From assembly GCA_035651955.1 (NCBI GenBank), contig DASRES010000016.1, positions 1 through 64,000 on the forward strand: DNA of 64,000 nucleotides. Direction: 5' to 3'. The position numbers and the translations under genes were made by a program. The stretch is from Acidimicrobiia bacterium. GTDB lineage: Bacteria; Actinomycetota; Acidimicrobiia; IMCC26256; JAMXLJ01. Each line of letters opens with the position of its first letter. Position 1 is the stretch's first letter. The notes beneath the pieces are model-generated. The model made no database searches, was not told the origin of the DNA, and saw nothing but the letters and a program-made list of their open reading frames with translations. Positions 1-64,000 of the stretch are shown here, one piece after another.

Positions 1-994
1 CGACGGTCACGGCGACCGCGAGCACGATCACGTCGAGGTAGGACACCGCGTCGATGTCGGCGGTCTGGTCGCGCGAGATCGCAAGCGGGTGCGCGAGATG
101 GAACGTGCCGCCCTCGATCGTGACGTCGTAGTCGCCGCGCGGGAGATCGCGCACCACGCCGCCGTGCGAGTGCAGCGCGACCTCCGTCACCGAGCCGTCG
201 GGATGGCGGAGGTGCACGCGCGTTCCCGCGTGCGACCGCAGCAGCGCGTCGCGACCGACGAAGCGCACCGTGTACAACAGCAGGCGGACCGCGGGCCGGG
301 GGTCGATGCTCGGGACGACACGTTGCTGGCCGCTGTTCACGACGTTCGAGCCCGCAACGTCGACCTTCGTGACCGTGTACGTGACTGCTCTCGTCGTCGG
401 ACCGTCGGGCCCGCTCGTGATCTCCTGGCCGGGCAGCCAGACGGCGTCGCCGCCGTGTACGTCCACCGTCGCGCCCGACGTGTTGGCGAGCTCGACGGCG
501 CCGACGCGCGACGTGGGAACGGGGCTGCCGTGACGGTTCACGAAGCGGAGCTGCGTCAGGTAGTCCGTGCGGAACGTCGCGGTCTCGGTCATGACGCCGT
601 TCAGGTACGTCCCGGATCCCGACCAGCCCGTGAACACCGCGCGTGTGTTCGGCGACATGTCGACCGTCGGGCTCGCGACGACGAGGACCTGATTGCGGTT
701 CGCGGCGACCACGTCGCGCTCGCTCGACGCGATGAGCAACGCGGCCGTCCCCGTCTCGTCCGTCACGGTGAACGGCGTCGACGCGAACGTGAACGCCGCA
801 CCGACCACGGGCGGGACGGTGCGCACGACGAGCAAGCGCGTACCCTGCGGCAGTGCCGGGTTCAGGGTCGGGTGCGCGCGGTCCGGCTGCGGACGCGGCG
901 GTTGCGGTGCCGCGGTCGCGACGCGAGCCGCGGCGACGCAACCGAATGACCAGACGAGCAGTCCGCATGCGAGCGCGGACGCGCAGCGGCGCAT
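1..994 (-). CDS. Secreted or membrane-anchored protein of unknown function (3' end outside window)
   Basis: Reading the minus strand from the ATG at 994 gives about 331 codons with no stop before the window edge. The N-terminus is a signal peptide: two arginines, a hydrophobic stretch rich in Ala, Leu, Val and Trp, then AAA/ATAAPQ-type small residues near residue 29. The mature part is beta-rich and resembles an adhesin or invasin-like extracellular domain, and the last visible residues (SYLDVIVLAVAVTV) look like the start of a membrane helix. It begins 10 bp after the stop of the LPFTG protein, with GGAG just upstream of the ATG, so the two are co-transcribed. I do not recognise the family. 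Real coding is inferred from the signal peptide and the clean frame. Confidence 0.65.
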   Translation of the reverse strand, partial: MRRCASALACGLLVWSFGCVAAARVATAAPQPPRPQPDRAHPTLNPALPQGTRLLVVRTVPPVVGAAFTFASTPFTVTDETGTAALLIASSERDVVAANRNQVLVVASPTVDMSPNTRAVFTGWSGSGTYLNGVMTETATFRTDYLTQLRFVNRHGSPVPTSRVGAVELANTSGATVDVHGGDAVWLPGQEITSGPDGPTTRAVTYTVTKVDVAGSNVVNSGQQRVVPSIDPRPAVRLLLYTVRFVGRDALLRSHAGTRVHLRHPDGSVTEVALHSHGGVVRDLPRGDYDVTIEGGTFHLAHPLAISRDQTADIDAVSYLDVIVLAVAVTV

Positions 995-1004
995 CGTTGC
1001 TCCG

Positions 1005-2450
1005 TCACGCGCCGCCGATGCCGCGCGGCCGCGCGCGCCGGCGGTGCAACGCGAGACCGAGCGCGAGCGCGCAGATCCCGATGACGAGCACGGCGGCGGC
1101 GTCGACACCGGTGAAGGGCAGGCCGAACACGTCGAACAGTGCCGCTCCCCCGCTCGGGTGCGCGCTGCTGGTGGCCTGCGCGCGTGCCGCGGGTGTCGCG
1201 GGCACGCAGAGCGTGGCGCCGTCGGGTCCGACCGCGGCGACCCCGCTCGCGCAGCCCGGTGCCACCCGGAATCGCTCGGGCGCGCCGGGCGCGGCCAGAG
1301 GCGTCGGGGCGCCGGGCGCGGCCACCGCCGCGGCCGTCACGTCGCGCGGGCCGACCGCCCCGCCCGAGACCGGATCGGCCGCCACGCTCGCGGACCGGCG
1401 GGTACTCGACGGCGCGAGCGCGGCCGCTGCGGGGTCGACTGCGGGCGGGTCGAGCACGCCGAAGAACCCCGGCACCGTCACGGACTGCGACCGCACCACC
1501 GGCGCTGCGGGCGCCGCGACCCGGACCGACGGCGACACGACGGACGGCGTCGTGATCGACGGTGTCGACACGGACGGCACGTTCACCGACGGCGTCGTCA
1601 CCGGCGGCAACGAGAACGCAGGGATCGCCGGGATGGACGGCAGCACGGAGATCGGGTCGACGGACACCGGTGGCGCGGTGACGCGCGGTGTGGACACCGA
1701 CGGCACGCGCACCGTCGGCACCGGGACCGATGGGACCGTGACCGAGGGGGCCGGCAGCGACGGCGCGCTCACCGGCGGAGGCGGCAGCGGGATCGAGGGC
1801 AACGACAGCGTCGGTGCCGTGACGGACGGTGCCGTGACAGCCGGCGCCGTGACCGTCGGTGCCGTGACCGTCGGCGGCGGCAGCGACGGAACCGACACGG
1901 ACGGCGCCCTCACCTGCGGCACGGACGCACCCGCGACGGTGACGTTCGTCGCGAGCTTCGGGACGGTCACGGGCGGTGTCGTCACGGGCGGCGTCGTGAC
2001 CGTCGGCGTCGTCACGGGCGGCGTCGTGACCGTGGGCGTCGTGACCGTCGGCGTGGTGATGCTCGGTGTCGCGAGCTTCGGCACGTTCACGGGGGGCGTC
2101 GTCACGGAGGGCGTCGTCACCGGCGGCGTGGTGACGTGCGGCGTGCTCACTGCGGCCGCGACCTTCGACGTGGTCGCCGGCGGGGTCGTGACCGGCGGCG
2201 TCGTGACGGGTACGCGCACGGTCGCGCTCGTGACCGACTTCGTCGCGGCCGTGACGGTGTGCGTGACGCCCGTTGCCGGACTCGATGCCGACGTCGCGCC
2301 GGCCGGTGCCGCCGGGACCGATGCGGAGCCGGCGGCGATCGGCACCACGAACGCCAGGCCGACGACGGCGACCGAGGCGCATGCGAGCGCACCGGTCGTG
2401 CGGAGGAGCGCGGACCTCACCCGGGCCCGCGCCACCGGGAACCTGCCCAT
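1005..2450 (-). CDS. Cell-wall-anchored Pro/Thr-repeat surface protein with LPFTG sorting signal
   Basis: This 481-residue protein starts at the ATG at 2450, which follows a run of six G that can serve as ribosome binding site; the open frame continues upstream but without secretion features. Residues 1-45 form a signal peptide with several arginines and a hydrophobic core ending in an Ala-rich region. Roughly residues 75-300 are short imperfect repeats of the type VTTPP, VTTPT and VSVPS, typical of an extended stalk. A small Cys-containing C-terminal segment precedes LPFTG at residues 444-448, then a hydrophobic helix and an Arg-rich tail (HRRRARPR), the classical sortase signal. A class E sortase is encoded at 47483. 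The opposite strand also lacks stops here, but only the minus frame has signal peptide and sorting signal. Confidence 0.82.
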   Translation of the reverse strand: MGRFPVARARVRSALLRTTGALACASVAVVGLAFVVPIAAGSASVPAAPAGATSASSPATGVTHTVTAATKSVTSATVRVPVTTPPVTTPPATTSKVAAAVSTPHVTTPPVTTPSVTTPPVNVPKLATPSITTPTVTTPTVTTPPVTTPTVTTPPVTTPPVTVPKLATNVTVAGASVPQVRAPSVSVPSLPPPTVTAPTVTAPAVTAPSVTAPTLSLPSIPLPPPPVSAPSLPAPSVTVPSVPVPTVRVPSVSTPRVTAPPVSVDPISVLPSIPAIPAFSLPPVTTPSVNVPSVSTPSITTPSVVSPSVRVAAPAAPVVRSQSVTVPGFFGVLDPPAVDPAAAALAPSSTRRSASVAADPVSGGAVGPRDVTAAAVAAPGAPTPLAAPGAPERFRVAPGCASGVAAVGPDGATLCVPATPAARAQATSSAHPSGGAALFDVFGLPFTGVDAAAVLVIGICALALGLALHRRRARPRGIGGA

Positions 2451-2537
2451 GGGACCCCCCGTGACGAATCGCGCGTTGCGGCCCACGTACCCGCATTCGG
2501 TGGTCGGGCTAACCAACTCGCCCTCCGAGCGTGTCAG

Positions 2538-2549
2538 CATGACGTCATG
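2538..2549. promoter_or_regulatory. 12-bp perfect palindrome over the AraC-type start codon
   Basis: CATGACGTCATG is a perfect palindrome, and its last three bases are the ATG of the AraC-family gene. TGTCA/TGACA lies just outside as a second symmetric pair. It sits in the 96-bp divergent gap between the LPFTG protein and the regulator. A role as an autoregulatory site is inference; AraC proteins more often bind direct repeats. Confidence 0.35.
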
Positions 2550-3290
2550 ACAGCGACGTATCGGGAGCGGCCGCCCGTCGCCGGTCTCGCCCCCGCAGTC
2601 GCGTGCGTGTGGACCCAGCACGTCGGCGCGACGTCCGCGCCCTACGAGCACCGTGTCGTCCCGGACGCCTGCGTCGACGTCCTCTGGCGTGACGGCCGAC
2701 TCGAGCTCGCGGGCCCCGACACGGGCCCCGTGCTCACGCCGTTGTCGCCGCAGTCCTCGATCGTCGGGATCAGGTTCCGGCCCGGCCACGCGCGCCGGTT
2801 CCTGGGCGTGCCCGTGTCCGAGCTCACCGACGCGCGCCTGTCGCTCGACGACGTCCTGGGCGACGACGCGCGCGATCTCGCCGATCGGCTCGCCGACGCC
2901 CGCACGGCCGACGACGGCGAACGCCTCCTCGAAGCGGCGATGCTCGAGCGCGTCCCGACCGCGCCAGACGCCGACGACGTCGTGGAGCCGCTCGTCGCGA
3001 TGCTCGCCACGGGCCGCTCGTCCGTGCACGACGCAGCGCGGACACTCGCGTTCAGCGAGCGGCAGCTCCACCGGCGCTGCGTCGCGGCGTTCGGCTACGG
3101 CCCCAAGACGCTCGACCGCGTGCTCCGCTTCCAGCGCTTCCTGCGCGCCGCGCGCGCCACGGACGCGTCGTTCGCACGTCTTGCCGCGGCGTCCGGCTAC
3201 AGCGACGAGGCGCACCTCGCGCACGAGTGCCGCGCCCTCGGCGGCACGCGACCGAGCGAGCTCGCCGGCCGCGTCGTCCCCGGCAGCTGA
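2547..3290 (+). CDS. AraC-family transcriptional regulator with DUF6597-like N-terminal domain
   Basis: The protein has 247 residues from the ATG at 2547. The N-terminal half (P-VA-VW...-VVPDACVDVLW..-GP.T-P, then a GIRFRPG motif around residue 75) matches the ligand-binding-like domain found in many AraC regulators from Actinobacteria. The C-terminal third has the double helix-turn-helix: FSERQLHRRC for the first and FARLAAASGYSDEAHLAHE for the second, ending with a G-RPSEL motif. It is transcribed divergently from the LPFTG protein. The ligand is unknown. The long open frame upstream of 2547 in the same phase is antisense to the repeat protein and is not used. Confidence 0.85.
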   Translation: MTATYRERPPVAGLAPAVACVWTQHVGATSAPYEHRVVPDACVDVLWRDGRLELAGPDTGPVLTPLSPQSSIVGIRFRPGHARRFLGVPVSELTDARLSLDDVLGDDARDLADRLADARTADDGERLLEAAMLERVPTAPDADDVVEPLVAMLATGRSSVHDAARTLAFSERQLHRRCVAAFGYGPKTLDRVLRFQRFLRAARATDASFARLAAASGYSDEAHLAHECRALGGTRPSELAGRVVPGS

Positions 3291-3308
3291 CCGCTCCTGC
3301 TCGCGTCC

Positions 3309-3743
3309 TCACTCCGGCCAGATCAGCCCGCCGCGCTCGTCGAACGACATGCCGGGCGCCCAGACGATCTCCCACACGTTGTCCTCCGGGTCCGCGAAGT
3401 AGCCGGAGTAGCCGCCGAAGTCGCGATCGACCGGACGCGCGAGCACCCGGCCGCCCGCACGCTCGACGTCCGCGATCGCGGCGTCGACCATCTCCCGGCG
3501 TTCGACGACGACCGCGAGCGTGAAGCCGCGGAAGTTGCCGTCGGGCTCGGCCACGGGGAGGTTCGCCTCGCCCGCGAGCAGGTGCAACGGGAACATCGTC
3601 AGCGAGCCGCCGCCGACCTCGAAGCGGACGAACTCGTCGTCGTCCGAGCGGCTCTTCCAGCCGAGCCGCTCGTAGAACGACCGCATCGTCGCCAGGTCAC
3701 GGTAGCCGAGCGTCACGACGCTCATGCGTGCGGGAACCGTCAT
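3309..3743 (-). CDS. VOC (glyoxalase/bleomycin-resistance-like) family protein
   Basis: This is a 144-residue single-module VOC protein, begun at the ATG at 3743 because GGAG lies at good spacing; the open frame extends 15 residues further upstream without a ribosome site. It begins with a beta strand and the RDLATMRSFYERLGW segment, and has the late DPEDNVWEIVWAPG motif that carries a metal-ligand Glu in the fold. FGGYSGYFADPEDN resembles the subfamily annotated as glyoxalase or extradiol-dioxygenase-like. The substrate cannot be told. It converges on the AraC gene with 18 bp between the stops. Confidence 0.85.
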   Translation of the reverse strand: MTVPARMSVVTLGYRDLATMRSFYERLGWKSRSDDDEFVRFEVGGGSLTMFPLHLLAGEANLPVAEPDGNFRGFTLAVVVERREMVDAAIADVERAGGRVLARPVDRDFGGYSGYFADPEDNVWEIVWAPGMSFDERGGLIWPE

Positions 3744-3832
3744 CGCGTTCTCCTCTCTCGCTGCAACAGTCACGCTCTCGAGGGGCACGCTAGGGACCAG
3801 CGGTGCGGCTCGCCTTGGAGGAATCGGACACC

Positions 3833-5269
3833 ATGAGCTCGAACAGCATGAGCATCGAGAAGCTGCCGATCGCCGGTGAGCGGGTCACGACCGACGACAC
3901 GATCGCGGTCATCGCGCCGTACGACGGCCGAGAGCTCGGCCGGGTCCCGAAGTGCGGACCCGCCGAGGTCGACCGCGCGGTGCGCGCCGCGCGCGACGCG
4001 ATGTCGCACGGCGCGCTCCCGCCGTGGCGACGCGCCGAGACCCTCGACATCGCGGCGCGGCTGCTCACCGAGCGCAACGAGGACTTCGCGCGCACGATCG
4101 CGCTCGAAGCGGCCAAGCCCATCAAGACGGCGCGCATCGAAGCGGAGCGCGCCGTCGCGACGTTCACGTTCGCAGCGGCCGAGGCGCGGGTGCTCGCGGG
4201 CGACATGGTGCCGCTCGACGCGAGCGCGGTCGGCGAGGGGAAGCTCGGGTTCACGCTCCGGCTGCCGATCGGCGTCGTCGGGGCGATCTCGCCGTTCAAC
4301 TTCCCGCTCAACCTCGTCGCGCACAAGCTCGCGCCCGCGATCGCAGCGGGCTGTCCGGTCGTGTTGAAGCCGGCGTCACAGACGCCGCTGTCCGCGATCA
4401 AGCTCGCCGAGCTCCTCCTCGACGAGTGCGGCCTGCCCGGCGACCAGCTCAGCGTGGTGACGGGCGGAGGCGGCAGCGTCGGCAACGCGCTCGTCGAGCA
4501 CGACGGCGTGGCGCTCATCACGTTCACCGGCTCACCCGAGGTCGGCTGGGGCATCAAGGAGCGCGCGCCGCGCAAGAAGGTCGGCCTCGAGCTGGGCAAC
4601 AACGCGCCCGTCATCGTCGAGCCGGGGTCCGACTACGAGACGGCCGCGCGCAAGGTCTCGGTCGCGGGGTTCTCGCACGCGGGACAGTCGTGCATCTCGA
4701 CCCAGCGCATCTTCGTGCACCGCTCCGTCGCGGACGACTTCCTCGGCGCGCTCGTCCCGCTCGTGCAGGCGCTGCGCGTCGGCGACCCGCTCGACGAGCA
4801 GACGGACGTGTCCGCGTTGATCACGACGGGCGACCGCGACCGTGTGAAGTCGTGGATCGACGACGCCGTGGCCGGCGGCGCCTCCGTGCTCGCGGGCGGT
4901 GACGTGCGCGACGGCATGCTCGAGCCGACCGTGCTCGTCGACGTCACGCCCGAGATGAAGGTGTGCTCGCACGAGGTGTTCGGCCCGGTCGTCGGTGTCG
5001 CGAGGTACGACGACGTCGGCGACGCGATCCGTCTCGCGAACGACACCCGCTACGGCTTGCAGGCCGCGATCTACACGCCGGATCTCGAGACGGCGTTGCG
5101 CGCGGCACACGAGCTCGACTTCGGCGCTGTCCTGGTCAACGAGGTTCCCACGTGGCGCACGGACCAGATGCCGTACGGCGGTGTGCGCGACAGTGGCAAC
5201 ACGCGCGAGGGTCCGCGCTACGCGATACGCGAGATGACGGAGGAACGACTCGTCGTGATCCAGCCGTGA
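3833..5269 (+). CDS. NAD(P)-dependent aldehyde dehydrogenase
   Basis: The 478-residue protein starts at the ATG at 3833, ten bases after GGAGGA; a GTG 30 bases upstream is in frame but has no ribosome site. The ALDH superfamily landmarks are present in order: the ISPFNFPLNLVAHKLAPA segment, PASQTP and FTGSPEVGWG of the cofactor fold, ELGNNAP with the catalytic Glu, GQSCIS with the nucleophilic Cys, EVFGPVVGV, and the C-terminal NEVPTWRTDQMPYGG-DSGNTREG stretch. The last motif is typical of succinate-semialdehyde or lactaldehyde-type enzymes of the broader group. The true substrate is open. It stands alone between a divergent VOC gene and a hemolysin III gene. Confidence 0.93.
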   Translation: MSSNSMSIEKLPIAGERVTTDDTIAVIAPYDGRELGRVPKCGPAEVDRAVRAARDAMSHGALPPWRRAETLDIAARLLTERNEDFARTIALEAAKPIKTARIEAERAVATFTFAAAEARVLAGDMVPLDASAVGEGKLGFTLRLPIGVVGAISPFNFPLNLVAHKLAPAIAAGCPVVLKPASQTPLSAIKLAELLLDECGLPGDQLSVVTGGGGSVGNALVEHDGVALITFTGSPEVGWGIKERAPRKKVGLELGNNAPVIVEPGSDYETAARKVSVAGFSHAGQSCISTQRIFVHRSVADDFLGALVPLVQALRVGDPLDEQTDVSALITTGDRDRVKSWIDDAVAGGASVLAGGDVRDGMLEPTVLVDVTPEMKVCSHEVFGPVVGVARYDDVGDAIRLANDTRYGLQAAIYTPDLETALRAAHELDFGAVLVNEVPTWRTDQMPYGGVRDSGNTREGPRYAIREMTEERLVVIQP

Positions 5270-5425
5270 GCGAGCGAGCCGAGAGGCGAGCGGAAGCACG
5301 GAGCGACGAGCGTCCGCGAGGCGGGTATCCCGCCGAGCAGCGAGTGCGACCATGAGCAGGGCCCGAGCGGCCCGGCCCGAAGGGCCGAGAGCGGAGGACG
5401 TGAGCGATTCACGCATGAGCGCATC
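5270..5425. other. Intergenic GAGCGAGC-rich spacer with two perfect hairpins
   Basis: This gap is full of GAGCGAGC-like direct repeats and holds two short perfect stem-loops: GGCGGG-TAT-CCCGCC at 5320-5334 and CGGCCC-GAA-GGGCCG at 5373-5387. Neither has a T-run. They may act as transcription stops or RNA-stabilising stems after the aldehyde dehydrogenase, but no function is proven. Similar GAGCGGAGC wording appears at the end of the small membrane gene near 53260 and ahead of ccmB near 46700. Confidence 0.4.
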
Positions 5426-6070
5426 GTGAGGGAGCCCGAGATCCTGCAGCCGCTCCTGCGCGGGCGGCTGCACCAGATCGCGTGCCTCGTGTCGATCCCG
5501 GCGGGGGTCGCGCTCGTCACGTTGAGCCGCGGCGTGGCCGCGCACGTCGGCGCGGCGATCTTCGCCGCCAGCCTCACGCTGCTGTTCGGCACGAGCGCCG
5601 CATACCACTGCGGCAAGTGGACGCCGCGGGCGCGCCGCGTCATGCAGCGGCTCGACCACTCGATGATCTACGTGCTCATCGCCGGGACGTACACGCCGTT
5701 CACGCTGCTCGCGCTGCGGCCGGCGTGGGGCGTCACCCTGCTCGCGATCGTGTGGACCGGCGCCGTCGTCGGCGTGCTGCTCACGGTGCTCGCGTCGCCG
5801 CGTCTGCGGTGGGTCGGCATGGGGCTGTACGTGATCCTCGGCTGGCTCGTGATCGTGGCGGCACCGCAACTGATGCGCGACCTCACGCACGTCGAGCTCG
5901 GGCTGCTTGCGGGCGGCGGCGTCCTCTACACGGCGGGGCTCGCGGTGCTCGTCAGAAACCGCCCGAACCCGCGGCCGCGTGTCTTCGGCTACCACGAATT
6001 GTGGCACGCGATGGGCATCGTCGCCGCCGTGTGCCACTACGCCGTCATCCTCCTGCTCGTGCGCGCGTGA
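5426..6070 (+). CDS. Hemolysin III / PAQR-family integral membrane protein
   Basis: The 214-residue protein begins at the GTG at 5426; the nearby ATG at 5415 runs into a stop. It has about seven hydrophobic segments and the family's conserved polar residues: SAAYHCGKW, RRVMQRLDHSMIYVLIAGTYTPF near residue 80, and the C-terminal GYHELWHAMGIVAAVCHY. The His, Asp and Ser positions form the metal site of the PAQR/hemolysin III fold. Bacterial members are poorly defined physiologically and linked to membrane homeostasis; haemolytic activity should not be assumed. It is followed 18 bp later by an SDR gene on the same strand. Confidence 0.9.
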   Translation: MREPEILQPLLRGRLHQIACLVSIPAGVALVTLSRGVAAHVGAAIFAASLTLLFGTSAAYHCGKWTPRARRVMQRLDHSMIYVLIAGTYTPFTLLALRPAWGVTLLAIVWTGAVVGVLLTVLASPRLRWVGMGLYVILGWLVIVAAPQLMRDLTHVELGLLAGGGVLYTAGLAVLVRNRPNPRPRVFGYHELWHAMGIVAAVCHYAVILLLVRA

Positions 6071-6088
6071 GCGCGTAAGGTCCGGCCC

Positions 6089-6898
6089 ATGGGGCTCTTC
6101 GACGGGAAGGTCGCGCTGGTCACCGGCGGCGCGTCGGGCATCGGCAGGGCGACGGTCGAGCGGCTGACGGCCGACGGCGCGCGCGTCTGCGTCGTCGACG
6201 TCGACGCGCCCGGCGGCGAGCGCGTCGCGAAGGAGCACGGCGGCACGTTCGTGCGCGCCGATGCCGCCGACGCGAGCGACGTCGACGGCGCGTTCGCGCG
6301 GTGTGTCGACGAGCTCGGCGGCGTCGACATCGCGTTCCTCAACGCGGGCATCGCGATCGGTGTCGGAGACGTGACCGAGCTCACCGACGACGTCTATCGG
6401 CGCATCATGCGGATCAACGTCGACGGCGTCGTGTTCGGGACGCGTGCCGCGGTCCGCGTCATGAGGGAGCGAGGCGGTGGCGCGATCGTCGCGACGTCGT
6501 CGCTCGCAGGGCTCATCCCGTTCCCGCCGGACCCCGTGTACGACGCGACGAAGCACGCAGTCGTCGGGTTCGTGCGCAGCGTCGCGCCCACGCTCCAGCC
6601 GCTCGGCATCACGGCCAACACCGTCAACCCCGGCATGACGGACACGAACATCATCGGAGAGGAGACGAAGCAGCTCTTCGCGCAGGTCCACTTCCCGCTG
6701 ATGCCGCCGTCGCAGATCGCCGACGCGGTCGCGCGGATCATCGAGGGCGGGCGGACCGGTGAGTGCTGGGTGTGCCAGCCCGGCCGCGACCCGGAGCCGT
6801 ACCGGTTCCACGACGTCCCCGGCCCGCGTTCGGGCGCCGAGGGGCGGGTGCCGCCGGGTCTGCGTGGTAGTCGCGCGCCCTATCGTGGTGAGGAGTGA
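6089..6898 (+). CDS. Short-chain dehydrogenase/reductase
   Basis: This 269-residue classical SDR has TGGASGIG for nucleotide binding near residue 14, NAG near residue 87, catalytic Ser in ATSSLAG and the YxxxK pair in VYDATKHAV around residues 151-155. An Asp after the second strand (VVDVD) suggests preference for NAD(H). The C-terminal tail of about 40 residues (from CQPGRDPEPYRFHDVPGPR) is longer than usual. Its stop overlaps or abuts the start of the Bpa gene, so the two are probably translated from one message. Substrate unknown. Confidence 0.9.
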   Translation: MGLFDGKVALVTGGASGIGRATVERLTADGARVCVVDVDAPGGERVAKEHGGTFVRADAADASDVDGAFARCVDELGGVDIAFLNAGIAIGVGDVTELTDDVYRRIMRINVDGVVFGTRAAVRVMRERGGGAIVATSSLAGLIPFPPDPVYDATKHAVVGFVRSVAPTLQPLGITANTVNPGMTDTNIIGEETKQLFAQVHFPLMPPSQIADAVARIIEGGRTGECWVCQPGRDPEPYRFHDVPGPRSGAEGRVPPGLRGSRAPYRGEE

Positions 6899-6903
6899 GT
6901 GAC

Positions 6904-7416
6904 GTGACGAACATCGACGGCCAGACCCAGACCGGCCCGGCCCGCGGGGCGAGCCCGCTGCAGCCGGAAGTCGTGGACGGCGACGACGAGCGCGCGGACG
7001 GCGCGGACGTGAACGAGCAGGTGACGCGGCCGACGAAGCTGATCCGCATCGCGTCGATGGTGCGCAACATGCTCGACGAGGTCCGTCGCGCGCCGCTCGA
7101 CGACGCCGGCCGACGGATGCTGCGCGAGATCCACGACCGCTCGCTGACCGAGCTCGAGGAGATCCTCTCCCCCGACCTGCGCAGCGAGCTCGCGGAGGTC
7201 ACGTTCCCGTTCACCTCGGACGCGCCGAGCGAGTCCGAGCTGCGGATCGCGCAGGCTCAGCTCGTCGGGTGGCTCGAGGGCCTGTTCCACGGGATCCAGG
7301 CGACGCTGTTCACCCAGCAGCTCGCCGCGCAGGGTCAGCTCGACCAGATGCGCCAGCGCCAGATGATCGAGGCCGGCGGCGCTCCGCAGCGTCCCGGACC
7401 GGGCGCGTACCTGTGA
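6904..7416 (+). CDS. bpa: Bacterial proteasome activator Bpa (DUF2587)
   Basis: The 170-residue protein resembles mycobacterial Bpa (Rv3780) over its helical core: RPTKLIRIASMVRNMLDEV, the RRAPLDDAGRRMLREIH helix and the near-invariant ELRIAQAQLVGWLEGLFHGI segment. Bpa forms a ring that docks on the 20S proteasome through a C-terminal GQYL motif and feeds it unfolded proteins without ATP. Here the C-terminus is GAYL, keeping the terminal Tyr-Leu. I prefer the GTG at 6904, eight bases after AGGAG; the GTG at 6895, overlapping the SDR stop, adds three residues and is possible. No proteasome subunit genes lie in this window. Confidence 0.92.
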   Translation: MTNIDGQTQTGPARGASPLQPEVVDGDDERADGADVNEQVTRPTKLIRIASMVRNMLDEVRRAPLDDAGRRMLREIHDRSLTELEEILSPDLRSELAEVTFPFTSDAPSESELRIAQAQLVGWLEGLFHGIQATLFTQQLAAQGQLDQMRQRQMIEAGGAPQRPGPGAYL

Positions 7417-7429
7417 GACGCGGGGAGAC

Positions 7430-8773
7430 GTGAGCACTGCCTGGGCGCCGGGGACCTGGCGCGACCGTCACGCGGCCCAGCAGCCCGACTGGCCCGACGC
7501 TCGGGCGCTGGACGCGGCGCTCGAAGAGCTGCGCGCGCTGCCGCCGCTCGTCTTCGCCGGTGAGGCGCGCGAGCTGACCGACGCGCTCGCGGCGGTGTCG
7601 GAAGGCGGGGGGTTCGTCCTGCACGCGGGCGACTGCGCGGAGTCGTTCGAGGCGTTCTCCGCGAACGCGATCCGCGACAAGCTGAAGATCATCCTCCAGA
7701 TGGCCGTCGTGCTCACGTACGGCAGCGGCGTCCCGACGGTGAAGGTGGGCCGCATCGCGGGCCAGTTCGCAAAGCCGCGCTCGTCGGCGACGGAGACCCG
7801 GGCCGGCGTCGAGCTCCCGTCGTTCCGGGGCGACATGGTCAACGACTTCGCCTTCGATCCCGACGCGCGCCGCGCCGACCCGCAGCGTCTCGTCCGCGGG
7901 TACCACCAGTCGGCCGCGACCCTGAACCTGCTGCGGGCGTTCACGAAGGGCGGCTTCGCGGATCTCGGCCGCGTGAGCCAGTGGAACCTGGAGTACGCGG
8001 CGTCGAGTCGTGAGGGACGCCGCTACGCCGCGCTGGCGGGCGAGATCCAGCGAGCGCTGCGGTTCATGGCCGCGTGCGGGATCGACCTCGACGCCGAGCT
8101 CCAGCTCCACCAGGTCGACTTCTACACGTCGCACGAGGCACTGCTGCTCGGTTACGAGGAGGCGCTCACCCGGCGCGACAGCCTCACCGACCACTGGTAC
8201 GACTGCTCCGCGCACCTGCTGTGGATCGGCGAGCGGACGCGCCAGCCCGACGGCGCGCACGTCGAGTTCCTCTCGGGCGTGCAGAACCCGATCGCGGTGA
8301 AGCTCGGGCCGAGCAGCGACCCGGACGACGTCCTCGCGCTGTGCGAACGGTTGAACCCGACGCGCCGGGCGGGCCGGCTCACCCTCGTGACGCGCATGGG
8401 CGCCGAACGGATCGAGACGTCCCTGCCGCCGTTGCTCGACGCGGTGCGGCGTGGCGCGCACCCCGTCGTGTGGGCGTGCGACCCGATGCACGGGAACACG
8501 TTCGTGCACGCGAACGGTTACAAGACTCGGCACTTCGACGATGTGATGGCCGAGCTGCGCGGCTTCTTCAAGGTCTGCGAAGCGGCCGACGTCTGGCCCG
8601 GCGGCGTGCACGTCGAGCTCACGGGCGAGGACGTGACCGAGTGCCTGGGCGGCACCGACGAGGTGCTGCCCGATCACCTCGAGCAGCGCTACGAGACGAT
8701 GTGTGACCCGCGGCTCAACGCGCGGCAGTCGCTCGACCTCGCGTTCCAGGTGGCCGAGCTCCTCAAGCACTAG
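7430..8773 (+). CDS. aroG: Class II 3-deoxy-D-arabino-heptulosonate 7-phosphate synthase
   Basis: This 447-residue enzyme condenses phosphoenolpyruvate and erythrose 4-phosphate, the first step of the shikimate pathway. It is the class II type found in plants and Actinobacteria: the HAGDCAESFE motif with the metal-binding Cys, KVGRIAGQFAKPRS, the ELPSFRGDMVN segment, and later VWACDPMHGNTF and GGVHVELTGEDVTECLGG. Length matches the family. The GTG start at 7430 follows GGGAG and lies 13 bp after bpa. In mycobacteria this enzyme partners chorismate mutase; no such gene is seen here. Confidence 0.95.
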   Translation: MSTAWAPGTWRDRHAAQQPDWPDARALDAALEELRALPPLVFAGEARELTDALAAVSEGGGFVLHAGDCAESFEAFSANAIRDKLKIILQMAVVLTYGSGVPTVKVGRIAGQFAKPRSSATETRAGVELPSFRGDMVNDFAFDPDARRADPQRLVRGYHQSAATLNLLRAFTKGGFADLGRVSQWNLEYAASSREGRRYAALAGEIQRALRFMAACGIDLDAELQLHQVDFYTSHEALLLGYEEALTRRDSLTDHWYDCSAHLLWIGERTRQPDGAHVEFLSGVQNPIAVKLGPSSDPDDVLALCERLNPTRRAGRLTLVTRMGAERIETSLPPLLDAVRRGAHPVVWACDPMHGNTFVHANGYKTRHFDDVMAELRGFFKVCEAADVWPGGVHVELTGEDVTECLGGTDEVLPDHLEQRYETMCDPRLNARQSLDLAFQVAELLKH

Positions 8774-8810
8774 CCGCGCGCGGCCGACTGGTCTCAACGG
8801 GGAGACCTTC

Positions 8811-11800
8811 ATGACACGAGCGACGAGCGACACGTTCGAGCAGCTCGGGGCGAACTCCGGGCTGGTCGAGGAGATGTACCGGCGGTTCCTCGAGAACCCG
8901 GCGTCGGTCGCCGAGAGCTGGCGCGACTTCTTCGCCGACTACCAGCCCCGGTTCAGCGCGCAGCCCGTCAACGGCGCGGCCGTGACGGCTCCCGCACCAC
9001 CCGCGCCGGCGCCCGCGGCACCCGCGCGCGCGCCGGTCACCCCGGCGGCGCCCGTGCTCGACGGCGAGGAGGCGCAGCCGTTGCGCGGCGCGGCGGCCCG
9101 CATCGTCGAGAACATGGAGGCGAGCATCGGCGTCCCGACCGCGACGTCGTTGCGTGTGGTCCCCGCCAAGCTGCTCGAGGTCAACCGGCGCATCCTGAAC
9201 AACCACCTCGTCCGCAGCGGTGGCGGGACGAAGGTCAGCTTCACGCACCTCATCGCGTACGCGGTCGTGCGCGCGCTCGAGAAGGTGCCGAACATGAACT
9301 CGGGGTTCGGCGTCGTCGACGGCAAGCCGGTCGTCGTCCGCCACGCGCACTGCAACCTCGGCCTCGCCGTCGACGTCAAGCGCGGCGACTCGCGATCGCT
9401 GCTCGTGCCGAACATCAAGGCCGCGGACACGCTCGACTTCGCCGCGTTCTTCGCCGCGTACGAGGAGCTGATCCGCAGGGTCCGCGCCAACAAGCTCGAT
9501 CTCGACGACTTCGCCGGCACGACCGCGTCCGTGACGAACCCGGGGATGATCGGCACGGTGTCGTCGGTGCCCCGGCTGATGCCCGGCCAGGGGTTCATCG
9601 TGGGCGTCGGCTCGATCGGCTACCCCGCCGAGTACGAGGGCACCGACCCGGCGACGCTGGCGCGACTCGGCGTCGGCAAGTCGGTCACCCTCACGAGCAC
9701 GTACGACCACCGTGTGATCCAGGGTGCGGAGAGCGGCGAGTTCCTGCAGGCCGTCCATCGGCTGCTGCTCGGCGAGGATCGCTTCTACGACGACGTCTTC
9801 CGCAGCCTGGGGGTGCCGTACGAGCCCGCGCGGTGGACGCCCGACGTGTCGCCCATCGACGAGGGCGCGCTCGCGGCGTACGAGAAGGCGAACGCGGTCC
9901 AGCAGCTCATCAACCTGTACCGCGTGCGGGGTCACCTCATCGCGAACCTCGACCCGCTCGGCCGCCAGACGGTGCACACGCACCCGGAGCTCGACGTCAA
10001 CGCGCACGGGCTCACGATCTGGGACCTCGACCGCGAGTTCCCGACGGACGGGCTCGCGGGGACGCGCTCGATGCTGCTGCGCGACATCCTCGGCGTGCTG
10101 CGCGACGCGTACTCGCGCTCCGTCGGCATCGAGTACATGCACATCCAGGAGCCGGACCAGAAGGCGTGGATCCAGGCCCACGTCGAGGGCGTCGACACGA
10201 CGACACCGGTCGAGGAGCAGCGCCGGATCCTCGAGCGGCTGAACGCAGCCGAGGCGTTCGAGCGCTTCCTGCACACGAAGTACCTCGGGCACAAGCGGTT
10301 CAGCCTCGAGGGCGCCGAGACGCTCATCCCGATGCTCGACGCGCTGTTCAACGAGGCGAGCGGCGCGGGCATGGAGGAGGCGGTGCTCGGCATGGCGCAC
10401 CGCGGCCGGCTCAACGTCCTCGCCAACGTGATCGGCAAGTCGTACGGCCAGATCTTCCGCGAGTTCGAGGGTGAGCTCGACCCGATGTCGTCGCAGGGCT
10501 CGGGCGACGTCAAGTACCACCTCGGGGCGACCGGGGTGCACCACCCGCCCGCGGGCGGCGACCTGAAGCTCACGCTCGCGTCGAACCCCAGCCACCTCGA
10601 GGCCGTCGACCCGGTCGTCGAGGGCATGGCGCGCGCGAAGGACGACACCCGTCACGACGTCGACGGGCGCAAGGTGCTGCCCGTCCTCGTGCACGGTGAC
10701 GCCGCGTTCGCAGGGCAGGGCGTCGTCGCCGAGACCCTCAACCTCTCCGCGGTGCCGGGCTACGACGTCGGCGGGACGGTCCACATCGTCGTCAACAACC
10801 AGCTCGGCTTCACGACCGCGCCGGAGGCCGGCCGGTCGGGCGTGTACGCGACCGACGTCGCGAAGATGGTACAGGCGCCGATCTTCCACGTGAACGGCGA
10901 CGACCCCGAAGCCGCGGTGCGCGTCGTGAAGCTCGCGTTCGCGTTCCGACAGGCGTTCTGCAAGGACGTCGTCGTCGATCTCGTCTGCTACCGCCGCTAC
11001 GGGCACAACGAGGCCGACGAGCCGGCGTTCACGCAGCCGCGCATGTACGCGCTGATCGACCAGCACCGTTCGGTCCGGAAGCTCTACACGGAGCAGCTCA
11101 TCAACCGCGGTGACCTGACGCTCGAGGAGGCCGAGGCGAGCTTCGACGACTTCAAGGCGCGGCTCGACCGCGCGTTCGAGGAGACCCACAACAGCGAGCC
11201 GCCGACCGGCGAGCATCCGGTCGTCCCACCGGTGATCCCCGACGCCCCCGTCGACACGCGTGTCGACCGCGCGGTGCTCACGCGCGTCGTCGACGGGCTG
11301 ACGACGCGGCCCGAGGGCTTCACCGTGAATCGCAAGCTCGAGCGGATCCTGCAGGCGCACCGCGTCGCCTTCGAGCGCGACGAGGTCGACTGGTCACTGG
11401 CGGAGGCGTGCGCGCTCGGATCGATGGTGCTCGAGGGGACGCCGGTCCGCCTCGCCGGTCAGGACAGCCGCCGGGGCACGTTCAGCCAGCGCCACGGCGT
11501 GCTCATCGACGCGGACGACGAGGAGGAGTACGTCCCGCTCGCGAACCTGTCACCCGACCAGGCGCCGTTCATGCTCTACGACTCCGTGCTCTCCGAGTAC
11601 GCCGCGATGGGCTTCGAGTACGGGTACTCGGTCGCCGCGCCCGGCACGTTCGTCGCGTGGGAGGCGCAGTTCGGCGACTTCATGAACGGCGGGCAGATCG
11701 TGATCGACCAGTTCGTCGTCGCGGCCGAGGACAAGTGGGGACAGCGCAGCGGCTTGGCGTTGCTGCTCCCCCACGGGTACGAGGGTCAGGGCCCGGAGCA

Positions 11801-12419
11801 CTCGAGCGCGCGCATCGAGCGGTTCCTCGCGCTCTGCGCCGAGGGCAACATGCGCGTCACGTACCCGAGCACCGCGGCGCAGTACTTCCACGTGCTGCGG
11901 CGGCAGGTGAAGACGCCGGTCCGCAAGCCGCTCGTGGTGTTCACGCCGAAGCGCTACCTGCGGATGCCCCACAGCCGCTCGACGGTCGCGGAGCTGACGA
12001 ACGGTTCGTTCCACGCCGTGCTCGACGACCCGCGCGTGCCCGATGGCGACACCGCCGCAGTGCGGCGCGTGCTGCTGTGCACCGGCAAGGTCGGCCACGA
12101 GCTGATGGACCGGCGCGACAAGCTCGCCGCGCCCGCGGCCGTCGTGCGCGTGGAGGAGCTGTACCCGTTCCCGCGCGACGAGATCGACGCCGCGCTCGCC
12201 CGGTACCCGAACGCGCGTCAGGTGTGGTGGGTGCAGGAGGAGCCGGAGAACATGGGCGCGTGGAACTTCGTCCACGGCAAGCTCCACCGACTGCTGCGCG
12301 ACCGCGACCTCCGGCACATCGCGCGCGAGGCGAGCGCGAGCCCGGCGAGCGGCAGCCAGACGATCCACGACCGTGAGCAGAACGAGCTGCTCACCGCCGC
12401 GTTCTCCGACCTGAGCTAG
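8811..12419 (+). CDS. kgd: Multifunctional 2-oxoglutarate dehydrogenase E1 fused to an E2-type acyltransferase domain
   Basis: The 1202-residue protein has the layout of mycobacterial Kgd and corynebacterial OdhA. An N-terminal helical arm is followed by an Ala/Pro-rich linker (residues 60-90) and then an E2-like catalytic domain carrying [14 protein letters not shown] near residue 303. The E1 part follows, with the thiamine-diphosphate motif beginning GDAAFAGQG near residue 630 and ending NNQLGFTT, and the transketolase-like C-terminal half. There is no lipoyl domain, as in other fused forms. It oxidises 2-oxoglutarate in the TCA cycle. The ATG at 8811 follows GGGGAG; an upstream in-phase GTG lies inside aroG. 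Its stop codon shares CTAG with the convergent enoyl-CoA hydratase. Confidence 0.95.
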
Positions 12420-13210
12420 GCAAACCGGGGCGGGCGCTTCTGCTCGAGGGAGGCGACGCCTTCACGCGCGTCCGCGCCGGCGAAGCCGAGGAACTCGAGC
12501 GCGAGCGACGCGTCGAAGGCAGGACCGAACATCCGGTACCAGTTGTTGAGCGCGAGCTTCGTCGCCCGCAACGCCTGCTGTGCGCCCTGCGCGAGCGATG
12601 CCGCCACCTCGAGCGAGCGTGCCGCGAGCTCGTCGTCGTCGACGCACAGCGCGACGAGCCCGAGACGCTCGGCCTCCTCGCCACTGAGCTCCTCGCACGT
12701 CAACAGGTGGTACTTCGCCTTCGCCATCCCCACGAGCAGCGGCCACGCGATGACGGCGTGGTCGCCCGCCGCGACGCCGAGACGCGTGTGCCCGTCGATG
12801 ATGCGAGCCGAGCGCGCCGCGATCGACACGTCGGCGAGCAGGCCGACGACGAGGCCGGCGCCCACCGCGGGACCGTGGATCGCGGACACGACCAGCTTCG
12901 AGCAGCCGAGGACGTTGAACACGATGTCGCGCGCCTCGCGCATCACGCGGTCACGCGTGACCGCGTCGTCGGTGCACTGGTGGATGAGCTCGAAGCTCCC
13001 GCCGGCGGAGAACGCCCGGCCGGCACCGCGCACGAGCACGACGCGCGTCTCGTCGTCGCGGTCGATCGCGGGCCAGACGTCCGCGAGCTCGCGGTGCATG
13101 TCCGGCCCGACCGAGTTGAGACCGGGGCCGTCGAACGTCAGGCGCAGGACGTGTTCGCGCGGACGGTCGAACCGCAGCGTCGGGAACGCGAGCGCGAGGT
13201 CGTCGCTCAT
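12416..13210 (-). CDS. Enoyl-CoA hydratase/isomerase family protein
   Basis: The 264-residue crotonase-fold protein has the oxyanion-hole segments [11 protein letters not shown] and [21 protein letters not shown]. The usual first catalytic Glu region (around residues 110-140) reads [14 protein letters not shown], and the second position lies in a [18 protein letters not shown] stretch that is not the classical hydratase E-x-x-L-G-x-x-P. Substrate and reaction are therefore uncertain. The start overlaps the upstream SDR stop by 4 bp (ATGA), so the pair forms an operon that may act in beta-oxidation of an acyl-CoA. Confidence 0.88.
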
Positions 13211-13971
13211 TTGGGCGGCATGCGGAGCGCGCCGTCGAGGCGGACCACCTCGCCGTTGATCATCGTGTTCTCCGCCAGGTGCCGGACCAGCGCCGCGTAC
13301 TCCTCGGGACGGCCGAGACGCTTCGGGAACGGGATGTTCGCGGCGAGTGCCGCCTTCGCCTCGTCGGGCAGGACGCCCATCATCGGCGTCTCGAACGTGC
13401 CCGGCGCGATCGTGCAGACGCGCACGCCGACGGACGCGAGATCGCGTGCCGCGGGGACCATCATGCCGATGACCCCGCCTTTCGACGCCGCGTACGCGAC
13501 CTGACCGATCTGCCCCTCGAAGGCGGCAACCGACGCGGTGTTCACGACGAGGCCCCGCTCGCCGTCCTCGAGCGGCTCCGTGCGCGCCATCGCCGCGGCA
13601 GTCAGGCGCATCACGTTGAACGTGCCGATCAGGTTGACGCGCACGACCCGCTCGAACAGGCCGAGGTCGTGGGGCGAACCGTCACGGCCGAGCGTGCGGA
13701 CCGCGATCGCGATCCCGGCGCAGTTCACCGCGAGGCGCAGCGGCGCGCCGGACTCGGTCGCGACCTCGATCGCGGCAGACACCTGCGCGGGGTCGGTCAC
13801 GTCGGTGCGCACGAACCGGGCGTCGAGGCGCTTCGCGGTCGTGTTCCCGCGCTCGTCGTCGAGATCGGCGAGCACGACGTCGGCACCCGCGCCGGCGAGC
13901 ATCGTCGCGGTCGCCTCGCCCAACCCCGACGCACCGCCGGTGACGATCGCCGAGATCCCGTCCAGCTGCAT
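13207..13971 (-). CDS. SDR dehydrogenase, 3-hydroxyacyl-CoA dehydrogenase type II-like
   Basis: This 254-residue SDR carries [11 protein letters not shown] for cofactor binding, LADLDD (Asp favouring NAD), NCAGIA, the catalytic Ser in [10 protein letters not shown] and YAASKGG with the Tyr and Lys. The C-terminal half contains [15 protein letters not shown] and [15 protein letters not shown], which are typical of the HSD17B10-like 3-hydroxyacyl-CoA dehydrogenases. The enoyl-CoA hydratase encoded immediately downstream supports a fatty-acyl-CoA role. GGAGG in the 28-bp gap upstream supports the ATG at 13971. Confidence 0.9.
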
Positions 13972-14000
13972 GGCACCTCCTGCCTGGGAGGGGCCTCACG

Positions 14001-14609
14001 CTAACGGGAGAACGCGCGCAGGACCGAGTCGACGAGCGTGTCGACGTACGCGTCGTCGGTCGGCTCCCCGGTCACCAGCTGCCGGTAGAACAGCGGGCCG
14101 GACAGCATGTCGACGAGCGCGGCGGCGTCCGTGTCGGCGCGCAGGTCGCCGCGTGCGACGGCGCGCTCGACCATCGCGATGGTGTGCGCGCGCCGGCGCC
14201 CGACGAAGTTGCGCTGCGCGTCCCGCATCTCGGGCTGGCGCGCCGACTCGGCGACCATCCGCGGGATCGCGCGCCCGGCGACCGAGGCCTCGAGCATGTC
14301 GACGAGCCCGTGCGCGACGGCGCGGAGGTCCACCTCGAGGTTCCCGGTCTCCGGCGCGTACGGCTGCTGCTCGCAGCACCGCCGCGCTGCCGCGATGACG
14401 AGGTCGACCTTGCACGCGTACCGGCGGTAGATGGTCGCCTTGCCGACGCCCGCGCGCGCGGCGACGTCGTCGACCGAGAACCCGTCGAGCCCCGAGTCGA
14501 CGAACGCCTCGACCGCGGCGTCGAGGATCGCCTCGTCGACCTCCGGACTCCGCGGCCGGCCGACGCGCCGGACCGTGTCTGCGTCGGCCTCGGTCCGGAC
14601 GTCGGTCAC
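14001..14609 (-). CDS. TetR-family regulator of the adjacent efflux gene
   Basis: The 202-residue protein starts at the GTG at 14609, which overlaps the transporter stop (GTGA) and follows GGAGG seven bases upstream. The N-terminal helix-turn-helix is clear: ILDAAVEAFVDSGLDGFSVDDVAARAGVGKATIYRRYACKVDLV. The C-terminal ligand domain belongs to the group that often regulates DHA2 efflux pumps. Cotranscription with the transporter and the two inverted repeats upstream of the operon suggest autoregulation with an inducing drug-like ligand. Confidence 0.92.
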   Translation of the reverse strand: MTDVRTEADADTVRRVGRPRSPEVDEAILDAAVEAFVDSGLDGFSVDDVAARAGVGKATIYRRYACKVDLVIAAARRCCEQQPYAPETGNLEVDLRAVAHGLVDMLEASVAGRAIPRMVAESARQPEMRDAQRNFVGRRRAHTIAMVERAVARGDLRADTDAAALVDMLSGPLFYRQLVTGEPTDDAYVDTLVDSVLRAFSR

Positions 14610-16234
14610 GCCTTGACCTCCTGCACGGCGTCGCCGACCTCGCCCGCCTGCGCGGACACCGTGGCCTCGACGGCGACGGCCTCCTCCAAGGAGAGGTCGA
14701 GCTCGTCGCGCGCGTGCGCCGGGAGCCACAGGAGCGACACGAGCGCGCCGACCAGCGCGGCGAGCGCCCCCACGAGGACGCCCTGGTGCAGCCCGCTGAC
14801 GAAGGCGTGCTTGGCCGTCGACGCGATCTGCTCACCGATCGGGCCGCCGATGCTGCGCGCCACCTGGAGGGCCGCGCCGAGCTGGCTCTTGACCGCGTCC
14901 GCGATCGGCTTCGGAACCGGGCGCGACTGGTGCGCGATCGCGTCGCCGATCTTCGATCCGTACACCGATGCGAGGACGCTGCCGATCACCGCGACACCGA
15001 GCGCGCCGCCGACCTGGCGGGTCGTGTCGTTCACTGCCGAGCCGACGCCGGCCTTCGCGCGTGGGAGCGAGCCCATGATCGACTCGGTCGCGGGCGCCAT
15101 CGTGCAACCCATGCCCGCGGCCATCAGCATCATCCGCCAGATGATGTCGCCGTACCCGGTGTTCACCTGCATGGTCGTGAACAGCACGAGGCCGACGGCG
15201 ACGAGCAGCAGGCCGACGGTCACGACGACCTTCGTGCCGACGCGTTCGACGAGCCGCGCGCTGAGCGGCGACACGACCATCAGCACGCCCGCGTACGGGA
15301 GGAGGCGGACGCCGGTCTCGAGCGGCCCGTAGCCGAGCACGAACTGGAAGTACTGCGTCAGCAGGAACGTCGAGCCGAACAGCGCGAAGAACACGAGCGA
15401 GATGCCGGTGCTCGCGGCGGTGAAGCGGGGGTTGCGGAAGAACTTCACGTCGAGCATCGGGTGGTCGCTGTGCGCCTCCCACAGGACGAACCCGGCGAGC
15501 AGCACCGCCGCGACCGCGAACGCGCCGACGATCCGCGGCGCACCCCACCCGTCCGTCGGCGCCTCGATGATGGCGTAGAGCAGCGCGCACAAGCCCGCGA
15601 TCGACAGGCCCGCGCCGACGAGGTCGAGTCGGGGCGCGGCCGGGTCCCGCGACGTCGGGACGAGCAGCGCGGCGGCGATCACCGCGATGATCACGATCGG
15701 GACGTTCACGAGGAAGATCGAGCCCCAGTAGAAGTGCTCGACGAGGAAGCCGCCCGCGAGCGGTCCCAGCGCGATGCCGACACCGGCGATGCCCGCCCAC
15801 ACACCGATCGCGCGCCCACGCTCACCCGGGTCGGTGAAGAGGTTGGTCAGGATCGACAGCGTCGACGGCATGATGAACGCGCCGCCGACGCCCATGAGCG
15901 CGCGTGTCGCGATCAACTGGTTCGACGTGCCGGCCATCGCGGAGAGCACCGACCCGACGCCGAAGACGGTGAGGCCGAGCTGCAGCGCGCCCCGCCGGCC
16001 GAAGCGGTCGCCGAGGCTGCCGGCGGTGAGGAGCAGACCCGCGAAGACGAGCGTGTACGAGTCGACCATCCACTGCAGCTGGCTGTTGCTCGCGTGGAGG
16101 TCGCGCTGCACGGTCGGGATGGCGACGTTGAGGATGGTGTTGTCGAGCGTGATGACGATCAGGCTGAAGCACAGGACGGCCAGCGCCCACCAGCGCCGGT
16201 CGTACGCCGTCGTCCCGTTCGTGTCGGTCTGCAC
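14606..16234 (-). CDS. DHA2-type major facilitator efflux transporter (14 TM)
   Basis: The 542-residue protein starts at the GTG at 16234, with GGGGAG upstream; the open frame extends far beyond but only as antisense of the neighbouring hydrolase. Family motifs are visible: LDNTILNVAIPTVQRDL in TM1, GSLGDRFGRRGAL between TM2 and TM3, and the GVWAGIAGVGIALGPLAGG antiporter motif in TM5. The hydrophobicity pattern and length match the 14-helix drug:H+ antiporter group (EmrB/QacA-like). It is followed by its own TetR gene. The exported compound is unknown. Confidence 0.93.
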   Translation of the reverse strand: MQTDTNGTTAYDRRWWALAVLCFSLIVITLDNTILNVAIPTVQRDLHASNSQLQWMVDSYTLVFAGLLLTAGSLGDRFGRRGALQLGLTVFGVGSVLSAMAGTSNQLIATRALMGVGGAFIMPSTLSILTNLFTDPGERGRAIGVWAGIAGVGIALGPLAGGFLVEHFYWGSIFLVNVPIVIIAVIAAALLVPTSRDPAAPRLDLVGAGLSIAGLCALLYAIIEAPTDGWGAPRIVGAFAVAAVLLAGFVLWEAHSDHPMLDVKFFRNPRFTAASTGISLVFFALFGSTFLLTQYFQFVLGYGPLETGVRLLPYAGVLMVVSPLSARLVERVGTKVVVTVGLLLVAVGLVLFTTMQVNTGYGDIIWRMMLMAAGMGCTMAPATESIMGSLPRAKAGVGSAVNDTTRQVGGALGVAVIGSVLASVYGSKIGDAIAHQSRPVPKPIADAVKSQLGAALQVARSIGGPIGEQIASTAKHAFVSGLHQGVLVGALAALVGALVSLLWLPAHARDELDLSLEEAVAVEATVSAQAGEVGDAVQEVKA

Positions 16235-16285
16235 GGTGCCGCTCTCCCCTCGCTGCCGGACCAGCTGCCGGACCAGCCCCCGCCG

Positions 16286-16311
16286 CTTCCGAGACGTGTC
16301 CGTCTCGGAAG
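16286..16311. promoter_or_regulatory. Perfect 11-bp inverted repeat, probable TetR operator
   Basis: CTTCCGAGACG and CGTCTCGGAAG are exact reverse complements separated by TGTC. This gives a 26-bp palindrome about 50 bp upstream of the efflux gene's start codon. Size, symmetry and position fit a TetR-family operator. Binding is inferred. Confidence 0.6.
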
Positions 16312-16331
16312 TCGCACGATACCGGGCGTGA

Positions 16332-16361
16332 AAACGAAACGCAACGGTTTCGTTTCGAAAC
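16332..16361. promoter_or_regulatory. Second inverted repeat cluster AAACGAAAC-N6-GTTTCGTTT with nested palindrome
   Basis: AAACGAAAC and GTTTCGTTT form a perfect 9-bp inverted repeat with a 6-bp spacer at 16332-16355. It is followed by the overlapping 10-bp palindrome GTTTCGAAAC at 16352-16361. The sequence is AT-rich compared with everything around it. It lies between the divergent efflux and hydrolase genes, and may be the real TetR operator or the binding site of another factor. Confidence 0.55.
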
Positions 16362-16372
16362 TTTCGGCCGCG

Positions 16373-17842
16373 GTGTGGGCATCTCCGCGCCGCCGCCCGC
16401 TCGAGCTGTGGGCCCTGGCCGTGGCGGCCCTCGCGGTGGTCGTCCTCTTCGTCCCCGGGTGGGCCGAGCCCGGCGCGGGAGGCCCGCGCCGCGGGCAGTC
16501 CGCCGTCGACGCCCCGTTGCCCGCCGCGACGCGCGACGACCTGTCCCGCCGGCTCGCGTCGCGCGACCCCGCGACGTTCCGCGGCGCGCTCGTCCCCGCG
16601 GTCGCGGCCGCGCTCGGCGACGACGTCACCGCGTCGATGCTGCCGCCGGGGTCGCGTCTGGACCTGCCCGACCGCTTCGTGGAGATCGGCGACCGGGGCG
16701 CGGTCGTCGCGTCGATCACCGGGCCGTCGCCGGAGCACGTGCGCCTGCACCTCGTCCGGTCGGGCGGGCGGTGGCTCGTGTTCACGACCGAGCAATTGGG
16801 CGCCACGGCCAGCGCGACGACGTCCACGAGCACGACGCCCGCGACCGCGACCGCGAGCGCGAGCGCGAGCGCGGGGACGGTCGCGCCGGCGACCGGCGAC
16901 CCGTGCGCGGTCGACGGCACGGCGACGCCCGTGCTGCTGGTCCACGGGTTCGCGGACTCGCCCGAGGTCTGGGAGACGGGAGCGCCGTCGATGGTGCAGG
17001 CGCTCGCGAGCGTGCCGGGTGTCTCCGTCGCCCAACCGTTCGACTACTCGCGCACCGCGCTGCGCTGGGTCGACGACCCGTCGATCGGTCCCGCGCTCGC
17101 GCAACGCATCGACTGCCTCGCACGCGCGTCGGCGGCTGCGCACGGGCCGGGCCGCGTGATCGTCGTCGCGCACTCGATGGGCGGGCTCGCGGCGCGCTTC
17201 GCCGCCGCGCAGCACGTCGGCGACCGCGCGGTCGCCGACGACCTCGCGCTCGTCGTCACGATCGGGACTCCTGAGACCGGGTCGTTCCTCGCGTCCGCCG
17301 CGACCCAGCTGTGGCAGCAGGCGAAGGGCGCGAACCCGTCCCTCCTCGGTGCGCTGCTGCGCGTCGGGTGTGGACCGCCCGCGAAGCCGCACGAGAACGT
17401 GCCGCTGCAGCCCCTGTGCCAGCTGCTGTCGCAGTCCCGTGCACCGGCCGCGCGCGCGATGGAGGTCGGTTCGCCCCAGCTCGAGGCCTTGCCGCCGTTC
17501 CCGTCGTCGGTCCCCGTCGACGCGATCGCAGGTGACGTGTCGTTGACGGTGCGCGTGCTCGACGGCCCCACGGTCGCGCTCGCGCACCCGGGCGACCTCG
17601 TCGTCGGCACGCCGTCGGCCGCGACACCGGCCGGGGGCGCGGGGCGGAGCACGACGATCCCGTGCGCCGCCCCGCTGTACGAGCCGGTCGGCGACGTCAC
17701 GAAGCTCGCCGGTCTCCAGCCGCTCGTGCTGCTCGCGCGCGCGTCGCTCTACGCGAGCGCGCCCCCGTGCTGGCACCTCGGGCTGCCCCAGGACCCCGTC
17801 GTCCAGGCGGCCGTCGAGCGCGCGATCGCGAGGTCGCGTTGA
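16373..17842 (+). CDS. Membrane-anchored or secreted alpha/beta hydrolase (lipase/esterase-like)
   Basis: The 489-residue protein has a single hydrophobic N-terminal helix (LWALAVAALAVVVLFVPGW), a domain of about 130 residues, a low-complexity Ser/Thr/Ala linker, then an alpha/beta-hydrolase domain. The latter shows VLLVHGFADSPEVW (oxyanion region), VIVVAHSMGGLAARF with the nucleophilic Ser, and VVTIGTPETGS, as in PGAP1-like lipases. The C-terminus holds paired Cys residues that may form disulfides. I chose the GTG at 16373; an in-frame GTG at 16328 would place the inverted repeat inside the coding region. Translation of the next gene is coupled to it. Confidence 0.8.
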   Translation: MWASPRRRPLELWALAVAALAVVVLFVPGWAEPGAGGPRRGQSAVDAPLPAATRDDLSRRLASRDPATFRGALVPAVAAALGDDVTASMLPPGSRLDLPDRFVEIGDRGAVVASITGPSPEHVRLHLVRSGGRWLVFTTEQLGATASATTSTSTTPATATASASASAGTVAPATGDPCAVDGTATPVLLVHGFADSPEVWETGAPSMVQALASVPGVSVAQPFDYSRTALRWVDDPSIGPALAQRIDCLARASAAAHGPGRVIVVAHSMGGLAARFAAAQHVGDRAVADDLALVVTIGTPETGSFLASAATQLWQQAKGANPSLLGALLRVGCGPPAKPHENVPLQPLCQLLSQSRAPAARAMEVGSPQLEALPPFPSSVPVDAIAGDVSLTVRVLDGPTVALAHPGDLVVGTPSAATPAGGAGRSTTIPCAAPLYEPVGDVTKLAGLQPLVLLARASLYASAPPCWHLGLPQDPVVQAAVERAIARSR

Positions 17843-17847
17843 GGCGC

Positions 17848-18714
17848 GTGCGCAGCATCGCGGTCGTCGCGTGCATCGTCGTCGGTGCGCTGCTCGCGCC
17901 GATGGCCGCCGCCGCGACCTGGTTGCGAGTCGACGTCCTCGCCTCGCGCCAGTTCTCGCGTCACGTGGACAACCTGCTCGGGGACGAGCGCGTCCAGCGC
18001 GAGATCAGCGCGCAGGTGCTGAACCAGATCACCGCGGCGGGCTCACGGGCGACGCCGGCCGACCGGGCGGTCCTCGAGCAGGTGACGTCGGCGGTGCTGG
18101 CGACACAGCCGTTGCGGACGCTGCTGCGGCGTGCGATCGGCCGCGTCCACACGCAGGTCGTCGACGGCGCGCCGCGGCTCGAGCTCGACCTCCGACCACC
18201 CGTCGACCGCGTGCGCGCGACGCTGCGCGGCTTCGACCCGCGCCTCGCGTCGTTGCTCCCCGCCGACGACGAGATCACACCCATCGTCATCGCGCAGCGC
18301 TCGGACGCCCGACAGCTGTGGACCGCCGTCGCGATCGCCAAGCACCTGCAGTACCTGTTGCCGCTGGCGGCCGTCGGCGTTCTCGCCCTCGGCACCGTGC
18401 TCGCGCGGCGGCGCGGCCACGAGCTCGCGATCGCGGGCGCGGGGATCGCGATCGCGTGCGTCCTGGTGCTCGTCGCGCTGCGCGTCACACGTGGACACGT
18501 GCGGTCGTCCATCCCGGACGAGACGGGGCGTCAGGCGTTCGACGCCGTGTGGTCGACGTTCGCCGCGCCGCTCGTGCGCAACCTTCGCGTGGGCGCGCTC
18601 GTCGGGCTCGTCGTCGTCGTCGGCGTCTTGATCACTCGGCGCGTCGCGGTCAGTGCAGCGAGGCGGCGTCGACCGCGTCCAGCGCCCGCCGCAGCGCACT
18701 CGCCGACGCGTTGA
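17848..18714 (+). CDS. Predicted membrane protein of unknown function, about four TM helices
   Basis: The 288-residue product has an N-terminal membrane helix (SIAVVACIVVGALLAPMAAAA) and a soluble stretch of about 150 residues containing RVQREISAQVLNQI. Two adjacent helices follow around residues 165-220 and a last one near residue 260, before an Arg/Pro-rich tail. I do not recognise a named family. A TTG at 17839 overlapping the hydrolase stop is an alternative start. The last 65 bp overlap the 3' end of the convergent dapA-like gene, so the basic tail could be a late extension. Confidence 0.7.
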   Translation: MRSIAVVACIVVGALLAPMAAAATWLRVDVLASRQFSRHVDNLLGDERVQREISAQVLNQITAAGSRATPADRAVLEQVTSAVLATQPLRTLLRRAIGRVHTQVVDGAPRLELDLRPPVDRVRATLRGFDPRLASLLPADDEITPIVIAQRSDARQLWTAVAIAKHLQYLLPLAAVGVLALGTVLARRRGHELAIAGAGIAIACVLVLVALRVTRGHVRSSIPDETGRQAFDAVWSTFAAPLVRNLRVGALVGLVVVVGVLITRRVAVSAARRRRPRPAPAAAHSPTR

Positions 18715-19552
18715 TGAGGGGCAGCCGCACGTCGGGCGACGGGATGCGACCCTGCGCGTGGAGCGCGGCCTTGAACACGCAGGGGTTCGGCTCGGAGAAT
18801 CCGGCCTGCACCACCGGGAGGAGCGCCTCCGCGTGCGCGCGCCCGTCGTCCAGCTTGCCGGCGAGACCGCACTCGACCATCGCGACGAAGCGCGGCGTGC
18901 ACAGGTGCGACGCCGCCGCGATCGCGCCCGCGCCGCCCATGAGCATCGTCGGGTAGATGTACGCGTCGTCGCCGCACAGGACGGCGAAGTCGTGGGGCGC
19001 GCCGGCGAGGATCTGCAGCGTGTCGGCGTCGAGTCCGCCGACCGCCTGCTTCAGCCCGGCGATGTTGCGGTTCGCCGCGAGCTTCAGCACGTTCGGCGCG
19101 CTGAGCACGCGCCCAGTGCGGTACGGGATGTTGTAGAGGACGAGCGGTACCGGGCTCGCCTCGGCAACGGCCTCGAAGTGCGCCACGATGCCGTCCTCGG
19201 ACGGTCGCACGTAGTACGGCACGACGACGAGGATCGCGGTGAGCGCGGGCGTGCCGCGCAGTGACTCCACCGCGGCGATCGTCGCCGCCGTGTTGTTGGT
19301 CCCGGCACCGACGACGAGCTGCGCGCCGCGCGTCGCGCAGACGCGCGCGCACGTGTCGACGACGGCCTGCTTCTCGGAGGCGTCGAGCGCGCTCGCCTCC
19401 CCGGTCGAGCCCAACGCGACGATGCCCGTCGCGCCGGCGTCGAGGTACTCGCTGGCGAGCTGCTCGACGGCGTCGAGCGCGACCTCGCCCGAGGACGTGA
19501 ACGGCGTGACGAGCGGGACGTAGAGACCACGGAGCAGTGGTTCGGCCGGCAT
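18650..19552 (-). CDS. dapA: 4-hydroxy-tetrahydrodipicolinate synthase family protein (DapA-like)
   Basis: The 300-residue class I aldolase has the family motifs: VTPFTSSGEVALDAV, LGSTGEASALDASEK with the substrate-binding Thr, LYNIPYRTG with the catalytic Tyr and IAGLKQAVGG with the Schiff-base Lys. DapA condenses pyruvate and aspartate semialdehyde in lysine and peptidoglycan precursor synthesis. The family also includes sialate lyases and dehydratases, and no other lysine genes are adjacent, so some doubt remains. The ATG at 19552 is chosen because residues upstream do not resemble the family. Confidence 0.87.
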   Translation of the reverse strand: MPAEPLLRGLYVPLVTPFTSSGEVALDAVEQLASEYLDAGATGIVALGSTGEASALDASEKQAVVDTCARVCATRGAQLVVGAGTNNTAATIAAVESLRGTPALTAILVVVPYYVRPSEDGIVAHFEAVAEASPVPLVLYNIPYRTGRVLSAPNVLKLAANRNIAGLKQAVGGLDADTLQILAGAPHDFAVLCGDDAYIYPTMLMGGAGAIAAASHLCTPRFVAMVECGLAGKLDDGRAHAEALLPVVQAGFSEPNPCVFKAALHAQGRIPSPDVRLPLINASASALRRALDAVDAASLH

Positions 19553-19599
19553 GGCGCGAAGCGTACCCGCCGCCTCCCGCGCACTAGCTTGCGGTTTCC

Positions 19600-20454
19600 A
19601 TGCCGGAGCCGTGGCGCACGCTCGTGACGCTGGTCGTCGGCGTCGCAACCGGGGTGCTGTCCGGCATGTTCGGCGTCGGCGGGGCAACCGTGTCGACGCC
19701 CGCGATCCGCGTCCTCGGCGTCAACGCGATCGACGCGGTCGGCACGACGCTGCCGTCGATCCTGCCGTCCGCCGTCAGCGGGACGTTGCGGTACCGGCGC
19801 GAGGGACTGATCCGGCTGCGCGCCGTGTCGTGGACGTCGCTCACCGGGATCGCCGCGGCGGTGCTCGGGTCGCTCGCGTCGCACCACGTCCCCGGCCACG
19901 GCCACCTGCTGATGGTCGCGACGGCCGCGCTGATCGGGTTCACGGCGTGGCGCATGGCGCGCACCGCGAAGCCCGAGGACGCGATCGCCGAGGCGGAGCC
20001 CGACACGATGGCCGCGATGGAGGACGCCGACGCGCGGGCCGGCTCGTCGTCGGCCGTCGCGACCGCGGTCGTGCACGCGCCGAACCGGGCGTGGTGGCGG
20101 TTCGCGCTGACGGGCGTCGGCGCGGGCGCGCTGAGCGGGCTCCTCGGCGTCGGCGGCGGCGTGGTGATGGTTCCCGCCTTCTCGGAGTGGATCGGGCTGT
20201 CGATCAAGGAGGCGGTCGCGACATCGCTCGCGTGCGTCGGTGTCCTCGCCGTGCCGAGCACGATCACGCACGCCTTCCTGAACGACATCGACTGGTCGTA
20301 CGCGATCCCGCTGTCGGTCGGCGTGATCCCCGGTGCGCGGCTCGGCGCGATCCTCGCGATCCGCGCGTCGGACCGCTCGTTGCGGCTCACCGTCGCCACG
20401 ATGCTCGGTGTGCTCGCGGTCGTCTACGCGGTCGGCGAGCTGCTCGCGCTCTGA
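19600..20454 (+). CDS. TauE/SafE-family permease (sulfite/organosulfonate exporter-like)
   Basis: The 284-residue membrane protein has two repeated halves, each opening with the family's glycine-rich signature: VATGVLSGMFGVGGATVSTPA near residue 15 and GAGALSGLLGVGGGVVMVPAF near residue 175. The halves are joined by an acidic loop of about 45 residues. Such proteins move small anions such as sulfite or sulfoacetate across the membrane; the cargo here is not evident. Its last 31 bp overlap the 3' end of the convergent uracil-DNA glycosylase gene. Confidence 0.9.
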   Translation: MPEPWRTLVTLVVGVATGVLSGMFGVGGATVSTPAIRVLGVNAIDAVGTTLPSILPSAVSGTLRYRREGLIRLRAVSWTSLTGIAAAVLGSLASHHVPGHGHLLMVATAALIGFTAWRMARTAKPEDAIAEAEPDTMAAMEDADARAGSSSAVATAVVHAPNRAWWRFALTGVGAGALSGLLGVGGGVVMVPAFSEWIGLSIKEAVATSLACVGVLAVPSTITHAFLNDIDWSYAIPLSVGVIPGARLGAILAIRASDRSLRLTVATMLGVLAVVYAVGELLAL

Positions 20455-21128
20455 CGACCTGCGGCGAGCTCGCGCGCACGCACGAACACGGCGTCGGTCA
20501 TCGGCTCGGTCAGCTTGCCGGTGAACGTGTTCTGCTGACTCGGGTGATAGCAGCACACGACGGTGAGATCGCCCGCACGAACCTCGACACCGTGTCCGAA
20601 GCGTGGACGCGGCTTCGGGAGCGTGTGGACGCGCGCGAACGCGTCGTACGCGAAGCCGCCCAGGACGACGACGACACGCACGCTCGTCAGGAGGTCCAGC
20701 TCGCGCGCGAGGTACGGGAGGCAGGTGTCGCGCTCCTCGGTCGTCGGGCGGTTCGCGGGCGGTGCGCACCTGACTGCCGCGGCGACGTACACGTCGCGCA
20801 GCTCGAGCCCGTCGTCGCACGAGACGGACGTCGGCTGGTTCGCGAACCCGGTGCGGTACAACGACGCGAAGAGCCAGTCGCCGGAGCGGTCACCCGTGAA
20901 GATGCGACCCGTCCGGTTCCCGCCGTGCGCCGCCGGCGCGAGGCCGACGACGAGGACACGCGCGCCGGTGTCACCGAAGCCGGGGACAGGACGGGCCCAG
21001 TACTGCTGCCCGCGGAACGCGGCACGGGGCTCGGACGCGGCTGCCTCGCGCCACTCGACGAGGCGCGGGCACTTGCGGCACTCGACGACCTCGGCGGTCA
21101 GCTCGCGCCACGCGCGTCGTCGGTCCAC
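20424..21128 (-). CDS. Family 5 uracil-DNA glycosylase (UDGb) with 4Fe-4S cluster
   Basis: The 234-residue enzyme removes uracil and some other deaminated bases from DNA. The family 5 motif GLAPAAHGGNRTGR is at residues 62-75, with Ala where family 1 enzymes have a catalytic Asp. The late active-site motif CCYHPSQQNTF is also present. Cysteines at 17 and 20 (CRKC) and two more near residues 120 and 136 (RCAPP, DTC) fit the cluster ligands. It therefore depends on iron-sulfur assembly, several genes for which lie nearby. Confidence 0.93.
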   Translation of the reverse strand: MDRRRAWRELTAEVVECRKCPRLVEWREAAASEPRAAFRGQQYWARPVPGFGDTGARVLVVGLAPAAHGGNRTGRIFTGDRSGDWLFASLYRTGFANQPTSVSCDDGLELRDVYVAAAVRCAPPANRPTTEERDTCLPYLARELDLLTSVRVVVVLGGFAYDAFARVHTLPKPRPRFGHGVEVRAGDLTVVCCYHPSQQNTFTGKLTEPMTDAVFVRARELAAGRQSASSSPTA

Positions 21129-21164
21129 GCCGTCACACTACGGGCAGGCACCTATCCTCCGGCC

Positions 21165-22124
21165 GTGCGCGTGCTGTTGATCGTCAACGCGGTGGCGTCG
21201 GCCGTCACGCCGCGCCGTCGCGTCGTGATCCAGAAGGCACTCGGCGCGGACCACCAGCTGGAGGTGGCGGAGACCAGCCGTCGCGGGCATGCGGCCCGGC
21301 TCGCCCGGGGCGCTGCGATGGACGGGGTGGACGTCGTCGTCGTGCTCGCCGGTGACGGCACCCTCAACGAGGCCGCCGACGGTCTCGCGGGAACCCGTAC
21401 CGCGCTCGCGCCGCTGCCCGGCGGGTCGACGAACGTGTTCGCGCGCACGCTCGGGATCTCGCGCGATCCGGTCGAGGCGACCGCGGAGCTGCTCGAGTCG
21501 CTCGACGCGGCGTCGTTCCGGCGCATCGGTCTCGGCTCCGTGGAGGGTCGACACTTCGTGTTCCACTGCGGCATCGGCTTCGACGCGGCGGTGATCGAGC
21601 AGGCCGAGCGGCGTTCGGTCCTGAAGCGGTTCGCGGCTCCGCCGCTGTTCACGTACGCCGCGTTCGAGACCTGGCTTCGCACGTACGATCACCGGCGCGG
21701 ACGGTTCGACGTCGCCGTCGACGGCGCAGACGGCGATGCGGTCCGCGACGCGATCTTCACCATCGTGTCCAACACGACGCCGTACACGTTCTTCGGCAGC
21801 CGTCCCGTGGTCGTGGCACCGGCCGCGGCGCTCGACGCGCCGTTCGAGCTCATGATCATGACGACCCGGCGCACGACCGACATCTTGCGTGTCGCGGCGT
21901 CCGCGCTCGGCTCCGGCCGGTTCATCCGCCACAACCCCGGGATCGCGCTGCGGCACGCGGCGGCGCGCGTCCGTGTCACCGGGCACGGCCCCTTCCCGTA
22001 CCAGGTCGACGGTGAGTACCTCGGCGAGGTCGACGAGCTGACGATCGCCTACGAGCCCGACGCGCTGACCGTCGTCACACCGGTCGACCCAACGCGTCGC
22101 GCGCCAGATCGGGAACGTTCGTGA
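21165..22124 (+). CDS. Diacylglycerol kinase / lipid kinase family protein (DagK_cat)
   Basis: The 319-residue protein carries VLLIVNAVAS at the N-terminus, the nucleotide-binding VVVLAGDGTLNEAADGL near residue 60 and the PLPGGSTNVFARTLG motif. The C-terminal beta-sandwich half ends in PFPYQVDGEYLGEVDEL. This is the YegS/DgkB-like group that phosphorylates diacylglycerol or related lipids. In mycobacteria the nearest genes act in phosphatidylinositol mannoside or sphingosine-like lipid metabolism. GTG 21165 and GTG 21171 are both possible starts. The last 50 bp overlap the convergent GDPD gene. Confidence 0.88.
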   Translation: MRVLLIVNAVASAVTPRRRVVIQKALGADHQLEVAETSRRGHAARLARGAAMDGVDVVVVLAGDGTLNEAADGLAGTRTALAPLPGGSTNVFARTLGISRDPVEATAELLESLDAASFRRIGLGSVEGRHFVFHCGIGFDAAVIEQAERRSVLKRFAAPPLFTYAAFETWLRTYDHRRGRFDVAVDGADGDAVRDAIFTIVSNTTPYTFFGSRPVVVAPAAALDAPFELMIMTTRRTTDILRVAASALGSGRFIRHNPGIALRHAAARVRVTGHGPFPYQVDGEYLGEVDELTIAYEPDALTVVTPVDPTRRAPDRERS

Positions 22125-22752
22125 TGATCCCGTCCACACCCGCGGCGGCGAGGGCGCGCACCTCGCCGGGATCGTCGACCGTCCACGTGTTCACGGCGAT
22201 CCCCGCGTCGTGCGCGAGCGCGACGAGCGCGCGGGCGTCGTGGTCCAGGAGCGCGCGCCGCTCGGGGTGGACCGCGTCGTAGCCACGCCCGCGTGCGAGC
22301 GCGACGACCTCGTCGACCGGGAAGCCGGCCAGCGTCAGCCAGCCCGTGCGGACGCGGGCATCGGCGGCGCGGACGCGGTCGAGCGCGACGGCGTCGAACG
22401 ACGACACGATCACGCGGTCGTACATCGACCGCGCCCCGACGACGCGCGCGACCGCGGTCGCGACAGGGTGGCCCGGGTCGTAGTCGGGCTCGGTCGGCAA
22501 CGCCTTCACCTCGACGTCGACGATGCCGGTGACGACGTCCAGTGCCTCGTCCAGGGTCGGGACGTCCGCCGCGAGCGGACCGTCGCCGAGCGGGTCGTGG
22601 TGGACGACGAGCGTGCCGTCCGCGGCGCGGCGGACGTCGAGCTCGACGCCGTCCGCACCGAGCGCCGCCGCGGCGCGGAAGGCGGCGAGCGTGTTCTCCG
22701 GCGCGGCTCGAGACGCGCCGCGGTGGGCCAGCACGACAGGAACGTGTTTCAT
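22075..22752 (-). CDS. Glycerophosphodiester phosphodiesterase family protein
   Basis: The 225-residue TIM-barrel protein begins MKHVPVVLAHRGAS, followed by PENTLAAF and ELDVRRAADGTLVVHHDP, the classical active-site sequence with the His-Arg pair, metal-binding Glu and Asp and second His. Later it has VDVEVKALP and NTWTVDDPGEVRAL near the C-terminus. It hydrolyses glycerophosphodiesters to glycerol 3-phosphate and an alcohol. No signal peptide is present, so it is cytoplasmic. The ATG at 22752 follows a weak AAGG. It is convergent with the lipid kinase gene. Confidence 0.92.
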   Translation of the reverse strand: MKHVPVVLAHRGASRAAPENTLAAFRAAAALGADGVELDVRRAADGTLVVHHDPLGDGPLAADVPTLDEALDVVTGIVDVEVKALPTEPDYDPGHPVATAVARVVGARSMYDRVIVSSFDAVALDRVRAADARVRTGWLTLAGFPVDEVVALARGRGYDAVHPERRALLDHDARALVALAHDAGIAVNTWTVDDPGEVRALAAAGVDGIITNVPDLARDALGRPV

Positions 22753-22793
22753 CCTTGCACCCCACGGCCGCGGAAAAGTGCTGGTCGGGACCC

Positions 22794-22823
22794 TTGCGCC
22801 GGAAAATGTGACGGCGTTAGCCT
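22794..22823 (+). promoter_or_regulatory. Candidate promoter of whiB
   Basis: TTGCGC at 22794-22799 and TAGCCT at 22818-22823 are separated by 18 bp and lie about 90 bp upstream of the whiB start, leaving a GC-rich leader. Two CGGAAAA boxes (near 22770 and 22800) form a direct repeat around the -35 region. These are similarity-based guesses. Confidence 0.35.
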
Positions 22824-22916
22824 GCCGACGAGCCACGCGTCGGACGGCAGCCCGGGGGTGCAGGGGGCGCGGTACCGGCGGCGTCGGGGGGACACGCGAT
22901 TCGAGACGGAGGCTTC

Positions 22917-23207
22917 GTGGCGCTCACCTGGATCCGCACACACGACTGGGATGCCGGCGCCTGGCGGAACCGATCGGCCTGCCGGGACACCGACCCCGAG
23001 CTCTTCTTCCCCGTCGGTGCGACGGGTCTCGCCGTCGACCAGATCGCGGCGGCGAAGCACATCTGCGCGCAGTGCACCGTCACCGGCGAGTGCCTCGAGT
23101 TCGCGCTGGCCACCAACCAGGAGGCCGGCGTGTGGGGCGGCACCACCGAGGAGGAGCGGCGCAAGCTGCGGAAGGCCTGGATGAGCGACGAGGTCGCCGC
23201 CGGCTAG
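22917..23207 (+). CDS. whiB1: WhiB-family iron-sulfur transcriptional regulator (WhiB1-like)
   Basis: The 96-residue protein has the four cluster-binding cysteines C22, C50, C53 and C59 in the C-x27-C-x2-C-x5-C pattern, the DPELFFPVG segment typical of WhiB1, and the GVWGGTTEEERRKLRK motif that contacts sigma factor and DNA. WhiB1 holds a nitric-oxide-sensitive 4Fe-4S cluster and is essential in mycobacteria. GGAGG lies five bases before the GTG start. It converges on a PdtaS-like kinase gene, the same neighbour pair as Rv3219 and Rv3220c in M. tuberculosis, which supports the WhiB1 assignment. Confidence 0.92.
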   Translation: MALTWIRTHDWDAGAWRNRSACRDTDPELFFPVGATGLAVDQIAAAKHICAQCTVTGECLEFALATNQEAGVWGGTTEEERRKLRKAWMSDEVAAG

Positions 23208-23227
23208 GTCCCTGCCCGAGCGGCCGG

Positions 23228-24721
23228 TCATCCGGTCGGGGAGCCGGCCTGCAAGCCGACGCGCGGCGCGGCGATCGGGATCGTCACGTGGACCCACGTG
23301 CCCGACTCGCCGTCGCGCATCTCGATCGTCCCCGCGAGCTCACCGGTCACGAGCGCCTGCACGATCGACAGCCCGAGTCCCTTCGACGACTCGAGCGAGA
23401 ACGACGGCGCGAGCCCGACGCCGTTGTCGACGACGTCGACGCTCAGCTCGTCGGGCGCGCGCCGGAGCCGCACCTGCACGCGGCCGTCGCGCGGGCGCTG
23501 CCCGTCCGAGGGGAACGCGTGGTCGACCGCGTTCTGCATGAGCTCGTTGAGCACCACCGCGAGCGGGGTCGCGATCTCGCCGGGCAGGCTGCCGGCGGAC
23601 CCGTCGACCTCGAAGTGCAGGCTGTCCTCAGGCGTCGAGACCGTCTCCTCGACGACGCGCACGAGCGGCCGGACGATGTCGTCGAACGGGACCACGTCGC
23701 TCGCGTCGCGTGACAGCGTCTCGTGCACGATCGCGATCGACCGGATCCGCCGCTCCGACTCCTCGATCGCCTGCTGGGCCTCCGCCGAGCGCAGCCGCCG
23801 GCCCTGCAGGCGCAGCAACGCGGCGATCGTCTGGAGGTTGTTCTTCACGCGGTGGTGGATCTCGCGGATCGTCGCGTCCTTCGACATGAGCATGCGGTCA
23901 CGGCGCCGCACCTCGGTCACGTCGCGGATGAGCACGAGCGCGCCCGCCGCCTGGTGCCCCTCGAGCAACGGGATCGCGCGGATGAGCAACGAGATCTCGC
24001 CGCGCTCCATCTCCTCGGTGACCGGCGCGCGTGCGCGCATCGCCGTGTGCACGGCCGCGTCCTCGAATCCGAGCTCGGCGAGGTGCAGGCCCGTCGTGTA
24101 CGCGTGGATCCCCATGCGGTGCAGCGAGCTCACCGCGTTGGGGCTCGCGAACCGGATCTTGGCGTCGGCGTCGAGCACGATCGACCCGTCGCCGACCGCC
24201 GGGCTCTCGGCCGGCGCGAGCTCGTCGCGACCGAAGGGGAACGTGCCGTCGGCGACCATGCGTGAGAGCCGCTCGAACACCTCGAGATAGACGCGCTCGA
24301 GCTCGCCCAGACGGCGCCCGAGCGTCGCCGCGGTCTCGCGCGTGACGATCGCGATCATCCGGTCCTCGCGGCGCACCGGGATGCACTGCACACGGATGCG
24401 CTCCTTCGCGCCGAGGACCGTCGCGTCACCCTCGACGATCTCGCCGATGCGCCACGTCCGGCTGAGCAGCGGGCGCTCGACCTCGTCGACGACGGTGCCG
24501 ATCATGTCGGCCGGGTAGAGCGTCTGGCCGGTCGTGGGCCGCACCTGCCCGACGACGACGAACCGGTGGGCCTCCTCCCCCGCCACCGGGGCGAGCATCA
24601 GGAGGTCGGTGAAGCAGAGGTCGGCGAGCAGGCGCCACGACGTGACGAGCCGGCGCGCGTGCGCGAGGTCGTCACCGTGCAGGTCGGTGTTGCCGACCAC
24701 GAGCTCGTCGATGACCGCCAC
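23228..24721 (-). CDS. pdtaS: Cytoplasmic sensor histidine kinase, PdtaS-like (GAF-PAS-HisKA_2-HATPase)
   Basis: The 497-residue kinase has no membrane helices. Residues 1-140 form a GAF-like domain, about 175-275 a PAS domain, then the HisKA_2 dimerisation helix with REIHHRVKNNLQT (phospho-acceptor at His289 or His290). The ATPase domain carries VLNELMQNAVDHAF and VDVVDNGVGL as N and G1 boxes and GLGLSIVQAL as G2. This matches mycobacterial PdtaS, which phosphorylates the RNA-binding antiterminator PdtaR; no PdtaR gene is in the window. It is convergent with whiB1 across a 20-bp gap. Confidence 0.93.
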   Translation of the reverse strand: MAVIDELVVGNTDLHGDDLAHARRLVTSWRLLADLCFTDLLMLAPVAGEEAHRFVVVGQVRPTTGQTLYPADMIGTVVDEVERPLLSRTWRIGEIVEGDATVLGAKERIRVQCIPVRREDRMIAIVTRETAATLGRRLGELERVYLEVFERLSRMVADGTFPFGRDELAPAESPAVGDGSIVLDADAKIRFASPNAVSSLHRMGIHAYTTGLHLAELGFEDAAVHTAMRARAPVTEEMERGEISLLIRAIPLLEGHQAAGALVLIRDVTEVRRRDRMLMSKDATIREIHHRVKNNLQTIAALLRLQGRRLRSAEAQQAIEESERRIRSIAIVHETLSRDASDVVPFDDIVRPLVRVVEETVSTPEDSLHFEVDGSAGSLPGEIATPLAVVLNELMQNAVDHAFPSDGQRPRDGRVQVRLRRAPDELSVDVVDNGVGLAPSFSLESSKGLGLSIVQALVTGELAGTIEMRDGESGTWVHVTIPIAAPRVGLQAGSPTG

Positions 24722-24754
24722 ACGACGATCGTACGGGCCGCGGGCGCACGCCCG

Positions 24755-25939
24755 TCACGCGAAGAGCGTGCGGCCGACGAGGGCGAGGCCGGCGAGGTCG
24801 TGGATGTCGGCCTCGAAGCGGGGAACGTCGACGACCACGTCGGGCACGTCGGCGAGCTCGGCGCGCAGCTCGGCCTCGCGCTTGGCGACGACCGCGAAGT
24901 TCCGGAACGAGTCGCCGATCGTGTGCAACACGCGCGCCGTGCGGTCGGGCTGCGCGAGTGCCGGGACGCCGACCTCCTCGAGCGCGCGCGCAGGGACGTC
25001 GGCCTCCGCGACCAGACGGTCGGCCACGAGCGCGCCGTCGGGAGACCGGAGGTACGCGGGCAGCGTCTGGTTCAGCACCAGCGCGCCGAGGTGGTAGTCC
25101 CGGGCGACGAGCGCGTCCATGAAGAACTCCGCCTCTCGCAGCGGTGCGGCCTCCAGCGTCGAGACGACAGCGAACGTCGTGCGCCGGTCGTGCAACAACC
25201 GCTCGACCGCGCGTGCGCGCGTCACGAACCCGTCGTACATCGACTGGAAGTTGAGGAAGAACTCCGCGATGTCCTGCAGGAACTGGCTCCCGAGGATGCG
25301 GTCCGCGATCTGGTAGAAGGGCCGGCTCGCGACGTTGATCATCCGCGCGCCCCGGCCACCGCCCATGCGGTACGGCATCGTCAACCAGCGCAGCAGCCGG
25401 CCGCCGAAGAACTCGGCCATGCGCTTCGGCGCGTCCAGGAAGTCCATCGCGTTGCGCGTCGGCGGCGTGTCGATGACGATCAGGTCGTACTTGCCGGTCC
25501 CGTGCACCTCGTACAGCCGCTCCATCGCGATGTAGTCGTGGCTCTGCACGAAGCGTGCGGTGATGTTGTGGTAGAGCCTGTTCTCGAGGATTCGGTACGC
25601 GGTCTCCTGGTCGGGCGCGTGGCGGAGCACGAGGTCGTCCCAGCCTTGCTTCGTGTCGAGCATGGCGGCCCACAGCTCGCCGCGCGGCTCGATGCCCGCG
25701 CGCTTCAACGCTTCGTCGGGCACCCGTCGCTCGACGTTGCCGAGCCCGCCTTCCAGCCCCAGCGCCGAGGCGAGGCGGCGGGCCGGATCGATCGTCAGCA
25801 CGAGCACGTTCCCGCCGAGCCGGGTCGCGGCCTCGAGCGCGGAGGCCGCCGCCATCGACGTCTTGCCGACGCCACCCGACCCGCAGAAGACGACGACCTC
25901 CTTGGTCGCGAGCAGCGGCTCCAGCCCCGTGCGGCTCAC
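24755..25939 (-). CDS. ArsA/Get3-like ATPase, partner subunit lacking the signature lysine
   Basis: The 394-residue protein is the second of two overlapping ArsA-like genes (GTGA overlap, AGGAG upstream). Its P-loop at residues 20-27 is GSGGVGKT; the intradimer Lys of the deviant Walker A box, second residue in the partner, is Ser here. LTIDPARRLASALG and LIVIDTPPTRNAMDFL are the later switch regions. Sequence and arrangement resemble mycobacterial Rv3680, which with Rv3679 forms a pair studied in glycerol tolerance. An arsenite role is unlikely, as no arsenic genes or metal-binding Cys triad are visible. Heterodimerisation with the upstream product is inferred. Confidence 0.88.
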   Translation of the reverse strand: MSRTGLEPLLATKEVVVFCGSGGVGKTSMAAASALEAATRLGGNVLVLTIDPARRLASALGLEGGLGNVERRVPDEALKRAGIEPRGELWAAMLDTKQGWDDLVLRHAPDQETAYRILENRLYHNITARFVQSHDYIAMERLYEVHGTGKYDLIVIDTPPTRNAMDFLDAPKRMAEFFGGRLLRWLTMPYRMGGGRGARMINVASRPFYQIADRILGSQFLQDIAEFFLNFQSMYDGFVTRARAVERLLHDRRTTFAVVSTLEAAPLREAEFFMDALVARDYHLGALVLNQTLPAYLRSPDGALVADRLVAEADVPARALEEVGVPALAQPDRTARVLHTIGDSFRNFAVVAKREAELRAELADVPDVVVDVPRFEADIHDLAGLALVGRTLFA

Positions 25940-26922
25940 AGACCCAACTCCTGCCCGAGCGCGTCGGCAACCATGCGCGTCACGCGCAGGCCGTGACCGC
26001 GCACGAAGAGGTACGGGAGGAACAGCGTCGGGAGATCCACCGCGTGCCGGAGCTCCGCGAGATGCGCGGCGCGCGTGCGGCGCAGCGACACCGCGAGGCG
26101 CGCGCCGTCGAGGACGGCGGTCGTACCGCGCGCGGCCTGCTCGCCGCCGAGCGCGTCGACGAGCGCGGCCGTCGCGGTCGGTTCGCGCAGCGCCTCGTAC
26201 GTCTCCTCGTCGGCGTGGGTGAACAGCTCGGGGAGCACGCGGTTGACGACGACCGTCCCGAGCGGGACGTGCAGCTCGCCGCGCACGCGCCCCACGAGCT
26301 CGATCGTCTCGTTGACGGGCATCTCCTCGGGCGTGGTGACGACGTTGAGCGCGGTGACCGACTCGTCGGCGAGCAGCTCGCTCATCCACTCCGTCTGCGC
26401 GCGCACCGGACCGACGGACACGAGCTCGCGGATCGCCTCGGGCGCGCCGAGCTGGGCGACGATGTGGCCGGTCGCGGCGGCGTCGACGAGCACGAGATCC
26501 CAGTCCGCTCGACCCTCGAGCGACTCCCGCACCTCCCAACACACCTTGCCGACGGTGAGGATCTCCTTGACGCCGGGCGCCGCGCTCGCGACGAAGTCGA
26601 GCGCCTTCGCCAGCGGTCCGATGCGGCCGAGGACCGGGATGCGGAGGTTGAGGCGGAGGTACTCGCGCAGCGACGCCTCGGTGTTCATCGTCATGACGAA
26701 CACCCCAGGTTGGACCTCGACGGGGTCGAACCCGACGGGCTGGTGCTCGAAGAAGTCGGTCAGGTCGCCCTTGGCGTCGACCTCGACGACGAGCACGCGC
26801 TTGCCCTGCTGCGCGGCGAGCAGCGCCATCGCCGCGGTGACGGTGCTCTTGCCGACGCCGCCCTTGCCGGAGAAGAAGAGGAGGCGACGCTCGAGCAGCG
26901 CCGGCGCGGCGGCAGGAGGCAC
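25936..26922 (-). CDS. ArsA/Get3-like ATPase with complete deviant Walker A
   Basis: The 328-residue protein has FSGKGGVGKSTVTAAMALL at its N-terminus, with the signature Lys20, followed by VEVDAKGDLTDFF and LVLVDAAATGHIVAQLG. It resembles mycobacterial Rv3679. The gene begins with GTG 13 bp after the DUF3107 gene and overlaps the next ATPase gene by 4 bp, so all three are one operon. Bacterial Get3-like pairs are thought to handle membrane or small-molecule clients; the client here is unknown. A tail-anchored SDR at 62254 is the only possible client seen. Confidence 0.88.
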   Translation of the reverse strand: MPPAAAPALLERRLLFFSGKGGVGKSTVTAAMALLAAQQGKRVLVVEVDAKGDLTDFFEHQPVGFDPVEVQPGVFVMTMNTEASLREYLRLNLRIPVLGRIGPLAKALDFVASAAPGVKEILTVGKVCWEVRESLEGRADWDLVLVDAAATGHIVAQLGAPEAIRELVSVGPVRAQTEWMSELLADESVTALNVVTTPEEMPVNETIELVGRVRGELHVPLGTVVVNRVLPELFTHADEETYEALREPTATAALVDALGGEQAARGTTAVLDGARLAVSLRRTRAAHLAELRHAVDLPTLFLPYLFVRGHGLRVTRMVADALGQELGL

Positions 26923-26935
26923 GTGACGCGAGCGC

Positions 26936-27166
26936 CTACGAGCGACCGAACCCGACCCGCCGGTGCGCGTCCTCCGCCGCGATCTCCACGTAGGCGATCT
27001 TGTCGACGGCGACGCCGACGCGCCGGCCCTTGCTGTCCGTCAGCCACAGCACGGGGGCACCGTCCTTCACCGCGGCGTCGACCTTCGCGATCACGTCGTC
27101 CGGCGGGCCGTCGACCTCGACCGACAGCTCCTTCGACGTGTACACGACCCCGATCGTGACTTCCAT
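26936..27166 (-). CDS. DUF3107 small conserved actinobacterial protein
   Basis: The 76-residue protein runs from MEVTIGVVYTSKEL to AAEDAHRRVGFG. It matches the DUF3107 family (Rv3208A/TB9.4 in M. tuberculosis), including the LTDSKGRRVGVAVDKIAYVEI core. Function is unknown. The ATG at 27166 follows AAGGAAG; the long upstream open frame lacks similarity. It is the first gene of the operon with the two ArsA-like ATPases, an arrangement that suggests a functional link. Confidence 0.88.
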   Translation of the reverse strand: MEVTIGVVYTSKELSVEVDGPPDDVIAKVDAAVKDGAPVLWLTDSKGRRVGVAVDKIAYVEIAAEDAHRRVGFGRS

Positions 27167-27221
27167 GCGCTTCCTTCTCTCGGTGCGTCCGCGGCTCGGG
27201 CGATCGTAGTGCCCCGGGTCC

Positions 27222-27241
27222 GGCGGTCCCGCGGGACCGGT
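27222..27241. repeat. Palindromic 20-bp repeat, copy 1
   Basis: The core CGGTCCCGCGGGACCG (27224-27239) is a perfect 16-bp palindrome. A near-identical copy (one core base different) is at 27721-27740. The two copies bracket the VOC and cupredoxin remnants. It lies upstream of the DUF3107 operon and may be a regulatory or terminator stem. Confidence 0.55.
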
Positions 27242-27344
27242 CGTCGCGCATTCACATGACATCCAATGCCCGCTGACGGGATTGACGGTCATGTGAACGA
27301 GTCCGGTGTCAGCCTGGTCACAGGCTTCGACGAGAGGTGGCACG

Positions 27345-27437
27345 TTGCCGGCGCTCACCGGGCGAGTCGAGATCTGCCTCACGGTCCGCGATCCCGCCCG
27401 CAGCGCACAGTGGTACGCGCAGCTGCTCGGTGCGAGT
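27345..27437 (+). pseudogene. VOC-family N-terminal fragment
   Basis: From the TTG at 27345, preceded by GAGAGG, the frame reads LPALTGRVEICLTVRDP followed by ARSAQWYAQLLG. This is a textbook first beta-alpha unit of a VOC/glyoxalase domain. Similarity ends at about 27437 and the frame then turns into Arg/Ser-rich nonsense and stops at 27503. The rest of the domain is absent, so this is a truncated remnant joined to unrelated sequence. Confidence 0.55.
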
Positions 27438-27445
27438 CAGCGAGC

Positions 27446-27718
27446 GGACCGGTCGTGCACGTCGCGTCGCTGCCGACGTTGCAGCTCACCGTGGACCGCT
27501 TGACGGTGCCTGCGGGGCTCGTACGGATCGACTACACCGACGAGGGCGGCACGCACTTCTTGCGCATCGCGGGAATCCCGGCGTCACGGTTCGAGCTGCG
27601 CGTCCCCATGGGCCCGACGACGGGGACGATCCGCCTCCACCGCGGCGACTACGAGCTCTACTGCTCGGTCCCGGGTCACGCGGCGGCCGGCGAGCGGGCG
27701 ATCCTGGCGGTGCGCTGA
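27446..27718 (+). pseudogene. Cupredoxin (plastocyanin-like) C-terminal fragment, probably non-functional
   Basis: In the frame that is open from 27266 to 27718, only the last 90 codons look like protein: VVHVASLPTLQLTVDRLTVPAG, the His in GGTHFLRI, and LYCSVPGHAAAGERAIL with the Cys and second His of a type 1 copper site. The Met ligand usually found a few residues after that His is replaced by Glu/Arg. There is no signal peptide, which cupredoxins need. The 60 codons ahead of it do not look coding in this frame and overlap the VOC fragment. I read it as a 5'-truncated remnant. Confidence 0.55.
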
Positions 27719-27720
27719 GG

Positions 27721-27740
27721 GGCGGTCCTGCGGGACCGTT
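27721..27740. repeat. Palindromic 20-bp repeat, copy 2; likely bidirectional terminator stem
   Basis: CGGTCC-TGCG-GGACCG (27723-27738) forms a perfect 6-bp stem in the 24-bp gap between the cupredoxin remnant and the convergent mrp gene. It matches the copy at 27222-27241 apart from a few bases. Its position between convergent ends suggests a terminator, though the T-run is only two bases. Confidence 0.55.
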
Positions 27741-27742
27741 GG

Positions 27743-28879
27743 TCACGTGATGCGGAGCTCGGGGTGCGCGCGCTTCGTCGGTGCGAGCTCGCGGTCGACC
27801 TTCTCGGCGACGGCGCAGAACGCGCGCGCGGCTTCGTCGTCGGGATCCGACACGACGATCGGTCGGCCCTCGTCGCCGCCCTCGCGCAGCGCGGGGACGA
27901 GCGGCACGCGCCCGAGGAGCGGCACGCCGAGCTCGTCGGCCAGCTCCTGACCGCCGCCGGCGCCGAAGATCTCGTACGCCGTCCCGTCGTCGCCGCGGAA
28001 CCACGACATGTTCTCGACCACACCGACGACCGACAGGTTGACCTTGCGCGCCATCGCGGCGGCGCGCTGCGCGACCTTCTGCGCGGCGGGTTGCGGCGTG
28101 GTCACGACGATCACCTCCGCGCGCGGCAGGAACTGCGCCATCGAGATCGAGACGTCGCCGGTGCCGGGCGGCATGTCGACGACGAGGTAGTCGGGATCGC
28201 CCCAGTGCACGTCGGTGAGGAACTGCTCGAGTGCCTTGTGCAGCATCGGACCGCGCCACACGACGGCCTGGTCCTCGCGCGCGAAGAACCCCATCGACAC
28301 GAGACGGACGCCGTTCGCGACCGGCGGGACGATGACGTCGTCGATCAGGTCGGGCGGCTCGTCGACGCCGAGCATGCGCGGCATCGAGAACCCCCAGACG
28401 TCGGCGTCGAGCGCGGCGACGTCGCGGCCCCGTCGTGCGAGCGCGATCGCGAGGTTCGTCGTGACGGACGACTTCCCGACACCGCCCTTGCCCGACGCGA
28501 TCGCGAGCACCCGTGTCCGCGACTCCGTGAACGGGTTGGTGCGCGGCCGGGACTGGCTCCCGGCTGCCGACGCGTCGGTCAGGCTGAGCGGCGAGACGCC
28601 CTTCAAGACCTTCGCGACCGCCTTGCGCTCGTCCTCGTCCATCGCGCGCAGGTCGACCTCGACCCGCTCCACGCCCTCGACACCCCGCGTCGCGTGCACG
28701 ATCCGGCGGCGGAGCTCCGCGCCGTCGTCGGCGGGTGCGAGCGGCAGCGCCACCGCGACGACCGCCGTCCCCCGTTCGACGGTCGCGCCCTTGACCATGC
28801 CGAGCTCGACGATCGAGCGCCCGAGGCGCGGGTCGTCGACGGTTCGGAGCACGGCGAGCAGCGGGCGGTCGACGGGCAT
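27743..28879 (-). CDS. mrp: Mrp/NBP35-family iron-sulfur carrier P-loop ATPase
   Basis: The 378-residue protein has an N-terminal MIP18/DUF59 domain (residues 1-100) followed by the P-loop domain. ASGKGGVGKSSVTTNLA is the deviant Walker A box near residue 128, then ALDADVWGFSMPRMLG, VVDMPPGTGDVSISMAQ and VVGVVENMSWFRGDDG. The usual CxxC near the C-terminus of the ENMS segment is not visible here, so cluster binding may differ. Mrp proteins deliver Fe-S clusters to apoproteins. It is divergent from the SufR-like regulator across 50 bp, in the same neighbourhood as cysteine desulfurase and Nfu. Confidence 0.93.
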   Translation of the reverse strand: MPVDRPLLAVLRTVDDPRLGRSIVELGMVKGATVERGTAVVAVALPLAPADDGAELRRRIVHATRGVEGVERVEVDLRAMDEDERKAVAKVLKGVSPLSLTDASAAGSQSRPRTNPFTESRTRVLAIASGKGGVGKSSVTTNLAIALARRGRDVAALDADVWGFSMPRMLGVDEPPDLIDDVIVPPVANGVRLVSMGFFAREDQAVVWRGPMLHKALEQFLTDVHWGDPDYLVVDMPPGTGDVSISMAQFLPRAEVIVVTTPQPAAQKVAQRAAAMARKVNLSVVGVVENMSWFRGDDGTAYEIFGAGGGQELADELGVPLLGRVPLVPALREGGDEGRPIVVSDPDDEAARAFCAVAEKVDRELAPTKRAHPELRIT

Positions 28880-28916
28880 GATCGGCGTCCCGGGGGATTT
28901 CCACTACGGACATAGG

Positions 28917-28922
28917 TAGAAT
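28917..28922 (+). promoter_or_regulatory. -10 box for a probably leaderless SufR-like transcript
   Basis: TAGAAT lies seven bases before the GTG start at 28930, so transcription would begin at or next to the start codon. It is embedded in an AT-rich, nearly symmetric ATAGGTAGAATAT in the divergent gap with mrp. This could be an operator for both genes. No good -35 was seen. Confidence 0.4.
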
Positions 28923-28929
28923 ATCGGGC

Positions 28930-29670
28930 GTGCCCGACAGCAGGCCCATGACCGCGGACGAGTTCACGGCGTCCGTCGCCGCGGTGACGAGCGCGTTCGG
29001 CGATCCCACCCGGCGGGACATCTACCTCTTCGTCCGGGACGCGACCGCGTCACCTGCCGGCGGTGTCACCGCGAGCGAGGTCGCCGACCGGTTCGAGCTG
29101 CACCCCAACGTCGCCCGCCACCACCTCGAGAAGCTGACGGGCGGCGGGTACCTCACGGTCGCCGCCGGTCGCGCGGCCGGCACCGCGGGGCGGCCGTCGA
29201 AGCGATATCGCACGAGCGAGGTCGACGCCACGCTCGCGTTCCCGCCTCGTCGCGACGACCTGCTCGGTCAGCTCCTCGCGCGCGCGCTCGAGATGCTCGG
29301 CCCCGACCGGGCCGCGGAGATGGCCGACGAGGTCGGGTTCGAGTACGGCCTGGCACTCGCGGAGCGCATGGGGACGGGCGCCGACGCGGCGAACCGCGCC
29401 CACCGCTCGCTCAGCACCGCGATGGTCGCCGTCGCCGACGCGCTCACCGCGCACGGCTTCGCCGCCCACACCGAGGCGCGCGGCCGCTCGCTCGCGATCG
29501 TCGCCGAGTGCTGCCCGTTCGGTGAAGCCGCGCAGCGGTACCCGCACGTCGTCTGCGCGGTCGACCGCGGGATGATCCGCGGGATGCTCGCCGGCCTTTC
29601 GCGCGACGTCGAGCCGCGCGTCGAGGCGTCGCGCCCCGACGGCGACGCGCACTGCGTCACGCGGGTTTGA
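28930..29670 (+). CDS. SufR-like helix-turn-helix regulator with C-terminal cysteines
   Basis: The 246-residue protein has an ArsR-like winged helix near residues 45-75 (TASEVADRFELHPNVARHHLEKLTGGGYL) and GRPSKRYR in the wing. The C-terminal domain contains ECCPFGEA (C194, C195), VVCAVDRGMIRGML (C209) and C242. SufR proteins use such cysteines to hold a cluster and repress Fe-S assembly genes. Its stop overlaps the start of a cysteine desulfurase gene (TTGA), which strongly supports an iron-sulfur role. In other Actinobacteria SufR heads the suf operon; suf genes are absent here. Confidence 0.85.
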   Translation: MPDSRPMTADEFTASVAAVTSAFGDPTRRDIYLFVRDATASPAGGVTASEVADRFELHPNVARHHLEKLTGGGYLTVAAGRAAGTAGRPSKRYRTSEVDATLAFPPRRDDLLGQLLARALEMLGPDRAAEMADEVGFEYGLALAERMGTGADAANRAHRSLSTAMVAVADALTAHGFAAHTEARGRSLAIVAECCPFGEAAQRYPHVVCAVDRGMIRGMLAGLSRDVEPRVEASRPDGDAHCVTRV

Positions 29671-30806
29671 CGCGCGCATACCTCGACCACGCGTCGACGT
29701 CGCCGCTCCGTCCCGTCGCGTTCGACGCGATGGTCCCGTACCTGCGCGAGCACCACGGCGACCCGGCGCGCCTGCACGCGGAGGGCCGGGCGACGCGCGT
29801 CGCGGTCGAGGACGCGCGCGACCGCATCGCCGCGTTCGTCGGTGCGCGACCGCGCGAGGTCGTGTTCACGTCCGGCGGGACCGAGGCCGTCAACATGGCG
29901 ATCTACGGCGCGATCGCGCGCGCGTCGGATCCGGCACACGTCGTGACCACCGCGGTCGAGCACTCGTCGGTGCTCGACGCGTGCCGGCGGAGCGGCGCCG
30001 ACGTGACCGTCGTCGGTGTCGACGGCACCGGACACTACGACCCGGCCGCCGTGCTCGACGCCGTCCGCGACGACACCGCGCTCGTCAGCGTGCAGCTCGC
30101 CAACCACGAGGTCGGGACCCTGCAGGACGCAGCGGCCGTCTGCGCGGGTACCGACGTCCTCGTCCACGTCGACGCGTGCGCGGCAGTCGGTCACGTGCCG
30201 CTCGACTTCCGCTCGCTCGGTGCCGATCTGTGCTCGATCACCGCGCACAAGCTCGGAGGCCCGGCCGGGACGGGCGCGCTGCTCGTACGGCGCGGACTGC
30301 GCATCCCGCCGTTCGTCGTCGGCGGCGCGCAGGAACGCGCACGGCGCGGCGGTCTCGAGAACGTCCCCGCCATCGTCGGGTTCGGCGCCGCGGCCGCGGA
30401 GCTCGTCGAGGGCGACCGGCTCGCGACGGAGGCCGCGACCGCACGCCGCCAGGTGGATCGCATCGTCAGCGGCGCGTGCACCGCGGTCACGGGCGTCCGC
30501 GTGCTCGGCGACCGCGACGCGGCCCTCCCCCATCTCGTGTGCCTCGAGGTCGACGGCGTCGAGGCCGAGCCGATCCTCCTCGCGCTGGACCAGCGCGGCG
30601 TCGCCGTCCACTCGGGGTCCGCGTGCTCGAGCGAGACGTTCGAGCCGTCGCCCGTCCTGCAGGCAATGGGCCTCGACGGCGACCACGCGCTGCGGGTGAG
30701 CGTCGGGTGGACCACGACCGATGCCGACGTCGACCTGTTCCTCGTCGCGTTCGCGGACGTGACCGGTCGGCTCCGGAGGCTCCGGACGGGAAGCTCGACG
30801 CAGTAG
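29667..30806 (+). CDS. Cysteine desulfurase, IscS/NifS-like
   Basis: The 379-residue PLP enzyme has the family landmarks: YLDHASTSPLRPVAF at the N-terminus, FTSGGTEAVNMAI, the PLP-contacting His in TTAVEHSSVL, the PLP Lys195 in SITAHKLGGP and the sulfur-accepting Cys320 in HSGSACSSETFEPSPVL. It releases sulfur from cysteine for Fe-S clusters or thio-modification. The TTG start at 29667 overlaps the regulator stop, so translation is coupled. A DUF169 gene follows by 10 bp and an Nfu gene lies next on the other strand. Confidence 0.93.
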   Translation: MTRAYLDHASTSPLRPVAFDAMVPYLREHHGDPARLHAEGRATRVAVEDARDRIAAFVGARPREVVFTSGGTEAVNMAIYGAIARASDPAHVVTTAVEHSSVLDACRRSGADVTVVGVDGTGHYDPAAVLDAVRDDTALVSVQLANHEVGTLQDAAAVCAGTDVLVHVDACAAVGHVPLDFRSLGADLCSITAHKLGGPAGTGALLVRRGLRIPPFVVGGAQERARRGGLENVPAIVGFGAAAAELVEGDRLATEAATARRQVDRIVSGACTAVTGVRVLGDRDAALPHLVCLEVDGVEAEPILLALDQRGVAVHSGSACSSETFEPSPVLQAMGLDGDHALRVSVGWTTTDADVDLFLVAFADVTGRLRRLRTGSSTQ

Positions 30807-30816
30807 GTTCGCCGGC

Positions 30817-31539
30817 ATGGCGAACTCCTCCTGGGCCGAGCTCTCGGACGCGCTGCAGTCGAACCTGCACCTGACCGCGGCGCCGATGGCGATCACGTTC
30901 GCGAGCGAGCCACCGCCAGACGTCGCGCCGTTCGATGCGCCGATGCCGTCACCGGCACCCGACGGCCGGACCGGGCGCGTCCCGGCGGGGTGCGTCTTCT
31001 GGATGCACGGCTCGGACCGTACGTTCAGCACCGTGGCGCAGGACCACGCGAACTGCAGCGTCGGCAGCATGACGCACGGGTTCAAGACGCTCGACGAGGT
31101 GGCGGGGAACGGCGACGTCGCCGCGCTGCTCGAGTCGGGCTGGGTGACGATGGACGTCGTGCCGCAGATCCCGGTCGTGCACGAGAAGCCGGGCGCGGTC
31201 GTCTACGGACCGCTCGCGGCGACACGCGTCGACCCGGACGTCGTGTTCATCCGCCTGAACGCGAAGCAGCTGATGGTCTTGTCGGACGCCGTGCCGGGGC
31301 TCCGTGTCGAGGGCAAGCCGCAGTGCCACATCGTCGCCATCGCCAAGGAGCAGGGTGAGATCGCGGCGAGCGTCGGCTGCATGCTGAGCCGCGTCCGCAC
31401 GGGGATGCCGAGCACGGAGATGACGTGCGCGATCCCCGCGTCGAAGCTCGCCGAGGTCGTCGCGTCGATCGAACGGAACGCGGTCGCGGACGCGGCGGTC
31501 GCGCAGTACGCGTCCCAGGACGCGCAGCGCTTCTCGTAG
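30817..31539 (+). CDS. DUF169-family protein
   Basis: The 240-residue protein begins with a helix and LTAAPMAITFASEPP and contains five conserved-looking Cys contexts: GCVFWMHG, HANCSVGSMTHG, PQCHIVAIAKEQG, VGCMLSRVRTGM and MTCAIP. This matches the DUF169 pattern; members occur in methanogens and many bacteria without a known function, often near redox or metal genes. Its place right after cysteine desulfurase and before Nfu suggests a role with clusters or sulfur. Its TAG stop directly abuts the Nfu stop on the other strand (TAGCTA). Confidence 0.72.
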   Translation: MANSSWAELSDALQSNLHLTAAPMAITFASEPPPDVAPFDAPMPSPAPDGRTGRVPAGCVFWMHGSDRTFSTVAQDHANCSVGSMTHGFKTLDEVAGNGDVAALLESGWVTMDVVPQIPVVHEKPGAVVYGPLAATRVDPDVVFIRLNAKQLMVLSDAVPGLRVEGKPQCHIVAIAKEQGEIAASVGCMLSRVRTGMPSTEMTCAIPASKLAEVVASIERNAVADAAVAQYASQDAQRFS

Positions 31540-32172
31540 CTACTTCTTCGCCGACTCGAAGTAGGGGTTCTCGCCGCTCGCGTGATCGGTCACGTCGACC
31601 ACGCGCGTGATCTCGGGGACGGCGTCGAGGATCGCGACCTCGATCCCCTGGCTGAGGGTGACGGCCGCGAGGCCGCAGCCCTGGCAACCACCGCTGAGGC
31701 GAAGGTACGCGACCGCGTCCTCGACGGCGACGAGATCGGCGCGGCCGCCATGCGCGGCGATCGCCGGGTTGATCTGCTGGTCGATCACCTGGAGGACGCG
31801 CTGCGCGACCTCGCCGCTCAGGTCGCCCGCCGGGCGGGCACCCATCGGGGGGCTCGCGGGCGGCCGGTTCGGGTTCTGGAGGACCATGCCTCCGCCCTGG
31901 AGGTCGAGTGTCGAGCCGCGCACCTTGTCGACGCTCTCGGAGGGGATCACGACCGAGAGGTCGTCGTGGCGCTGGACGGCATCGTCGGGGCCGGCTTCGT
32001 CGGCCCGCTGGAAGTACATGTCGTAGGTGTACGTGTTCCCCGACACGCCGCTGACCTCGAGCCACAGCGCGAGCGTGTCGGGCTCGGGCTCCGCGGCCCG
32101 CACCTCGAGGACCTTGTCGCGCGCCCGGTCCGTCAACGTGAGCAGGGGCTGGACGGTGCCGGTTTCGGTCAT
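31540..32172 (-). CDS. nfuA: Nfu-type iron-sulfur scaffold/carrier (NfuA-like)
   Basis: The 210-residue protein has an N-terminal HesB-like degenerate A-type domain (residues 5-100) without the cluster cysteines, a Pro-rich linker and the C-terminal NifU domain with GGCQGCGLAAVTLSQGIE, where Cys163 and Cys166 bind a 4Fe-4S cluster between subunits. This is the NfuA layout. It transfers clusters to targets such as aconitase, encoded 3 kb away. The ATG at 32172 is used because the open frame upstream is antisense to the ATP-grasp gene. The gene is divergent from that gene with 17 bp between starts. Confidence 0.9.
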   Translation of the reverse strand: MTETGTVQPLLTLTDRARDKVLEVRAAEPEPDTLALWLEVSGVSGNTYTYDMYFQRADEAGPDDAVQRHDDLSVVIPSESVDKVRGSTLDLQGGGMVLQNPNRPPASPPMGARPAGDLSGEVAQRVLQVIDQQINPAIAAHGGRADLVAVEDAVAYLRLSGGCQGCGLAAVTLSQGIEVAILDAVPEITRVVDVTDHASGENPYFESAKK

Positions 32173-32189
32173 GCCGCGATGATAGGTCC

Positions 32190-33395
32190 GTGCCTCGCGC
32201 GCTCCTCCTGCTGCCGACGTCGACGTACCGGGCCCGGGACTTCGTCGCCGCGGCGCGCCGGCTCGGCCTCGACGTCGTGATCGGCTCCGAGGAGCCCCAG
32301 GTCCTGGCGGACGTGTCGCCGGGCCAGGCGGCTGTCGTCCCGATGTCGGACGTCGATGCCGCGGTGCACGCGATCGGCGCCCTCGATCGGCAGAGCGCGC
32401 TCGACGCCGTCCTCGCGGTCGACGACCAGGGTGTCGTCGTGGCGGCGACCGCGGCCGAGAAGCTCGGGCTGCCGCACAACCCGCCGGACGCGGCTGCCGC
32501 GACGCGCGACAAGGCCGAGATGCGGCTGCGGTTGTCTCGTGGCGAGGTTCCACAGCCGGAGCACCGGGTGGTCGACGACGCCGGGAGTGCCGTCGACGCG
32601 GCCCGCGACATCGGGGTTCCCGTAGTCGTGAAGCCGGTCGCGCTGTCGGCGAGCCGCGGGGTCATCCGCGTCGACGACGTCGACGCGGTGCGCGCGGTTG
32701 CCGACCGTGTCGCGTCGATCCAGGGTGGATGGCCGCTGCTCGTCGAGCGCTACGTGCCGGGCGCGGAGGTCGCGCTCGAAGGCCTGCTGCACGACGGCGA
32801 TCTCCAGGTGCTCGCGCTCTTCGACAAGCCCGATCCGCTCGTCGGGCCGTACTTCGAGGAGACGATGTTCGTGACGCCGTCGCGTCACCCCGACGTGACC
32901 CAGCGCGAGATCGCACGCGTCACGCAGGCGGCCGCGTCGGCGATCGGGTTGCGCACCGGCCCGGTGCACGCGGAGCTGCGCATCCCGTCGCCCGGCGTCG
33001 CCGTCGTGCTCGAGGTCGCCGCCCGCTCGATCGGCGGGTTGTGCTCACGCGCGCTGGTGTTCGGCATCGGCGTGTCGTTGGAGGAGCTGATCCTGCGGCA
33101 GGCGACGGGCCGCGCGCTCGGCTCCCTGCAGCGCGCGCACGCGGCGTCCGGGGTCGTCATGCTGCCGATCCCGCGCGCCGGGACGCTGGCAGGCGTGCAC
33201 GGCGTCGACGCCGTGCGCGCGATGCCGGGCGTCGACGGCGTCGAGATCACGATCGCTCCCGGACGGCGCGTCGTCCCGTTGCCGGACGGCGACCGCTATC
33301 TCGGGTTCGTGTTCGCGCACGGCACGAGCCCCGAGGCCGTGGAGTCGACGTTGCGCCAGGCGGTCGACGCGCTCGACGTCGAGATCGACGCGTAG
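32190..33395 (+). CDS. ATP-grasp ligase-like enzyme of unknown substrate
   Basis: The 401-residue protein begins with a Rossmann-like pre-ATP-grasp domain (MPRALLLLPTSTYRARDF). The ATP-grasp fold follows: RDKAEMRLRLSRGEVPQPEH, GVPVVVKPVALSASRGVIRV with the ATP-contacting Lys, LLVERYVPGAEVALEGLL, and metal-site residues in HAELRIPSPGVAVVLEVAARSIGG. The C-terminal 90 residues look like the LAL_C2-type tail of carboxylate-amine ligases. It is probably an acid-amine ligase acting on an unknown acid. The radical SAM gene follows 11 bp later, so the two should act on the same product. Confidence 0.85.
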   Translation: MPRALLLLPTSTYRARDFVAAARRLGLDVVIGSEEPQVLADVSPGQAAVVPMSDVDAAVHAIGALDRQSALDAVLAVDDQGVVVAATAAEKLGLPHNPPDAAAATRDKAEMRLRLSRGEVPQPEHRVVDDAGSAVDAARDIGVPVVVKPVALSASRGVIRVDDVDAVRAVADRVASIQGGWPLLVERYVPGAEVALEGLLHDGDLQVLALFDKPDPLVGPYFEETMFVTPSRHPDVTQREIARVTQAAASAIGLRTGPVHAELRIPSPGVAVVLEVAARSIGGLCSRALVFGIGVSLEELILRQATGRALGSLQRAHAASGVVMLPIPRAGTLAGVHGVDAVRAMPGVDGVEITIAPGRRVVPLPDGDRYLGFVFAHGTSPEAVESTLRQAVDALDVEIDA

Positions 33396-33406
33396 CCTGG
33401 GCGTCG

Positions 33407-34729
33407 ATGCGCGTCCTCCTGGTCTCGGCCTACGAGCTCGGTCACCCACCGCTGCACGTCGCTGGTCCGGCCGGCGCGCTGCGTGCGCGAGGACACGACG
33501 TGCGCGTCGTCGATCTCGCGCTCGACGCGTGGGACGTGGGCGTGCTCGACGGCGTCGAACGGGTCCTGGTCGCGGTGCCGATGCACACCGCCGCGCGCAT
33601 GGCGCGCGAGATCATCCCGTCCATCGCGCAGCCGACGTGCTGCTACGGGCTGTACGCGGCCGCGTGTGCCGACGTGGCGGACGCCGTCGTCGCCGGGGAG
33701 TACGCGCCCGCGCTCGTGCGGTGGGTGGAGACGGGCGTCGCGGGTGACGCCGTGCAGCTGACGCGGGCTCGGCGCAGCGCGGATCCTGCCTTTGACGCGC
33801 TCCCGCCGTTGGAGCGCTACGCCCGGCTCGTGATCGGAGGCGAGGAGCGGCTCGTCGGCTACGTCGAGACGTCCCGCGGGTGCGCACACCGCTGCCGGCA
33901 CTGTCCCGTGCCCGTCGTCTACGACGGGCGCATCCGCATCGTCTCGGAGGACGCGGTGCTGCGCGACGTCGACCGCGTCGTCGACCTCGGGGCCCGCCAC
34001 GTCACCTTCGCCGATCCGGACTTCTTCAACGGCGTGCACCACTCGCTGCGGGTCGTGCGCGCGATGCACCGTCGGCATCCCGAGCTCACGTTCGACTGCA
34101 CGGTGAAGGTCGAGCACGTCCTGCGCCACGCCGACGTCTGGGGCGAGCTCGCGGACTCCGGGTGCCTGTTCGTCGTGTCCGCGTTCGAGAGCACCGACGA
34201 CCGCACGCTCGCACGGCTCGCGAAGGGACACACCGTCGCCGATGAGGTCCGAGCCGTCGCCCTCCTGCGCGCGCACGGCATCGAGGTTCGGCCGTCGTTC
34301 CTGCCCTTCACGCCGTGGACGACGCGCGCACAGCTGCGCGATCTCGTGGAGTTCGTCGCCGATCACGACCTGGTCGAGAGCGTCGACCCGGTGCAGTACG
34401 CGATCCGGCTGCTGCTGCCGCCCGGATCGCTGCTCCTCGACGACCCCGAGGTCGCGGCCGTGGTCGACGGCTACGACGCCGACCGGCTGTCGTACACGTG
34501 GCGGTCGTGTGACCCGGCGATCGACGCGCTCCATTGCGAGCTGTCCGCGATCGTCGAGCGTGCTGCGGCCGGCGGCGAGCCCTTGACCCAGACGTACGCA
34601 CATGTGCGCGAGGCGGTCGGCGCGCCGCCCCGTCCCGTGACGCCGTCCGCGACGCCCCGCCCGCACCTCACTGAGTCCTGGTTCTGCTGTGCGGAACCGA
34701 CCGAGCAGCAGCTCGGCGCGCTGCGCTGA
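33407..34729 (+). CDS. Radical SAM enzyme with C-terminal CCAEP tail and B12-binding-like N-domain
   Basis: The 440-residue protein starts at the ATG at 33407. Residues 1-110 look like a cobalamin-binding-type Rossmann domain (MRVLLVSAYELGHPPLH.., HDVRVVDLALDAWD) without a clear DxHxxG. SRGCAHRCRHCP holds the radical SAM cysteines C159, C163 and C166. The C-terminus carries Cys427-Cys428 in WFCCAEPTEQQ, 13 residues before the end. I recall a radical SAM family defined by a CUAEP or CCAEP tail, in which some members have selenocysteine at the second position; here both codons are Cys (TGC TGT). Reaction unknown. Confidence 0.85.
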   Translation: MRVLLVSAYELGHPPLHVAGPAGALRARGHDVRVVDLALDAWDVGVLDGVERVLVAVPMHTAARMAREIIPSIAQPTCCYGLYAAACADVADAVVAGEYAPALVRWVETGVAGDAVQLTRARRSADPAFDALPPLERYARLVIGGEERLVGYVETSRGCAHRCRHCPVPVVYDGRIRIVSEDAVLRDVDRVVDLGARHVTFADPDFFNGVHHSLRVVRAMHRRHPELTFDCTVKVEHVLRHADVWGELADSGCLFVVSAFESTDDRTLARLAKGHTVADEVRAVALLRAHGIEVRPSFLPFTPWTTRAQLRDLVEFVADHDLVESVDPVQYAIRLLLPPGSLLLDDPEVAAVVDGYDADRLSYTWRSCDPAIDALHCELSAIVERAAAGGEPLTQTYAHVREAVGAPPRPVTPSATPRPHLTESWFCCAEPTEQQLGALR

Positions 34730-34773
34730 CACCGCGGCTCCGGCGATGCACGCCCCGCCACGAGCGTGGCATC

Positions 34774-34811
34774 GCATGTGATGCCACTCGTGATGCCGCA
34801 TGTGATGCCAC
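34774..34811. repeat. Three 12-bp iterons (GTGATGCC) upstream of RHH gene, with inverted partner
   Basis: ATGTGATGCCAC, TCGTGATGCCGC and ATGTGATGCCAC follow one another so that TGATGCC recurs at 34779, 34791 and 34803, exactly 12 bp apart. GTGGCATC at 34766-34773 is the inverse of GATGCCAC at 34780-34787. Iterated short boxes at about one helical turn are typical of ribbon-helix-helix operators, and the next reading frame encodes such a fold. Binding is inferred. Confidence 0.6.
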
Positions 34812-34879
34812 GTGCCGCGAGAGCCGTGCACGACCGCCGGACGACGATCGTTGTCACACCCCGTCGATACGTCCATCGG

Positions 34880-35142
34880 ATGCCGACCCGTCTCTCGCTC
34901 CGGCTCGCGCCGGAGCTGCACCGCGCCATCCGAGCCAAGGCCGACGCGGCGGGCGTGTCGATCAACTCGTGGATCGTGCACGTCCTCGCGGCAGCTGCCG
35001 GCGAGCAGTTCTTCCGCACGCCCGAGGACGGCGGCACACGCGCACGATCGCGGAGGCGATCGCCGTCTCCGACGACGACGGCGTCGCGTGGTACGAACGG
35101 CGTGTCAGGTGCGAGCGGCCTGCTGCTGCGCGAGCAGGTTGA
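34880..35142 (+). pseudogene. Ribbon-helix-helix (HicB/Arc-like) DNA-binding protein, apparently frameshifted
   Basis: From the ATG at 34880 the frame encodes MPTRLSLRLAPELHRAIR, then AKADAAGVSINSWIVHVLAAA, a clear beta strand and two helices of the MetJ/Arc fold as in HicB-type antitoxins. After about 50 residues the frame runs into Arg/Ser-rich sequence antisense to aconitase and would not stop until 35449. In another frame the sequence continues sensibly (TIAEAIAVSDDDGVAWYERRV) to a TGA at 35140-35142. I read this as one gene broken by a frameshift near 35040. No toxin gene is adjacent. Confidence 0.5.
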
Positions 35143-37357
35143 GCGCGGAACCGGCGCGGAACCAGGCGATCTGCTCCTCCGACATCGTGTGACGCGTCGG
35201 GACGGAGTCCGTCGTGCCGTCGGCGTGGTGGAGCACGAGCGTGACCGCGGAGCCGGGCGCCAGCGCCGTCAGGCCCGTCACGTCGACGACGTCGTCCGCG
35301 CGCACCTTGTCGTAGTCGGCCGGGTCCGCGAACGTCAGCGGCAGCACGCCCTGCTTCTTGAGGTTCGCCTCGTGGATGCGCGCGAACGAGCGGGCCACGA
35401 TCGCACGCCCGCCGGTCGCGCGCGGCTCCATCGCCGCGTGCTCGCGTGACGAGCCCTCGCCGTAGTTCTCGTCACCGACCGCGATCCACTGGATGCCGGC
35501 GTCCTTGAAGTCGCGTGCGAGCTCCGGCAACGGCTTCTCGGTCGGCCACGCGTTGTCGACGCCGATGAAGAGGTTGCCCGAGATGTTGGTCAGGTGGCCG
35601 CGGTAGCGGAGCCACGGACCCGCGGGCGAGATGTGGTCGGTCGTGCACTTGCCGACCGCCTTCATCAGGACGCGCAAGCCGGTCAGGTCCTTGCCGTCCC
35701 ACGCGGGGAACGGCGTGAGCAGCTCCAGGCGCTCGGAGTCGCGCGCCACTGCCACCGTCACGCTCGACGGGTCGTCCGCCGGCGCCACGAACCCGGACCT
35801 GCCGGCGTCGTAGCCGCGCGACGGCAGGTCGTCGGCGACCGGCGGCTCGAGCTTCAGCTGCGTGCCGTCCTCCGCGGTGATCGGCTCGTGCACGAAGTCG
35901 AGGTCGAGGCGGCCACTCAACGCCATGGCGACCACCGTCTCGGGCGATCCGATGAACGCGAGCGTGTCCGCGTTGCCGTCGTTGCGCCGCGGGAAGTTGC
36001 GGTTGAACGACGTGACGATCGCGTTGCGCTGGCCCGGCTGGATGTCGTCGCGCTGCCACTGGCCGATGCAGGGGCCGCACGCGTTCGCGAGGACGGTCGC
36101 GCCGATCGCCTCCAGGTCGGCGAGCAGCCCGTCGCGCTCGATCGTTGCCCGGACCTGCTCGGAGCCGGGCGTGACGAGCAACGGCGACCGCACGCGCAGC
36201 CCGCGCGCCGCCGCCTGCCGTGCGACGTTCGCGGCGCGACCGATGTCCTCGTAGGAGGAGTTGGTGCACGACCCGACGAGCGCGGACGACACCTCCGTGG
36301 GATAGCCCTCGCGCGCGACCTCCGCGGGCAGCGCGGAGATCGGACGGTCGAGGTCGGGCGTGTGCGGGCCGACAAGGTGCGGCTCGAGCGGGTCGAGATC
36401 GATCTCGATCACGCGGTCGTAGAAGCGCGACGGGTCGGTGTCGACCTCGGGATCGCTGCGCAGGAAGTCCGCGCACCGGTCGGCCGCGTCCGCGATCTCC
36501 TCGCGCCGCGTCGCCTTCAGGTAACGCGCGCTGCGCTCGTCGTAGGGGAACAGCGAGCACGTCGCGCCGATCTCCGCGCCCATGTTGCAGATCGTCGCCC
36601 GGCCCGTCGCCGAGATCGACGACACACCGGGCCCGAAGTACTCGACGATCGCGCCCGTGCCACCCTTCACGGTGAGGATCCCGGCGACGGCGAGGATGAC
36701 GTCCTTCGCGGAGGTCCAGCCGGACAGCGTGCCCGTGAGCCGCACCCCGATCAGCTTCGGGACGCGCGTGTTGAACGGCCACCCCGCCATGACGTCGACC
36801 GCATCCGCGCCACCGACGCCGATCGCCACCATCCCGAGCCCGCCGGCGTTCGGCGTGTGGCTGTCGGTTCCGATCATCATTCCGCCCGGGAACGCGTACT
36901 GCTCGAGCACGACCTGGTGGATGATCCCCGACCCCGGCTTCCAGAACCCGATCCCGTACTTCGCCGACACGCTGCGCAGGAACTCGTAGACCTCGGCGTT
37001 CACGTCCTGCGCGACCCGCAGGTCGGCGTCCGCACCCACGTGCGCCTGGATCAGGTGGTCGCAGTGCACCGTCGTCGGGACGGCGACGCGCGGCAAGCCC
37101 GCGAGCATGAACTGCAACAGCGCCATCTGCGCGGTCGCGTCCTGCATGGCGACTCGGTCGGGCCGGTAGTCCGCGTAGTCGACGCCACGCGCGAGCCCGA
37201 CGGTCGTGGCGTCGTCCGCGTGCGCGGCGAGGATCTTCTCGGCGAACGTCATCGGACGGCCGAGTCGTGCGCGCGTCGTGGCGACGCGCTCGGGGAAGCG
37301 GGCGTAGACGTCCTCGACGAGGGACAGTGGTGTGGTCGGACCCACGGGCTCGGTCAT
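35105..37357 (-). CDS. acn: Aconitate hydratase, mitochondrial-type
   Basis: The 750-residue enzyme interconverts citrate and isocitrate. Cluster ligands are Cys364 in VGSCTNSSYEDIG and Cys427 and Cys430 in ACGPCIGQW. IGTDSHTPNAGGLGM and NYGEGSSREHAAMEPR provide further active-site residues. Length and order (swivel domain last) fit the mitochondrial aconitase type rather than the AcnA/IRP type common in Actinobacteria. The ATG at 37357 overlaps the stop of a GntR regulator gene by 4 bp (ATGA), so regulator and enzyme are one operon. Its 3' end overlaps the broken RHH gene. Confidence 0.95.
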   Translation of the reverse strand: MTEPVGPTTPLSLVEDVYARFPERVATTRARLGRPMTFAEKILAAHADDATTVGLARGVDYADYRPDRVAMQDATAQMALLQFMLAGLPRVAVPTTVHCDHLIQAHVGADADLRVAQDVNAEVYEFLRSVSAKYGIGFWKPGSGIIHQVVLEQYAFPGGMMIGTDSHTPNAGGLGMVAIGVGGADAVDVMAGWPFNTRVPKLIGVRLTGTLSGWTSAKDVILAVAGILTVKGGTGAIVEYFGPGVSSISATGRATICNMGAEIGATCSLFPYDERSARYLKATRREEIADAADRCADFLRSDPEVDTDPSRFYDRVIEIDLDPLEPHLVGPHTPDLDRPISALPAEVAREGYPTEVSSALVGSCTNSSYEDIGRAANVARQAAARGLRVRSPLLVTPGSEQVRATIERDGLLADLEAIGATVLANACGPCIGQWQRDDIQPGQRNAIVTSFNRNFPRRNDGNADTLAFIGSPETVVAMALSGRLDLDFVHEPITAEDGTQLKLEPPVADDLPSRGYDAGRSGFVAPADDPSSVTVAVARDSERLELLTPFPAWDGKDLTGLRVLMKAVGKCTTDHISPAGPWLRYRGHLTNISGNLFIGVDNAWPTEKPLPELARDFKDAGIQWIAVGDENYGEGSSREHAAMEPRATGGRAIVARSFARIHEANLKKQGVLPLTFADPADYDKVRADDVVDVTGLTALAPGSAVTLVLHHADGTTDSVPTRHTMSEEQIAWFRAGSALNLLAQQQAART

Positions 37358-38067
37358 CGCTCGCTCCAGTTCTCGACGGACAGCGGGAATTCGACCTCGA
37401 ACGCCGTGCGGTGCGCGGCGTAACGATGCTCGGCGAGCATCACGGCGCGGCCGCGACGGTCGTAGGTGACGCGGCGGCACGCGAGAACCGGCGACCCCGA
37501 CGGGATGCCGAGACGGCGCGCGTCGCCGCGGGACGCGGACACCGCGGTGATCGTCTGCACGACGCGCCCGGGCTCGACGCCCTGCAGCGGGAGGAGCTCG
37601 TGGAACGTCGCCCGTTCGACGTCGGCGCGACTGAGGTGCGCACCGAGCGCGGCGTCGACCCATACCGTGACGATCGCGAACGGCTCGTCGTCGGCGAGGT
37701 TGAGACGCGTCACGCGCAGCACGTCCGCGTCCGCCGCGAGCCCGAGCGTCTTCGCGACGTCACCCGTCGCGGGCTCGAACGCGAACTCGAGGACCCTCCG
37801 GCTCGGTGCCGCGCCCGCGGCCTCGAGCGCGGCCTCGACGGTCGTGACGCGCCCGAGCGGCTGGTGGACCGGGTCCAGCGCGACGAACCATCCCGCGCCG
37901 CGCCGGCTCGTGACGAGCCCCTCGTCGCGCAGCGCGTCGAGCGCCCGCCGGACCGTCACCCGGCTCGCGCTGTACTCGTGTGCGAGCTCGGCCTCGCTCG
38001 GCAGCGACCCGGCGGCGCCGGCGGCGATCCGGGCCCGGAGCTCCTGGGCGATGTCGAGGTACCGCAC
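37354..38067 (-). CDS. GntR-family regulator, HutC subfamily (UTRA domain), of aconitase
   Basis: The 237-residue protein has an N-terminal winged helix (IAQELRARIAAGAAGSLPSEAELAHEYSASRVTVRRALDAL then GLVTSRRGAGWFV). A UTRA effector domain follows from residue 75, with RRVLEFAFEPA, VLRVTRLNLADDEPFAIVTVWV and PVLACRRVTYDRRGRAVMLAEHRY. It heads the operon with aconitase, so it probably senses a TCA-related or amino-acid metabolite. The GTG at 38067 lies seven bases after the -10 box, suggesting a leaderless message. A DasR-like palindrome lies in its own promoter. Confidence 0.92.
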   Translation of the reverse strand: MRYLDIAQELRARIAAGAAGSLPSEAELAHEYSASRVTVRRALDALRDEGLVTSRRGAGWFVALDPVHQPLGRVTTVEAALEAAGAAPSRRVLEFAFEPATGDVAKTLGLAADADVLRVTRLNLADDEPFAIVTVWVDAALGAHLSRADVERATFHELLPLQGVEPGRVVQTITAVSASRGDARRLGIPSGSPVLACRRVTYDRRGRAVMLAEHRYAAHRTAFEVEFPLSVENWSER

Positions 38068-38074
38068 AACTTGT

Positions 38075-38103
38075 ATGGTACTTGTCTAGACTTCTCCCGT
38101 CAA
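38075..38103 (-). promoter_or_regulatory. Promoter of the GntR-aconitase operon (leaderless)
   Basis: On the minus strand TTGACG (38103-38098) and TACCAT (38080-38075) are 17 bp apart, close to the sigma-70 consensus. Only seven bases separate the -10 from the GTG start at 38067, so the transcript likely starts at the start codon. The -35 overlaps the last codons of the upstream Rrf2 gene. Confidence 0.6.
38080..38095. promoter_or_regulatory. DasR/HutC-like operator in the GntR promoter
   Basis: ACTTGTCTAGACTTCT contains the perfect palindrome GTCTAGAC and matches 13 of 16 positions of the remembered DasR site ACTGGTCTAGACCACT. It fills the spacer between -35 and -10, an ideal place for repression. 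ACAAGT also recurs 11 bp away, so extended binding is possible. Binding is inferred from subfamily similarity. Confidence 0.6.
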
Positions 38104-38558
38104 CGGGGCTGCCAGTTGGCCGGGTCGGACACCGCTGCGCGGACCACCTCGGGCAGCTCGCCCGCCGCCACGTCGGCCAGCGTGACCACGTCGAGCACGG
38201 AGCGGAGACTCGCCCGCACCGCGATCCACACGTCGACGAGCGACGACGCGGCGCCCTCGTACGTCAGCGACTCGGGCCGCACGCCCCGGACGGCCGCGAG
38301 CGGGCCCTCGACCGCCCGGAGGACCTCGGCGACCGAGATCTCCGACGCCGGCCGGGCCAGCATCGAGCCGCCCTCGGCCCCCCGCTGCGTCGCCACGAGG
38401 CCGGCCCGGCGCAGGTCACGCAGGATGTTCTCGAGGAACTCCCGGGGGATCCGCTGGCTGTGCGCGATCCGCTCCGCCTTCACGGGTCGACCCGGGGGCG
38501 CGGCCGCGAGCTCGGCGGCCGCCCGCACCGCGTAGTCCGCCTTCGCCGAGATCCGCAC
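38100..38558 (-). CDS. Rrf2-family transcriptional regulator without cysteines
   Basis: The 152-residue protein has the Rrf2 pattern: MRISAKADYAVRAAAELA, then IAHSQRIPREFLENILRDLRRAGLVATQRGAEGGSMLARP, where the second helix and wing are diagnostic, and ISVAEVLRAVEGPLA. The protein has no Cys at all, so it cannot hold a cluster as IscR or NsrR do. It is closer in that respect to CymR-like or metabolite-sensing members. It is divergent from a TauE/SafE permease and a decayed ABC importer, which suggests sulfur-compound control. Confidence 0.9.
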   Translation of the reverse strand: MRISAKADYAVRAAAELAAAPPGRPVKAERIAHSQRIPREFLENILRDLRRAGLVATQRGAEGGSMLARPASEISVAEVLRAVEGPLAAVRGVRPESLTYEGAASSLVDVWIAVRASLRSVLDVVTLADVAAGELPEVVRAAVSDPANWQPR

Positions 38559-38589
38559 TTGACGCCCGTCCCCGCTATTCCGTAGCTTT

Positions 38590-38606
38590 TCGATCAGATT
38601 TATCGA
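38590..38606. promoter_or_regulatory. Inverted repeat TCGAT-N7-ATCGA in the Rrf2/TauE divergent gap
   Basis: TCGAT (38590-38594) and ATCGA (38602-38606) are symmetric within an unusually AT-rich stretch (TTTTCGATCAGATTTATCGA) of the 74-bp divergent gap. This is a plausible Rrf2 operator over the permease promoter; no experiment supports it. Confidence 0.4.
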
Positions 38607-38632
38607 GATAGACCTCGTCCTCCGGAGGCTAC

Positions 38633-39682
38633 GTGCACCTCGACCCCTGGGTCGCGCTCGCCGGGCTCGGCGTCGGCTTCGTCGTCGGGCTGACGGGCAT
38701 GGGCGGCGGCGCGCTCATGACGCCCGTGCTCGTGCTGCTCTTCGGCATCCAGCCGCTCGCCGCGGTGTCGAGCGACCTCGTGGCGGCCGTCGTCATGAAG
38801 CCGGTCGGGGGTGGCGTGCACCTGCGTCGCGGCACCGTGCGACTCGACCTCGTGAAGTGGCTCGCGCTCGGGTCCGTACCCTCCGCCTTCGCCGGGGTCC
38901 TCGTCCTGCGCGCGATCGGCGCCGCGCGCGTGCAGGACCGCCTGCAGCTCCTACTGGGGCTCGTGCTCGTCGTCGCGGCGGCGGCCATGGTGGCCCGTTG
39001 GATCCTCCAGCCACGTCGTGCGACGCGGGCCGAGCCCGTTCGCGTCCGCGCGATACCCACGGTGCTCGTCGGCGTCGTCGGCGGGCTCGTGGTCGGCATG
39101 ACGTCGGTCGGCAGTGGGTCGCTGATGATCGTCGCGCTGATGATGCTGTATCCCGCGATGTCGACCGGTGAGCTGGTGGGAACCGACCTCGTGCAGGCGA
39201 TCCCGCTCGTGCTGTCCGCCGCGCTCGGACACGTGCTGTTCGGCCATCTCGAGCTCGGCCTGACGGGCGCGCTCCTGCTCGGGAGCATCCCCGGCGTGTA
39301 CCTCGGCGCGCGCGTCTCGGCGCGCGCACCCGACGCGATCGTCCGGCCCGCGCTGGCGGTCGTGCTCCTGCTCTCGGCGCTGAAGCTGCTCGACGCGCCC
39401 ATCGCCGTGTTGCTCGCGGTCCTCGTGCTCGCGGTGTGCGCGGGCGCGACGGCCGCGGCCGTCCGTCTCCCCCGTCGCGAACCCGCGCTCCAACCGATTC
39501 CGGAGGTCAGGGTGTCCCTCCGTCTACTCGCGCGCGCTCGTACCGATCGTGTTCGTCGCGCTCGCGGCGTGCACGAGCGCGAGCAGCTCCACCGCGAAGG
39601 TGACGCTGCGTCTCGGCTACTTCCCGAACATCACGCACGCGACCGCGTTGCTCGGCGTCGAGCGCGGGATCTTCGCCCGTGA
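38633..39682 (+). CDS. TauE/SafE-family permease with suspect C-terminal extension
   Basis: Residues 1-285 form a typical TauE/SafE protein with the two signatures GVGFVVGLTGMGGGALMTPVL and VGGLVVGMTSVGSGSLMIVAL and about eight helices. The GTG at 38633 follows GGAGG at five bases. From about 39500 the frame continues for some 57 Arg-rich residues that coincide with the start of the broken substrate-binding protein gene. That tail is probably not native, the original stop having been lost along with the neighbouring damage. Likely cargo is a sulfur-containing anion, given the Rrf2 and sulfonate-type ABC neighbours. Confidence 0.85.
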   Translation: MHLDPWVALAGLGVGFVVGLTGMGGGALMTPVLVLLFGIQPLAAVSSDLVAAVVMKPVGGGVHLRRGTVRLDLVKWLALGSVPSAFAGVLVLRAIGAARVQDRLQLLLGLVLVVAAAAMVARWILQPRRATRAEPVRVRAIPTVLVGVVGGLVVGMTSVGSGSLMIVALMMLYPAMSTGELVGTDLVQAIPLVLSAALGHVLFGHLELGLTGALLLGSIPGVYLGARVSARAPDAIVRPALAVVLLLSALKLLDAPIAVLLAVLVLAVCAGATAAAVRLPRREPALQPIPEVRVSLRLLARARTDRVRRARGVHEREQLHREGDAASRLLPEHHARDRVARRRARDLRP

Positions 39683-40188
39683 CCTCGGCTCGAACGTCAC
39701 GCTGATGACCGCGACCTTCAACGCCGGTCCCGAGGAGTCACCGCGCTCCTCTCCGGCGCGCTCGACGCCGGCTCCGTCGGCCCGAACCCCGCGATCAACG
39801 CGTGGCAGAAGTCGCACGGCACCGCGATCAGGATCGTCGCCGGGTCGATCACCAGCGCGCGCCAGTTGAAGGGCAAGAAGCTCGCGTCACCGCAGCTCGG
39901 CAACACGCAGGACGTCGTCCTGCGCACGTGGCTGAAGCGGCAGGGTCTCAGCACGACGACGACCGGCGGGCGCGACGTGTCGGTCGTGCCGCAGGACAAC
40001 GCGACGACGTTGCAGGCGTTCCAGGCCGGCGCGGTCGACGTCGCGTGGGGGCGGCCCGAGCCGTGGGCGACGCGGCTCGTCAAGGACGGCGGCGGGCACG
40101 TGCTCGTCGACGAGGCGTCGCTGTGGCCGGGCGGCCGCTACGTCACGACGTTGCACGAGGTCGCCGATCGGGCCGCGCTGCTGACGGG
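39512..40188 (+). pseudogene. Decayed periplasmic substrate-binding protein of a nitrate/sulfonate/taurine-type ABC importer
   Basis: GGAGG precedes a GTG at 39512, but the lipoprotein signal (ALVPIVFVALAACTSASSS, lipobox LAAC) is in another frame. LRLGYFPNITHATALLGVERGIFA continues to about 39735, then the sequence switches frame again: LLSGALDAGSVGPNPAIN, KSHGTAIRIVAGSITSARQL, KKLASPQLGNTQDVVLRTWL and so on to RYVTTLHEVADRAALL. These are the ordered blocks of an SsuA/NMT1-like protein. At least two frameshifts and a missing C-terminus make it a pseudogene, unless the assembly is faulty here. Confidence 0.75.
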
Positions 40189-40332
40189 TGGCACGACCTG
40201 CTGCACGGCACGCTCCTCGACGCGACGGCCGTCACGCTGCGACGCGGCGTCGTCGACTTCCTCGTCGTGTCCGGCCTGAAGCAGGGCTGGGCGTTCGCGT
40301 GGCGGAGCCTGGTCGACGGGGCGACGAGCTAG
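40189..40332 (+). pseudogene. Remnant of ABC importer permease
   Basis: Immediately after the binding-protein remnant, a third frame reads WHDLLHGTLLDATAVTLRRG and then SGLKQGWAFAWRSLVDGATS before a TAG. The first part resembles the start of an SsuC/TauC-type permease and the second the segment near its end; the membrane core in between is missing. A large internal deletion fits. Its stop shares CTAG with the convergent cyclophilin gene. Confidence 0.55.
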
Positions 40333-40805
40333 CTGCGCGCCCGCTCGTCGACCGTGACCTTCTTCATCGTGTCGCCGACATCGATCGACTGGGCGACGTC
40401 CATGCCGTCGACGACGTACCCGAAGAGGTTGTAGTCCTTCGACAGCTTGCGCCGGCAGTCGTCGATCGTGATGAAGAACTGTGACCCGTTCGTGTTCGGC
40501 CCCGCGTTCGCCATCGCCACGGCACCGAGCGTGTACTCGCCCTTCACGGGCTCGTCGGCGAACTTGTAGCCCGGGCCGCCGGTACCGGTTCCCTGCGGGC
40601 AGCCGCCCTGGATCACGAAGTCGGGGACGACGCGGTGGAACGTCAGGCCGTCGTAGTAACCCTGACGGGCCAGCGCGACGAAGTTGTTGACGGTGTTGGG
40701 CGCGAGCTGCGGGTCGAGGTCCATCACGATGTCACCCTTGTCGGTGTCGATCGTGACGCGATACATCGCCTGGTCGTCTATCTCGAACGCGGGGGGCTTC
40801 GCCAC
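40329..40805 (-). CDS. Peptidyl-prolyl cis-trans isomerase, cyclophilin type
   Basis: The 158-residue protein has the cyclophilin core: FVALARQGYYDGLTFHRVVPDFVIQGGCPQGTGTGGPGY, AVAMANAGPNTNGSQFFIT with the active-site Gln-Phe-Phe, and the NLFGYVVDGMDVAQSI region. The Arg in FHRVV is the catalytic one. No signal peptide is visible, so it should act in the cytoplasm. The GTG start at 40805 follows AAAGGAG, nine bases after ccmI, so it is probably the last gene of the ccm operon. Confidence 0.95.
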   Translation of the reverse strand: MAKPPAFEIDDQAMYRVTIDTDKGDIVMDLDPQLAPNTVNNFVALARQGYYDGLTFHRVVPDFVIQGGCPQGTGTGGPGYKFADEPVKGEYTLGAVAMANAGPNTNGSQFFITIDDCRRKLSKDYNLFGYVVDGMDVAQSIDVGDTMKKVTVDERARS

Positions 40806-40814
40806 GGAGCTCCT

Positions 40815-41594
40815 TTACTTGTGCTGCTGTGCTGACGGGCACGCCGTGAGGGCCTGCTGGAGGACCTGCTGGACCTGCGGCGCCAGCTGGCTGTCGTTCG
40901 CGACGGCGAGGTAGCGCTGGAACTCGCCGACCGCGGGGCACGGCTCGTTCTTGCCGCGGAACAGGACCATCCCGCGGAAGAAGTGGGCATCGGGGTACTG
41001 CGGGTCCGCCGCGACCGCCTGGTCGAGGCGCTGCAGCGACTGGTCGGGCAGGTTCGCGAGGAAGACGATCCAGCCACCGTACGCGAGCGCCTCGGCGTTC
41101 TTCGGGTCGAGCTTCGCGGTGGCGTCGTACTCGCGGAGCGCGTCGGCGTACTGCTGCTGCGCGAGGAGGACCCGCGCGTACGCGAGGTGCGCCTGCGGGT
41201 CGTTCGGGTGCTCCTGCGTCGCCTTCTTCAGGCTGTCGACGCGCGAACCGGCGGTGGTCGTCGTCTGGCTGTCGCCGGTCACCTCGCCGCCGGGCAACCG
41301 CGCGCCGAGCGCGAACGACAGCGCGACCGCGGCCGCAGTCGCGAACGCGAGCAGCGCCGCGACGACCCCGACCCGGCGTGCCGTCGACGTCGGCGGTCTG
41401 GCCGGTCGCGCGTCGACGCCGTCGCGCAGCGCGCGCAGGACGGCCGCGGCCTTGGCCGTGTAGTCGGCGTGCAGCCGCTCGTACGTCTCGTCGTCGATGT
41501 CACCCGCGGCACGGTTGCGCTCGAGATCGTCGAGCGACCGCAGCATGAAGTCACGCTCGGCCTCGAGCGCCTCACGCTCGTCGGGGTCGGCCAT
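40815..41594 (-). CDS. ccmI: CcmI-like TPR protein of cytochrome c maturation
   Basis: The 259-residue protein begins with a helical segment (EREALEAERDFMLRSLDDLERNRAAGDIDDETYERLHADY) similar to the CcmI/CycH head and has one membrane helix near residues 75-95. After a Thr-rich linker come two to three TPR units (PNDPQAHLAYARVLLAQQQYADALREYDATAKLDP..., then PQYPDAHFFRGMVLF). CcmI hands apocytochrome c to the heme ligation complex. The ATG at 41594 shares a base with the ccmH stop (TGATG). Order in the ccm operon supports the call. Confidence 0.85.
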   Translation of the reverse strand: MADPDEREALEAERDFMLRSLDDLERNRAAGDIDDETYERLHADYTAKAAAVLRALRDGVDARPARPPTSTARRVGVVAALLAFATAAAVALSFALGARLPGGEVTGDSQTTTTAGSRVDSLKKATQEHPNDPQAHLAYARVLLAQQQYADALREYDATAKLDPKNAEALAYGGWIVFLANLPDQSLQRLDQAVAADPQYPDAHFFRGMVLFRGKNEPCPAVGEFQRYLAVANDSQLAPQVQQVLQQALTACPSAQQHK

Positions 41595-42046
41595 CAACCC
41601 GCCTCGCGCGCCTGCGCGACGAGCTGCTCGTCCGCCTCGGTCGCGGCCAGCCGGGGTTCACGCCGCCACCGCCAGAGGGCGTACGCGAGACCACCCGCGC
41701 CGAGGATGAACGCGGCGACCGGCAGGCCCCAGACGAGGATCCCGATGCCGTCGTTCTGCGGCTTCAGGAGGATCGACGGACCGTAGCGGTCGACGTACGC
41801 CTGCCGGATCTGCCCGTCGGTCTGACCGGCCCGCAGCCGCGCCTCGATGTCGGCACGCTGCGCGGCGGCGGTCGGTGTCGCGCTGTCGGCGATCGACAGC
41901 GCCTCGCAGTCGACGCAGCGCAGCTCCGACGCGAGCGAGCGCGTCCGCTCGGCGATCGTCGCGTGACCGCCCGACGGCCACGCCGCGACCGCGAGCACGA
42001 CCGCGGCGATCACCGCGAGCAGCGCCCACGGCCCCCACCGCTTCAC
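41594..42046 (-). CDS. ccmH: Cytochrome c maturation thiol-reducing protein CcmH
   Basis: The 150-residue protein has an N-terminal membrane helix or signal, the redox pair Cys44 and Cys47 in SELRCVDCEALSIADS, and a helical domain with AAQRADIEARLRAGQTDGQIRQAYVDRYGPSILLKPQ. A second membrane helix and a basic tail follow. This is the bacterial CcmH/CycL layout; the usual LRCxxCQ reads LRCVDCE. It reduces apocytochrome cysteines with CcmG. The GTG start overlaps the ccmG stop by 4 bp. Confidence 0.93.
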   Translation of the reverse strand: MKRWGPWALLAVIAAVVLAVAAWPSGGHATIAERTRSLASELRCVDCEALSIADSATPTAAAQRADIEARLRAGQTDGQIRQAYVDRYGPSILLKPQNDGIGILVWGLPVAAFILGAGGLAYALWRWRREPRLAATEADEQLVAQAREAG

Positions 42047-42585
42047 GCGCGGCCTCTCGCGGCCGTCACCATCGCGTCGAGGCTCTGCACCGTCAGCGGC
42101 CCGTACTGCGAACCCGCGATCACGCCGTCGGGACCGATGACGTAGGTCTCCGGCTGGCCGCGCGTCGCGAACGCGAGCGCGGCCTTCGCGCCGGGATCCA
42201 TCGCGATCGTCCAGCCGATGTGCTCCGCGCTCACCGCCGCCTTCACCGCGCCCTCGGTGTCGTCGCGCACGATGCCGACCATCACGAGGTCCGGATCGTT
42301 GGAGTGCCGCGACCAGTAGTCGAGCAGCGTCGGGAGCTCCTGCTGACAGGGCTGGCACCACGTGTTCCAGAAGTTGACGACGACGGTCTTGCCCGCGAGC
42401 GACGCCGTGCTCACCTGCTTCCCGTCGATCGTCGGCAACGTGAACGCCGGCGCCGGCTGCCCGACGAGCCGGCTGTGACTCGCGTCGGCGCGCGGGTCCT
42501 TGCCGCTGTTGACGGCGAGCACGACGGCGAGCAGCGCGACGATCACGCCCACGCCCCCCGCGACCCATCGCGCGGGATGCCTCAT
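42043..42585 (-). CDS. ccmG: Thioredoxin-like thiol:disulfide protein CcmG
   Basis: The 180-residue protein has an N-terminal membrane anchor (residues 8-26) and a TlpA/ResA-like thioredoxin fold with NFWNTWCQPCQQELP (Cys77, Cys80) and the cis-Pro region in ATRGQPETYVIGPDGVI. It works on the outer face of the membrane, keeping apocytochrome c and CcmH reduced. Its start overlaps the ccmF stop by 4 bp (ATGA). Confidence 0.94.
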   Translation of the reverse strand: MRHPARWVAGGVGVIVALLAVVLAVNSGKDPRADASHSRLVGQPAPAFTLPTIDGKQVSTASLAGKTVVVNFWNTWCQPCQQELPTLLDYWSRHSNDPDLVMVGIVRDDTEGAVKAAVSAEHIGWTIAMDPGAKAALAFATRGQPETYVIGPDGVIAGSQYGPLTVQSLDAMVTAARGRA

Positions 42586-44627
42586 CTCGTCGCGACCTCG
42601 AGCTCCGGCTCGATCGCCCCGTCGGGCCCGGCGTCCAGGAGGTCGCGCGGTCGCTCACGGCGCACGCGACGGAACCGGTTCCCGATCGACGGCGACAGCG
42701 CGACGAGCGTGCCCGCCGCCATGATCGCCCCGCCGACCCACAGCCACAGCGCGAACGGCGTGATCTGCACGCCGAGGGTCACGGTGCCGCGCTCGGTCGG
42801 CGACGACACCAACGTCAGGTACACGTCGTTCAGCAGACCCGTCCGCACCGACGGCGTCCCGATGCCCTCGTTCGAGTTCGGGAAGCTCGACACCGCGGGC
42901 GCGTAGACGCCGAGATCGTCGCCGCCCTTGCGGATGCGCACGCGCGCGGACGTCGTCGTCTTCTGCGCGCTGTTCTGGGTGCGCGCCCCGAGGTACGTGA
43001 GCGTGTAGCCGTCGACCCTGGCGGACTGGCCCTCGCGGAGGTGCACCTCGTGCTTCGTCGTGTAGCCCTGCGAGGCCGTCAGCGCGACCGCGAGGACGAC
43101 GACGCCGACGTGGACGAGCAGCCCGCCGTAGAGCCGCGGGTTGTTGCGCACTGCGCGCTGCAGCGCGAGCGCGGCGTTCTCGCCGTGCGCGCGCCGCCGC
43201 GCGCGCACGCCGATCCACACCTGCCGCGCGACACCTGCGAGCGCGAACCCCGCGAGACCGAACGCGAGCACGTCGGCGATGCCGCGCGCGCCGGCCACCA
43301 GCGCGAGCGCCATCGACGCGCCACCGACGTAGGCCGGCACGACGAGGCGGCGCCGCAGCACGTCACCGCTCGCGGCACGCCACGGCAGTGCCGGCGCCGC
43401 CGCCATCAGGAAGAGCAGCGCGATCCCCAGCGGCGTCGTCATGCGGTCGAAGTACGGCTCGCCGACGGAGAGCTGGTTCCCGTTGATCGCCTCCGCGATC
43501 AACGGGAACACCGTGCCGAGGAGCACGACGAACGCGAGGCCCGCGAACACGAGGTTGTTGGCGAGGAACGCCGCTTCGCGCGACGTCGGCGAGTCGATCC
43601 GTCCCGGCGCGTGCAGCTTGTCGCCGCGCCACGCGATGAGGCCAATGCCGACGACCGCGCAGAACGCGAGGAACCCGAGGAGCCACGGGCCGATCGGCGA
43701 CTGCGTGAACGAGTGGACGGAGTTCACGATGCCGGAGCGGGTGAGGAACGTCCCGAGGATCGTGAGGCAGAACGTCGCGACGACGAGGGAGAGGTTCCAG
43801 ACGCGCAGCATCCCGCGGCGTTCCTGCACCATCACCGAATGGATGAACGCGGTACCCGTCAGCCACGGCAGCAGCGACGCGTTCTCGACCGGGTCCCATG
43901 CCCAGTAGCCACCCCAGCCGAGGACCTCGTAGCTCCACCACGCGCCGAGGATGATCCCGATCGTCAGGAACCCCCACGCGAGCAACGTGGCGCGCCGCGT
44001 GTCGGCCAGCCATCCCTCACCGAAGCGCCCGGTGACCAGTGCCGCGATCGCGAAGCTGAACGGCACCGTGAACCCCACGTAGCCGAGGTAGAGCATCGGC
44101 GGGTGGAAGGCCATCAGCGGGTGGTCCTGCAGCAGCGGGTTCGGGCCGCGACCGTCGGCCGGCACCGCGCCCGCGAAGGTCTTGAACGGGTTCGCGGGGA
44201 CGAGCATCAGCAGGAAGAAGAAGAACGCGACGACGAGACCGGTGAGCGTCGCCCACGCGACGAGCGGGTCGGTCGCGCGCTGGCGGAACTTGTACGCCGT
44301 CGCGGCGAGGAACCCGGCGAGGATCAGACCCCACAGCAGGATCGACCCCTCGAGCGCGGCCCACAGGCCCGTGACGGTGAACAGCAGCGGCGTCGCACGC
44401 GCGTTGTTGTCCGCGACGTACTTGAGCGAGAAGTCGTGCGACAGCAGCGCCCACTCCATCGCTATGACCGCGATGACGGCGCCCGCGAGCAGCGCGAACA
44501 CGTACCTGCGACCGACCCGCAGGAGGCGGTCGTCGTGACGCGCGATGCCGAACGCCAGCGTGCCGATGCCGAGCGCCGCGGAGACGACGCCGAGCACGAG
44601 CCCGAAGATGCCGAGCTGCGCCCTCAC
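42582..44627 (-). CDS. ccmF: Heme lyase subunit CcmF
   Basis: The 681-residue integral membrane protein has about 15 helices and the WWD-type heme-handling motif WGGYWAWDPVENASLLPWL. Conserved His contexts include HPLMAFHPPMLYLGYVG and AFIHSVMVQERRG; LTRSGIVNSVHSFTQSPIG is also characteristic. CcmF attaches heme from holo-CcmE to apocytochrome c. The GTG at 44627 overlaps the ccmE stop; the residues upstream in the same frame are antisense or out of phase with known CcmF. Confidence 0.96.
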   Translation of the reverse strand: MRAQLGIFGLVLGVVSAALGIGTLAFGIARHDDRLLRVGRRYVFALLAGAVIAVIAMEWALLSHDFSLKYVADNNARATPLLFTVTGLWAALEGSILLWGLILAGFLAATAYKFRQRATDPLVAWATLTGLVVAFFFFLLMLVPANPFKTFAGAVPADGRGPNPLLQDHPLMAFHPPMLYLGYVGFTVPFSFAIAALVTGRFGEGWLADTRRATLLAWGFLTIGIILGAWWSYEVLGWGGYWAWDPVENASLLPWLTGTAFIHSVMVQERRGMLRVWNLSLVVATFCLTILGTFLTRSGIVNSVHSFTQSPIGPWLLGFLAFCAVVGIGLIAWRGDKLHAPGRIDSPTSREAAFLANNLVFAGLAFVVLLGTVFPLIAEAINGNQLSVGEPYFDRMTTPLGIALLFLMAAAPALPWRAASGDVLRRRLVVPAYVGGASMALALVAGARGIADVLAFGLAGFALAGVARQVWIGVRARRRAHGENAALALQRAVRNNPRLYGGLLVHVGVVVLAVALTASQGYTTKHEVHLREGQSARVDGYTLTYLGARTQNSAQKTTTSARVRIRKGGDDLGVYAPAVSSFPNSNEGIGTPSVRTGLLNDVYLTLVSSPTERGTVTLGVQITPFALWLWVGGAIMAAGTLVALSPSIGNRFRRVRRERPRDLLDAGPDGAIEPELEVATR

Positions 44628-45088
44628 CGCGTCGATTGCGCGGTCGTCGTCGGAGGCGTGTACTCCGCGCCGTGCTTGATGAGGATGCGATCCGAGTCGA
44701 ACACGAGCCCGGTCTTGGCCCAGTGTCCTTCGCACACGACGGGCGCGCCGTCCTTGAACAGCTCGGGCGGGTCGCCGGTGTGGTCGACCTGCACCGTCTC
44801 CTTCTTGTCCGTGAGCATGAAGCGCACGCCGTTGCTCGTCTCGTGCGTGTCGCCCCGCACGACCCAGCCCGCGATGCGGAACCGGTGCGTGCCCGTCGAC
44901 TCGCGCGCCTTGACCGCCTCGGACACGGTCCGGAAGTACATGAGATTGTGCGACAGACCGCCGATCAGCAGCGCGGCGACGGCACCGACGCACAGGATCG
45001 CGGCGATCCAGTAGCGGAGCTTGCGGACGCGCTTCTTCGGCGCGGGCGACGGTGCCGCGGCGGCGGGGGGTGCCGACGTCGTCGTCAT
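44624..45088 (-). CDS. ccmE: Periplasmic heme chaperone CcmE
   Basis: The 154-residue protein has a cytoplasmic Pro/Ala-rich head, one membrane helix at residues 27-45 and an OB-fold domain with FRTVSEAVKA, FRIAGWVVRGD and GVRFMLTD. Heme is held covalently by a His in KHGAEYTPP, giving His139 and Tyr143 of the HxxxY motif. This is the classical His type, not the Cys variant of some other lineages. The ATG at 45088 overlaps the ccmD stop by 4 bp. Confidence 0.95.
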   Translation of the reverse strand: MTTTSAPPAAAAPSPAPKKRVRKLRYWIAAILCVGAVAALLIGGLSHNLMYFRTVSEAVKARESTGTHRFRIAGWVVRGDTHETSNGVRFMLTDKKETVQVDHTGDPPELFKDGAPVVCEGHWAKTGLVFDSDRILIKHGAEYTPPTTTAQSTR

Positions 45089-45216
45089 CGGCGGGGATCG
45101 TCGTCGGGCAGCGACCGCTCGGCCCGCCGGGTGCGAATCATGACGCGCGCGGCGTACGCGAGCATCGCCGCACCCGTGATCGACCACGCCGCGGCGACGT
45201 ACCCCACGTCACTCAC
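45085..45216 (-). CDS. ccmD: Small membrane protein CcmD
   Basis: This 43-residue reading frame lies exactly between ccmC and ccmE, overlapping both by 4 bp (GTGA and ATGA). It has a single membrane helix (VGYVAAAWSITGAAMLAYAARVMI), followed by the basic RTRRAERS and an acidic end, the normal CcmD topology. CcmD helps release holo-CcmE from the CcmABC complex. It is easily missed because of its length. Confidence 0.88.
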   Translation of the reverse strand: MSDVGYVAAAWSITGAAMLAYAARVMIRTRRAERSLPDDDPRR

Positions 45217-45965
45217 CGCGTCACCCCCACCGGCTCGTCGCGCGCGTCGGCGACGCGCTCGGCGATCGCGGCGTCGAGCTCGCGCTGCTCCTGATCCTCC
45301 TCGAGGCACGCGAGCCGGTACCGCCGGTCGAGCAGGTACACGTACGTGAGCGTGAACGCGAAGACGCCGAGCCACAGCGTGAACGCCATCACGCCGTGGA
45401 TCTTCGGGTTGAGCTCGGGGTTGAAGACGGTCGCCTGCTGGTGCAGCGTGCGCCACCAGTTGACCGACAGGTGCACGATCGGGACGTCGACGAACGCGAC
45501 CAGCGCGGCGATCGCGCACCGCTTGCCGCGCGCCTCCTCACCGCCGGGGATGCGGCGCAGCGAGAGGTAGCCGAGATAGAGGAAGAACAGGACGGCCGTC
45601 GTGGTGAGACGTGCGTCCCACGCCCACCAGACCCCCCACACGGGCCGGCCCCACAGCGACCCGAGCACGAGCGTGAGCCCGGTGAACAGCACGCCGAGCT
45701 CCGCGGACGCGCCCGCCAGCAGGTCCCACACCGACGAGCGAGTGCGCGGCCACAGGTAGAGGACCGACGCCAGCGCCGTGACCGCGAACGCGAGGTACGC
45801 GAGCCACGCTGCCGGCACGTGCACGTACATGATGCGCTGCGCGTCGCCCTGCACCTCATCGGGTGGCGCACCCCAGAGCGCGAAGAGCGCGAGCGTGACG
45901 AGCGCGACGACCGCGGCCCAGCCGATGGCGTTCGACACCCGTCGTGGCAGGAGCCTCGCCGTCAC
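45213..45965 (-). CDS. ccmC: Heme-handling membrane protein CcmC
   Basis: The 250-residue protein has six helices and the WWD motif WGVWWAWDARLTT near residue 125. Flanking conserved His occur in MYVHVPAAWLAYLAF and VDVPIVHLSVNWWRTLHQ. CcmC loads heme on CcmE. The GTG at 45965 overlaps the ccmB stop by 4 bp, and the frame upstream of it is a shadow of ccmB. Confidence 0.95.
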   Translation of the reverse strand: MTARLLPRRVSNAIGWAAVVALVTLALFALWGAPPDEVQGDAQRIMYVHVPAAWLAYLAFAVTALASVLYLWPRTRSSVWDLLAGASAELGVLFTGLTLVLGSLWGRPVWGVWWAWDARLTTTAVLFFLYLGYLSLRRIPGGEEARGKRCAIAALVAFVDVPIVHLSVNWWRTLHQQATVFNPELNPKIHGVMAFTLWLGVFAFTLTYVYLLDRRYRLACLEEDQEQRELDAAIAERVADARDEPVGVTR

Positions 45966-46642
45966 GCTTCCTCCAGCAGCGGCCCGAAGGCCAGGAACCC
46001 CATCGTCGTGTAGATCACCGCGAACAGCGCCAGCAGCTCCACCCAGGGCCACGCCTCGCCGGTCGAGCCGTTCAGCCCCAGTCCCGCCTCGAACGCCCGC
46101 GTCGCGCCCAGCATCACCGGCGCGAGCACCGGCAGCAGCAGGAGCGGCAGCAACGTCTCCCGTACCCGCAGGCCCGCGGCGAGAACGCCGTAGAGGGTAC
46201 CGGCGGCCGCCAGCCCGACGGTCGCGGCCACCGCGGTCGGCACGAGGATCTCCGCCGCGCGCGGGGTCAGGTCGTAGAACAGGACGACGCCGAGGCCGAG
46301 GACGACCTCGAGGGCCAGGAGCTGCACGACGACGGCGAGCGCCTTGCCCAGGAACATCGCGCCCGTGTCGAGCCCTGAGAGGCGCAGCCCGTCGCGCGCG
46401 CCGTTCGCCTGCTCGATCGAGAACGAGCGGGAGATCGCGAGCAGCGCAGCCAGCAGCACAGCGACCCAGAACAGCCCGGGCGCGACCTTCGGCAAGAGCC
46501 CGCGGTCGGGGTCGAGCGCGAACGCGAACAGCAGGAGCACGATGAGGCCGAACGGCAGGACCTGCCCGAGCGTCACCCGCGATCGCAGCTCGATCCGCAG
46601 GTCCTTCTCGGTGACGAGCCACAGCTCGCGCAGCAAGCTCAA
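45962..46642 (-). CDS. ccmB: ABC transporter permease CcmB
   Basis: The 226-residue membrane protein has about six helices and the CcmB opening LLRELWLVTEKDLRIELRSR. SRSFSIEQANGARDGLRLSGLD and YGVLAAGLRVRETLLPLLLLP are characteristic of CcmB. It works with CcmA and CcmC to release holo-CcmE. I chose the TTG at 46642, preceded by AGGAG; this gives the family's usual length. Upstream of it is a GAGCGAG-rich spacer of about 70 bp after ccmA. Confidence 0.92.
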   Translation of the reverse strand: MSLLRELWLVTEKDLRIELRSRVTLGQVLPFGLIVLLLFAFALDPDRGLLPKVAPGLFWVAVLLAALLAISRSFSIEQANGARDGLRLSGLDTGAMFLGKALAVVVQLLALEVVLGLGVVLFYDLTPRAAEILVPTAVAATVGLAAAGTLYGVLAAGLRVRETLLPLLLLPVLAPVMLGATRAFEAGLGLNGSTGEAWPWVELLALFAVIYTTMGFLAFGPLLEEA

Positions 46643-46715
46643 CGTTCCCGCTCCTGGCGCCTGCGGCGCCGGGCCGCCGTGGCCACCGCTCCCGCTCGCC
46701 TCTCGGCTCGCGCGC

Positions 46716-47396
46716 TCATGTCGCGGCGTCCACGACGAGGGCGGGGGCGAACGGCGCCTCCGTCGCGTGGGCCTGGCCCGCGACCACGTGCACCTCGCGA
46801 TTCGCGAGCGCACGCGCGCGGTCGAGCTCGTGGGACGCGACGATCACCGTCCGGCCGTCCGCCGGTGCGGACCCGAGGACGGCGTCGAGTACCTCGCGGC
46901 CCTGGGCGTCCAGGCCGGCGTGCGGCTCGTCGAGCAGCAGCAGCCGCGGGTCGCGCGCGAGGGCGACGGCGAGCGCGAGCCGGCGGCGCTGCCCGGCGGA
47001 CAGACGACCGTGCGTGACACCGGCGAGGCGCTCGAGCCCGAGCCGCGCCATCGCCTCGTCAGACGCGCTCGCGGCGCGACCTGCCGCGCGGGCGGCGAAC
47101 CGCAGGTTCTCGGCGACGGTCAGGTCGTCGTAGCAGAACGTCTCGTGGCCGACGAGCGCGAGGTCGCGGCGGTGCGCGCGCCGGTCGCGCGCGAGGTCGT
47201 GGCCGAGGACGTGCGCCTCGCCGGAGTGGAGAGGGACCATGCCGGCGAGCAGTCGCAGCAGCGTCGTCTTGCCCGCGCCGTTCGGCCCGGACAGCAGCAC
47301 GAGCTCGCCCTCGTCCACGTCGAGATCGACGCCGGCCAGGGCCGGGAAGCGCCCGAGGAGGCACACGGCGGATCGCAGACGGACGACGAGGGACAC
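46716..47396 (-). CDS. ccmA: ABC transporter ATPase CcmA
   Basis: The 226-residue ATPase has the Walker A box SGPNGAGKTTLL near residue 37, the Q-loop replacement region LVGHETFCYDDLTVAENLRF, signature GRLSAGQRRRLALA, Walker B LLLLDEPHAGLD and the H-loop in VIVASHEL. GHET after the Q-loop position is typical of CcmA. It heads the ccm operon; the GTG at 47396 follows GGAGG at five bases. ATP hydrolysis drives CcmE release. Confidence 0.94.
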   Translation of the reverse strand: MSLVVRLRSAVCLLGRFPALAGVDLDVDEGELVLLSGPNGAGKTTLLRLLAGMVPLHSGEAHVLGHDLARDRRAHRRDLALVGHETFCYDDLTVAENLRFAARAAGRAASASDEAMARLGLERLAGVTHGRLSAGQRRRLALAVALARDPRLLLLDEPHAGLDAQGREVLDAVLGSAPADGRTVIVASHELDRARALANREVHVVAGQAHATEAPFAPALVVDAAT

Positions 47397-47482
47397 GCAC
47401 GCCTCCGGAGAGTCGGCCCGCGAGCGTACCTGGGACGCCCCGTGTCCACGGAGTCGAGTGCCGCCCCGCCTAGTCTCCGCCC

Positions 47483-48379
47483 GTGCGCCGGGTCGTGGCC
47501 GCGACGGGGCGGATCCTCGTCACGGTGGGCATCCTCATCCTGCTGCTCGTCGCCTACCAGCTGTGGGGCACGGGCATCTACGAGGCGCGCCAGCAGTCGA
47601 AGCTGAAGCACGAGTTCGCGCGGGCGCTCCAGCACGAGGCGTCCACGACGACGACCACGCCCGACACGGTCGGACCCGCGCCGAGCACGACGACCACGAC
47701 CACGCTCCCGCCGCCGACCGGCGAGGCGATCGCGATCATCCAGATCCCGAAGATCGGGGTGAACTCGGCGGTCGTGCAGGGCATCGAGCGACCCGACCTG
47801 CGCAAGGGCCCGGGCCACTACCCGCTCACGCCGATGCCCGGGCAGCTCGGCAACGCCGCGATCGCCGGCCACCGCACGACGTACGGCGCGCCGTTCTACC
47901 GTCTCAACGAGCTCGGGGCGGGCGACGACATCGCGATCCGCACCGTCGCGGGGACGTACCACTACCGCGTCACGCAGCAGCTGATCGTCGACCCGAGCGA
48001 CGTGCAGGTGCTCGATCCGACGCCCGACGCGACGCTCACCCTCACGACGTGCAACCCGCGGTACTCCGCGCGCCAGCGCCTCGTGGTGAAGGCGACGCTC
48101 GTCGCGGACAAGAGCCCGCCACCCGCGCCCGCGCCGTCGGCCAGCGCGCAGCAACGCGCCGCCGCACACCTGTCGAGTGCGGGGTTGTCCGGTGAGCAGG
48201 AGTCGAAGCTCCTGACGCTCTGGTGGGGTCTCGCCGCCGCGGCGATCGGCCTGCTGTGGTGGCTCGTGTTCCACCGCCACCCGCGCTGGACCACCTGGAT
48301 GGTCGGCATCGTGCCGTTCCTGGTGATCCTCTTCTTCTTCTACTCGCACCTCGACCGGTTGCTGCCGGCCAACTACTAG
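47483..48379 (+). CDS. Class E sortase
   Basis: The 298-residue transpeptidase has an N-terminal membrane helix (residues 10-28) and a Thr/Pro-rich linker. The sortase barrel has His130 in NAAIAGHRTTYG, Cys190 in TLTLTTCNPRYSARQR and Arg197 as the catalytic triad. About 80 residues later come two further hydrophobic helices near the C-terminus, common in actinobacterial class E enzymes. It attaches LPxTG or LAxTG proteins to the cell wall. The LPFTG protein at 1005-2450 is a candidate substrate. Its stop shares CTAG with the convergent enoyl-CoA hydratase gene. Confidence 0.92.
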   Translation: MRRVVAATGRILVTVGILILLLVAYQLWGTGIYEARQQSKLKHEFARALQHEASTTTTTPDTVGPAPSTTTTTTLPPPTGEAIAIIQIPKIGVNSAVVQGIERPDLRKGPGHYPLTPMPGQLGNAAIAGHRTTYGAPFYRLNELGAGDDIAIRTVAGTYHYRVTQQLIVDPSDVQVLDPTPDATLTLTTCNPRYSARQRLVVKATLVADKSPPPAPAPSASAQQRAAAHLSSAGLSGEQESKLLTLWWGLAAAAIGLLWWLVFHRHPRWTTWMVGIVPFLVILFFFYSHLDRLLPANY

Positions 48380-49161
48380 CGACCCTCGAAGCGCGGCGCG
48401 CGCTTCTCGGTGAACGCGGCCAGGCCCTCCTGCAGGTCGGCGCTCGCGAACGCGTCCGCCTCGAGTCCCGCGATCTCCCGCCGGGCGGCGTCGTCGAGGA
48501 GGTGCCGCTCGGCGACGAGGTTCAGCGCGCGCTTGTGCCCCGCGATCGTGAGCGGCGCGAGGTGTGCGAGCTCGTCGGCCCACGCGAGCGCGGCCGCGCG
48601 CGCGTCGTCGACGACGCGATGGACGAGGCCGATCCGGAACGCCTCCTCGGCGTCGATGGCGCGACCGGTGAACAGCAGATCACGCGCGGGGCCCTGACCG
48701 ACGAGTGTCGCGAGACGGGCGATGTTCGGGGCGCTGAGCATCACACCGAGCTTGGACGCGGGGATCCCGAGCGAGGCGCCCGGTTGCACGACGCGCAGGT
48801 CGCACGCGACGGCCAGCTGGAGCCCCGCGCCGAGCGCGTGCCCGTTGAGGGCCGCGATCACGGGCGCGGGGAACGCGACGATCGCGTCGAGGAGCCGCTC
48901 GAACGCGGGGCGGAACGAGTCGGTGCCCGCGCCGTCGGCGGTCGCGACGTCGTCGAAGCGACGGGCGAGGTCCGCGCCCGCACAGAACGCGCGGCCCTCG
49001 CCGGTGACGACGACGGCACGCGCGCGCTGCGCGGTCTCGAGACGGGCGCGCAGCTCGTCTGCGAGCTCGGCGTTCAGCGCGTTGCGGCGGTCCGGGCGGT
49101 CGATGACGGCGACACCGACGTCGCCGCGCGTCTCCCAGCGGATCGTGCCGGCGTCGCTCAC
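48376..49161 (-). CDS. Enoyl-CoA hydratase/isomerase family protein
   Basis: The 261-residue crotonase-fold protein has the oxyanion-hole segments GRAFCAGADLARRF and ALNGHALGAGLQLAVACDLRV. The region with the catalytic Glu positions reads LGIPASKLGVMLSAPNIARL, which departs from classical hydratases (usually PExxLGLxP), so the exact reaction is open. The ending EGLAAFTEKRAPRFEGR is typical of the family. The GTG at 49161 overlaps the biotinyl-protein stop by 4 bp. Confidence 0.9.
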   Translation of the reverse strand: MSDAGTIRWETRGDVGVAVIDRPDRRNALNAELADELRARLETAQRARAVVVTGEGRAFCAGADLARRFDDVATADGAGTDSFRPAFERLLDAIVAFPAPVIAALNGHALGAGLQLAVACDLRVVQPGASLGIPASKLGVMLSAPNIARLATLVGQGPARDLLFTGRAIDAEEAFRIGLVHRVVDDARAAALAWADELAHLAPLTIAGHKRALNLVAERHLLDDAARREIAGLEADAFASADLQEGLAAFTEKRAPRFEGR

Positions 49162-49376
49162 GACTCGTCGATGACCGCGATCAGGTCGCCTTCCTGCACG
49201 ACGTCCTCGGGCTTCACGTGCAGCTCCCGCACGTACCCGGGCACGTCGGTCACGACGGGGATCTCCATCTTCATGGACTCGAGGATGACGATCTCGTCGC
49301 CCTCGGCGACCATCTGGCCCTCTTCGGCGACGACCTGCCACACGTTCGCCGTGATCTCGGCGCGGAGCTCAGCCAT
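49158..49376 (-). CDS. Small biotinyl/lipoyl-domain carrier protein (TB7.3-like)
   Basis: The 72-residue protein is a single biotinyl domain, with the attachment Lys36 in ILESMKMEIPV and the closing hammerhead strands VQEGDLIAVIDES. It resembles mycobacterial TB7.3 (Rv3221c), which lies next to pdtaS there but 25 kb away here. It is presumably biotinylated and acts as a carrier for an acyl-CoA carboxylase or related complex, although no carboxylase is adjacent. The ATG at 49376 is preferred over an upstream start four codons earlier. Confidence 0.92.
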   Translation of the reverse strand: MAELRAEITANVWQVVAEEGQMVAEGDEIVILESMKMEIPVVTDVPGYVRELHVKPEDVVQEGDLIAVIDES

Positions 49377-49401
49377 GGCGGCGCACACTACTCACGCGCC
49401 G

Positions 49402-50175
49402 TCACCGCCCGGTCCAGCGCGGTCGGCGCTTCTCGGCGAACGCGGCGACACCCTCGGCCGCGTCGTCGCTGTGGCTCGTCACGCTCAACATCGCGTGGAG
49501 GTACGCGAGCGCGTCTCCGGCCGGCATGTCGACGACGCGGTAGAACGCGTCGCGACCCCAACGCATGACGAGCGGCGACTTCGCCGCGAGCGTCGCGGCG
49601 AGCTCGTCGACGGCGGCGTCGAGCTGGTCGACCGGCACGACGCGGTTGACGATCCCGAGCTCCCGCGCCTCGCGCGCGTCGACGCGTCGGCCGGTCATCA
49701 TCAGCTCGAGCGCCTGCTTCGGCGACATCGCGCGCAGGAGCGGCACGGAGATCATGTACGGCCACAGGCCGACGTCGATCTCCGGCGTGCCGAAGACGGC
49801 GTCCTCGGCCGCGACCACGAGGTCGCACGCGAGCGCGAGCCCGAACCCGCCCGCGAGCGCGTAGCCCCGCACGCGGGCGATCGATGGCTTCCCGAGGTCC
49901 CACAGGTCACGGAAGAGGCCGGCGACCTCGCCGCGGGCGTCGTGCACGACGCTCGCGGACGTGTCGGCGATGCCACCGAGATCGGCTCCGGCACAGAACG
50001 CGCGGTCGCCCGCCCCCGTGAGCACGAGCACGTGCACGTCGTCGTCGGCTCGGGCCCGGGCGAAGGCCGCCCGCAGCTCGCGCATCACGTCGAACGACAT
50101 CGCGTTCCGGCGTTCCTCGCGGTCGATCGTCACGCGCGCGACCGCGCCGTCCACCTGGTATCGCACGTCAGGCAC
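49402..50175 (-). CDS. Enoyl-CoA hydratase/isomerase family protein
   Basis: The 257-residue protein has the crotonase signatures RAFCAGADLGGIADT and RGYALAGGFGLALACDLVVAAEDAVFGTPEIDVGLWP. The second stretch has Glu in the usual catalytic position (PEIDVGLWP). The C-terminal helix ends in EGVAAFAEKRRPRWTGR. It sits 25 bp upstream of the small biotinyl gene and forms a cluster with it and another hydratase. Together they suggest breakdown of a branched-chain or other acyl-CoA. Confidence 0.93.
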   Translation of the reverse strand: MPDVRYQVDGAVARVTIDREERRNAMSFDVMRELRAAFARARADDDVHVLVLTGAGDRAFCAGADLGGIADTSASVVHDARGEVAGLFRDLWDLGKPSIARVRGYALAGGFGLALACDLVVAAEDAVFGTPEIDVGLWPYMISVPLLRAMSPKQALELMMTGRRVDAREARELGIVNRVVPVDQLDAAVDELAATLAAKSPLVMRWGRDAFYRVVDMPAGDALAYLHAMLSVTSHSDDAAEGVAAFAEKRRPRWTGR

Positions 50176-50234
50176 GACGGGGATCGTAGGAGGGTCCGCG
50201 CCGTCGCGACGCGGCGTCGCTACCGTGGCCGCCC

Positions 50235-50984
50235 GTGGGTCTCATGGCGGTCGCGCTCGCAGCAGCGCTGGTCGTGGTCGTCGTGACGAAGGGCAGCTTC
50301 CGGCGACTCGGCCGCCTGCCGGTCGAGGGTTTCGGGATGCTGTTCGTCGCGTTGGCGATCCAGGTCGCGCTCGGACTCGTCCACCTCCCGACGTCACGCG
50401 TCGCGGACGTCGGCTTCGGCCTCCTCGTCCTCTCCTACGCGTGCCTGATCGGGTTCTGCCTCGCGAACCTGCGCATCCGGGGCACGAGCGTCATCCTCGT
50501 CGGCCTCGCGCTCAACGCGATCGTCATCGCGCTGAACCAGGGCATGCCTGCGAACGGTCCGACGCGAACGGACGCCCAGGGCCGCGTGGTGTCGCGCGTC
50601 GAGACGTCGGTGAAGCACCGGCCCGAGCAGCCCGGCGACCTCCTGACGGTGCTCGACGACCGGATCATGCTGCCGGCGCCCTTCCACGACATCCTGTCGT
50701 TCGGCGACCTCATCCTGGCGATCGGCCTCATCGACGTCTTCTTCTGGGCGAGCCGCCGCGAGGACGACGCGTGGGAGAGCGTGTTCGCGTCGTCGCCCGT
50801 CGCGCGGCAACGCCGCGAGGTGCGAACGCCGGAACGTGCGCCGCGCGCTCCGGTGCCCGCGCCGTCGCCGTCGTTCACCGCTCCACCCCCGCCGCCTCGC
50901 CGGGAGATCGTCCTCGACGTCCTCGACGAGGTGTCCCTGCGTGCGGAGCAGGCCGATGCTGCGCTCTGGCTCGCGGCGCCCTAG
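50235..50984 (+). CDS. DUF5317-like membrane protein
   Basis: The 249-residue protein begins with five hydrophobic segments over residues 1-165. It has MPANGPTRTDAQGRV between the third and fourth, then a PAPFHDILSFGDLILAIGLIDVFFW helix. The last 75 residues are a soluble, Pro-rich tail. I recall this as DUF5317, common in Actinobacteria; function unknown. It is divergent from the enoyl-CoA hydratase with 59 bp between starts. Confidence 0.8.
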   Translation: MGLMAVALAAALVVVVVTKGSFRRLGRLPVEGFGMLFVALAIQVALGLVHLPTSRVADVGFGLLVLSYACLIGFCLANLRIRGTSVILVGLALNAIVIALNQGMPANGPTRTDAQGRVVSRVETSVKHRPEQPGDLLTVLDDRIMLPAPFHDILSFGDLILAIGLIDVFFWASRREDDAWESVFASSPVARQRREVRTPERAPRAPVPAPSPSFTAPPPPPRREIVLDVLDEVSLRAEQADAALWLAAP

Positions 50985-51200
50985 TTCCCGGCGCGCGCGA
51001 GCGCGTCGAGCACGCGCGCGTCGTACGCGCGTTCGCCTCAGAGCGGCCCACCGGCGTCACCAGCAACATCAGTGACACCCGGCGGCGTGGCTGCCGCGCA
51101 CCCGAACGGTCGGTTCCGTGACAGCGCGTGGCAACGCGGGCGTATCCTGACGCCCCCGGGGGCAGGGCGCGCCGGCGGCGCGGGCGGGGAGGCCGATCCA
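50985..51200. other. 216-bp intergenic gap with a possible promoter
   Basis: No gene is supported here. TATCCT at 51143-51148 could be a -10 box and GTGACA at 51118-51123 a -35 with an over-long 19-bp spacer. GGGGAGG just before 51201 is the ribosome site of the next gene. The open frame from 51072 is a shadow extension of that gene. Confidence 0.3.
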
Positions 51201-51893
51201 GTGGGGGACACGCAACCGGACCTCGAGCTGCGCGAGCTCGAGCGCGAGCTGTGCCGGCTCCCGGACATCTCGGCCGCCCGGATCGTCGCGGACGAGACGG
51301 GGATGCCCGCCGAGGTCCACGTCCTCGCCCACCCGGGCAAGCACCCGAAGCAGGTCGTGCGCGACATCCAGTCGGTCGCGCTCGCGTCGTTCGGGATCGA
51401 GATCGACCGCCGGGTCGTGTCCGTGGTGCAGTTCGGCGGCGACACGCCGAACGCGCCCACGCCACGGGTGACGGCGGCACCCCCACGTCCGACGATCGAG
51501 TCGGTCAGTGCCGAGGTGAGCGGGCTGCGCTCGCTCGTCCGGGTCACGATGCATCGTTCCGGGAGCCCCCCGTCCGACGGCGCGGGCGAAGACGAGGTCG
51601 TCGGCTTCGCCGAAGGCTCCATCGCGGCCGCGACCCGTCACCGGCTCGTCGCGACGGCGACGCTCGACGCGCTGCGACAGCTCGAGCCCGTCGCGGAGTG
51701 CCTCGACGTCGAGAGCGCGCAGGTCGTACGCGTCGGCACGAACGAGATCGCCGTCGTCACCGTCGTCTTCGTCCTGCCCGGCGGCGAGCAGCTCGTCTCG
51801 GGGTCCGCGCTCGTGCGCGACCACGACGAGAAGGATGCCGTCGCGCGCGCGGTGCTCGACGCGACGAACCGCCGGCTCCCGCAGCTCGCCTGA
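51201..51893 (+). CDS. Conserved hypothetical protein
   Basis: The 230-residue protein begins at the GTG at 51201, eight bases after GGGGAGG. Its N-terminal 75 residues form a small alpha/beta unit (ELERELCRLPDISAARIVADETGMPAEVHVLAHPGKHPKQVVRDIQS) with SFGIEIDRRVVSVVQF. A Pro-rich linker leads to a second alpha/beta unit (HRLVATATLDALRQLEPVAECLDVESAQVV). I have seen such sequences in actinobacterial genomes but know no function. A glycosyltransferase gene follows by 34 bp. Confidence 0.75.
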   Translation: MGDTQPDLELRELERELCRLPDISAARIVADETGMPAEVHVLAHPGKHPKQVVRDIQSVALASFGIEIDRRVVSVVQFGGDTPNAPTPRVTAAPPRPTIESVSAEVSGLRSLVRVTMHRSGSPPSDGAGEDEVVGFAEGSIAAATRHRLVATATLDALRQLEPVAECLDVESAQVVRVGTNEIAVVTVVFVLPGGEQLVSGSALVRDHDEKDAVARAVLDATNRRLPQLA

Positions 51894-51927
51894 TCCTGTC
51901 GACCGCCTCGCGCGTATCGTCTCGCGC

Positions 51928-53031
51928 GTGGCTCGTCGCGTCGCCGCAGTGGTGTCCTTCCGTCTCGGTGGCACCGACGGCGTGTCCGTCGAGGCCCGCA
52001 AGTGGGAGGGCGCGCTCCGGGCGCTCGGGTTCGATGTCCGGCGCGTCGCGGGCGAGCTGCTCGACGGCGGGCGGCCGGGCGACGTGACGCTCCCCTGGCT
52101 CGCGATCGAGCCGCGCGCCGGCACACGGGCGGCGCCGGCCGAGCTCGAACGCGTGGTCGGCGACGTCGACGTCCTTGTCGTCGAGAACGTCTGCTCGCTG
52201 CCGTTGAACGCCGAGGCGGCGGGCGCGACAGCCCGAGTCGCGCAGCGCGCCGACGTGCCGGTCGTCCTCCATCACCACGACCTGCCCTGGCAGCGGGCCA
52301 CGACTGCGCGCGTCACGGACATTCCGCCGGACGCCCCGCACGTCGTCCACGCGACGATCAACGCCCGATCGCGCGCCGAGCTCGTCGCGCGCGGGATCCC
52401 GCCCGCGCGCGCGGTGCACGTCCCCAACTGCTTCGACGTCGACACCCGGCCGGGAGACCGTCCCGCGACGCGTGCCGCGCTCGGCTTCCGCCCGGACGAG
52501 GTCGTCGTCCTGCAGCCGACGCGCGCGATCGAGCGCAAGAACGTGCCGGGCGGGCTCTCGTTCGCCACCGGCCTCCAGCGCGCGCTCCCCGACCGGCGGG
52601 TGCGGTACTGGCTCACCGGGCCCGCCGAGGACGGTTACGGCCCGACGCTCGACGCGCTCGTCCGCGACGCCGCCGTCCCGGTGACGATCGCACCCGTCGG
52701 CGACGTCGCGGACGCGTATGCCGCGGCAGACGTCGTCGTGTTCCCCTCGACGTGGGAGGGGTTCGGCAACCCGCTCGTCGAGGCGACGATCGCGCGACGG
52801 CTCGTCGTCACCGGCCCGTACCCCGTCCGTGAGGAGCTCGCGGCGATCGGGCTGTCGTCGCCGTCGATCGACGACGTCGAAGACGTAATCCGATGGCTCC
52901 GCGCGCCCGACGACGCACGGATCGAGCGCAACCTCGACGCCGTGCGCCGGCATCTCTCGATCGCGACGCTCCCCGCCCGCCTCGCCGACGTGCTCGCGCG
53001 CGCCGTCGTGCCCGAGGAACGCACGGCATGA
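51928..53031 (+). CDS. Glycosyltransferase, GT4-like (GT-B fold)
   Basis: The 367-residue protein has the two-domain GT-B layout. The N-terminal half opens with VAAVVSFRLGGTDGVSVEARKWEGAL and the linker contains VVHATINARSRAEL and VPNCFD. The C-terminal half has LQPTRAIERKNVPGGL and VVVFPSTWEGFGNPLVEATIARR, the donor-binding EGFGNPLVEA motif of GT4-like enzymes. It likely adds a sugar from a nucleotide donor to a glycolipid or small acceptor. GTG 51928 is chosen; upstream codons belong to the preceding gene's end. The stop overlaps the next start (ATGA). Confidence 0.9.
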   Translation: MARRVAAVVSFRLGGTDGVSVEARKWEGALRALGFDVRRVAGELLDGGRPGDVTLPWLAIEPRAGTRAAPAELERVVGDVDVLVVENVCSLPLNAEAAGATARVAQRADVPVVLHHHDLPWQRATTARVTDIPPDAPHVVHATINARSRAELVARGIPPARAVHVPNCFDVDTRPGDRPATRAALGFRPDEVVVLQPTRAIERKNVPGGLSFATGLQRALPDRRVRYWLTGPAEDGYGPTLDALVRDAAVPVTIAPVGDVADAYAAADVVVFPSTWEGFGNPLVEATIARRLVVTGPYPVREELAAIGLSSPSIDDVEDVIRWLRAPDDARIERNLDAVRRHLSIATLPARLADVLARAVVPEERTA

Positions 53032-53312
53032 GCGCGGACGACCCCGTCCTGCGTCACCGCGCCCGCCTCGCGGTGGGCGTCCGCATCGCGAAGCGGGCGG
53101 GCTACGGCGCGCTGCTCGTCGCGATCGTCGCATTCGGCGCCGCCGCCGCGACGGGCTTCCCGCGCGCGCTGGTCGCGGTGTGCATCGCGGCGCTCGTCGC
53201 GTCGTGCGTGATCCTGCCGGTGCCGATCGTCATGGGGTACGGCATCCGCGCCGCGGAGCGAGCGGAGCGCGACCAAGGCCGAGAGCGAGCGGAGCAGCAG
53301 CAGGCGCGCTGA
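53028..53312 (+). CDS. Small membrane protein of unknown function
   Basis: The 94-residue product has two hydrophobic helices (residues 25-45 and 48-72) and a charged C-terminal tail ERAERDQGRERAEQQQ. The tail coincides with GAGCGGAGC-like repeat sequence in the DNA. Translation is coupled to the glycosyltransferase by a 4-bp overlap. No family is recognised. Confidence 0.65.
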   Translation: MSADDPVLRHRARLAVGVRIAKRAGYGALLVAIVAFGAAAATGFPRALVAVCIAALVASCVILPVPIVMGYGIRAAERAERDQGRERAEQQQAR

Positions 53313-53357
53313 CTACCCTTGACCGGACAGTCGGGTTCTCGTTCAAGGAGCTTCGCC

Positions 53358-54464
53358 ATGCCCAAGGCCGCCGTGTGCAGGGAGATCGGATCGCCGCTCG
53401 AGATCGTCGACGTCGACCTCCAGGCGCCCAAGGCCGGCGAGGTCCGCGTCCGACTCGGCGCGTCGGGCGTCTGCCACTCCGACCTCTCGGTCACGAACGG
53501 CACGTTGTTGAGCCCGCTGCCGTCGGTCCTCGGTCACGAGGGTGCGGGCATCGTCGAGGAGGTCGGCGAGGGCGTCACCAACCTGGAGCCCGGCGACCAC
53601 GTCGTCATCTCGTGGGTGCCGCAGTGCGGCGAGTGCTACTTCTGCAAGCACGGCCAGGGGGAGCTGTGCGAGCCCGGCTCGGCCGCCGCGATGAGCGGCG
53701 GACTGCTGGACATGACGTCGCGCTTCTCCGTTGGCGGCCAGCCCCTGTTCCAGATGGCCGCGTCGGGCACGTTCTCCGAGGAGACGGTCATTCCGGCGAT
53801 CGGCGCGGTGAAGATCCCCGACGACATGCCGCTGACCGCGGCCGCACTGATCGGCTGCGGCGTGCTGACCGGGTTCGGCGCCGCGGTGAACACCGCGGAC
53901 ATCGTCAAGGGCGACACGGTCGCGGTCGTCGGCTGCGGGGGCGTCGGCCTGAACGTCATCCAGGGCGCGCGCCACGCGGGCGCGGAGCGCATCATCGCGG
54001 TCGACATGAACGACGGGAAGCTGCAGACCGCGCAGAAGTTCGGCGCGACCGATCTCGTGAACGCGTCCGACGGCGACCCGGTCGCGAAGGTGCAGGAGCT
54101 CTCCGGTGGGCGCGGCGCCGACGTCGCGTTCGAGGTGATCGGGCTGCAGGAGACGATCGACCAGACGATCAACATGGCGCGCCGCGGCGGGCAGGCCGTG
54201 CTCGTCGGCGTCCCGAAGATGGACGTGATGACGACGATCCCCGCCGCGCTCGGCTTCGTGATCCTCGAGAAGCAGGTCCGCGGCTGCTGGTACGGGTCGT
54301 CGAACGTCCACCAGGACATCCCGACGTACGCACGCCTCTACACCGAGGGCAAGCTCATGCTCGACGAGCTGATCTCGAACGAGATCACGCTCGACGGTGT
54401 GAACGACGCGCTCGCGAACATGGGCTCGGGCTCCATCGCGCGCTCCGTCATCAAGTACTCGTAG
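53358..54464 (+). CDS. Zinc-dependent alcohol dehydrogenase
   Basis: The 368-residue medium-chain dehydrogenase has the catalytic-zinc ligands in GASGVCHSDLSV and LGHEGAG, the structural-zinc cysteines in PQCGECYFCKHGQGELC and the cofactor motif VVGCGGVGLNVIQGA, with an Asp after the next strand (AVDMND) favouring NAD. Such class III-like enzymes in Actinobacteria often use NDMA or mycothiol-linked substrates, but that is not visible here. AAGGAG lies before the ATG at 53358. An aldo/keto reductase gene follows 14 bp later. Confidence 0.93.
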   Translation: MPKAAVCREIGSPLEIVDVDLQAPKAGEVRVRLGASGVCHSDLSVTNGTLLSPLPSVLGHEGAGIVEEVGEGVTNLEPGDHVVISWVPQCGECYFCKHGQGELCEPGSAAAMSGGLLDMTSRFSVGGQPLFQMAASGTFSEETVIPAIGAVKIPDDMPLTAAALIGCGVLTGFGAAVNTADIVKGDTVAVVGCGGVGLNVIQGARHAGAERIIAVDMNDGKLQTAQKFGATDLVNASDGDPVAKVQELSGGRGADVAFEVIGLQETIDQTINMARRGGQAVLVGVPKMDVMTTIPAALGFVILEKQVRGCWYGSSNVHQDIPTYARLYTEGKLMLDELISNEITLDGVNDALANMGSGSIARSVIKYS

Positions 54465-54478
54465 CGAGGGCTGATCCA

Positions 54479-55489
54479 ATGCGCTACCGCCGCTTCGGTT
54501 CGAGCGACCTCGAGGTGTCCGAGGTCGGGTTCGGCTTCTGGACGATCGCGACCGACTGGTGGGGTCGCGTCGACGACAAGGCCGGGCTCGTCCACGCCGC
54601 GCTCGACGCCGGCATCACGTTCTTCGACACCGCGCCCGCGTACGGCGACGACGGGTTCGGCGAGCGGCTCGTCGCCGAGCTCCTCGGTCGCCGCGACGAC
54701 GTCGTGGTCACGACCAAGTGCGGCTACGACATCACCGCGCCGCGCATGGCGCACCAGTCCGAGCGGCCGCAGGACTGGACGCCGACGGGCGTGCGCAAGC
54801 AGGTCGAGGACTCGCTGCGCCGTCTCGACCGCGAGGCGATCGACCTCCTGCAGCTGCACAACGTGCGCATCGACCCTGTGCGCGACGACGCGCTGTGGGA
54901 CGAGCTCGCGAAGCTGCGCGCCGAGGGCAAGGTCCGCGAGCTCGGCGTGTCGCTCGGCCCGGCGGTCGGCTGGGTCGAGGAGGGCATCGAGTCGCTCCGC
55001 GACCGCGACATCGTCGCGTTGCAGACGGTGTTCAACATCCTCGAGCAGGAGCCGGGCCGCACGTTCGCCGCGCAGCCGGCCGTCGCCGAGGGACGCGTCG
55101 GCCTGATCTCGCGCGTGCCGCACGCGTCCGACGTGCTGTCCGGGAAGATCGACCGCGACACCGTGTTCGCCGAGGACGACCACCGCGCGTACCGCAACCG
55201 GGACAACATGCTCGACAACTTCGAGAAGGCGGACACGCTCGCGTTCCTGTGGGCACCCGAGACCGGTCGTACGATCGGGCAGGCCGCGATGGCGGGCATC
55301 CTCGCGTTCGACGCGTTCACGACCGTCCTGCCGACGTGCGTCAACATCGGCGAGGTGCGCGAGTACGCCGCCGCGTCGGACCTCCCGCTCAGCCGGGACG
55401 AGAAGGCCGAGCTCGACGCGCTCTGGGCGCGGAACTTCGACCACACGGACCGCTACGAGATGCCGTTGAAGTCGAGCGTCGCGTCCTGA
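54479..55489 (+). CDS. Aldo/keto reductase family oxidoreductase
   Basis: The 336-residue TIM-barrel protein begins MRYRRFGSSDLEVSEVGFG. It has the catalytic tetrad: Asp and Tyr in ITFFDTAPAYGDDGFGE, Lys in VTTKCGYD and His in LLQLHNVRI. An insert of about 50 residues with HASDVLSGKIDRDTVF and RTIGQAAMAG marks a subgroup seen in Actinobacteria. NADPH is the usual cofactor. It is likely cotranscribed with the alcohol dehydrogenase; a shared aldehyde or alcohol substrate is possible. Confidence 0.93.
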   Translation: MRYRRFGSSDLEVSEVGFGFWTIATDWWGRVDDKAGLVHAALDAGITFFDTAPAYGDDGFGERLVAELLGRRDDVVVTTKCGYDITAPRMAHQSERPQDWTPTGVRKQVEDSLRRLDREAIDLLQLHNVRIDPVRDDALWDELAKLRAEGKVRELGVSLGPAVGWVEEGIESLRDRDIVALQTVFNILEQEPGRTFAAQPAVAEGRVGLISRVPHASDVLSGKIDRDTVFAEDDHRAYRNRDNMLDNFEKADTLAFLWAPETGRTIGQAAMAGILAFDAFTTVLPTCVNIGEVREYAAASDLPLSRDEKAELDALWARNFDHTDRYEMPLKSSVAS

Positions 55490-55559
55490 CGCGCCGGGCA
55501 GCCCGTCCCGGCGCACCCCGTCAGCGCGCCGGGCAACCCGTCCCCGCGCACCCCGTCAG
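55490..55559. repeat. 35-bp tandem duplication
   Basis: Two consecutive 35-bp units, 55490-55524 and 55525-55559, differ at only two positions. Both read CGCGCCGGGCA, then a CCCGTCC stretch and end CGCACCCCGTCAG. They fill the gap between the aldo/keto reductase and the TetR gene and would sit at the promoter of the latter. Confidence 0.8.
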
Positions 55560-55572
55560 TTAGCCTCGGCCG

Positions 55573-56199
55573 ATGCGACTCCCGGCCGAGCAGCGGCGCC
55601 GCCAGCTCCTGGACGTCGCGTGCCGGGTGTTCGCGACCGGCGGGTTCCACGGCACCTCGATGGACGAGGTCGCCGAGGCCGCGGGCGTCACGAAGCCCGT
55701 CCTGTACCAGCACTTCCCGTCGAAGCGCGCGCTCTACGGCGAGGTGCTCGGTGATGTCGAGTCGCAACTCCTGACGCACATCCGGCGCGCGACGGAGGAG
55801 GTGCACACCGGCCGGCAGCGGGTGGAGGCCGGCTTCGCCGCGTACTTCCGGTTCGTGACCGAGAACGACGCCGGCTTCCGGGTGCTGTTCGGCGCGCCCG
55901 TTCGCAACGACCCCGAGTTCTCGCGCTTCGTCCAGCACACGATCGACCAGATCGCCGAGCTGATCGCCGGTCTCATCGAGATCGACGTCGCCGAGGAGCA
56001 CCGCCGCGTGCTCGCACACGCGCTCGTCGGCATGGCGGAGGCGACGAGCCGCCGGTTGCAGCGCGCCAACGCGGAACGCGATCCCGAGCGTCTCGCGCGC
56101 TGGCTCTCCGAGATGGCGTGGTTCGGGCTGCGGGGCGTGCGCACCGGCGAGCTGGACGTCGCGTCAGGGCGTGAGCACGCCCGCACCGACGTCGTGTGA
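55573..56199 (+). CDS. TetR-family transcriptional regulator
   Basis: The 208-residue protein has the helix-turn-helix LLDVACRVFATGGFHGTSMDEVAEAAGVTKPVLYQHFPSKRAL at residues 12-54. Its C-terminal half resembles the TetR_C group found in lipid-metabolism repressors (GFAAYFRFVTENDAGFRVLF, VLAHALVGMAEATSRRL). The tandem repeats just upstream may be part of its operator. The 3' end overlaps the convergent glycosyltransferase gene by 36 bp. Confidence 0.92.
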   Translation: MRLPAEQRRRQLLDVACRVFATGGFHGTSMDEVAEAAGVTKPVLYQHFPSKRALYGEVLGDVESQLLTHIRRATEEVHTGRQRVEAGFAAYFRFVTENDAGFRVLFGAPVRNDPEFSRFVQHTIDQIAELIAGLIEIDVAEEHRRVLAHALVGMAEATSRRLQRANAERDPERLARWLSEMAWFGLRGVRTGELDVASGREHARTDVV

Positions 56200-57552
56200 C
56201 GGCTGGTCCGCCACGACGTCGCGTCGATGCGCGCGTCGCTGCGCGATCGCGCGCGCGCCGGCGTCGACCGCGACCGCGGCGAGCAGCACGAACGACGGCT
56301 CCGCGGGCGCCCGGTAGCGCACCTGCGCGAACGTGAACGCGACCGCGATCACGACGACCGCGGGCATCGTCCACAGCGGCCAGACCGGTACGCCGGTGCG
56401 CCTCCGGCGCAGGACGAACGAGCCCACGATCGCGAGCGGGAACATGACCCAGAAGCTCCACACGAGGCTGCGACCGATCGTCCGCTCCTCGTTGTAGAGC
56501 CCGTGGTCGACCGCGACCTCCTGGAACGGCTTGAACACCGCGAGGATCCGCCCCTCCCGTGCCAGCACGATGAGTGGCAGGCGGTGCAGGTGCGTCCTGA
56601 TGTACCGGAACGCCTCCGCGCGCACGAGCCGGTCCTGCTGCGACTGGTCCATCGTGTTGAAGCCGGGATGCTTGTTCGCGGCCGTGATCAGGTAGTCGTA
56701 GCCGCACGTGTAGCTCTTGAAGCCGATCGTCTTGCCGTAATAGGTGTCGTGGCAGTTCGCCGCGCTCAGCGTCCCGGACAGGTTCGTCGACAGGTACACC
56801 GGCTCCTTGAAGCGCGCGAGGTTGTAACCGATCCACGGGCCCATCACGACGACGATCGCGGCGCCTCCGGCGACGAGCCACCGGAGGCGGCCCATCCACG
56901 ACGTGTCGGCGCGTGTCAGCACGAGCGGGACCAGCAGCAGCGGGACGATCAGCACCAGCTCGGAGCGCGCGAGCGTCGCGAGCGCGCACCACACGCCGAG
57001 CCACACCGCGCGCCAGGCGCTCGGCCGGCGCGCGAAGCGGTACGCGAACAGCACGACGCCCGCGGACACGAAGATCGCCATCGTCTCCGACAGCAGCATC
57101 CCGTCGTGCACCCACATGTTCGGGTAGACGACGGCGAGCCCGGCGGCGATCAGCCCGATCCGGCTCCCCGCGATCTCGCGGCCCGCGAGGCCGACGAGCA
57201 GGACCGACACAGCGCCGAGCGCGCAGGACCACAGCATGAGCTGCGTCGGGGTCGCGGGCCCGTTCTTGAAGAACGGAACGACCGCGAGGAACAGCGAGTA
57301 CAGCGGTGGATGGCTCGCGTCCGCGACGTAGCGGCCGGGGGCGAACGACGGCGCTGCGAACCAGTGCCCGCGCGCGAGCGCGTTCGCCATCCCCCAGTAG
57401 TAGAGCGAGTCGCCGAACGTGATCTTCCACCGCGTTCGCAGCGTGAGCACGTACGCGACCCGCCCGCCGAACGCGACGAGCGTCAGGATCGTGAGGCTCC
57501 AGCCGAAGCCGAGCCCGCGGCGTCGCGCTCGCCGCTCGGCGCGCGTCCTCAT
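56164..57552 (-). CDS. GT39/ArnT-like polyprenyl-sugar glycosyltransferase, paralogue 1
   Basis: The 462-residue integral membrane protein has about nine to ten helices. The first periplasmic loop follows WKITFGDSLYYWGMANALARG, in which the Asp of the family's D-E/GDS motif resembles PMT, ArnT and mycobacterial arabinosyl or mannosyl transferases. YPNMWVHDGMLLSETMAIFVSAG is another conserved loop, and NCHDTYYGKTIGFKSYTCGYDY is a periplasmic Cys-bearing region. The lipid-linked sugar donor is probably made by the nearby GT2 enzyme. The ATG at 57552 overlaps the stop of its paralogue by 4 bp. Confidence 0.85.
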   Translation of the reverse strand: MRTRAERRARRRGLGFGWSLTILTLVAFGGRVAYVLTLRTRWKITFGDSLYYWGMANALARGHWFAAPSFAPGRYVADASHPPLYSLFLAVVPFFKNGPATPTQLMLWSCALGAVSVLLVGLAGREIAGSRIGLIAAGLAVVYPNMWVHDGMLLSETMAIFVSAGVVLFAYRFARRPSAWRAVWLGVWCALATLARSELVLIVPLLLVPLVLTRADTSWMGRLRWLVAGGAAIVVVMGPWIGYNLARFKEPVYLSTNLSGTLSAANCHDTYYGKTIGFKSYTCGYDYLITAANKHPGFNTMDQSQQDRLVRAEAFRYIRTHLHRLPLIVLAREGRILAVFKPFQEVAVDHGLYNEERTIGRSLVWSFWVMFPLAIVGSFVLRRRRTGVPVWPLWTMPAVVVIAVAFTFAQVRYRAPAEPSFVLLAAVAVDAGARAIAQRRAHRRDVVADQPSHDVGAGVLTP

Positions 57553-58940
57553 CCTGAGCTCACCACGGGCACCGGCTCGATCGGCTCCGGCTCGGCGCCC
57601 GCGGTGCGCGCGACCGCGCTGCGCCAGCGTTGGAACCCGGCTTCGAGCGCGACCGCCGCGAGCACGATCACCGACGCCTCGGCCGGCGCGCGGTAGCGCA
57701 ACTGGCCGAACGTCAGTGCGACCGCGATGACGACCGCGACGGGGACCGCGAGCGTGGGCCACACCGGGACGCCGCGCCGTCGCAGGACGACCCCGCCGAC
57801 GACCGCGATCGCGCCGAGGATCCAGAAGCTCACCACCAGGCTGACGGTCACCATGCGCGCCTGCTCGTAGAGCAGGTGGTCGACCCCGACCTCCTGGAAC
57901 GGTTGGAAGACACCCAGGATCCGTCCGACCCGCGCCAGCACGACGAGCGGGACGCGACTCGCGTGCGCACGGATGTACTTTGCCGCCTCCGCGCGCAAGA
58001 GATCGTCACGAACCGACTCGTCGCCGGAAGCCCACGCAGGATGCTCACGCGCGACCTTGCGATCGAGCGCGGACGAGCAGTCGTAGCTCTTGAAGCCGAT
58101 GTACCTCCCGTAATAGGTGGTACGACAGTTCGACGCGGCGAGCGTCGGGCCGAAGTTCGTCGACAGGAACACCGGCTTCTCGAAACGCACCGCGTTGGAG
58201 ATCAGCCACGGCGCGAGGACGATCGCCGTCGCGGCCACCCCGGCGCCGAACCAGCGCAGGCGGCGCGCCCATGTCTCGCGCGGCGCGAACAGGAGCAGCG
58301 GCACGAGCACGAGCGCGGCGGCGAGCAGCAGCTCGGAGCGTGCCAGCGCCATCGCGCCACACCAGACACCGAGCCACACCGCACGCCACACGCTCGGCCG
58401 GCGCCAGAACCGGTACGCGAACAGCAGCACCCCGGCCGCCGTGAACAGCGCCATCGTCTCCGACAGCAGCATGCCGTCGTGCACCCAGGCGTTCGGGTAC
58501 ACCGCGGCCAGCGCGCCCGCGAACAGACCCGCGACGTCCCCCGCGATCTCCCGCCCCGCGAGGCCACACAGCGCGATCGTCCCGGTCCCGAGCACACACG
58601 ACCACAGCACGAACGTCAGCTGACTGGTGTTGCTCCGGGGATCGACGAACGCCGCCACCGCGAGCCACAGGATGTACAGCGGCGGGTGGGACGCGGTGGG
58701 CACGGTGTGCCTGGTGAGCAACCCGCTGAACGGCTCGACGAAACCCTTGCCGTCGGCCACCAGGTTGGCGCTCGCGCTGTAGATGAACGAGTCGCCCGGG
58801 AACGGCATGTGCGGCTGCCGCAGCAGGAGGACGAACGCGATCCGGACGCCGAGCCCGACCGCGCAGATCAACGAGAGCCAGAGCGCAAACCTCCTGCCGG
58901 TCCGCCGGACCGCATCGCCGTGCGCGCCGCCCGCCGTCAC
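57549..58940 (-). CDS. GT39/ArnT-like polyprenyl-sugar glycosyltransferase, paralogue 2
   Basis: The 463-residue membrane protein is clearly paralogous to its downstream neighbour: both share YPNxWVHDGMLLSETMA, the RRPSxWRAVWLGVW loop, LARSEL, the STNxxxTLxAxNC region, TYYGxxIGFKSY, then FQEVxVDHxLY and LRYRAPAE. Differences are in the C-terminal loops and in the Cys pattern of the periplasmic domain. The GTG at 58940 is the first plausible start, although no strong ribosome site is seen. It is divergent from the GT2 gene across 105 bp. Confidence 0.85.
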   Translation of the reverse strand: MTAGGAHGDAVRRTGRRFALWLSLICAVGLGVRIAFVLLLRQPHMPFPGDSFIYSASANLVADGKGFVEPFSGLLTRHTVPTASHPPLYILWLAVAAFVDPRSNTSQLTFVLWSCVLGTGTIALCGLAGREIAGDVAGLFAGALAAVYPNAWVHDGMLLSETMALFTAAGVLLFAYRFWRRPSVWRAVWLGVWCGAMALARSELLLAAALVLVPLLLFAPRETWARRLRWFGAGVAATAIVLAPWLISNAVRFEKPVFLSTNFGPTLAASNCRTTYYGRYIGFKSYDCSSALDRKVAREHPAWASGDESVRDDLLRAEAAKYIRAHASRVPLVVLARVGRILGVFQPFQEVGVDHLLYEQARMVTVSLVVSFWILGAIAVVGGVVLRRRGVPVWPTLAVPVAVVIAVALTFGQLRYRAPAEASVIVLAAVALEAGFQRWRSAVARTAGAEPEPIEPVPVVSSG

Positions 58941-59045
58941 GGCTGCTGAACGTACTCGGCACGGCCCGACGCGACCAGGCTCGATCCCGCGGACCGCGCG
59001 ATCGCCCGGACGGCGAGTGGTCCGACGCGCTACCGTCGGGAGACC

Positions 59046-60005
59046 TTGACGGCGACCTCTCCACTCCCCGGTCCGCTGGACGGCAGCGCGGTCGACGACG
59101 CGGCGCCCGGCGCCACGGTCGACGTGACCGTCGTGCTGCCCGTCTTCAACGAGCGCGGCCACATCCGGACGGAGATCGACCGGATCCGGGCCGCGCTCGA
59201 CGCGTCGCCGTACAGCTACGAGATCCTCGTGGTCGACGACGGCTCGCGCGACGGCTCCGCGGACGAGCTCCGCGACATCCGGGACATCCGCCTCATCGTC
59301 TTCCCGCAGAACCGCGGGTCGGGATCCGCGCGCCGTGCCGGCACGCGTGCCGCACGCGGGCGTGTCGTCGTCTGGACGGACGCCGACATGACCTACCCGA
59401 ACGACGAGATCCCGCGGCTCGTCAAGGAGCTCGACGGCTACGACCAGATCGTCGGGGCGCGGACGTCGGAGCAGGGGACGCAGAAGTTGCTGCGCGTCCC
59501 GGCCAAGTGGATCATCAGGAAGCTCGCGAGCTATCTGGTCGAGACGCCGATCCCGGACCTGAACTCCGGCCTGCGCGCGTTCCGCGCCGACGTGGCCCGC
59601 CAGTACCTCCACCTCCTGCCGCAGGGCTTCTCGTGCGTCACGACGATCACGATGGCCTTCCTCGCGAACGGCTACTCCGTGAAGTACGTGCCGATCGAGT
59701 ACTCGCCGCGCGCCGGCAAGTCGAAGTTCCACTGGTGGAGGGACACCAAGAACTACCTCATCCAGGTCGTCCGGATGGTGCTGTCGTACAAGCCGTTGCG
59801 CGTCTTCCTGCCGTTCTCGACGACGCTGCTCGCGCTCGGTGTCGTCAAGCTCGGTCTGGACTGGTCGAGCCGCGACTTCCGCCTCGCGGCGAACACGCTG
59901 CTGATCTTCTTCGCCGGGTTGCTGTTCCTCGGCATCGGGCTGCTCGCCGACCTCATCGTCCGCGTGACCAAACCCCGCGACGAGGTCGAACCCGCGTCGT
60001 TGTGA
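59046..60005 (+). CDS. GT2 glycosyltransferase, polyprenyl-phosphate-sugar synthase-like (DPM1/GtrB type)
   Basis: The 319-residue protein has the GT2 fold: VVLPVFNERGHIRTEID, VVDDGSRDGSADEL and the donor-metal motif VWTDADMTYP. GLRAFRADVARQYL and the RAGKSKFHWWRDTKNYLIQVVRM region of DPM1-like enzymes follow, then two C-terminal membrane helices (PFSTTLLALGVVKL and TLLIFFAGLLFLGIGLLADL). It would load a sugar from a nucleotide donor onto a polyprenyl phosphate for the adjacent membrane transferases. The TTG at 59046 follows GGGAG. Confidence 0.9.
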   Translation: MTATSPLPGPLDGSAVDDAAPGATVDVTVVLPVFNERGHIRTEIDRIRAALDASPYSYEILVVDDGSRDGSADELRDIRDIRLIVFPQNRGSGSARRAGTRAARGRVVVWTDADMTYPNDEIPRLVKELDGYDQIVGARTSEQGTQKLLRVPAKWIIRKLASYLVETPIPDLNSGLRAFRADVARQYLHLLPQGFSCVTTITMAFLANGYSVKYVPIEYSPRAGKSKFHWWRDTKNYLIQVVRMVLSYKPLRVFLPFSTTLLALGVVKLGLDWSSRDFRLAANTLLIFFAGLLFLGIGLLADLIVRVTKPRDEVEPASL

Positions 60006-60610
60006 CGACGTCGACCGCCGTCCCGACCGGGAACACCTACGACAAGTACGCGAGCGCGAACCCGATCGAGCGCCGTCTCATGGCCCGGTTCATGGCCCGC
60101 TTCGACGCGATGCTCCCGGTCCGCACACCCGCCCGCGTCCTCGAGGTCGGCGTCGGCGAAGGGCAGATCGCAGCGCGCGTGAGGGAGCGGTACCCCGGCG
60201 CCGCGATTGCGGGCATCGACCTGCCCGACCCGAGCCTTGCCGACCACTGGCGCACGCGCGCGCTCCCGGGTGCGTTCGCCGACATCGTGGCGCTCCCCTT
60301 TCCCGACGCCTCGTTCGACCTCGTGCTCGCGATCGAGGTGCTCGAGCACGTCCCGCAGCCCGATGCGGCGCTGCGCGAGATCGCGCGCGTCGCGGCGGGT
60401 GACGTCCTCGTCTCGGTCCCGCGCGAGCCGTTGTGGCGGGTCGCGAACATCGCCCGGGGCAAGTACTTGGCCGCGCTCGGCAACACGCCGGGCCACGTAC
60501 AGCACTGGTCACGGCGGCGCTTCACCGCCGTCGTCGGCTGCGTGCTCGACGTCACGGCCGTGTCGAACCCGCCGCCGTGGACGATGGTGGCAGCGCGGGT
60601 TCGCGCGTAG
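60002..60610 (+). CDS. Class I SAM-dependent methyltransferase
   Basis: The 202-residue protein has the nucleotide motif RVLEVGVGEGQIAARVRERYPG and motif II IAGIDLPD, followed by ADIVALPFPDASFDLVLAIEVLEHVP. The late PLWRVANIARGKYLAALGNTPGHVQHWSRRRF segment is seen in envelope-glycan loci. The GTG start overlaps the GT2 stop by 4 bp, so it probably methylates a sugar or lipid made in the same locus. The 3' end overlaps the flippase-like gene by 59 bp. Confidence 0.88.
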   Translation: MTTSTAVPTGNTYDKYASANPIERRLMARFMARFDAMLPVRTPARVLEVGVGEGQIAARVRERYPGAAIAGIDLPDPSLADHWRTRALPGAFADIVALPFPDASFDLVLAIEVLEHVPQPDAALREIARVAAGDVLVSVPREPLWRVANIARGKYLAALGNTPGHVQHWSRRRFTAVVGCVLDVTAVSNPPPWTMVAARVRA

Positions 60611-61544
60611 GCGGCCCGTCGGTCGCGCGACCGGCCACGGCGGGCTCGGGTCCCGCGCGCCACAGCGCACCGATCCCGGCACCGAGCGCGTCGACGAGCA
60701 TGAACGCGAGCCGGGCCGTCACCGCGATCGCGGCGCGCGTCCCGGACGGGATCCCGCCGCCGACGAGCGCGACGAACGCAGCTTCACGGACGCCGATGCC
60801 GCCGGGGACCGGTACGAGCACGAACCCCGCGACCCACGAGATCATCGCCGCGGGCGCGATCGTCAACCACGACGCGTGCGCGGTGAACGCGCGGGCGATG
60901 CACCACGTCGCGGTGCCGATCAGCAACCAGCTCGGCACGTACTCGAGCACCAGCCGCAACGACGACGACCACCGCGGCACGACGACGGGCAGGTCACGCT
61001 TCAGGAGCCGTTCCGCGCGCGCGACGAGCCAGCCCAGCAGCCGGTGGTGCAGCAGCGCGATGCCGACGGGCAGCAGGACGAGCACCCAGAGCCAGGCCGT
61101 CGCGCCACCGTGCAGGAACCGCAACGGGAGCAACACCGCGGCGACCAGCATCCCCGCGAGGTACAGCGCGCCCAGCGAGAGCGCGACGCTCGCGTACGAA
61201 GCGGGCCGCGGGATGCCGCCGCGCCGGACGAGCTCCGCACGGCCGACGACGGGCCAGATGCCGCCGGGCACGTACTTGCCGATCTCGCCCACGAAGTACC
61301 AGACGATCGTGGCCCGGAACGTGACGTCCGCACCGAGGAGTGCGAGCGCGCGCCGCCACGGCAGCGCGATCGCGACCATCCCGAGCGCGGCGATCGCACC
61401 ACCGGCCGCGAGCCAGGCGACGTTCGCGTCGTCGATCGACCGGCGGACGTCGGTCCACTGCGACGCGATCGCGCGTACGACGAACACACCGCCCGCGATC
61501 GCGATGAGGATGCCGACGGCCGTCGTGAGTCGGGCGAGGTGCAC
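60552..61544 (-). CDS. UPF0104/LPG-synthase-TM-like membrane protein (AglD/flippase family)
   Basis: The 330-residue protein has about eight helices and family signatures EIGKYVPGGIWPVVGRAEL and VLVPVPGGIGVREAAFVALVGGG, which resemble the membrane domain of lysylphosphatidylglycerol synthases and AglD. Such proteins move or modify lipid-linked sugars. Start at GTG 61544 is my choice; the frame runs on upstream. It belongs by position to the glycosylation locus although transcribed oppositely. Confidence 0.82.
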   Translation of the reverse strand: MHLARLTTAVGILIAIAGGVFVVRAIASQWTDVRRSIDDANVAWLAAGGAIAALGMVAIALPWRRALALLGADVTFRATIVWYFVGEIGKYVPGGIWPVVGRAELVRRGGIPRPASYASVALSLGALYLAGMLVAAVLLPLRFLHGGATAWLWVLVLLPVGIALLHHRLLGWLVARAERLLKRDLPVVVPRWSSSLRLVLEYVPSWLLIGTATWCIARAFTAHASWLTIAPAAMISWVAGFVLVPVPGGIGVREAAFVALVGGGIPSGTRAAIAVTARLAFMLVDALGAGIGALWRAGPEPAVAGRATDGPPTREPALPPSSTAAGSTRP

Positions 61545-61599
61545 GCGCTTCAGGACCCAGCAGCGTACAGGGCACTGTGACCGGATACGGTCGGGCCTC

Positions 61600-62250
61600 G
61601 TGCGTCTCGAGGACGTCGACGAGCTGCTGACCACGACGCGAGCCGTCCGGCGCCGGCTCGACCTCACCCGTCCCGTCGACGCTGCGCTGCTCCGTGATTG
61701 CCTGGCACTCGCGCTCCAGGCCCCGACCGGCGGGAACGACCAGAGCTGGCACTTCGTCGTCGTCACCGACGACGCGACGCGCGCCGCGCTCGCCGACGTG
61801 TACCGGCGCGCGGCGGTCGCATATGCCACGCGCACGCGCGGCACGCGCAAGCGCGTCCGGACGCTCGACGACGCGGAACGGGCGACGCGCCGGCGCGTCC
61901 TCGCGTCCTCGGGCTACCTGTACGAGCACATCCACGAGGTGCCCGCGCTCGTCGTGCCGTGCCTCGACGGCCGGTTCGACGGCGCGCCGGTCGCGGATCA
62001 GGCGACGGCGTTCGGGTCGATCCTCCCGGCAGTCTGGAGCTTCATGCTCGCGGCCCGCTCGCGCGGGCTCGGTACCTCGTGGACGACCGCGCACCTCGAG
62101 CTGGAGCGCGAGGCCGCAGTCGTGCTCGGGATCCCCTTCGACGACGTCACGCAGGTCGCGTTGGTGCCCGTCGCCCACACCGTCGGCGACCAGTTCCGAC
62201 CCGCGTCACGCCGTCCGCTCGACGACGTCGTGCACTGGGACCGCTGGTAG
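61600..62250 (+). CDS. Nitroreductase-family FMN oxidoreductase
   Basis: The 216-residue protein has TTTRAVRRRLDLTRPVDAALLRDCLALALQAPTGGNDQSWHFVVV at its start, the classical FMN-contacting region of nitroreductases. AVWSFMLAARSRGLGTSWTT follows later, and the VLGIPFDDVTQVALVPVAHTVG end is typical. It reduces nitro, quinone or related substrates. GTG 61600 is used because upstream codons are antisense to the flippase gene. Confidence 0.9.
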   Translation: MRLEDVDELLTTTRAVRRRLDLTRPVDAALLRDCLALALQAPTGGNDQSWHFVVVTDDATRAALADVYRRAAVAYATRTRGTRKRVRTLDDAERATRRRVLASSGYLYEHIHEVPALVVPCLDGRFDGAPVADQATAFGSILPAVWSFMLAARSRGLGTSWTTAHLELEREAAVVLGIPFDDVTQVALVPVAHTVGDQFRPASRRPLDDVVHWDRW

Positions 62251-62253
62251 GCG

Positions 62254-63252
62254 TCATCTCCCGCGCGTCACCGCGACGGCGACGGCTCCCGCGAGCGCGG
62301 CCGCCGCACCGGCCAGGAGCCCGCGCCGGTGGCTCGTGTACCACCACTGGTAGCTGCGGTCCTTCGCCGTCGCATCGAACTCGCCGTGCGCGCCGTAGTC
62401 CTCGGTCTCGTCGGCCGGGTTCCACAGGTTCGCGGGGCGACCCGGGCTCTTCGGCTCCTTGGTCTGCTGGCTCTTGAACCCGGTGCGCGCGAGGTAGCGG
62501 TCGAGCAGCCCGGGGATGATCGCGTTGCCCGCGATCGTCGCGGCCGTGCTGCCGCCGACGTAGTACTCGCGCCGGTTCGGGTGCTCGGCCGCGTACAGCA
62601 CGCCACGGGCGGCGACCTCGGGCTGGAAGATCGGCGGGACGGGCTGCGGATGGTTGGGCAGGCGCGACAGCACCCAGCTGAACTGCGGCGTGTTCAAGCC
62701 GGGTAGCTGCACCATCGTGATCTTCACGTTGGTGCCCTCGTGCATCAGCTCGGTCCGGAGGGCCTCCGTGAAGCCCTTGATCGCGTGCTTGGCGCCGCAA
62801 TACGCGGACTGGAGCGGGATGCCGCGGTACGCGAGCGCCGAGCCGACCTGGACGATCACGCCACGATCGCGCGGGAGCATGTGGTCGAGCGCGACTCGCG
62901 TGCCGTGCACCTGGCCGAAGTACGTCACCGCGGTCGTGCGACGGAACTCCGACGGGTCGATGTCCGTGAACTTCGCGAACACCGAGCTGAACGCGTCGTT
63001 GACCCACACGTCGATCGGGCCGAGCTCGCGCTCGACCTGCTGCGCCGCCGCGACGACCTGGTCGTACTCCGCGACGTCGGTCGGGACCGCGCACGCACGC
63101 CGACCTGCGCTCTCGACGTCCTTTGCCGCGGCGTCGAGCCCGCCGGCACCCCGGGCGAGCAGGCCGACGTCGTACCCCGCGTCTGCGAACGCGCGGACGC
63201 AGGCCCGTCCGACGCCCGCGCTGGCTCCGGTGATGACTGCGACCCGTGCCAT
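62254..63252 (-). CDS. SDR-family oxidoreductase with C-terminal membrane tail
   Basis: The 332-residue protein is a classical SDR (TGASAGVGRACV, Ser in QVGSALAYRG, YCGAKHAIKGF with Tyr and Lys) whose body ends near residue 235. It continues with an 80-residue tail rich in charged residues (NLWNPADETEDYGAHGEFDATAKDRSYQWWYTSHRR) and ends in a hydrophobic stretch of about 20 residues, GLLAGAAAALAGAVAVAV, then TRGR. This looks like a tail anchor. Such SDRs with DUF-like tails are common in Actinobacteria and occur near nitroreductases and hemerythrins. Substrate unknown. Confidence 0.88.
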   Translation of the reverse strand: MARVAVITGASAGVGRACVRAFADAGYDVGLLARGAGGLDAAAKDVESAGRRACAVPTDVAEYDQVVAAAQQVERELGPIDVWVNDAFSSVFAKFTDIDPSEFRRTTAVTYFGQVHGTRVALDHMLPRDRGVIVQVGSALAYRGIPLQSAYCGAKHAIKGFTEALRTELMHEGTNVKITMVQLPGLNTPQFSWVLSRLPNHPQPVPPIFQPEVAARGVLYAAEHPNRREYYVGGSTAATIAGNAIIPGLLDRYLARTGFKSQQTKEPKSPGRPANLWNPADETEDYGAHGEFDATAKDRSYQWWYTSHRRGLLAGAAAALAGAVAVAVTRGR

Positions 63253-63258
63253 CGCGAC

Positions 63259-63807
63259 TCAGTGGTCCATCGCGGAGCGGATGGCGTCGCGCGCGCGGTC
63301 GGCGATGGCGACGAACGGCCCGGCGACCATGTTCCCGGTCGCGGACTCCGGTGCCATCTTGTGCGAGTGCGTCGGCGCGGTCTGCTCGGCGGCGCGGAAC
63401 ACCTTCGTCAGGTCGCGGAGCCGGTTCTCGTCGACGGTGGCCTTCAGGCGCGGGTGCTCCCGCTGTTCCTCGTCCTCGGCATGGTGCAGCACGTCCCGGC
63501 GCAGCTGGTCGAACTTCACCCCGAACGCGCTGTCGTTCACGTCCATGCTCTCGAGCTCGGCGAGGGCCTTCTTGCCCTGGTCCTCCTCCTCGAGCAGCTC
63601 GTCCGTGACCGGCCGGCCGTCCTCGGTTCGGCGCAGCAGCGGGTGCACGACCTCTTCCTCGGCCGTCTCGTGGATCGCGAGCTTGCGGACCAGCGCGTGG
63701 AACGCGTCCTCCTTCGCGTCACTGGTCGTCGCCGTCTCGACGCTCGTCATCATCTGCTTGATCTGCGCGTGATCCTCGAGGATCGCGTCGATGACGTCGT
63801 TCGCCAT
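63259..63807 (-). CDS. Hemerythrin-like (HHE domain) protein
   Basis: The 182-residue protein is all-helical, with metal-ligand His/Glu contexts in ILEDHAQIKQMM, KLAIHETAEEEVVHPLL, ELLEEEDQGKKAL and RRDVLHHAEDEEQREHPRL. These match the HHE pattern for a di-iron site. Its role may be oxygen, NO or iron sensing or stress resistance. The ATG at 63807 follows GGAGAGG; an earlier in-frame start adds 34 poorly coding residues. It lies six bases from the SDR end. Confidence 0.9.
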   Translation of the reverse strand: MANDVIDAILEDHAQIKQMMTSVETATTSDAKEDAFHALVRKLAIHETAEEEVVHPLLRRTEDGRPVTDELLEEEDQGKKALAELESMDVNDSAFGVKFDQLRRDVLHHAEDEEQREHPRLKATVDENRLRDLTKVFRAAEQTAPTHSHKMAPESATGNMVAGPFVAIADRARDAIRSAMDH

Positions 63808-63947
63808 GGCCCTCTCCGTCCCTCTTGGTCGACTCCGCTCCGGCGTCCCGGCCTCCGGCCACGCCTGCGCTACGTCTCCGTTGCGGTCGAGTTCTTGCAT
63901 CCCCGCCACGGGCCCGGCTCAATCGTGGGCCGGTACGCTCCCCGCCG

Positions 63948-64000
63948 ATGAACTTCGTGGGCCACCTCGCGCTGGCCGCGCCGCGCGGACGATCGCAGCC
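63948..64000 (+). CDS. N-terminal fragment of an unidentified gene
   Basis: The ATG at 63948 begins MNFVGHLALAAPRGRSQ and runs off the window. MNFxxHLxLA is the typical opening of ACP phosphodiesterase/DUF479-like proteins, but 17 residues are not enough to decide. The upstream gap contains no strong ribosome site. It is divergent from the hemerythrin gene. Confidence 0.35.
   Translation, partial: MNFVGHLALAAPRGRSQ

Follow-up and report, generated by a model that had tools for sequence, protein, structure and literature searches.

The radical SAM enzyme and the ATP-grasp ligase encoded side by side in the window (the whole 64,000-nucleotide stretch of DNA analysed here) are almost certainly parts of a functionally linked system, and the gene set to which they belong was found in at least three phyla. 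This gene set looks like an uncharacterised small-molecule pathway whose chemistry is related to arsinothricin synthesis. Its parts would be an Nfu carrier, the ATP-grasp ligase, a radical SAM enzyme with a CUAEP/CCAEP tail and, in many genomes, a DUF169 protein or YggX, with the window carrying the Cys form of the radical SAM enzyme. A linked multi-enzyme system had been proposed in a preliminary description of this DNA, and both gene adjacency and co-occurrence across genomes now strongly support it. The features of the locus are presented in Table 1. As first described, the ATP-grasp and radical SAM genes are 11 bp apart (33396-33406), the latter contains a CxxxCxxC motif (C159/C163/C166), and its Cys-Cys-Ala-Glu-Pro tail, encoded TGC TGT, reads WFCCAEP at Cys427-Cys428. 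Nfu, a cysteine desulfurase and DUF169 had also been placed near the pair; all three were found, although they span approximately 5 kb rather than 4 kb. The Nfu gene is divergent from the ATP-grasp gene, with 17 bp between their starts, and its CxxC is conserved.

Table 1 Features of the radical SAM/ATP-grasp locus in the window.
Feature	Position	Strand	Basis or remark
SufR-like winged-helix regulator	28930..29670	+	PF12840; TIGR02702 26 bits, far below cut-off
NifS/IscS-type cysteine desulfurase	29667..30806	+	TIGR03402 336 bits, below cut-off 531
DUF169 protein, four invariant Cys (C59, C80, C170, C188)	30817..31539	+	PF02596; alignment
Nfu-type Fe-S cluster carrier, NfuA-like N-terminus and NifU domain with CxxC	31540..32172	-	TIGR03341 95 bits (below cut-off); PF01106 above cut-off
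ATP-grasp ligase, L-amino acid ligase type	32190(GTG)..33395(TAG)	+	Pfam ATPgrasp_N, ATP-grasp_4, LAL_C2
CUAEP/CCAEP-tail radical SAM enzyme, Cys form, 440 aa	33407(ATG)..34729(TGA)	+	NCBIfam NF040546 491.1 bits, 3e-147, profile 1-467/468; AF2 pLDDT 95
CxxxCxxC motif (C159/C163/C166), [4Fe-4S] cluster ligands	33881..33904	+	Invariant across 139 distinct homologues
Tail E423-x-W-F-C427-C428-A-E-P431	34673..34699	+	C427 = TGC (34685-34687), C428 = TGT (34688-34690)
Site matching the SECIS stem of UGA relatives	34703..34721	+	4/7 pairs possible in the window; decayed or absent

The tail family to which the preliminary description had referred exists as NCBIfam NF040546, ‘CUAEP/CCAEP-tail radical SAM (seleno)protein’, a family that is named but has no assigned function; among the papers searched, none names CUAEP, CCAEP, RCCLKC or NF040546. 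The window protein is a near miss on this model, which has a cut-off of 500 bits, whereas its same-genus sister (genome G420, UGA form) scores 501. The next-ranked NCBIfam models were ArsL (242.2 bits) and one at 57 bits. Its placement in NF040546 is therefore ours, made from tail and tree rather than from score: the match is full length, the tail is the same, and the protein lies deep inside a tree of 139 members with L120_Sec as its sister (SH-aLRT 100, this being the sole measure of branch support; the tree search was short). The window member is the Cys form, whereas this sister has UGA.

The AF2 model of the radical SAM enzyme had a pLDDT of 95, and of ~90 in the tail. Its best structural matches were AprD4, MgmA, OxsB, TsrM and MiaB, and it resembled RimO too. 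AprD4, MgmA, OxsB and TsrM share with it a Rossmann-like N-terminal domain and a radical SAM barrel (Z 24-28), but differ in sequence (identity 20% or less), and the alignments to AprD4 and MgmA end before the tail, at model residues 407 and 389, respectively. The N-terminus had been described as cobalamin-domain-like, and the model bears this out as a fold shared with cobalamin-dependent radical SAM enzymes. AprD4 itself is not known to use B12. The modelled N-terminal half is thus B12-domain-like in fold; it matches B12 enzymes and the B12-free AprD4 alike, and Pfam B12-binding models gave no match to the window protein.

No cysteines other than C159, C163, C166, C427 and C428, the last being either Cys or Sec, were invariant across the 139 distinct homologues. 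H161, H165, E423, W425 and P431 were also invariant, with A429 and E430 nearly as fixed. This set was selected for having the tail, so tail invariance was tested separately. In whole-family HMM searches, with members re-detected using a tail-less HMM, the tail was found in 76/76 homologues reaching the C-terminus; two further loci, cut by contig ends, fall outside this count, and a highly diverged tail-less branch could escape it as the initial search models include the tail. The motif is not at the very end of the protein, usually being followed by at least seven residues. A tail that varied freely, together with loss of the ATP-grasp neighbour, had been put forward as the pattern that would speak against a linked system. 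The opposite was observed, as the tail is invariant and genomes in which the two genes are not adjacent usually carry an ATP-grasp orthologue elsewhere.

The preliminary description had also asked whether homologues carry UGA at the second tail position. Many do have TGA at the position of C428, and a SECIS element accompanies it. This UGA encodes genuine selenocysteine, a result new in this analysis; a covarying SECIS hairpin lies downstream. In the UGA forms this hairpin has a 7-bp stem and a 5-nt loop with an invariant G, 12 nt after the UGA. Across 25 UGA sequences, 93.7% of the SECIS pairs were formed, with 33 double-change cells, a level reached by 0/500 shuffles and compared to at most 59% in slid controls. 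The same pairs were formed at 40.6% in 25 Cys sequences, no better than shuffled. This difference was maintained in a larger set, where the mean number of pairs formed was 6.0/7 in 49 Sec forms and 2.7/7 in 90 Cys forms. The genomic occurrence of the selenocysteine machinery was in line with this: SelB scored above cut-off in 17/19 Sec-tail genomes versus 10/21 Cys-tail genomes, and tRNA-Sec, in agreement with SelB, was present in 17/19 Sec-tail genomes. Sec/Cys changes numbered 17 on the tree, 12 of which are forced by well supported branches. The genome of the window has SelB and tRNA-Sec, yet its radical SAM enzyme is in the Cys form, while the same-genus sister (L120/L031) has UGA at the tail. 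That the window protein is itself a selenoprotein was rejected, given its TGT codon and the 4/7 pairs at its SECIS site. In Thermomicrobium roseum the deposited gene ends at the UGA, and the database protein is therefore cut short.

The ATP-grasp protein of the window matched the ATP-grasp model PF13535 (87 bits) and the LAL_C2 model PF18603 (75 bits), both above cut-off. When its subfamily profile was searched against solved structures, the first match was the L-amino acid ligase BL00235 (3vot, E 2e-68). BacD and the ligases of the BL00235 type likewise combine ATP-grasp and LAL_C2 domains, but the window protein belongs to a subfamily of its own, which is linked with Nfu and the radical SAM enzyme. 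Neighbourhoods were counted in 47 non-redundant loci whose flanks each extended for 4 kb or more. ATP-grasp lay no farther than 4 kb from the radical SAM gene in 35/47 loci, Nfu in 33/47 and DUF169 in 15/47. The pairing first noted in the window is thus kept in other genomes, and most linked ATP-grasp/radical SAM pairs are less than 100 bp apart. Where ATP-grasp was not adjacent, 22/25 genomes had one orthologue elsewhere (437-600 bits, with the next paralogue at 192).

Co-occurrence was scored in genomes from the phylum of the window and from Chloroflexota that had not been chosen for these genes. Across both phyla, the ATP-grasp subfamily occurred in 95/99 genomes with the radical SAM enzyme versus 32/598 genomes without it. 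This equated to 23/24 versus 10/372 in the phylum of the window (Fisher, 2e-28) and 72/75 versus 22/226 in Chloroflexota (Fisher, 2e-45). These Fisher values ignore shared ancestry and serve as a guide only; the reshuffled gene orders described below are the better argument for linkage. Most of the genomes are metagenome assemblies, and genes around the loci were called with a simple home-made caller.

Gene order was reshuffled across phyla while gene content was kept, with Nfu, DUF169 or YggX recurring. In Actinomycetota and some Chloroflexota the order is Nfu(-) ATP-grasp(+) radical SAM(+), in Nitrospirota (Nitrospira) it is radical SAM-DUF169-ATP-grasp, and in Dormibacterota it is Nfu-radical SAM. 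Loci of Dehalococcoidia/Chloroflexota have Nfu-radical SAM with ATP-grasp on the other strand, and those of Ktedonobacteria have YggX directly upstream of the radical SAM gene. Nfu and DUF169 recur as neighbours in several phyla. The DUF169 protein gave a confident model (pLDDT 92.7), for which Foldseek returned no PDB match at E 0.001; profile searches returned none either. The NifS-type desulfurase and the SufR-like regulator were found as neighbours in close relatives only and were therefore rejected as core members. Three loci (L199/L200/L207) carry lipB/lipA/PDH genes downstream, and a clade of actinobacterial loci has a PDH E1 gene next to it.

The distributions of these genes are nested: genomes with the radical SAM enzyme fall almost wholly inside those with ATP-grasp, and nearly all of the latter have Nfu. 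Nfu was nearby in 18/20 ATP-grasp loci read from genomes without the radical SAM enzyme, with YggX beside one more, and Nfu of the window type was wider still (33/203 genomes). The simplest reading of this nesting is therefore that the ATP-grasp product is useful alone and that the radical SAM enzyme elaborates it; another enzyme could replace the latter in genomes having ATP-grasp only. The occurrence of ATP-grasp without the radical SAM enzyme, with the reverse hardly seen, argues against a ligase acting only on the product of the radical SAM enzyme. Both this nesting and the relationship to ArsL described next go beyond the preliminary description.

Judged by sequence, the nearest relative of the CUAEP/CCAEP radical SAM enzymes is ArsL (NF040542). 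ArsL has been proposed to transfer a 3-amino-3-carboxypropyl group from SAM onto arsenite, which is itself a prediction (PMC8552651). The score of the window protein on the ArsL model is below the cut-off of 450, and its tail reads FCCAEP plus further residues, not the RCCLKC C-terminus of ArsL. Identity between ArsL proteins and the radical SAM enzyme was 27-32% over ~86% of the length of the latter, and 37/58 of its near-invariant positions were common to three ArsL proteins. ArsL resembles it in the CxxxCxxC motif, in many fixed residues, in a tandem Cys near the C-terminus and in an ATP-grasp gene often nearby. MAFFT paired the Cys pair of RCCLKC with that of CCAEP, which is plausible as both are C-terminal, though not proof. 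ArsL differs in its RCCLKC tail, in its arsenic resistance neighbours and in being plasmid-borne in the cases read. ATP-grasp was near ArsL in 6/7 loci read (Priestia, Alicyclobacillus, Klebsiella, Pantoea), together with arsenic genes; the CUAEP loci have Nfu, DUF169 and YggX where ArsL loci have arsenic resistance genes. The ATP-grasps of the two kinds of locus are distant, and both are nearer to BL00235 than to one another. The two pairings may therefore have arisen separately, and need not share an order of reactions. If the pairing did arise twice, this would suggest that this class of radical SAM chemistry works with an amino-acid ligase.

Our main reading, to which as a whole mechanism we give a probability of about 0.4, is a small-molecule pathway of an Nfu-linked ligase and a tail-dependent radical SAM enzyme, tied to Fe-S metabolism. 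The ATP-grasp ligase would most likely form an amide between an amino acid and a second small molecule, with Nfu supplying the [4Fe-4S] cluster of the radical SAM enzyme. The latter would then form a carbon-heteroatom bond on the ligase product, or on an amino-acid unit of that product, perhaps by an ArsL-type cleavage of SAM. Its Cys-Cys/Cys-Sec tail may fold onto the active site as a thiol/selenol site that holds, activates or re-reduces a thiophilic partner, be it sulfur, a metal or a metalloid. The product would probably be a small molecule with a function in iron or iron-sulfur metabolism. A fuller version is offered more tentatively: a new pathway in Actinomycetota, Chloroflexota, Nitrospirota and Dormibacterota, in which the Nfu-linked ligase might build the backbone of a small iron- or Fe-S-handling molecule and the radical SAM enzyme, with its C-terminal Cys/Sec pair acting in catalysis, might add a carbon-heteroatom bond by ArsL-like chemistry without arsenic.

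Different roles for the tail can be weighed against this reading. It could be a redox relay, in which a disulfide or selenylsulfide between Cys427 and Cys/Sec428 shuttles electrons into or out of the active site during catalysis and the bound substrate needs no thiophilic atom. The vicinal Cys-Sec near the C-terminus invites comparison with the C-terminal Gly-Cys-Sec-Gly of thioredoxin reductases, Cys and Sec are interchangeable as in many redox selenoproteins, and no other invariant Cys is available to bind an additional cluster. We nevertheless consider a relay somewhat unlikely, as the conserved motif exceeds a plain redox pair (E423, W425, A429, E430 and P431), residues usually continue beyond it, and ArsL has the pair but continues with LKC. 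Insertion of sulfur (or selenium) would give the tail yet another role, with its Cys/Sec ligating an auxiliary sacrificial Fe-S cluster or carrying a persulfide, and with Nfu rebuilding the cluster at each turnover, as for lipoyl synthase. The constant Nfu linkage is consistent with this, as are the lip and PDH neighbours described above and a modelled fold similar not only to B12 enzymes but also to MiaB and RimO, which are methylthiotransferases. The NfuA-lipoyl synthase partnership is similar in placing Nfu beside a radical SAM enzyme, but the enzyme studied here lacks a LipA-like extra Cys motif, having two invariant Cys outside CxxxCxxC versus the three used by LipA or MiaB. The idea of an alternative lipoyl synthase, prompted by the Nfu and lip/PDH neighbours, was rejected, as an ordinary LipA (TIGR00510) was encoded separately in all 18 genomes tested; lipoyl synthase has thus not been replaced, and sulfur insertion by the tail is, in our view, unlikely.

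The relationship to ArsL raises the question of whether the product is an amino acid of arsenic or another metalloid, ligated into a peptide by ATP-grasp, which would make the pathway a true relative of arsinothricin synthesis in environmental bacteria. That no relative is nearer than ArsL, whose clusters frequently include an ATP-grasp gene as well, points in this direction. However, arsM, arsC and arsH were absent near 207 CUAEP loci, save for one weak, partial ArsM-like match in L101, and an ArsB-like permease lies ~4 kb upstream of the radical SAM gene in Ktedonobacteria only. Arsenic is therefore not the obvious partner and an arsenic pathway was rejected; the steady adjacency of Nfu, including in genomes without the radical SAM enzyme, points to a housekeeping role, and a metalloid amino acid of this kind seems decidedly improbable. 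Finally, service to Fe-S proteins could be all that these neighbouring genes have in common, with no small-molecule pathway shared between them. Mrp, NifS, the SufR-like regulator and aconitase are also nearby in close relatives, but the co-occurrence of the radical SAM enzyme and ATP-grasp persists when the two are unlinked, and the sequence of ATP-grasp is not that of an Fe-S protein. We disfavour this explanation and consider it very improbable.

The ties to an ATP-grasp subfamily and to Nfu turn an orphan radical SAM family into a testable pathway, for which cultured hosts are available in Thermogemmatispora, Thermomicrobium roseum and Acidithrix. The natural swaps between Cys and Sec, even inside one genus, provide a ready experiment on what a radical SAM enzyme gains from selenium. 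Should the chemistry of the family prove ArsL-like, the reach of non-canonical SAM cleavage would widen from an antibiotic pathway to core iron-sulfur metabolism.

ATP-grasp/Nfu pairs were found at loci L236-L255, none of which had a radical SAM neighbour, and these two genes form a core pair that is wider than the radical SAM system. In the window, the iron-sulfur theme reaches past the cassette to an aconitase gene and a Rrf2-like gene, the latter recognised by eye (table below). Many relatives also carry an aconitase gene near the cassette. Further along, the gene for an ABC-transporter substrate-binding protein, which adjoins a TSUP-like permease gene, was broken across two or three reading frames and may represent a pseudogene or an assembly error.

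Genes flanking the cassette, with window positions
Feature	Position	Strand	Remark
Aconitase	35105-37252	(-)	
Putative Rrf2-family regulator	38100-38558	(-)	assigned by eye
TSUP-like permease	38633-39682		
ABC-transporter substrate-binding protein	39549-40332		nitrate/sulfonate type by eye

Among the selenocysteine forms, the deposited CUAEP-tail protein of Thermomicrobium roseum (TRD_RS12835, L226:11365-11400, NC_011961.1) stops after ESWFC because the selenocysteine UGA was taken as a stop; a SECIS-like stem lies 3' of this codon. Whereas the minimal arsQML pathway has no ATP-grasp gene, the clusters of ArsL, the related RCCLKC-tailed enzyme, possess one at L228, L229, L230, L231, L232 and L233 (Priestia, Klebsiella, Alicyclobacillus and Pantoea plasmids), often accompanied by a CobW-like GTPase. 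The product of these clusters may be a peptide form of arsinothricin.

Other neighbours differed between groups. In Ktedonobacteria (L182-L194), YggX lies immediately upstream of the radical SAM gene, from which a formyltransferase-like gene diverges; an ArsB-like permease is encoded farther upstream. In one Chloroflexota group (L199, L200, L207), lipB-lipA-PDH E1-E2 immediately follow the cassette, and a PDH E1 gene is divergent from the radical SAM gene in one actinobacterial clade without an ATP-grasp neighbour (L061-L092). These lip/PDH neighbours suggest a possible link of the cassette to lipoyl-dependent enzymes.
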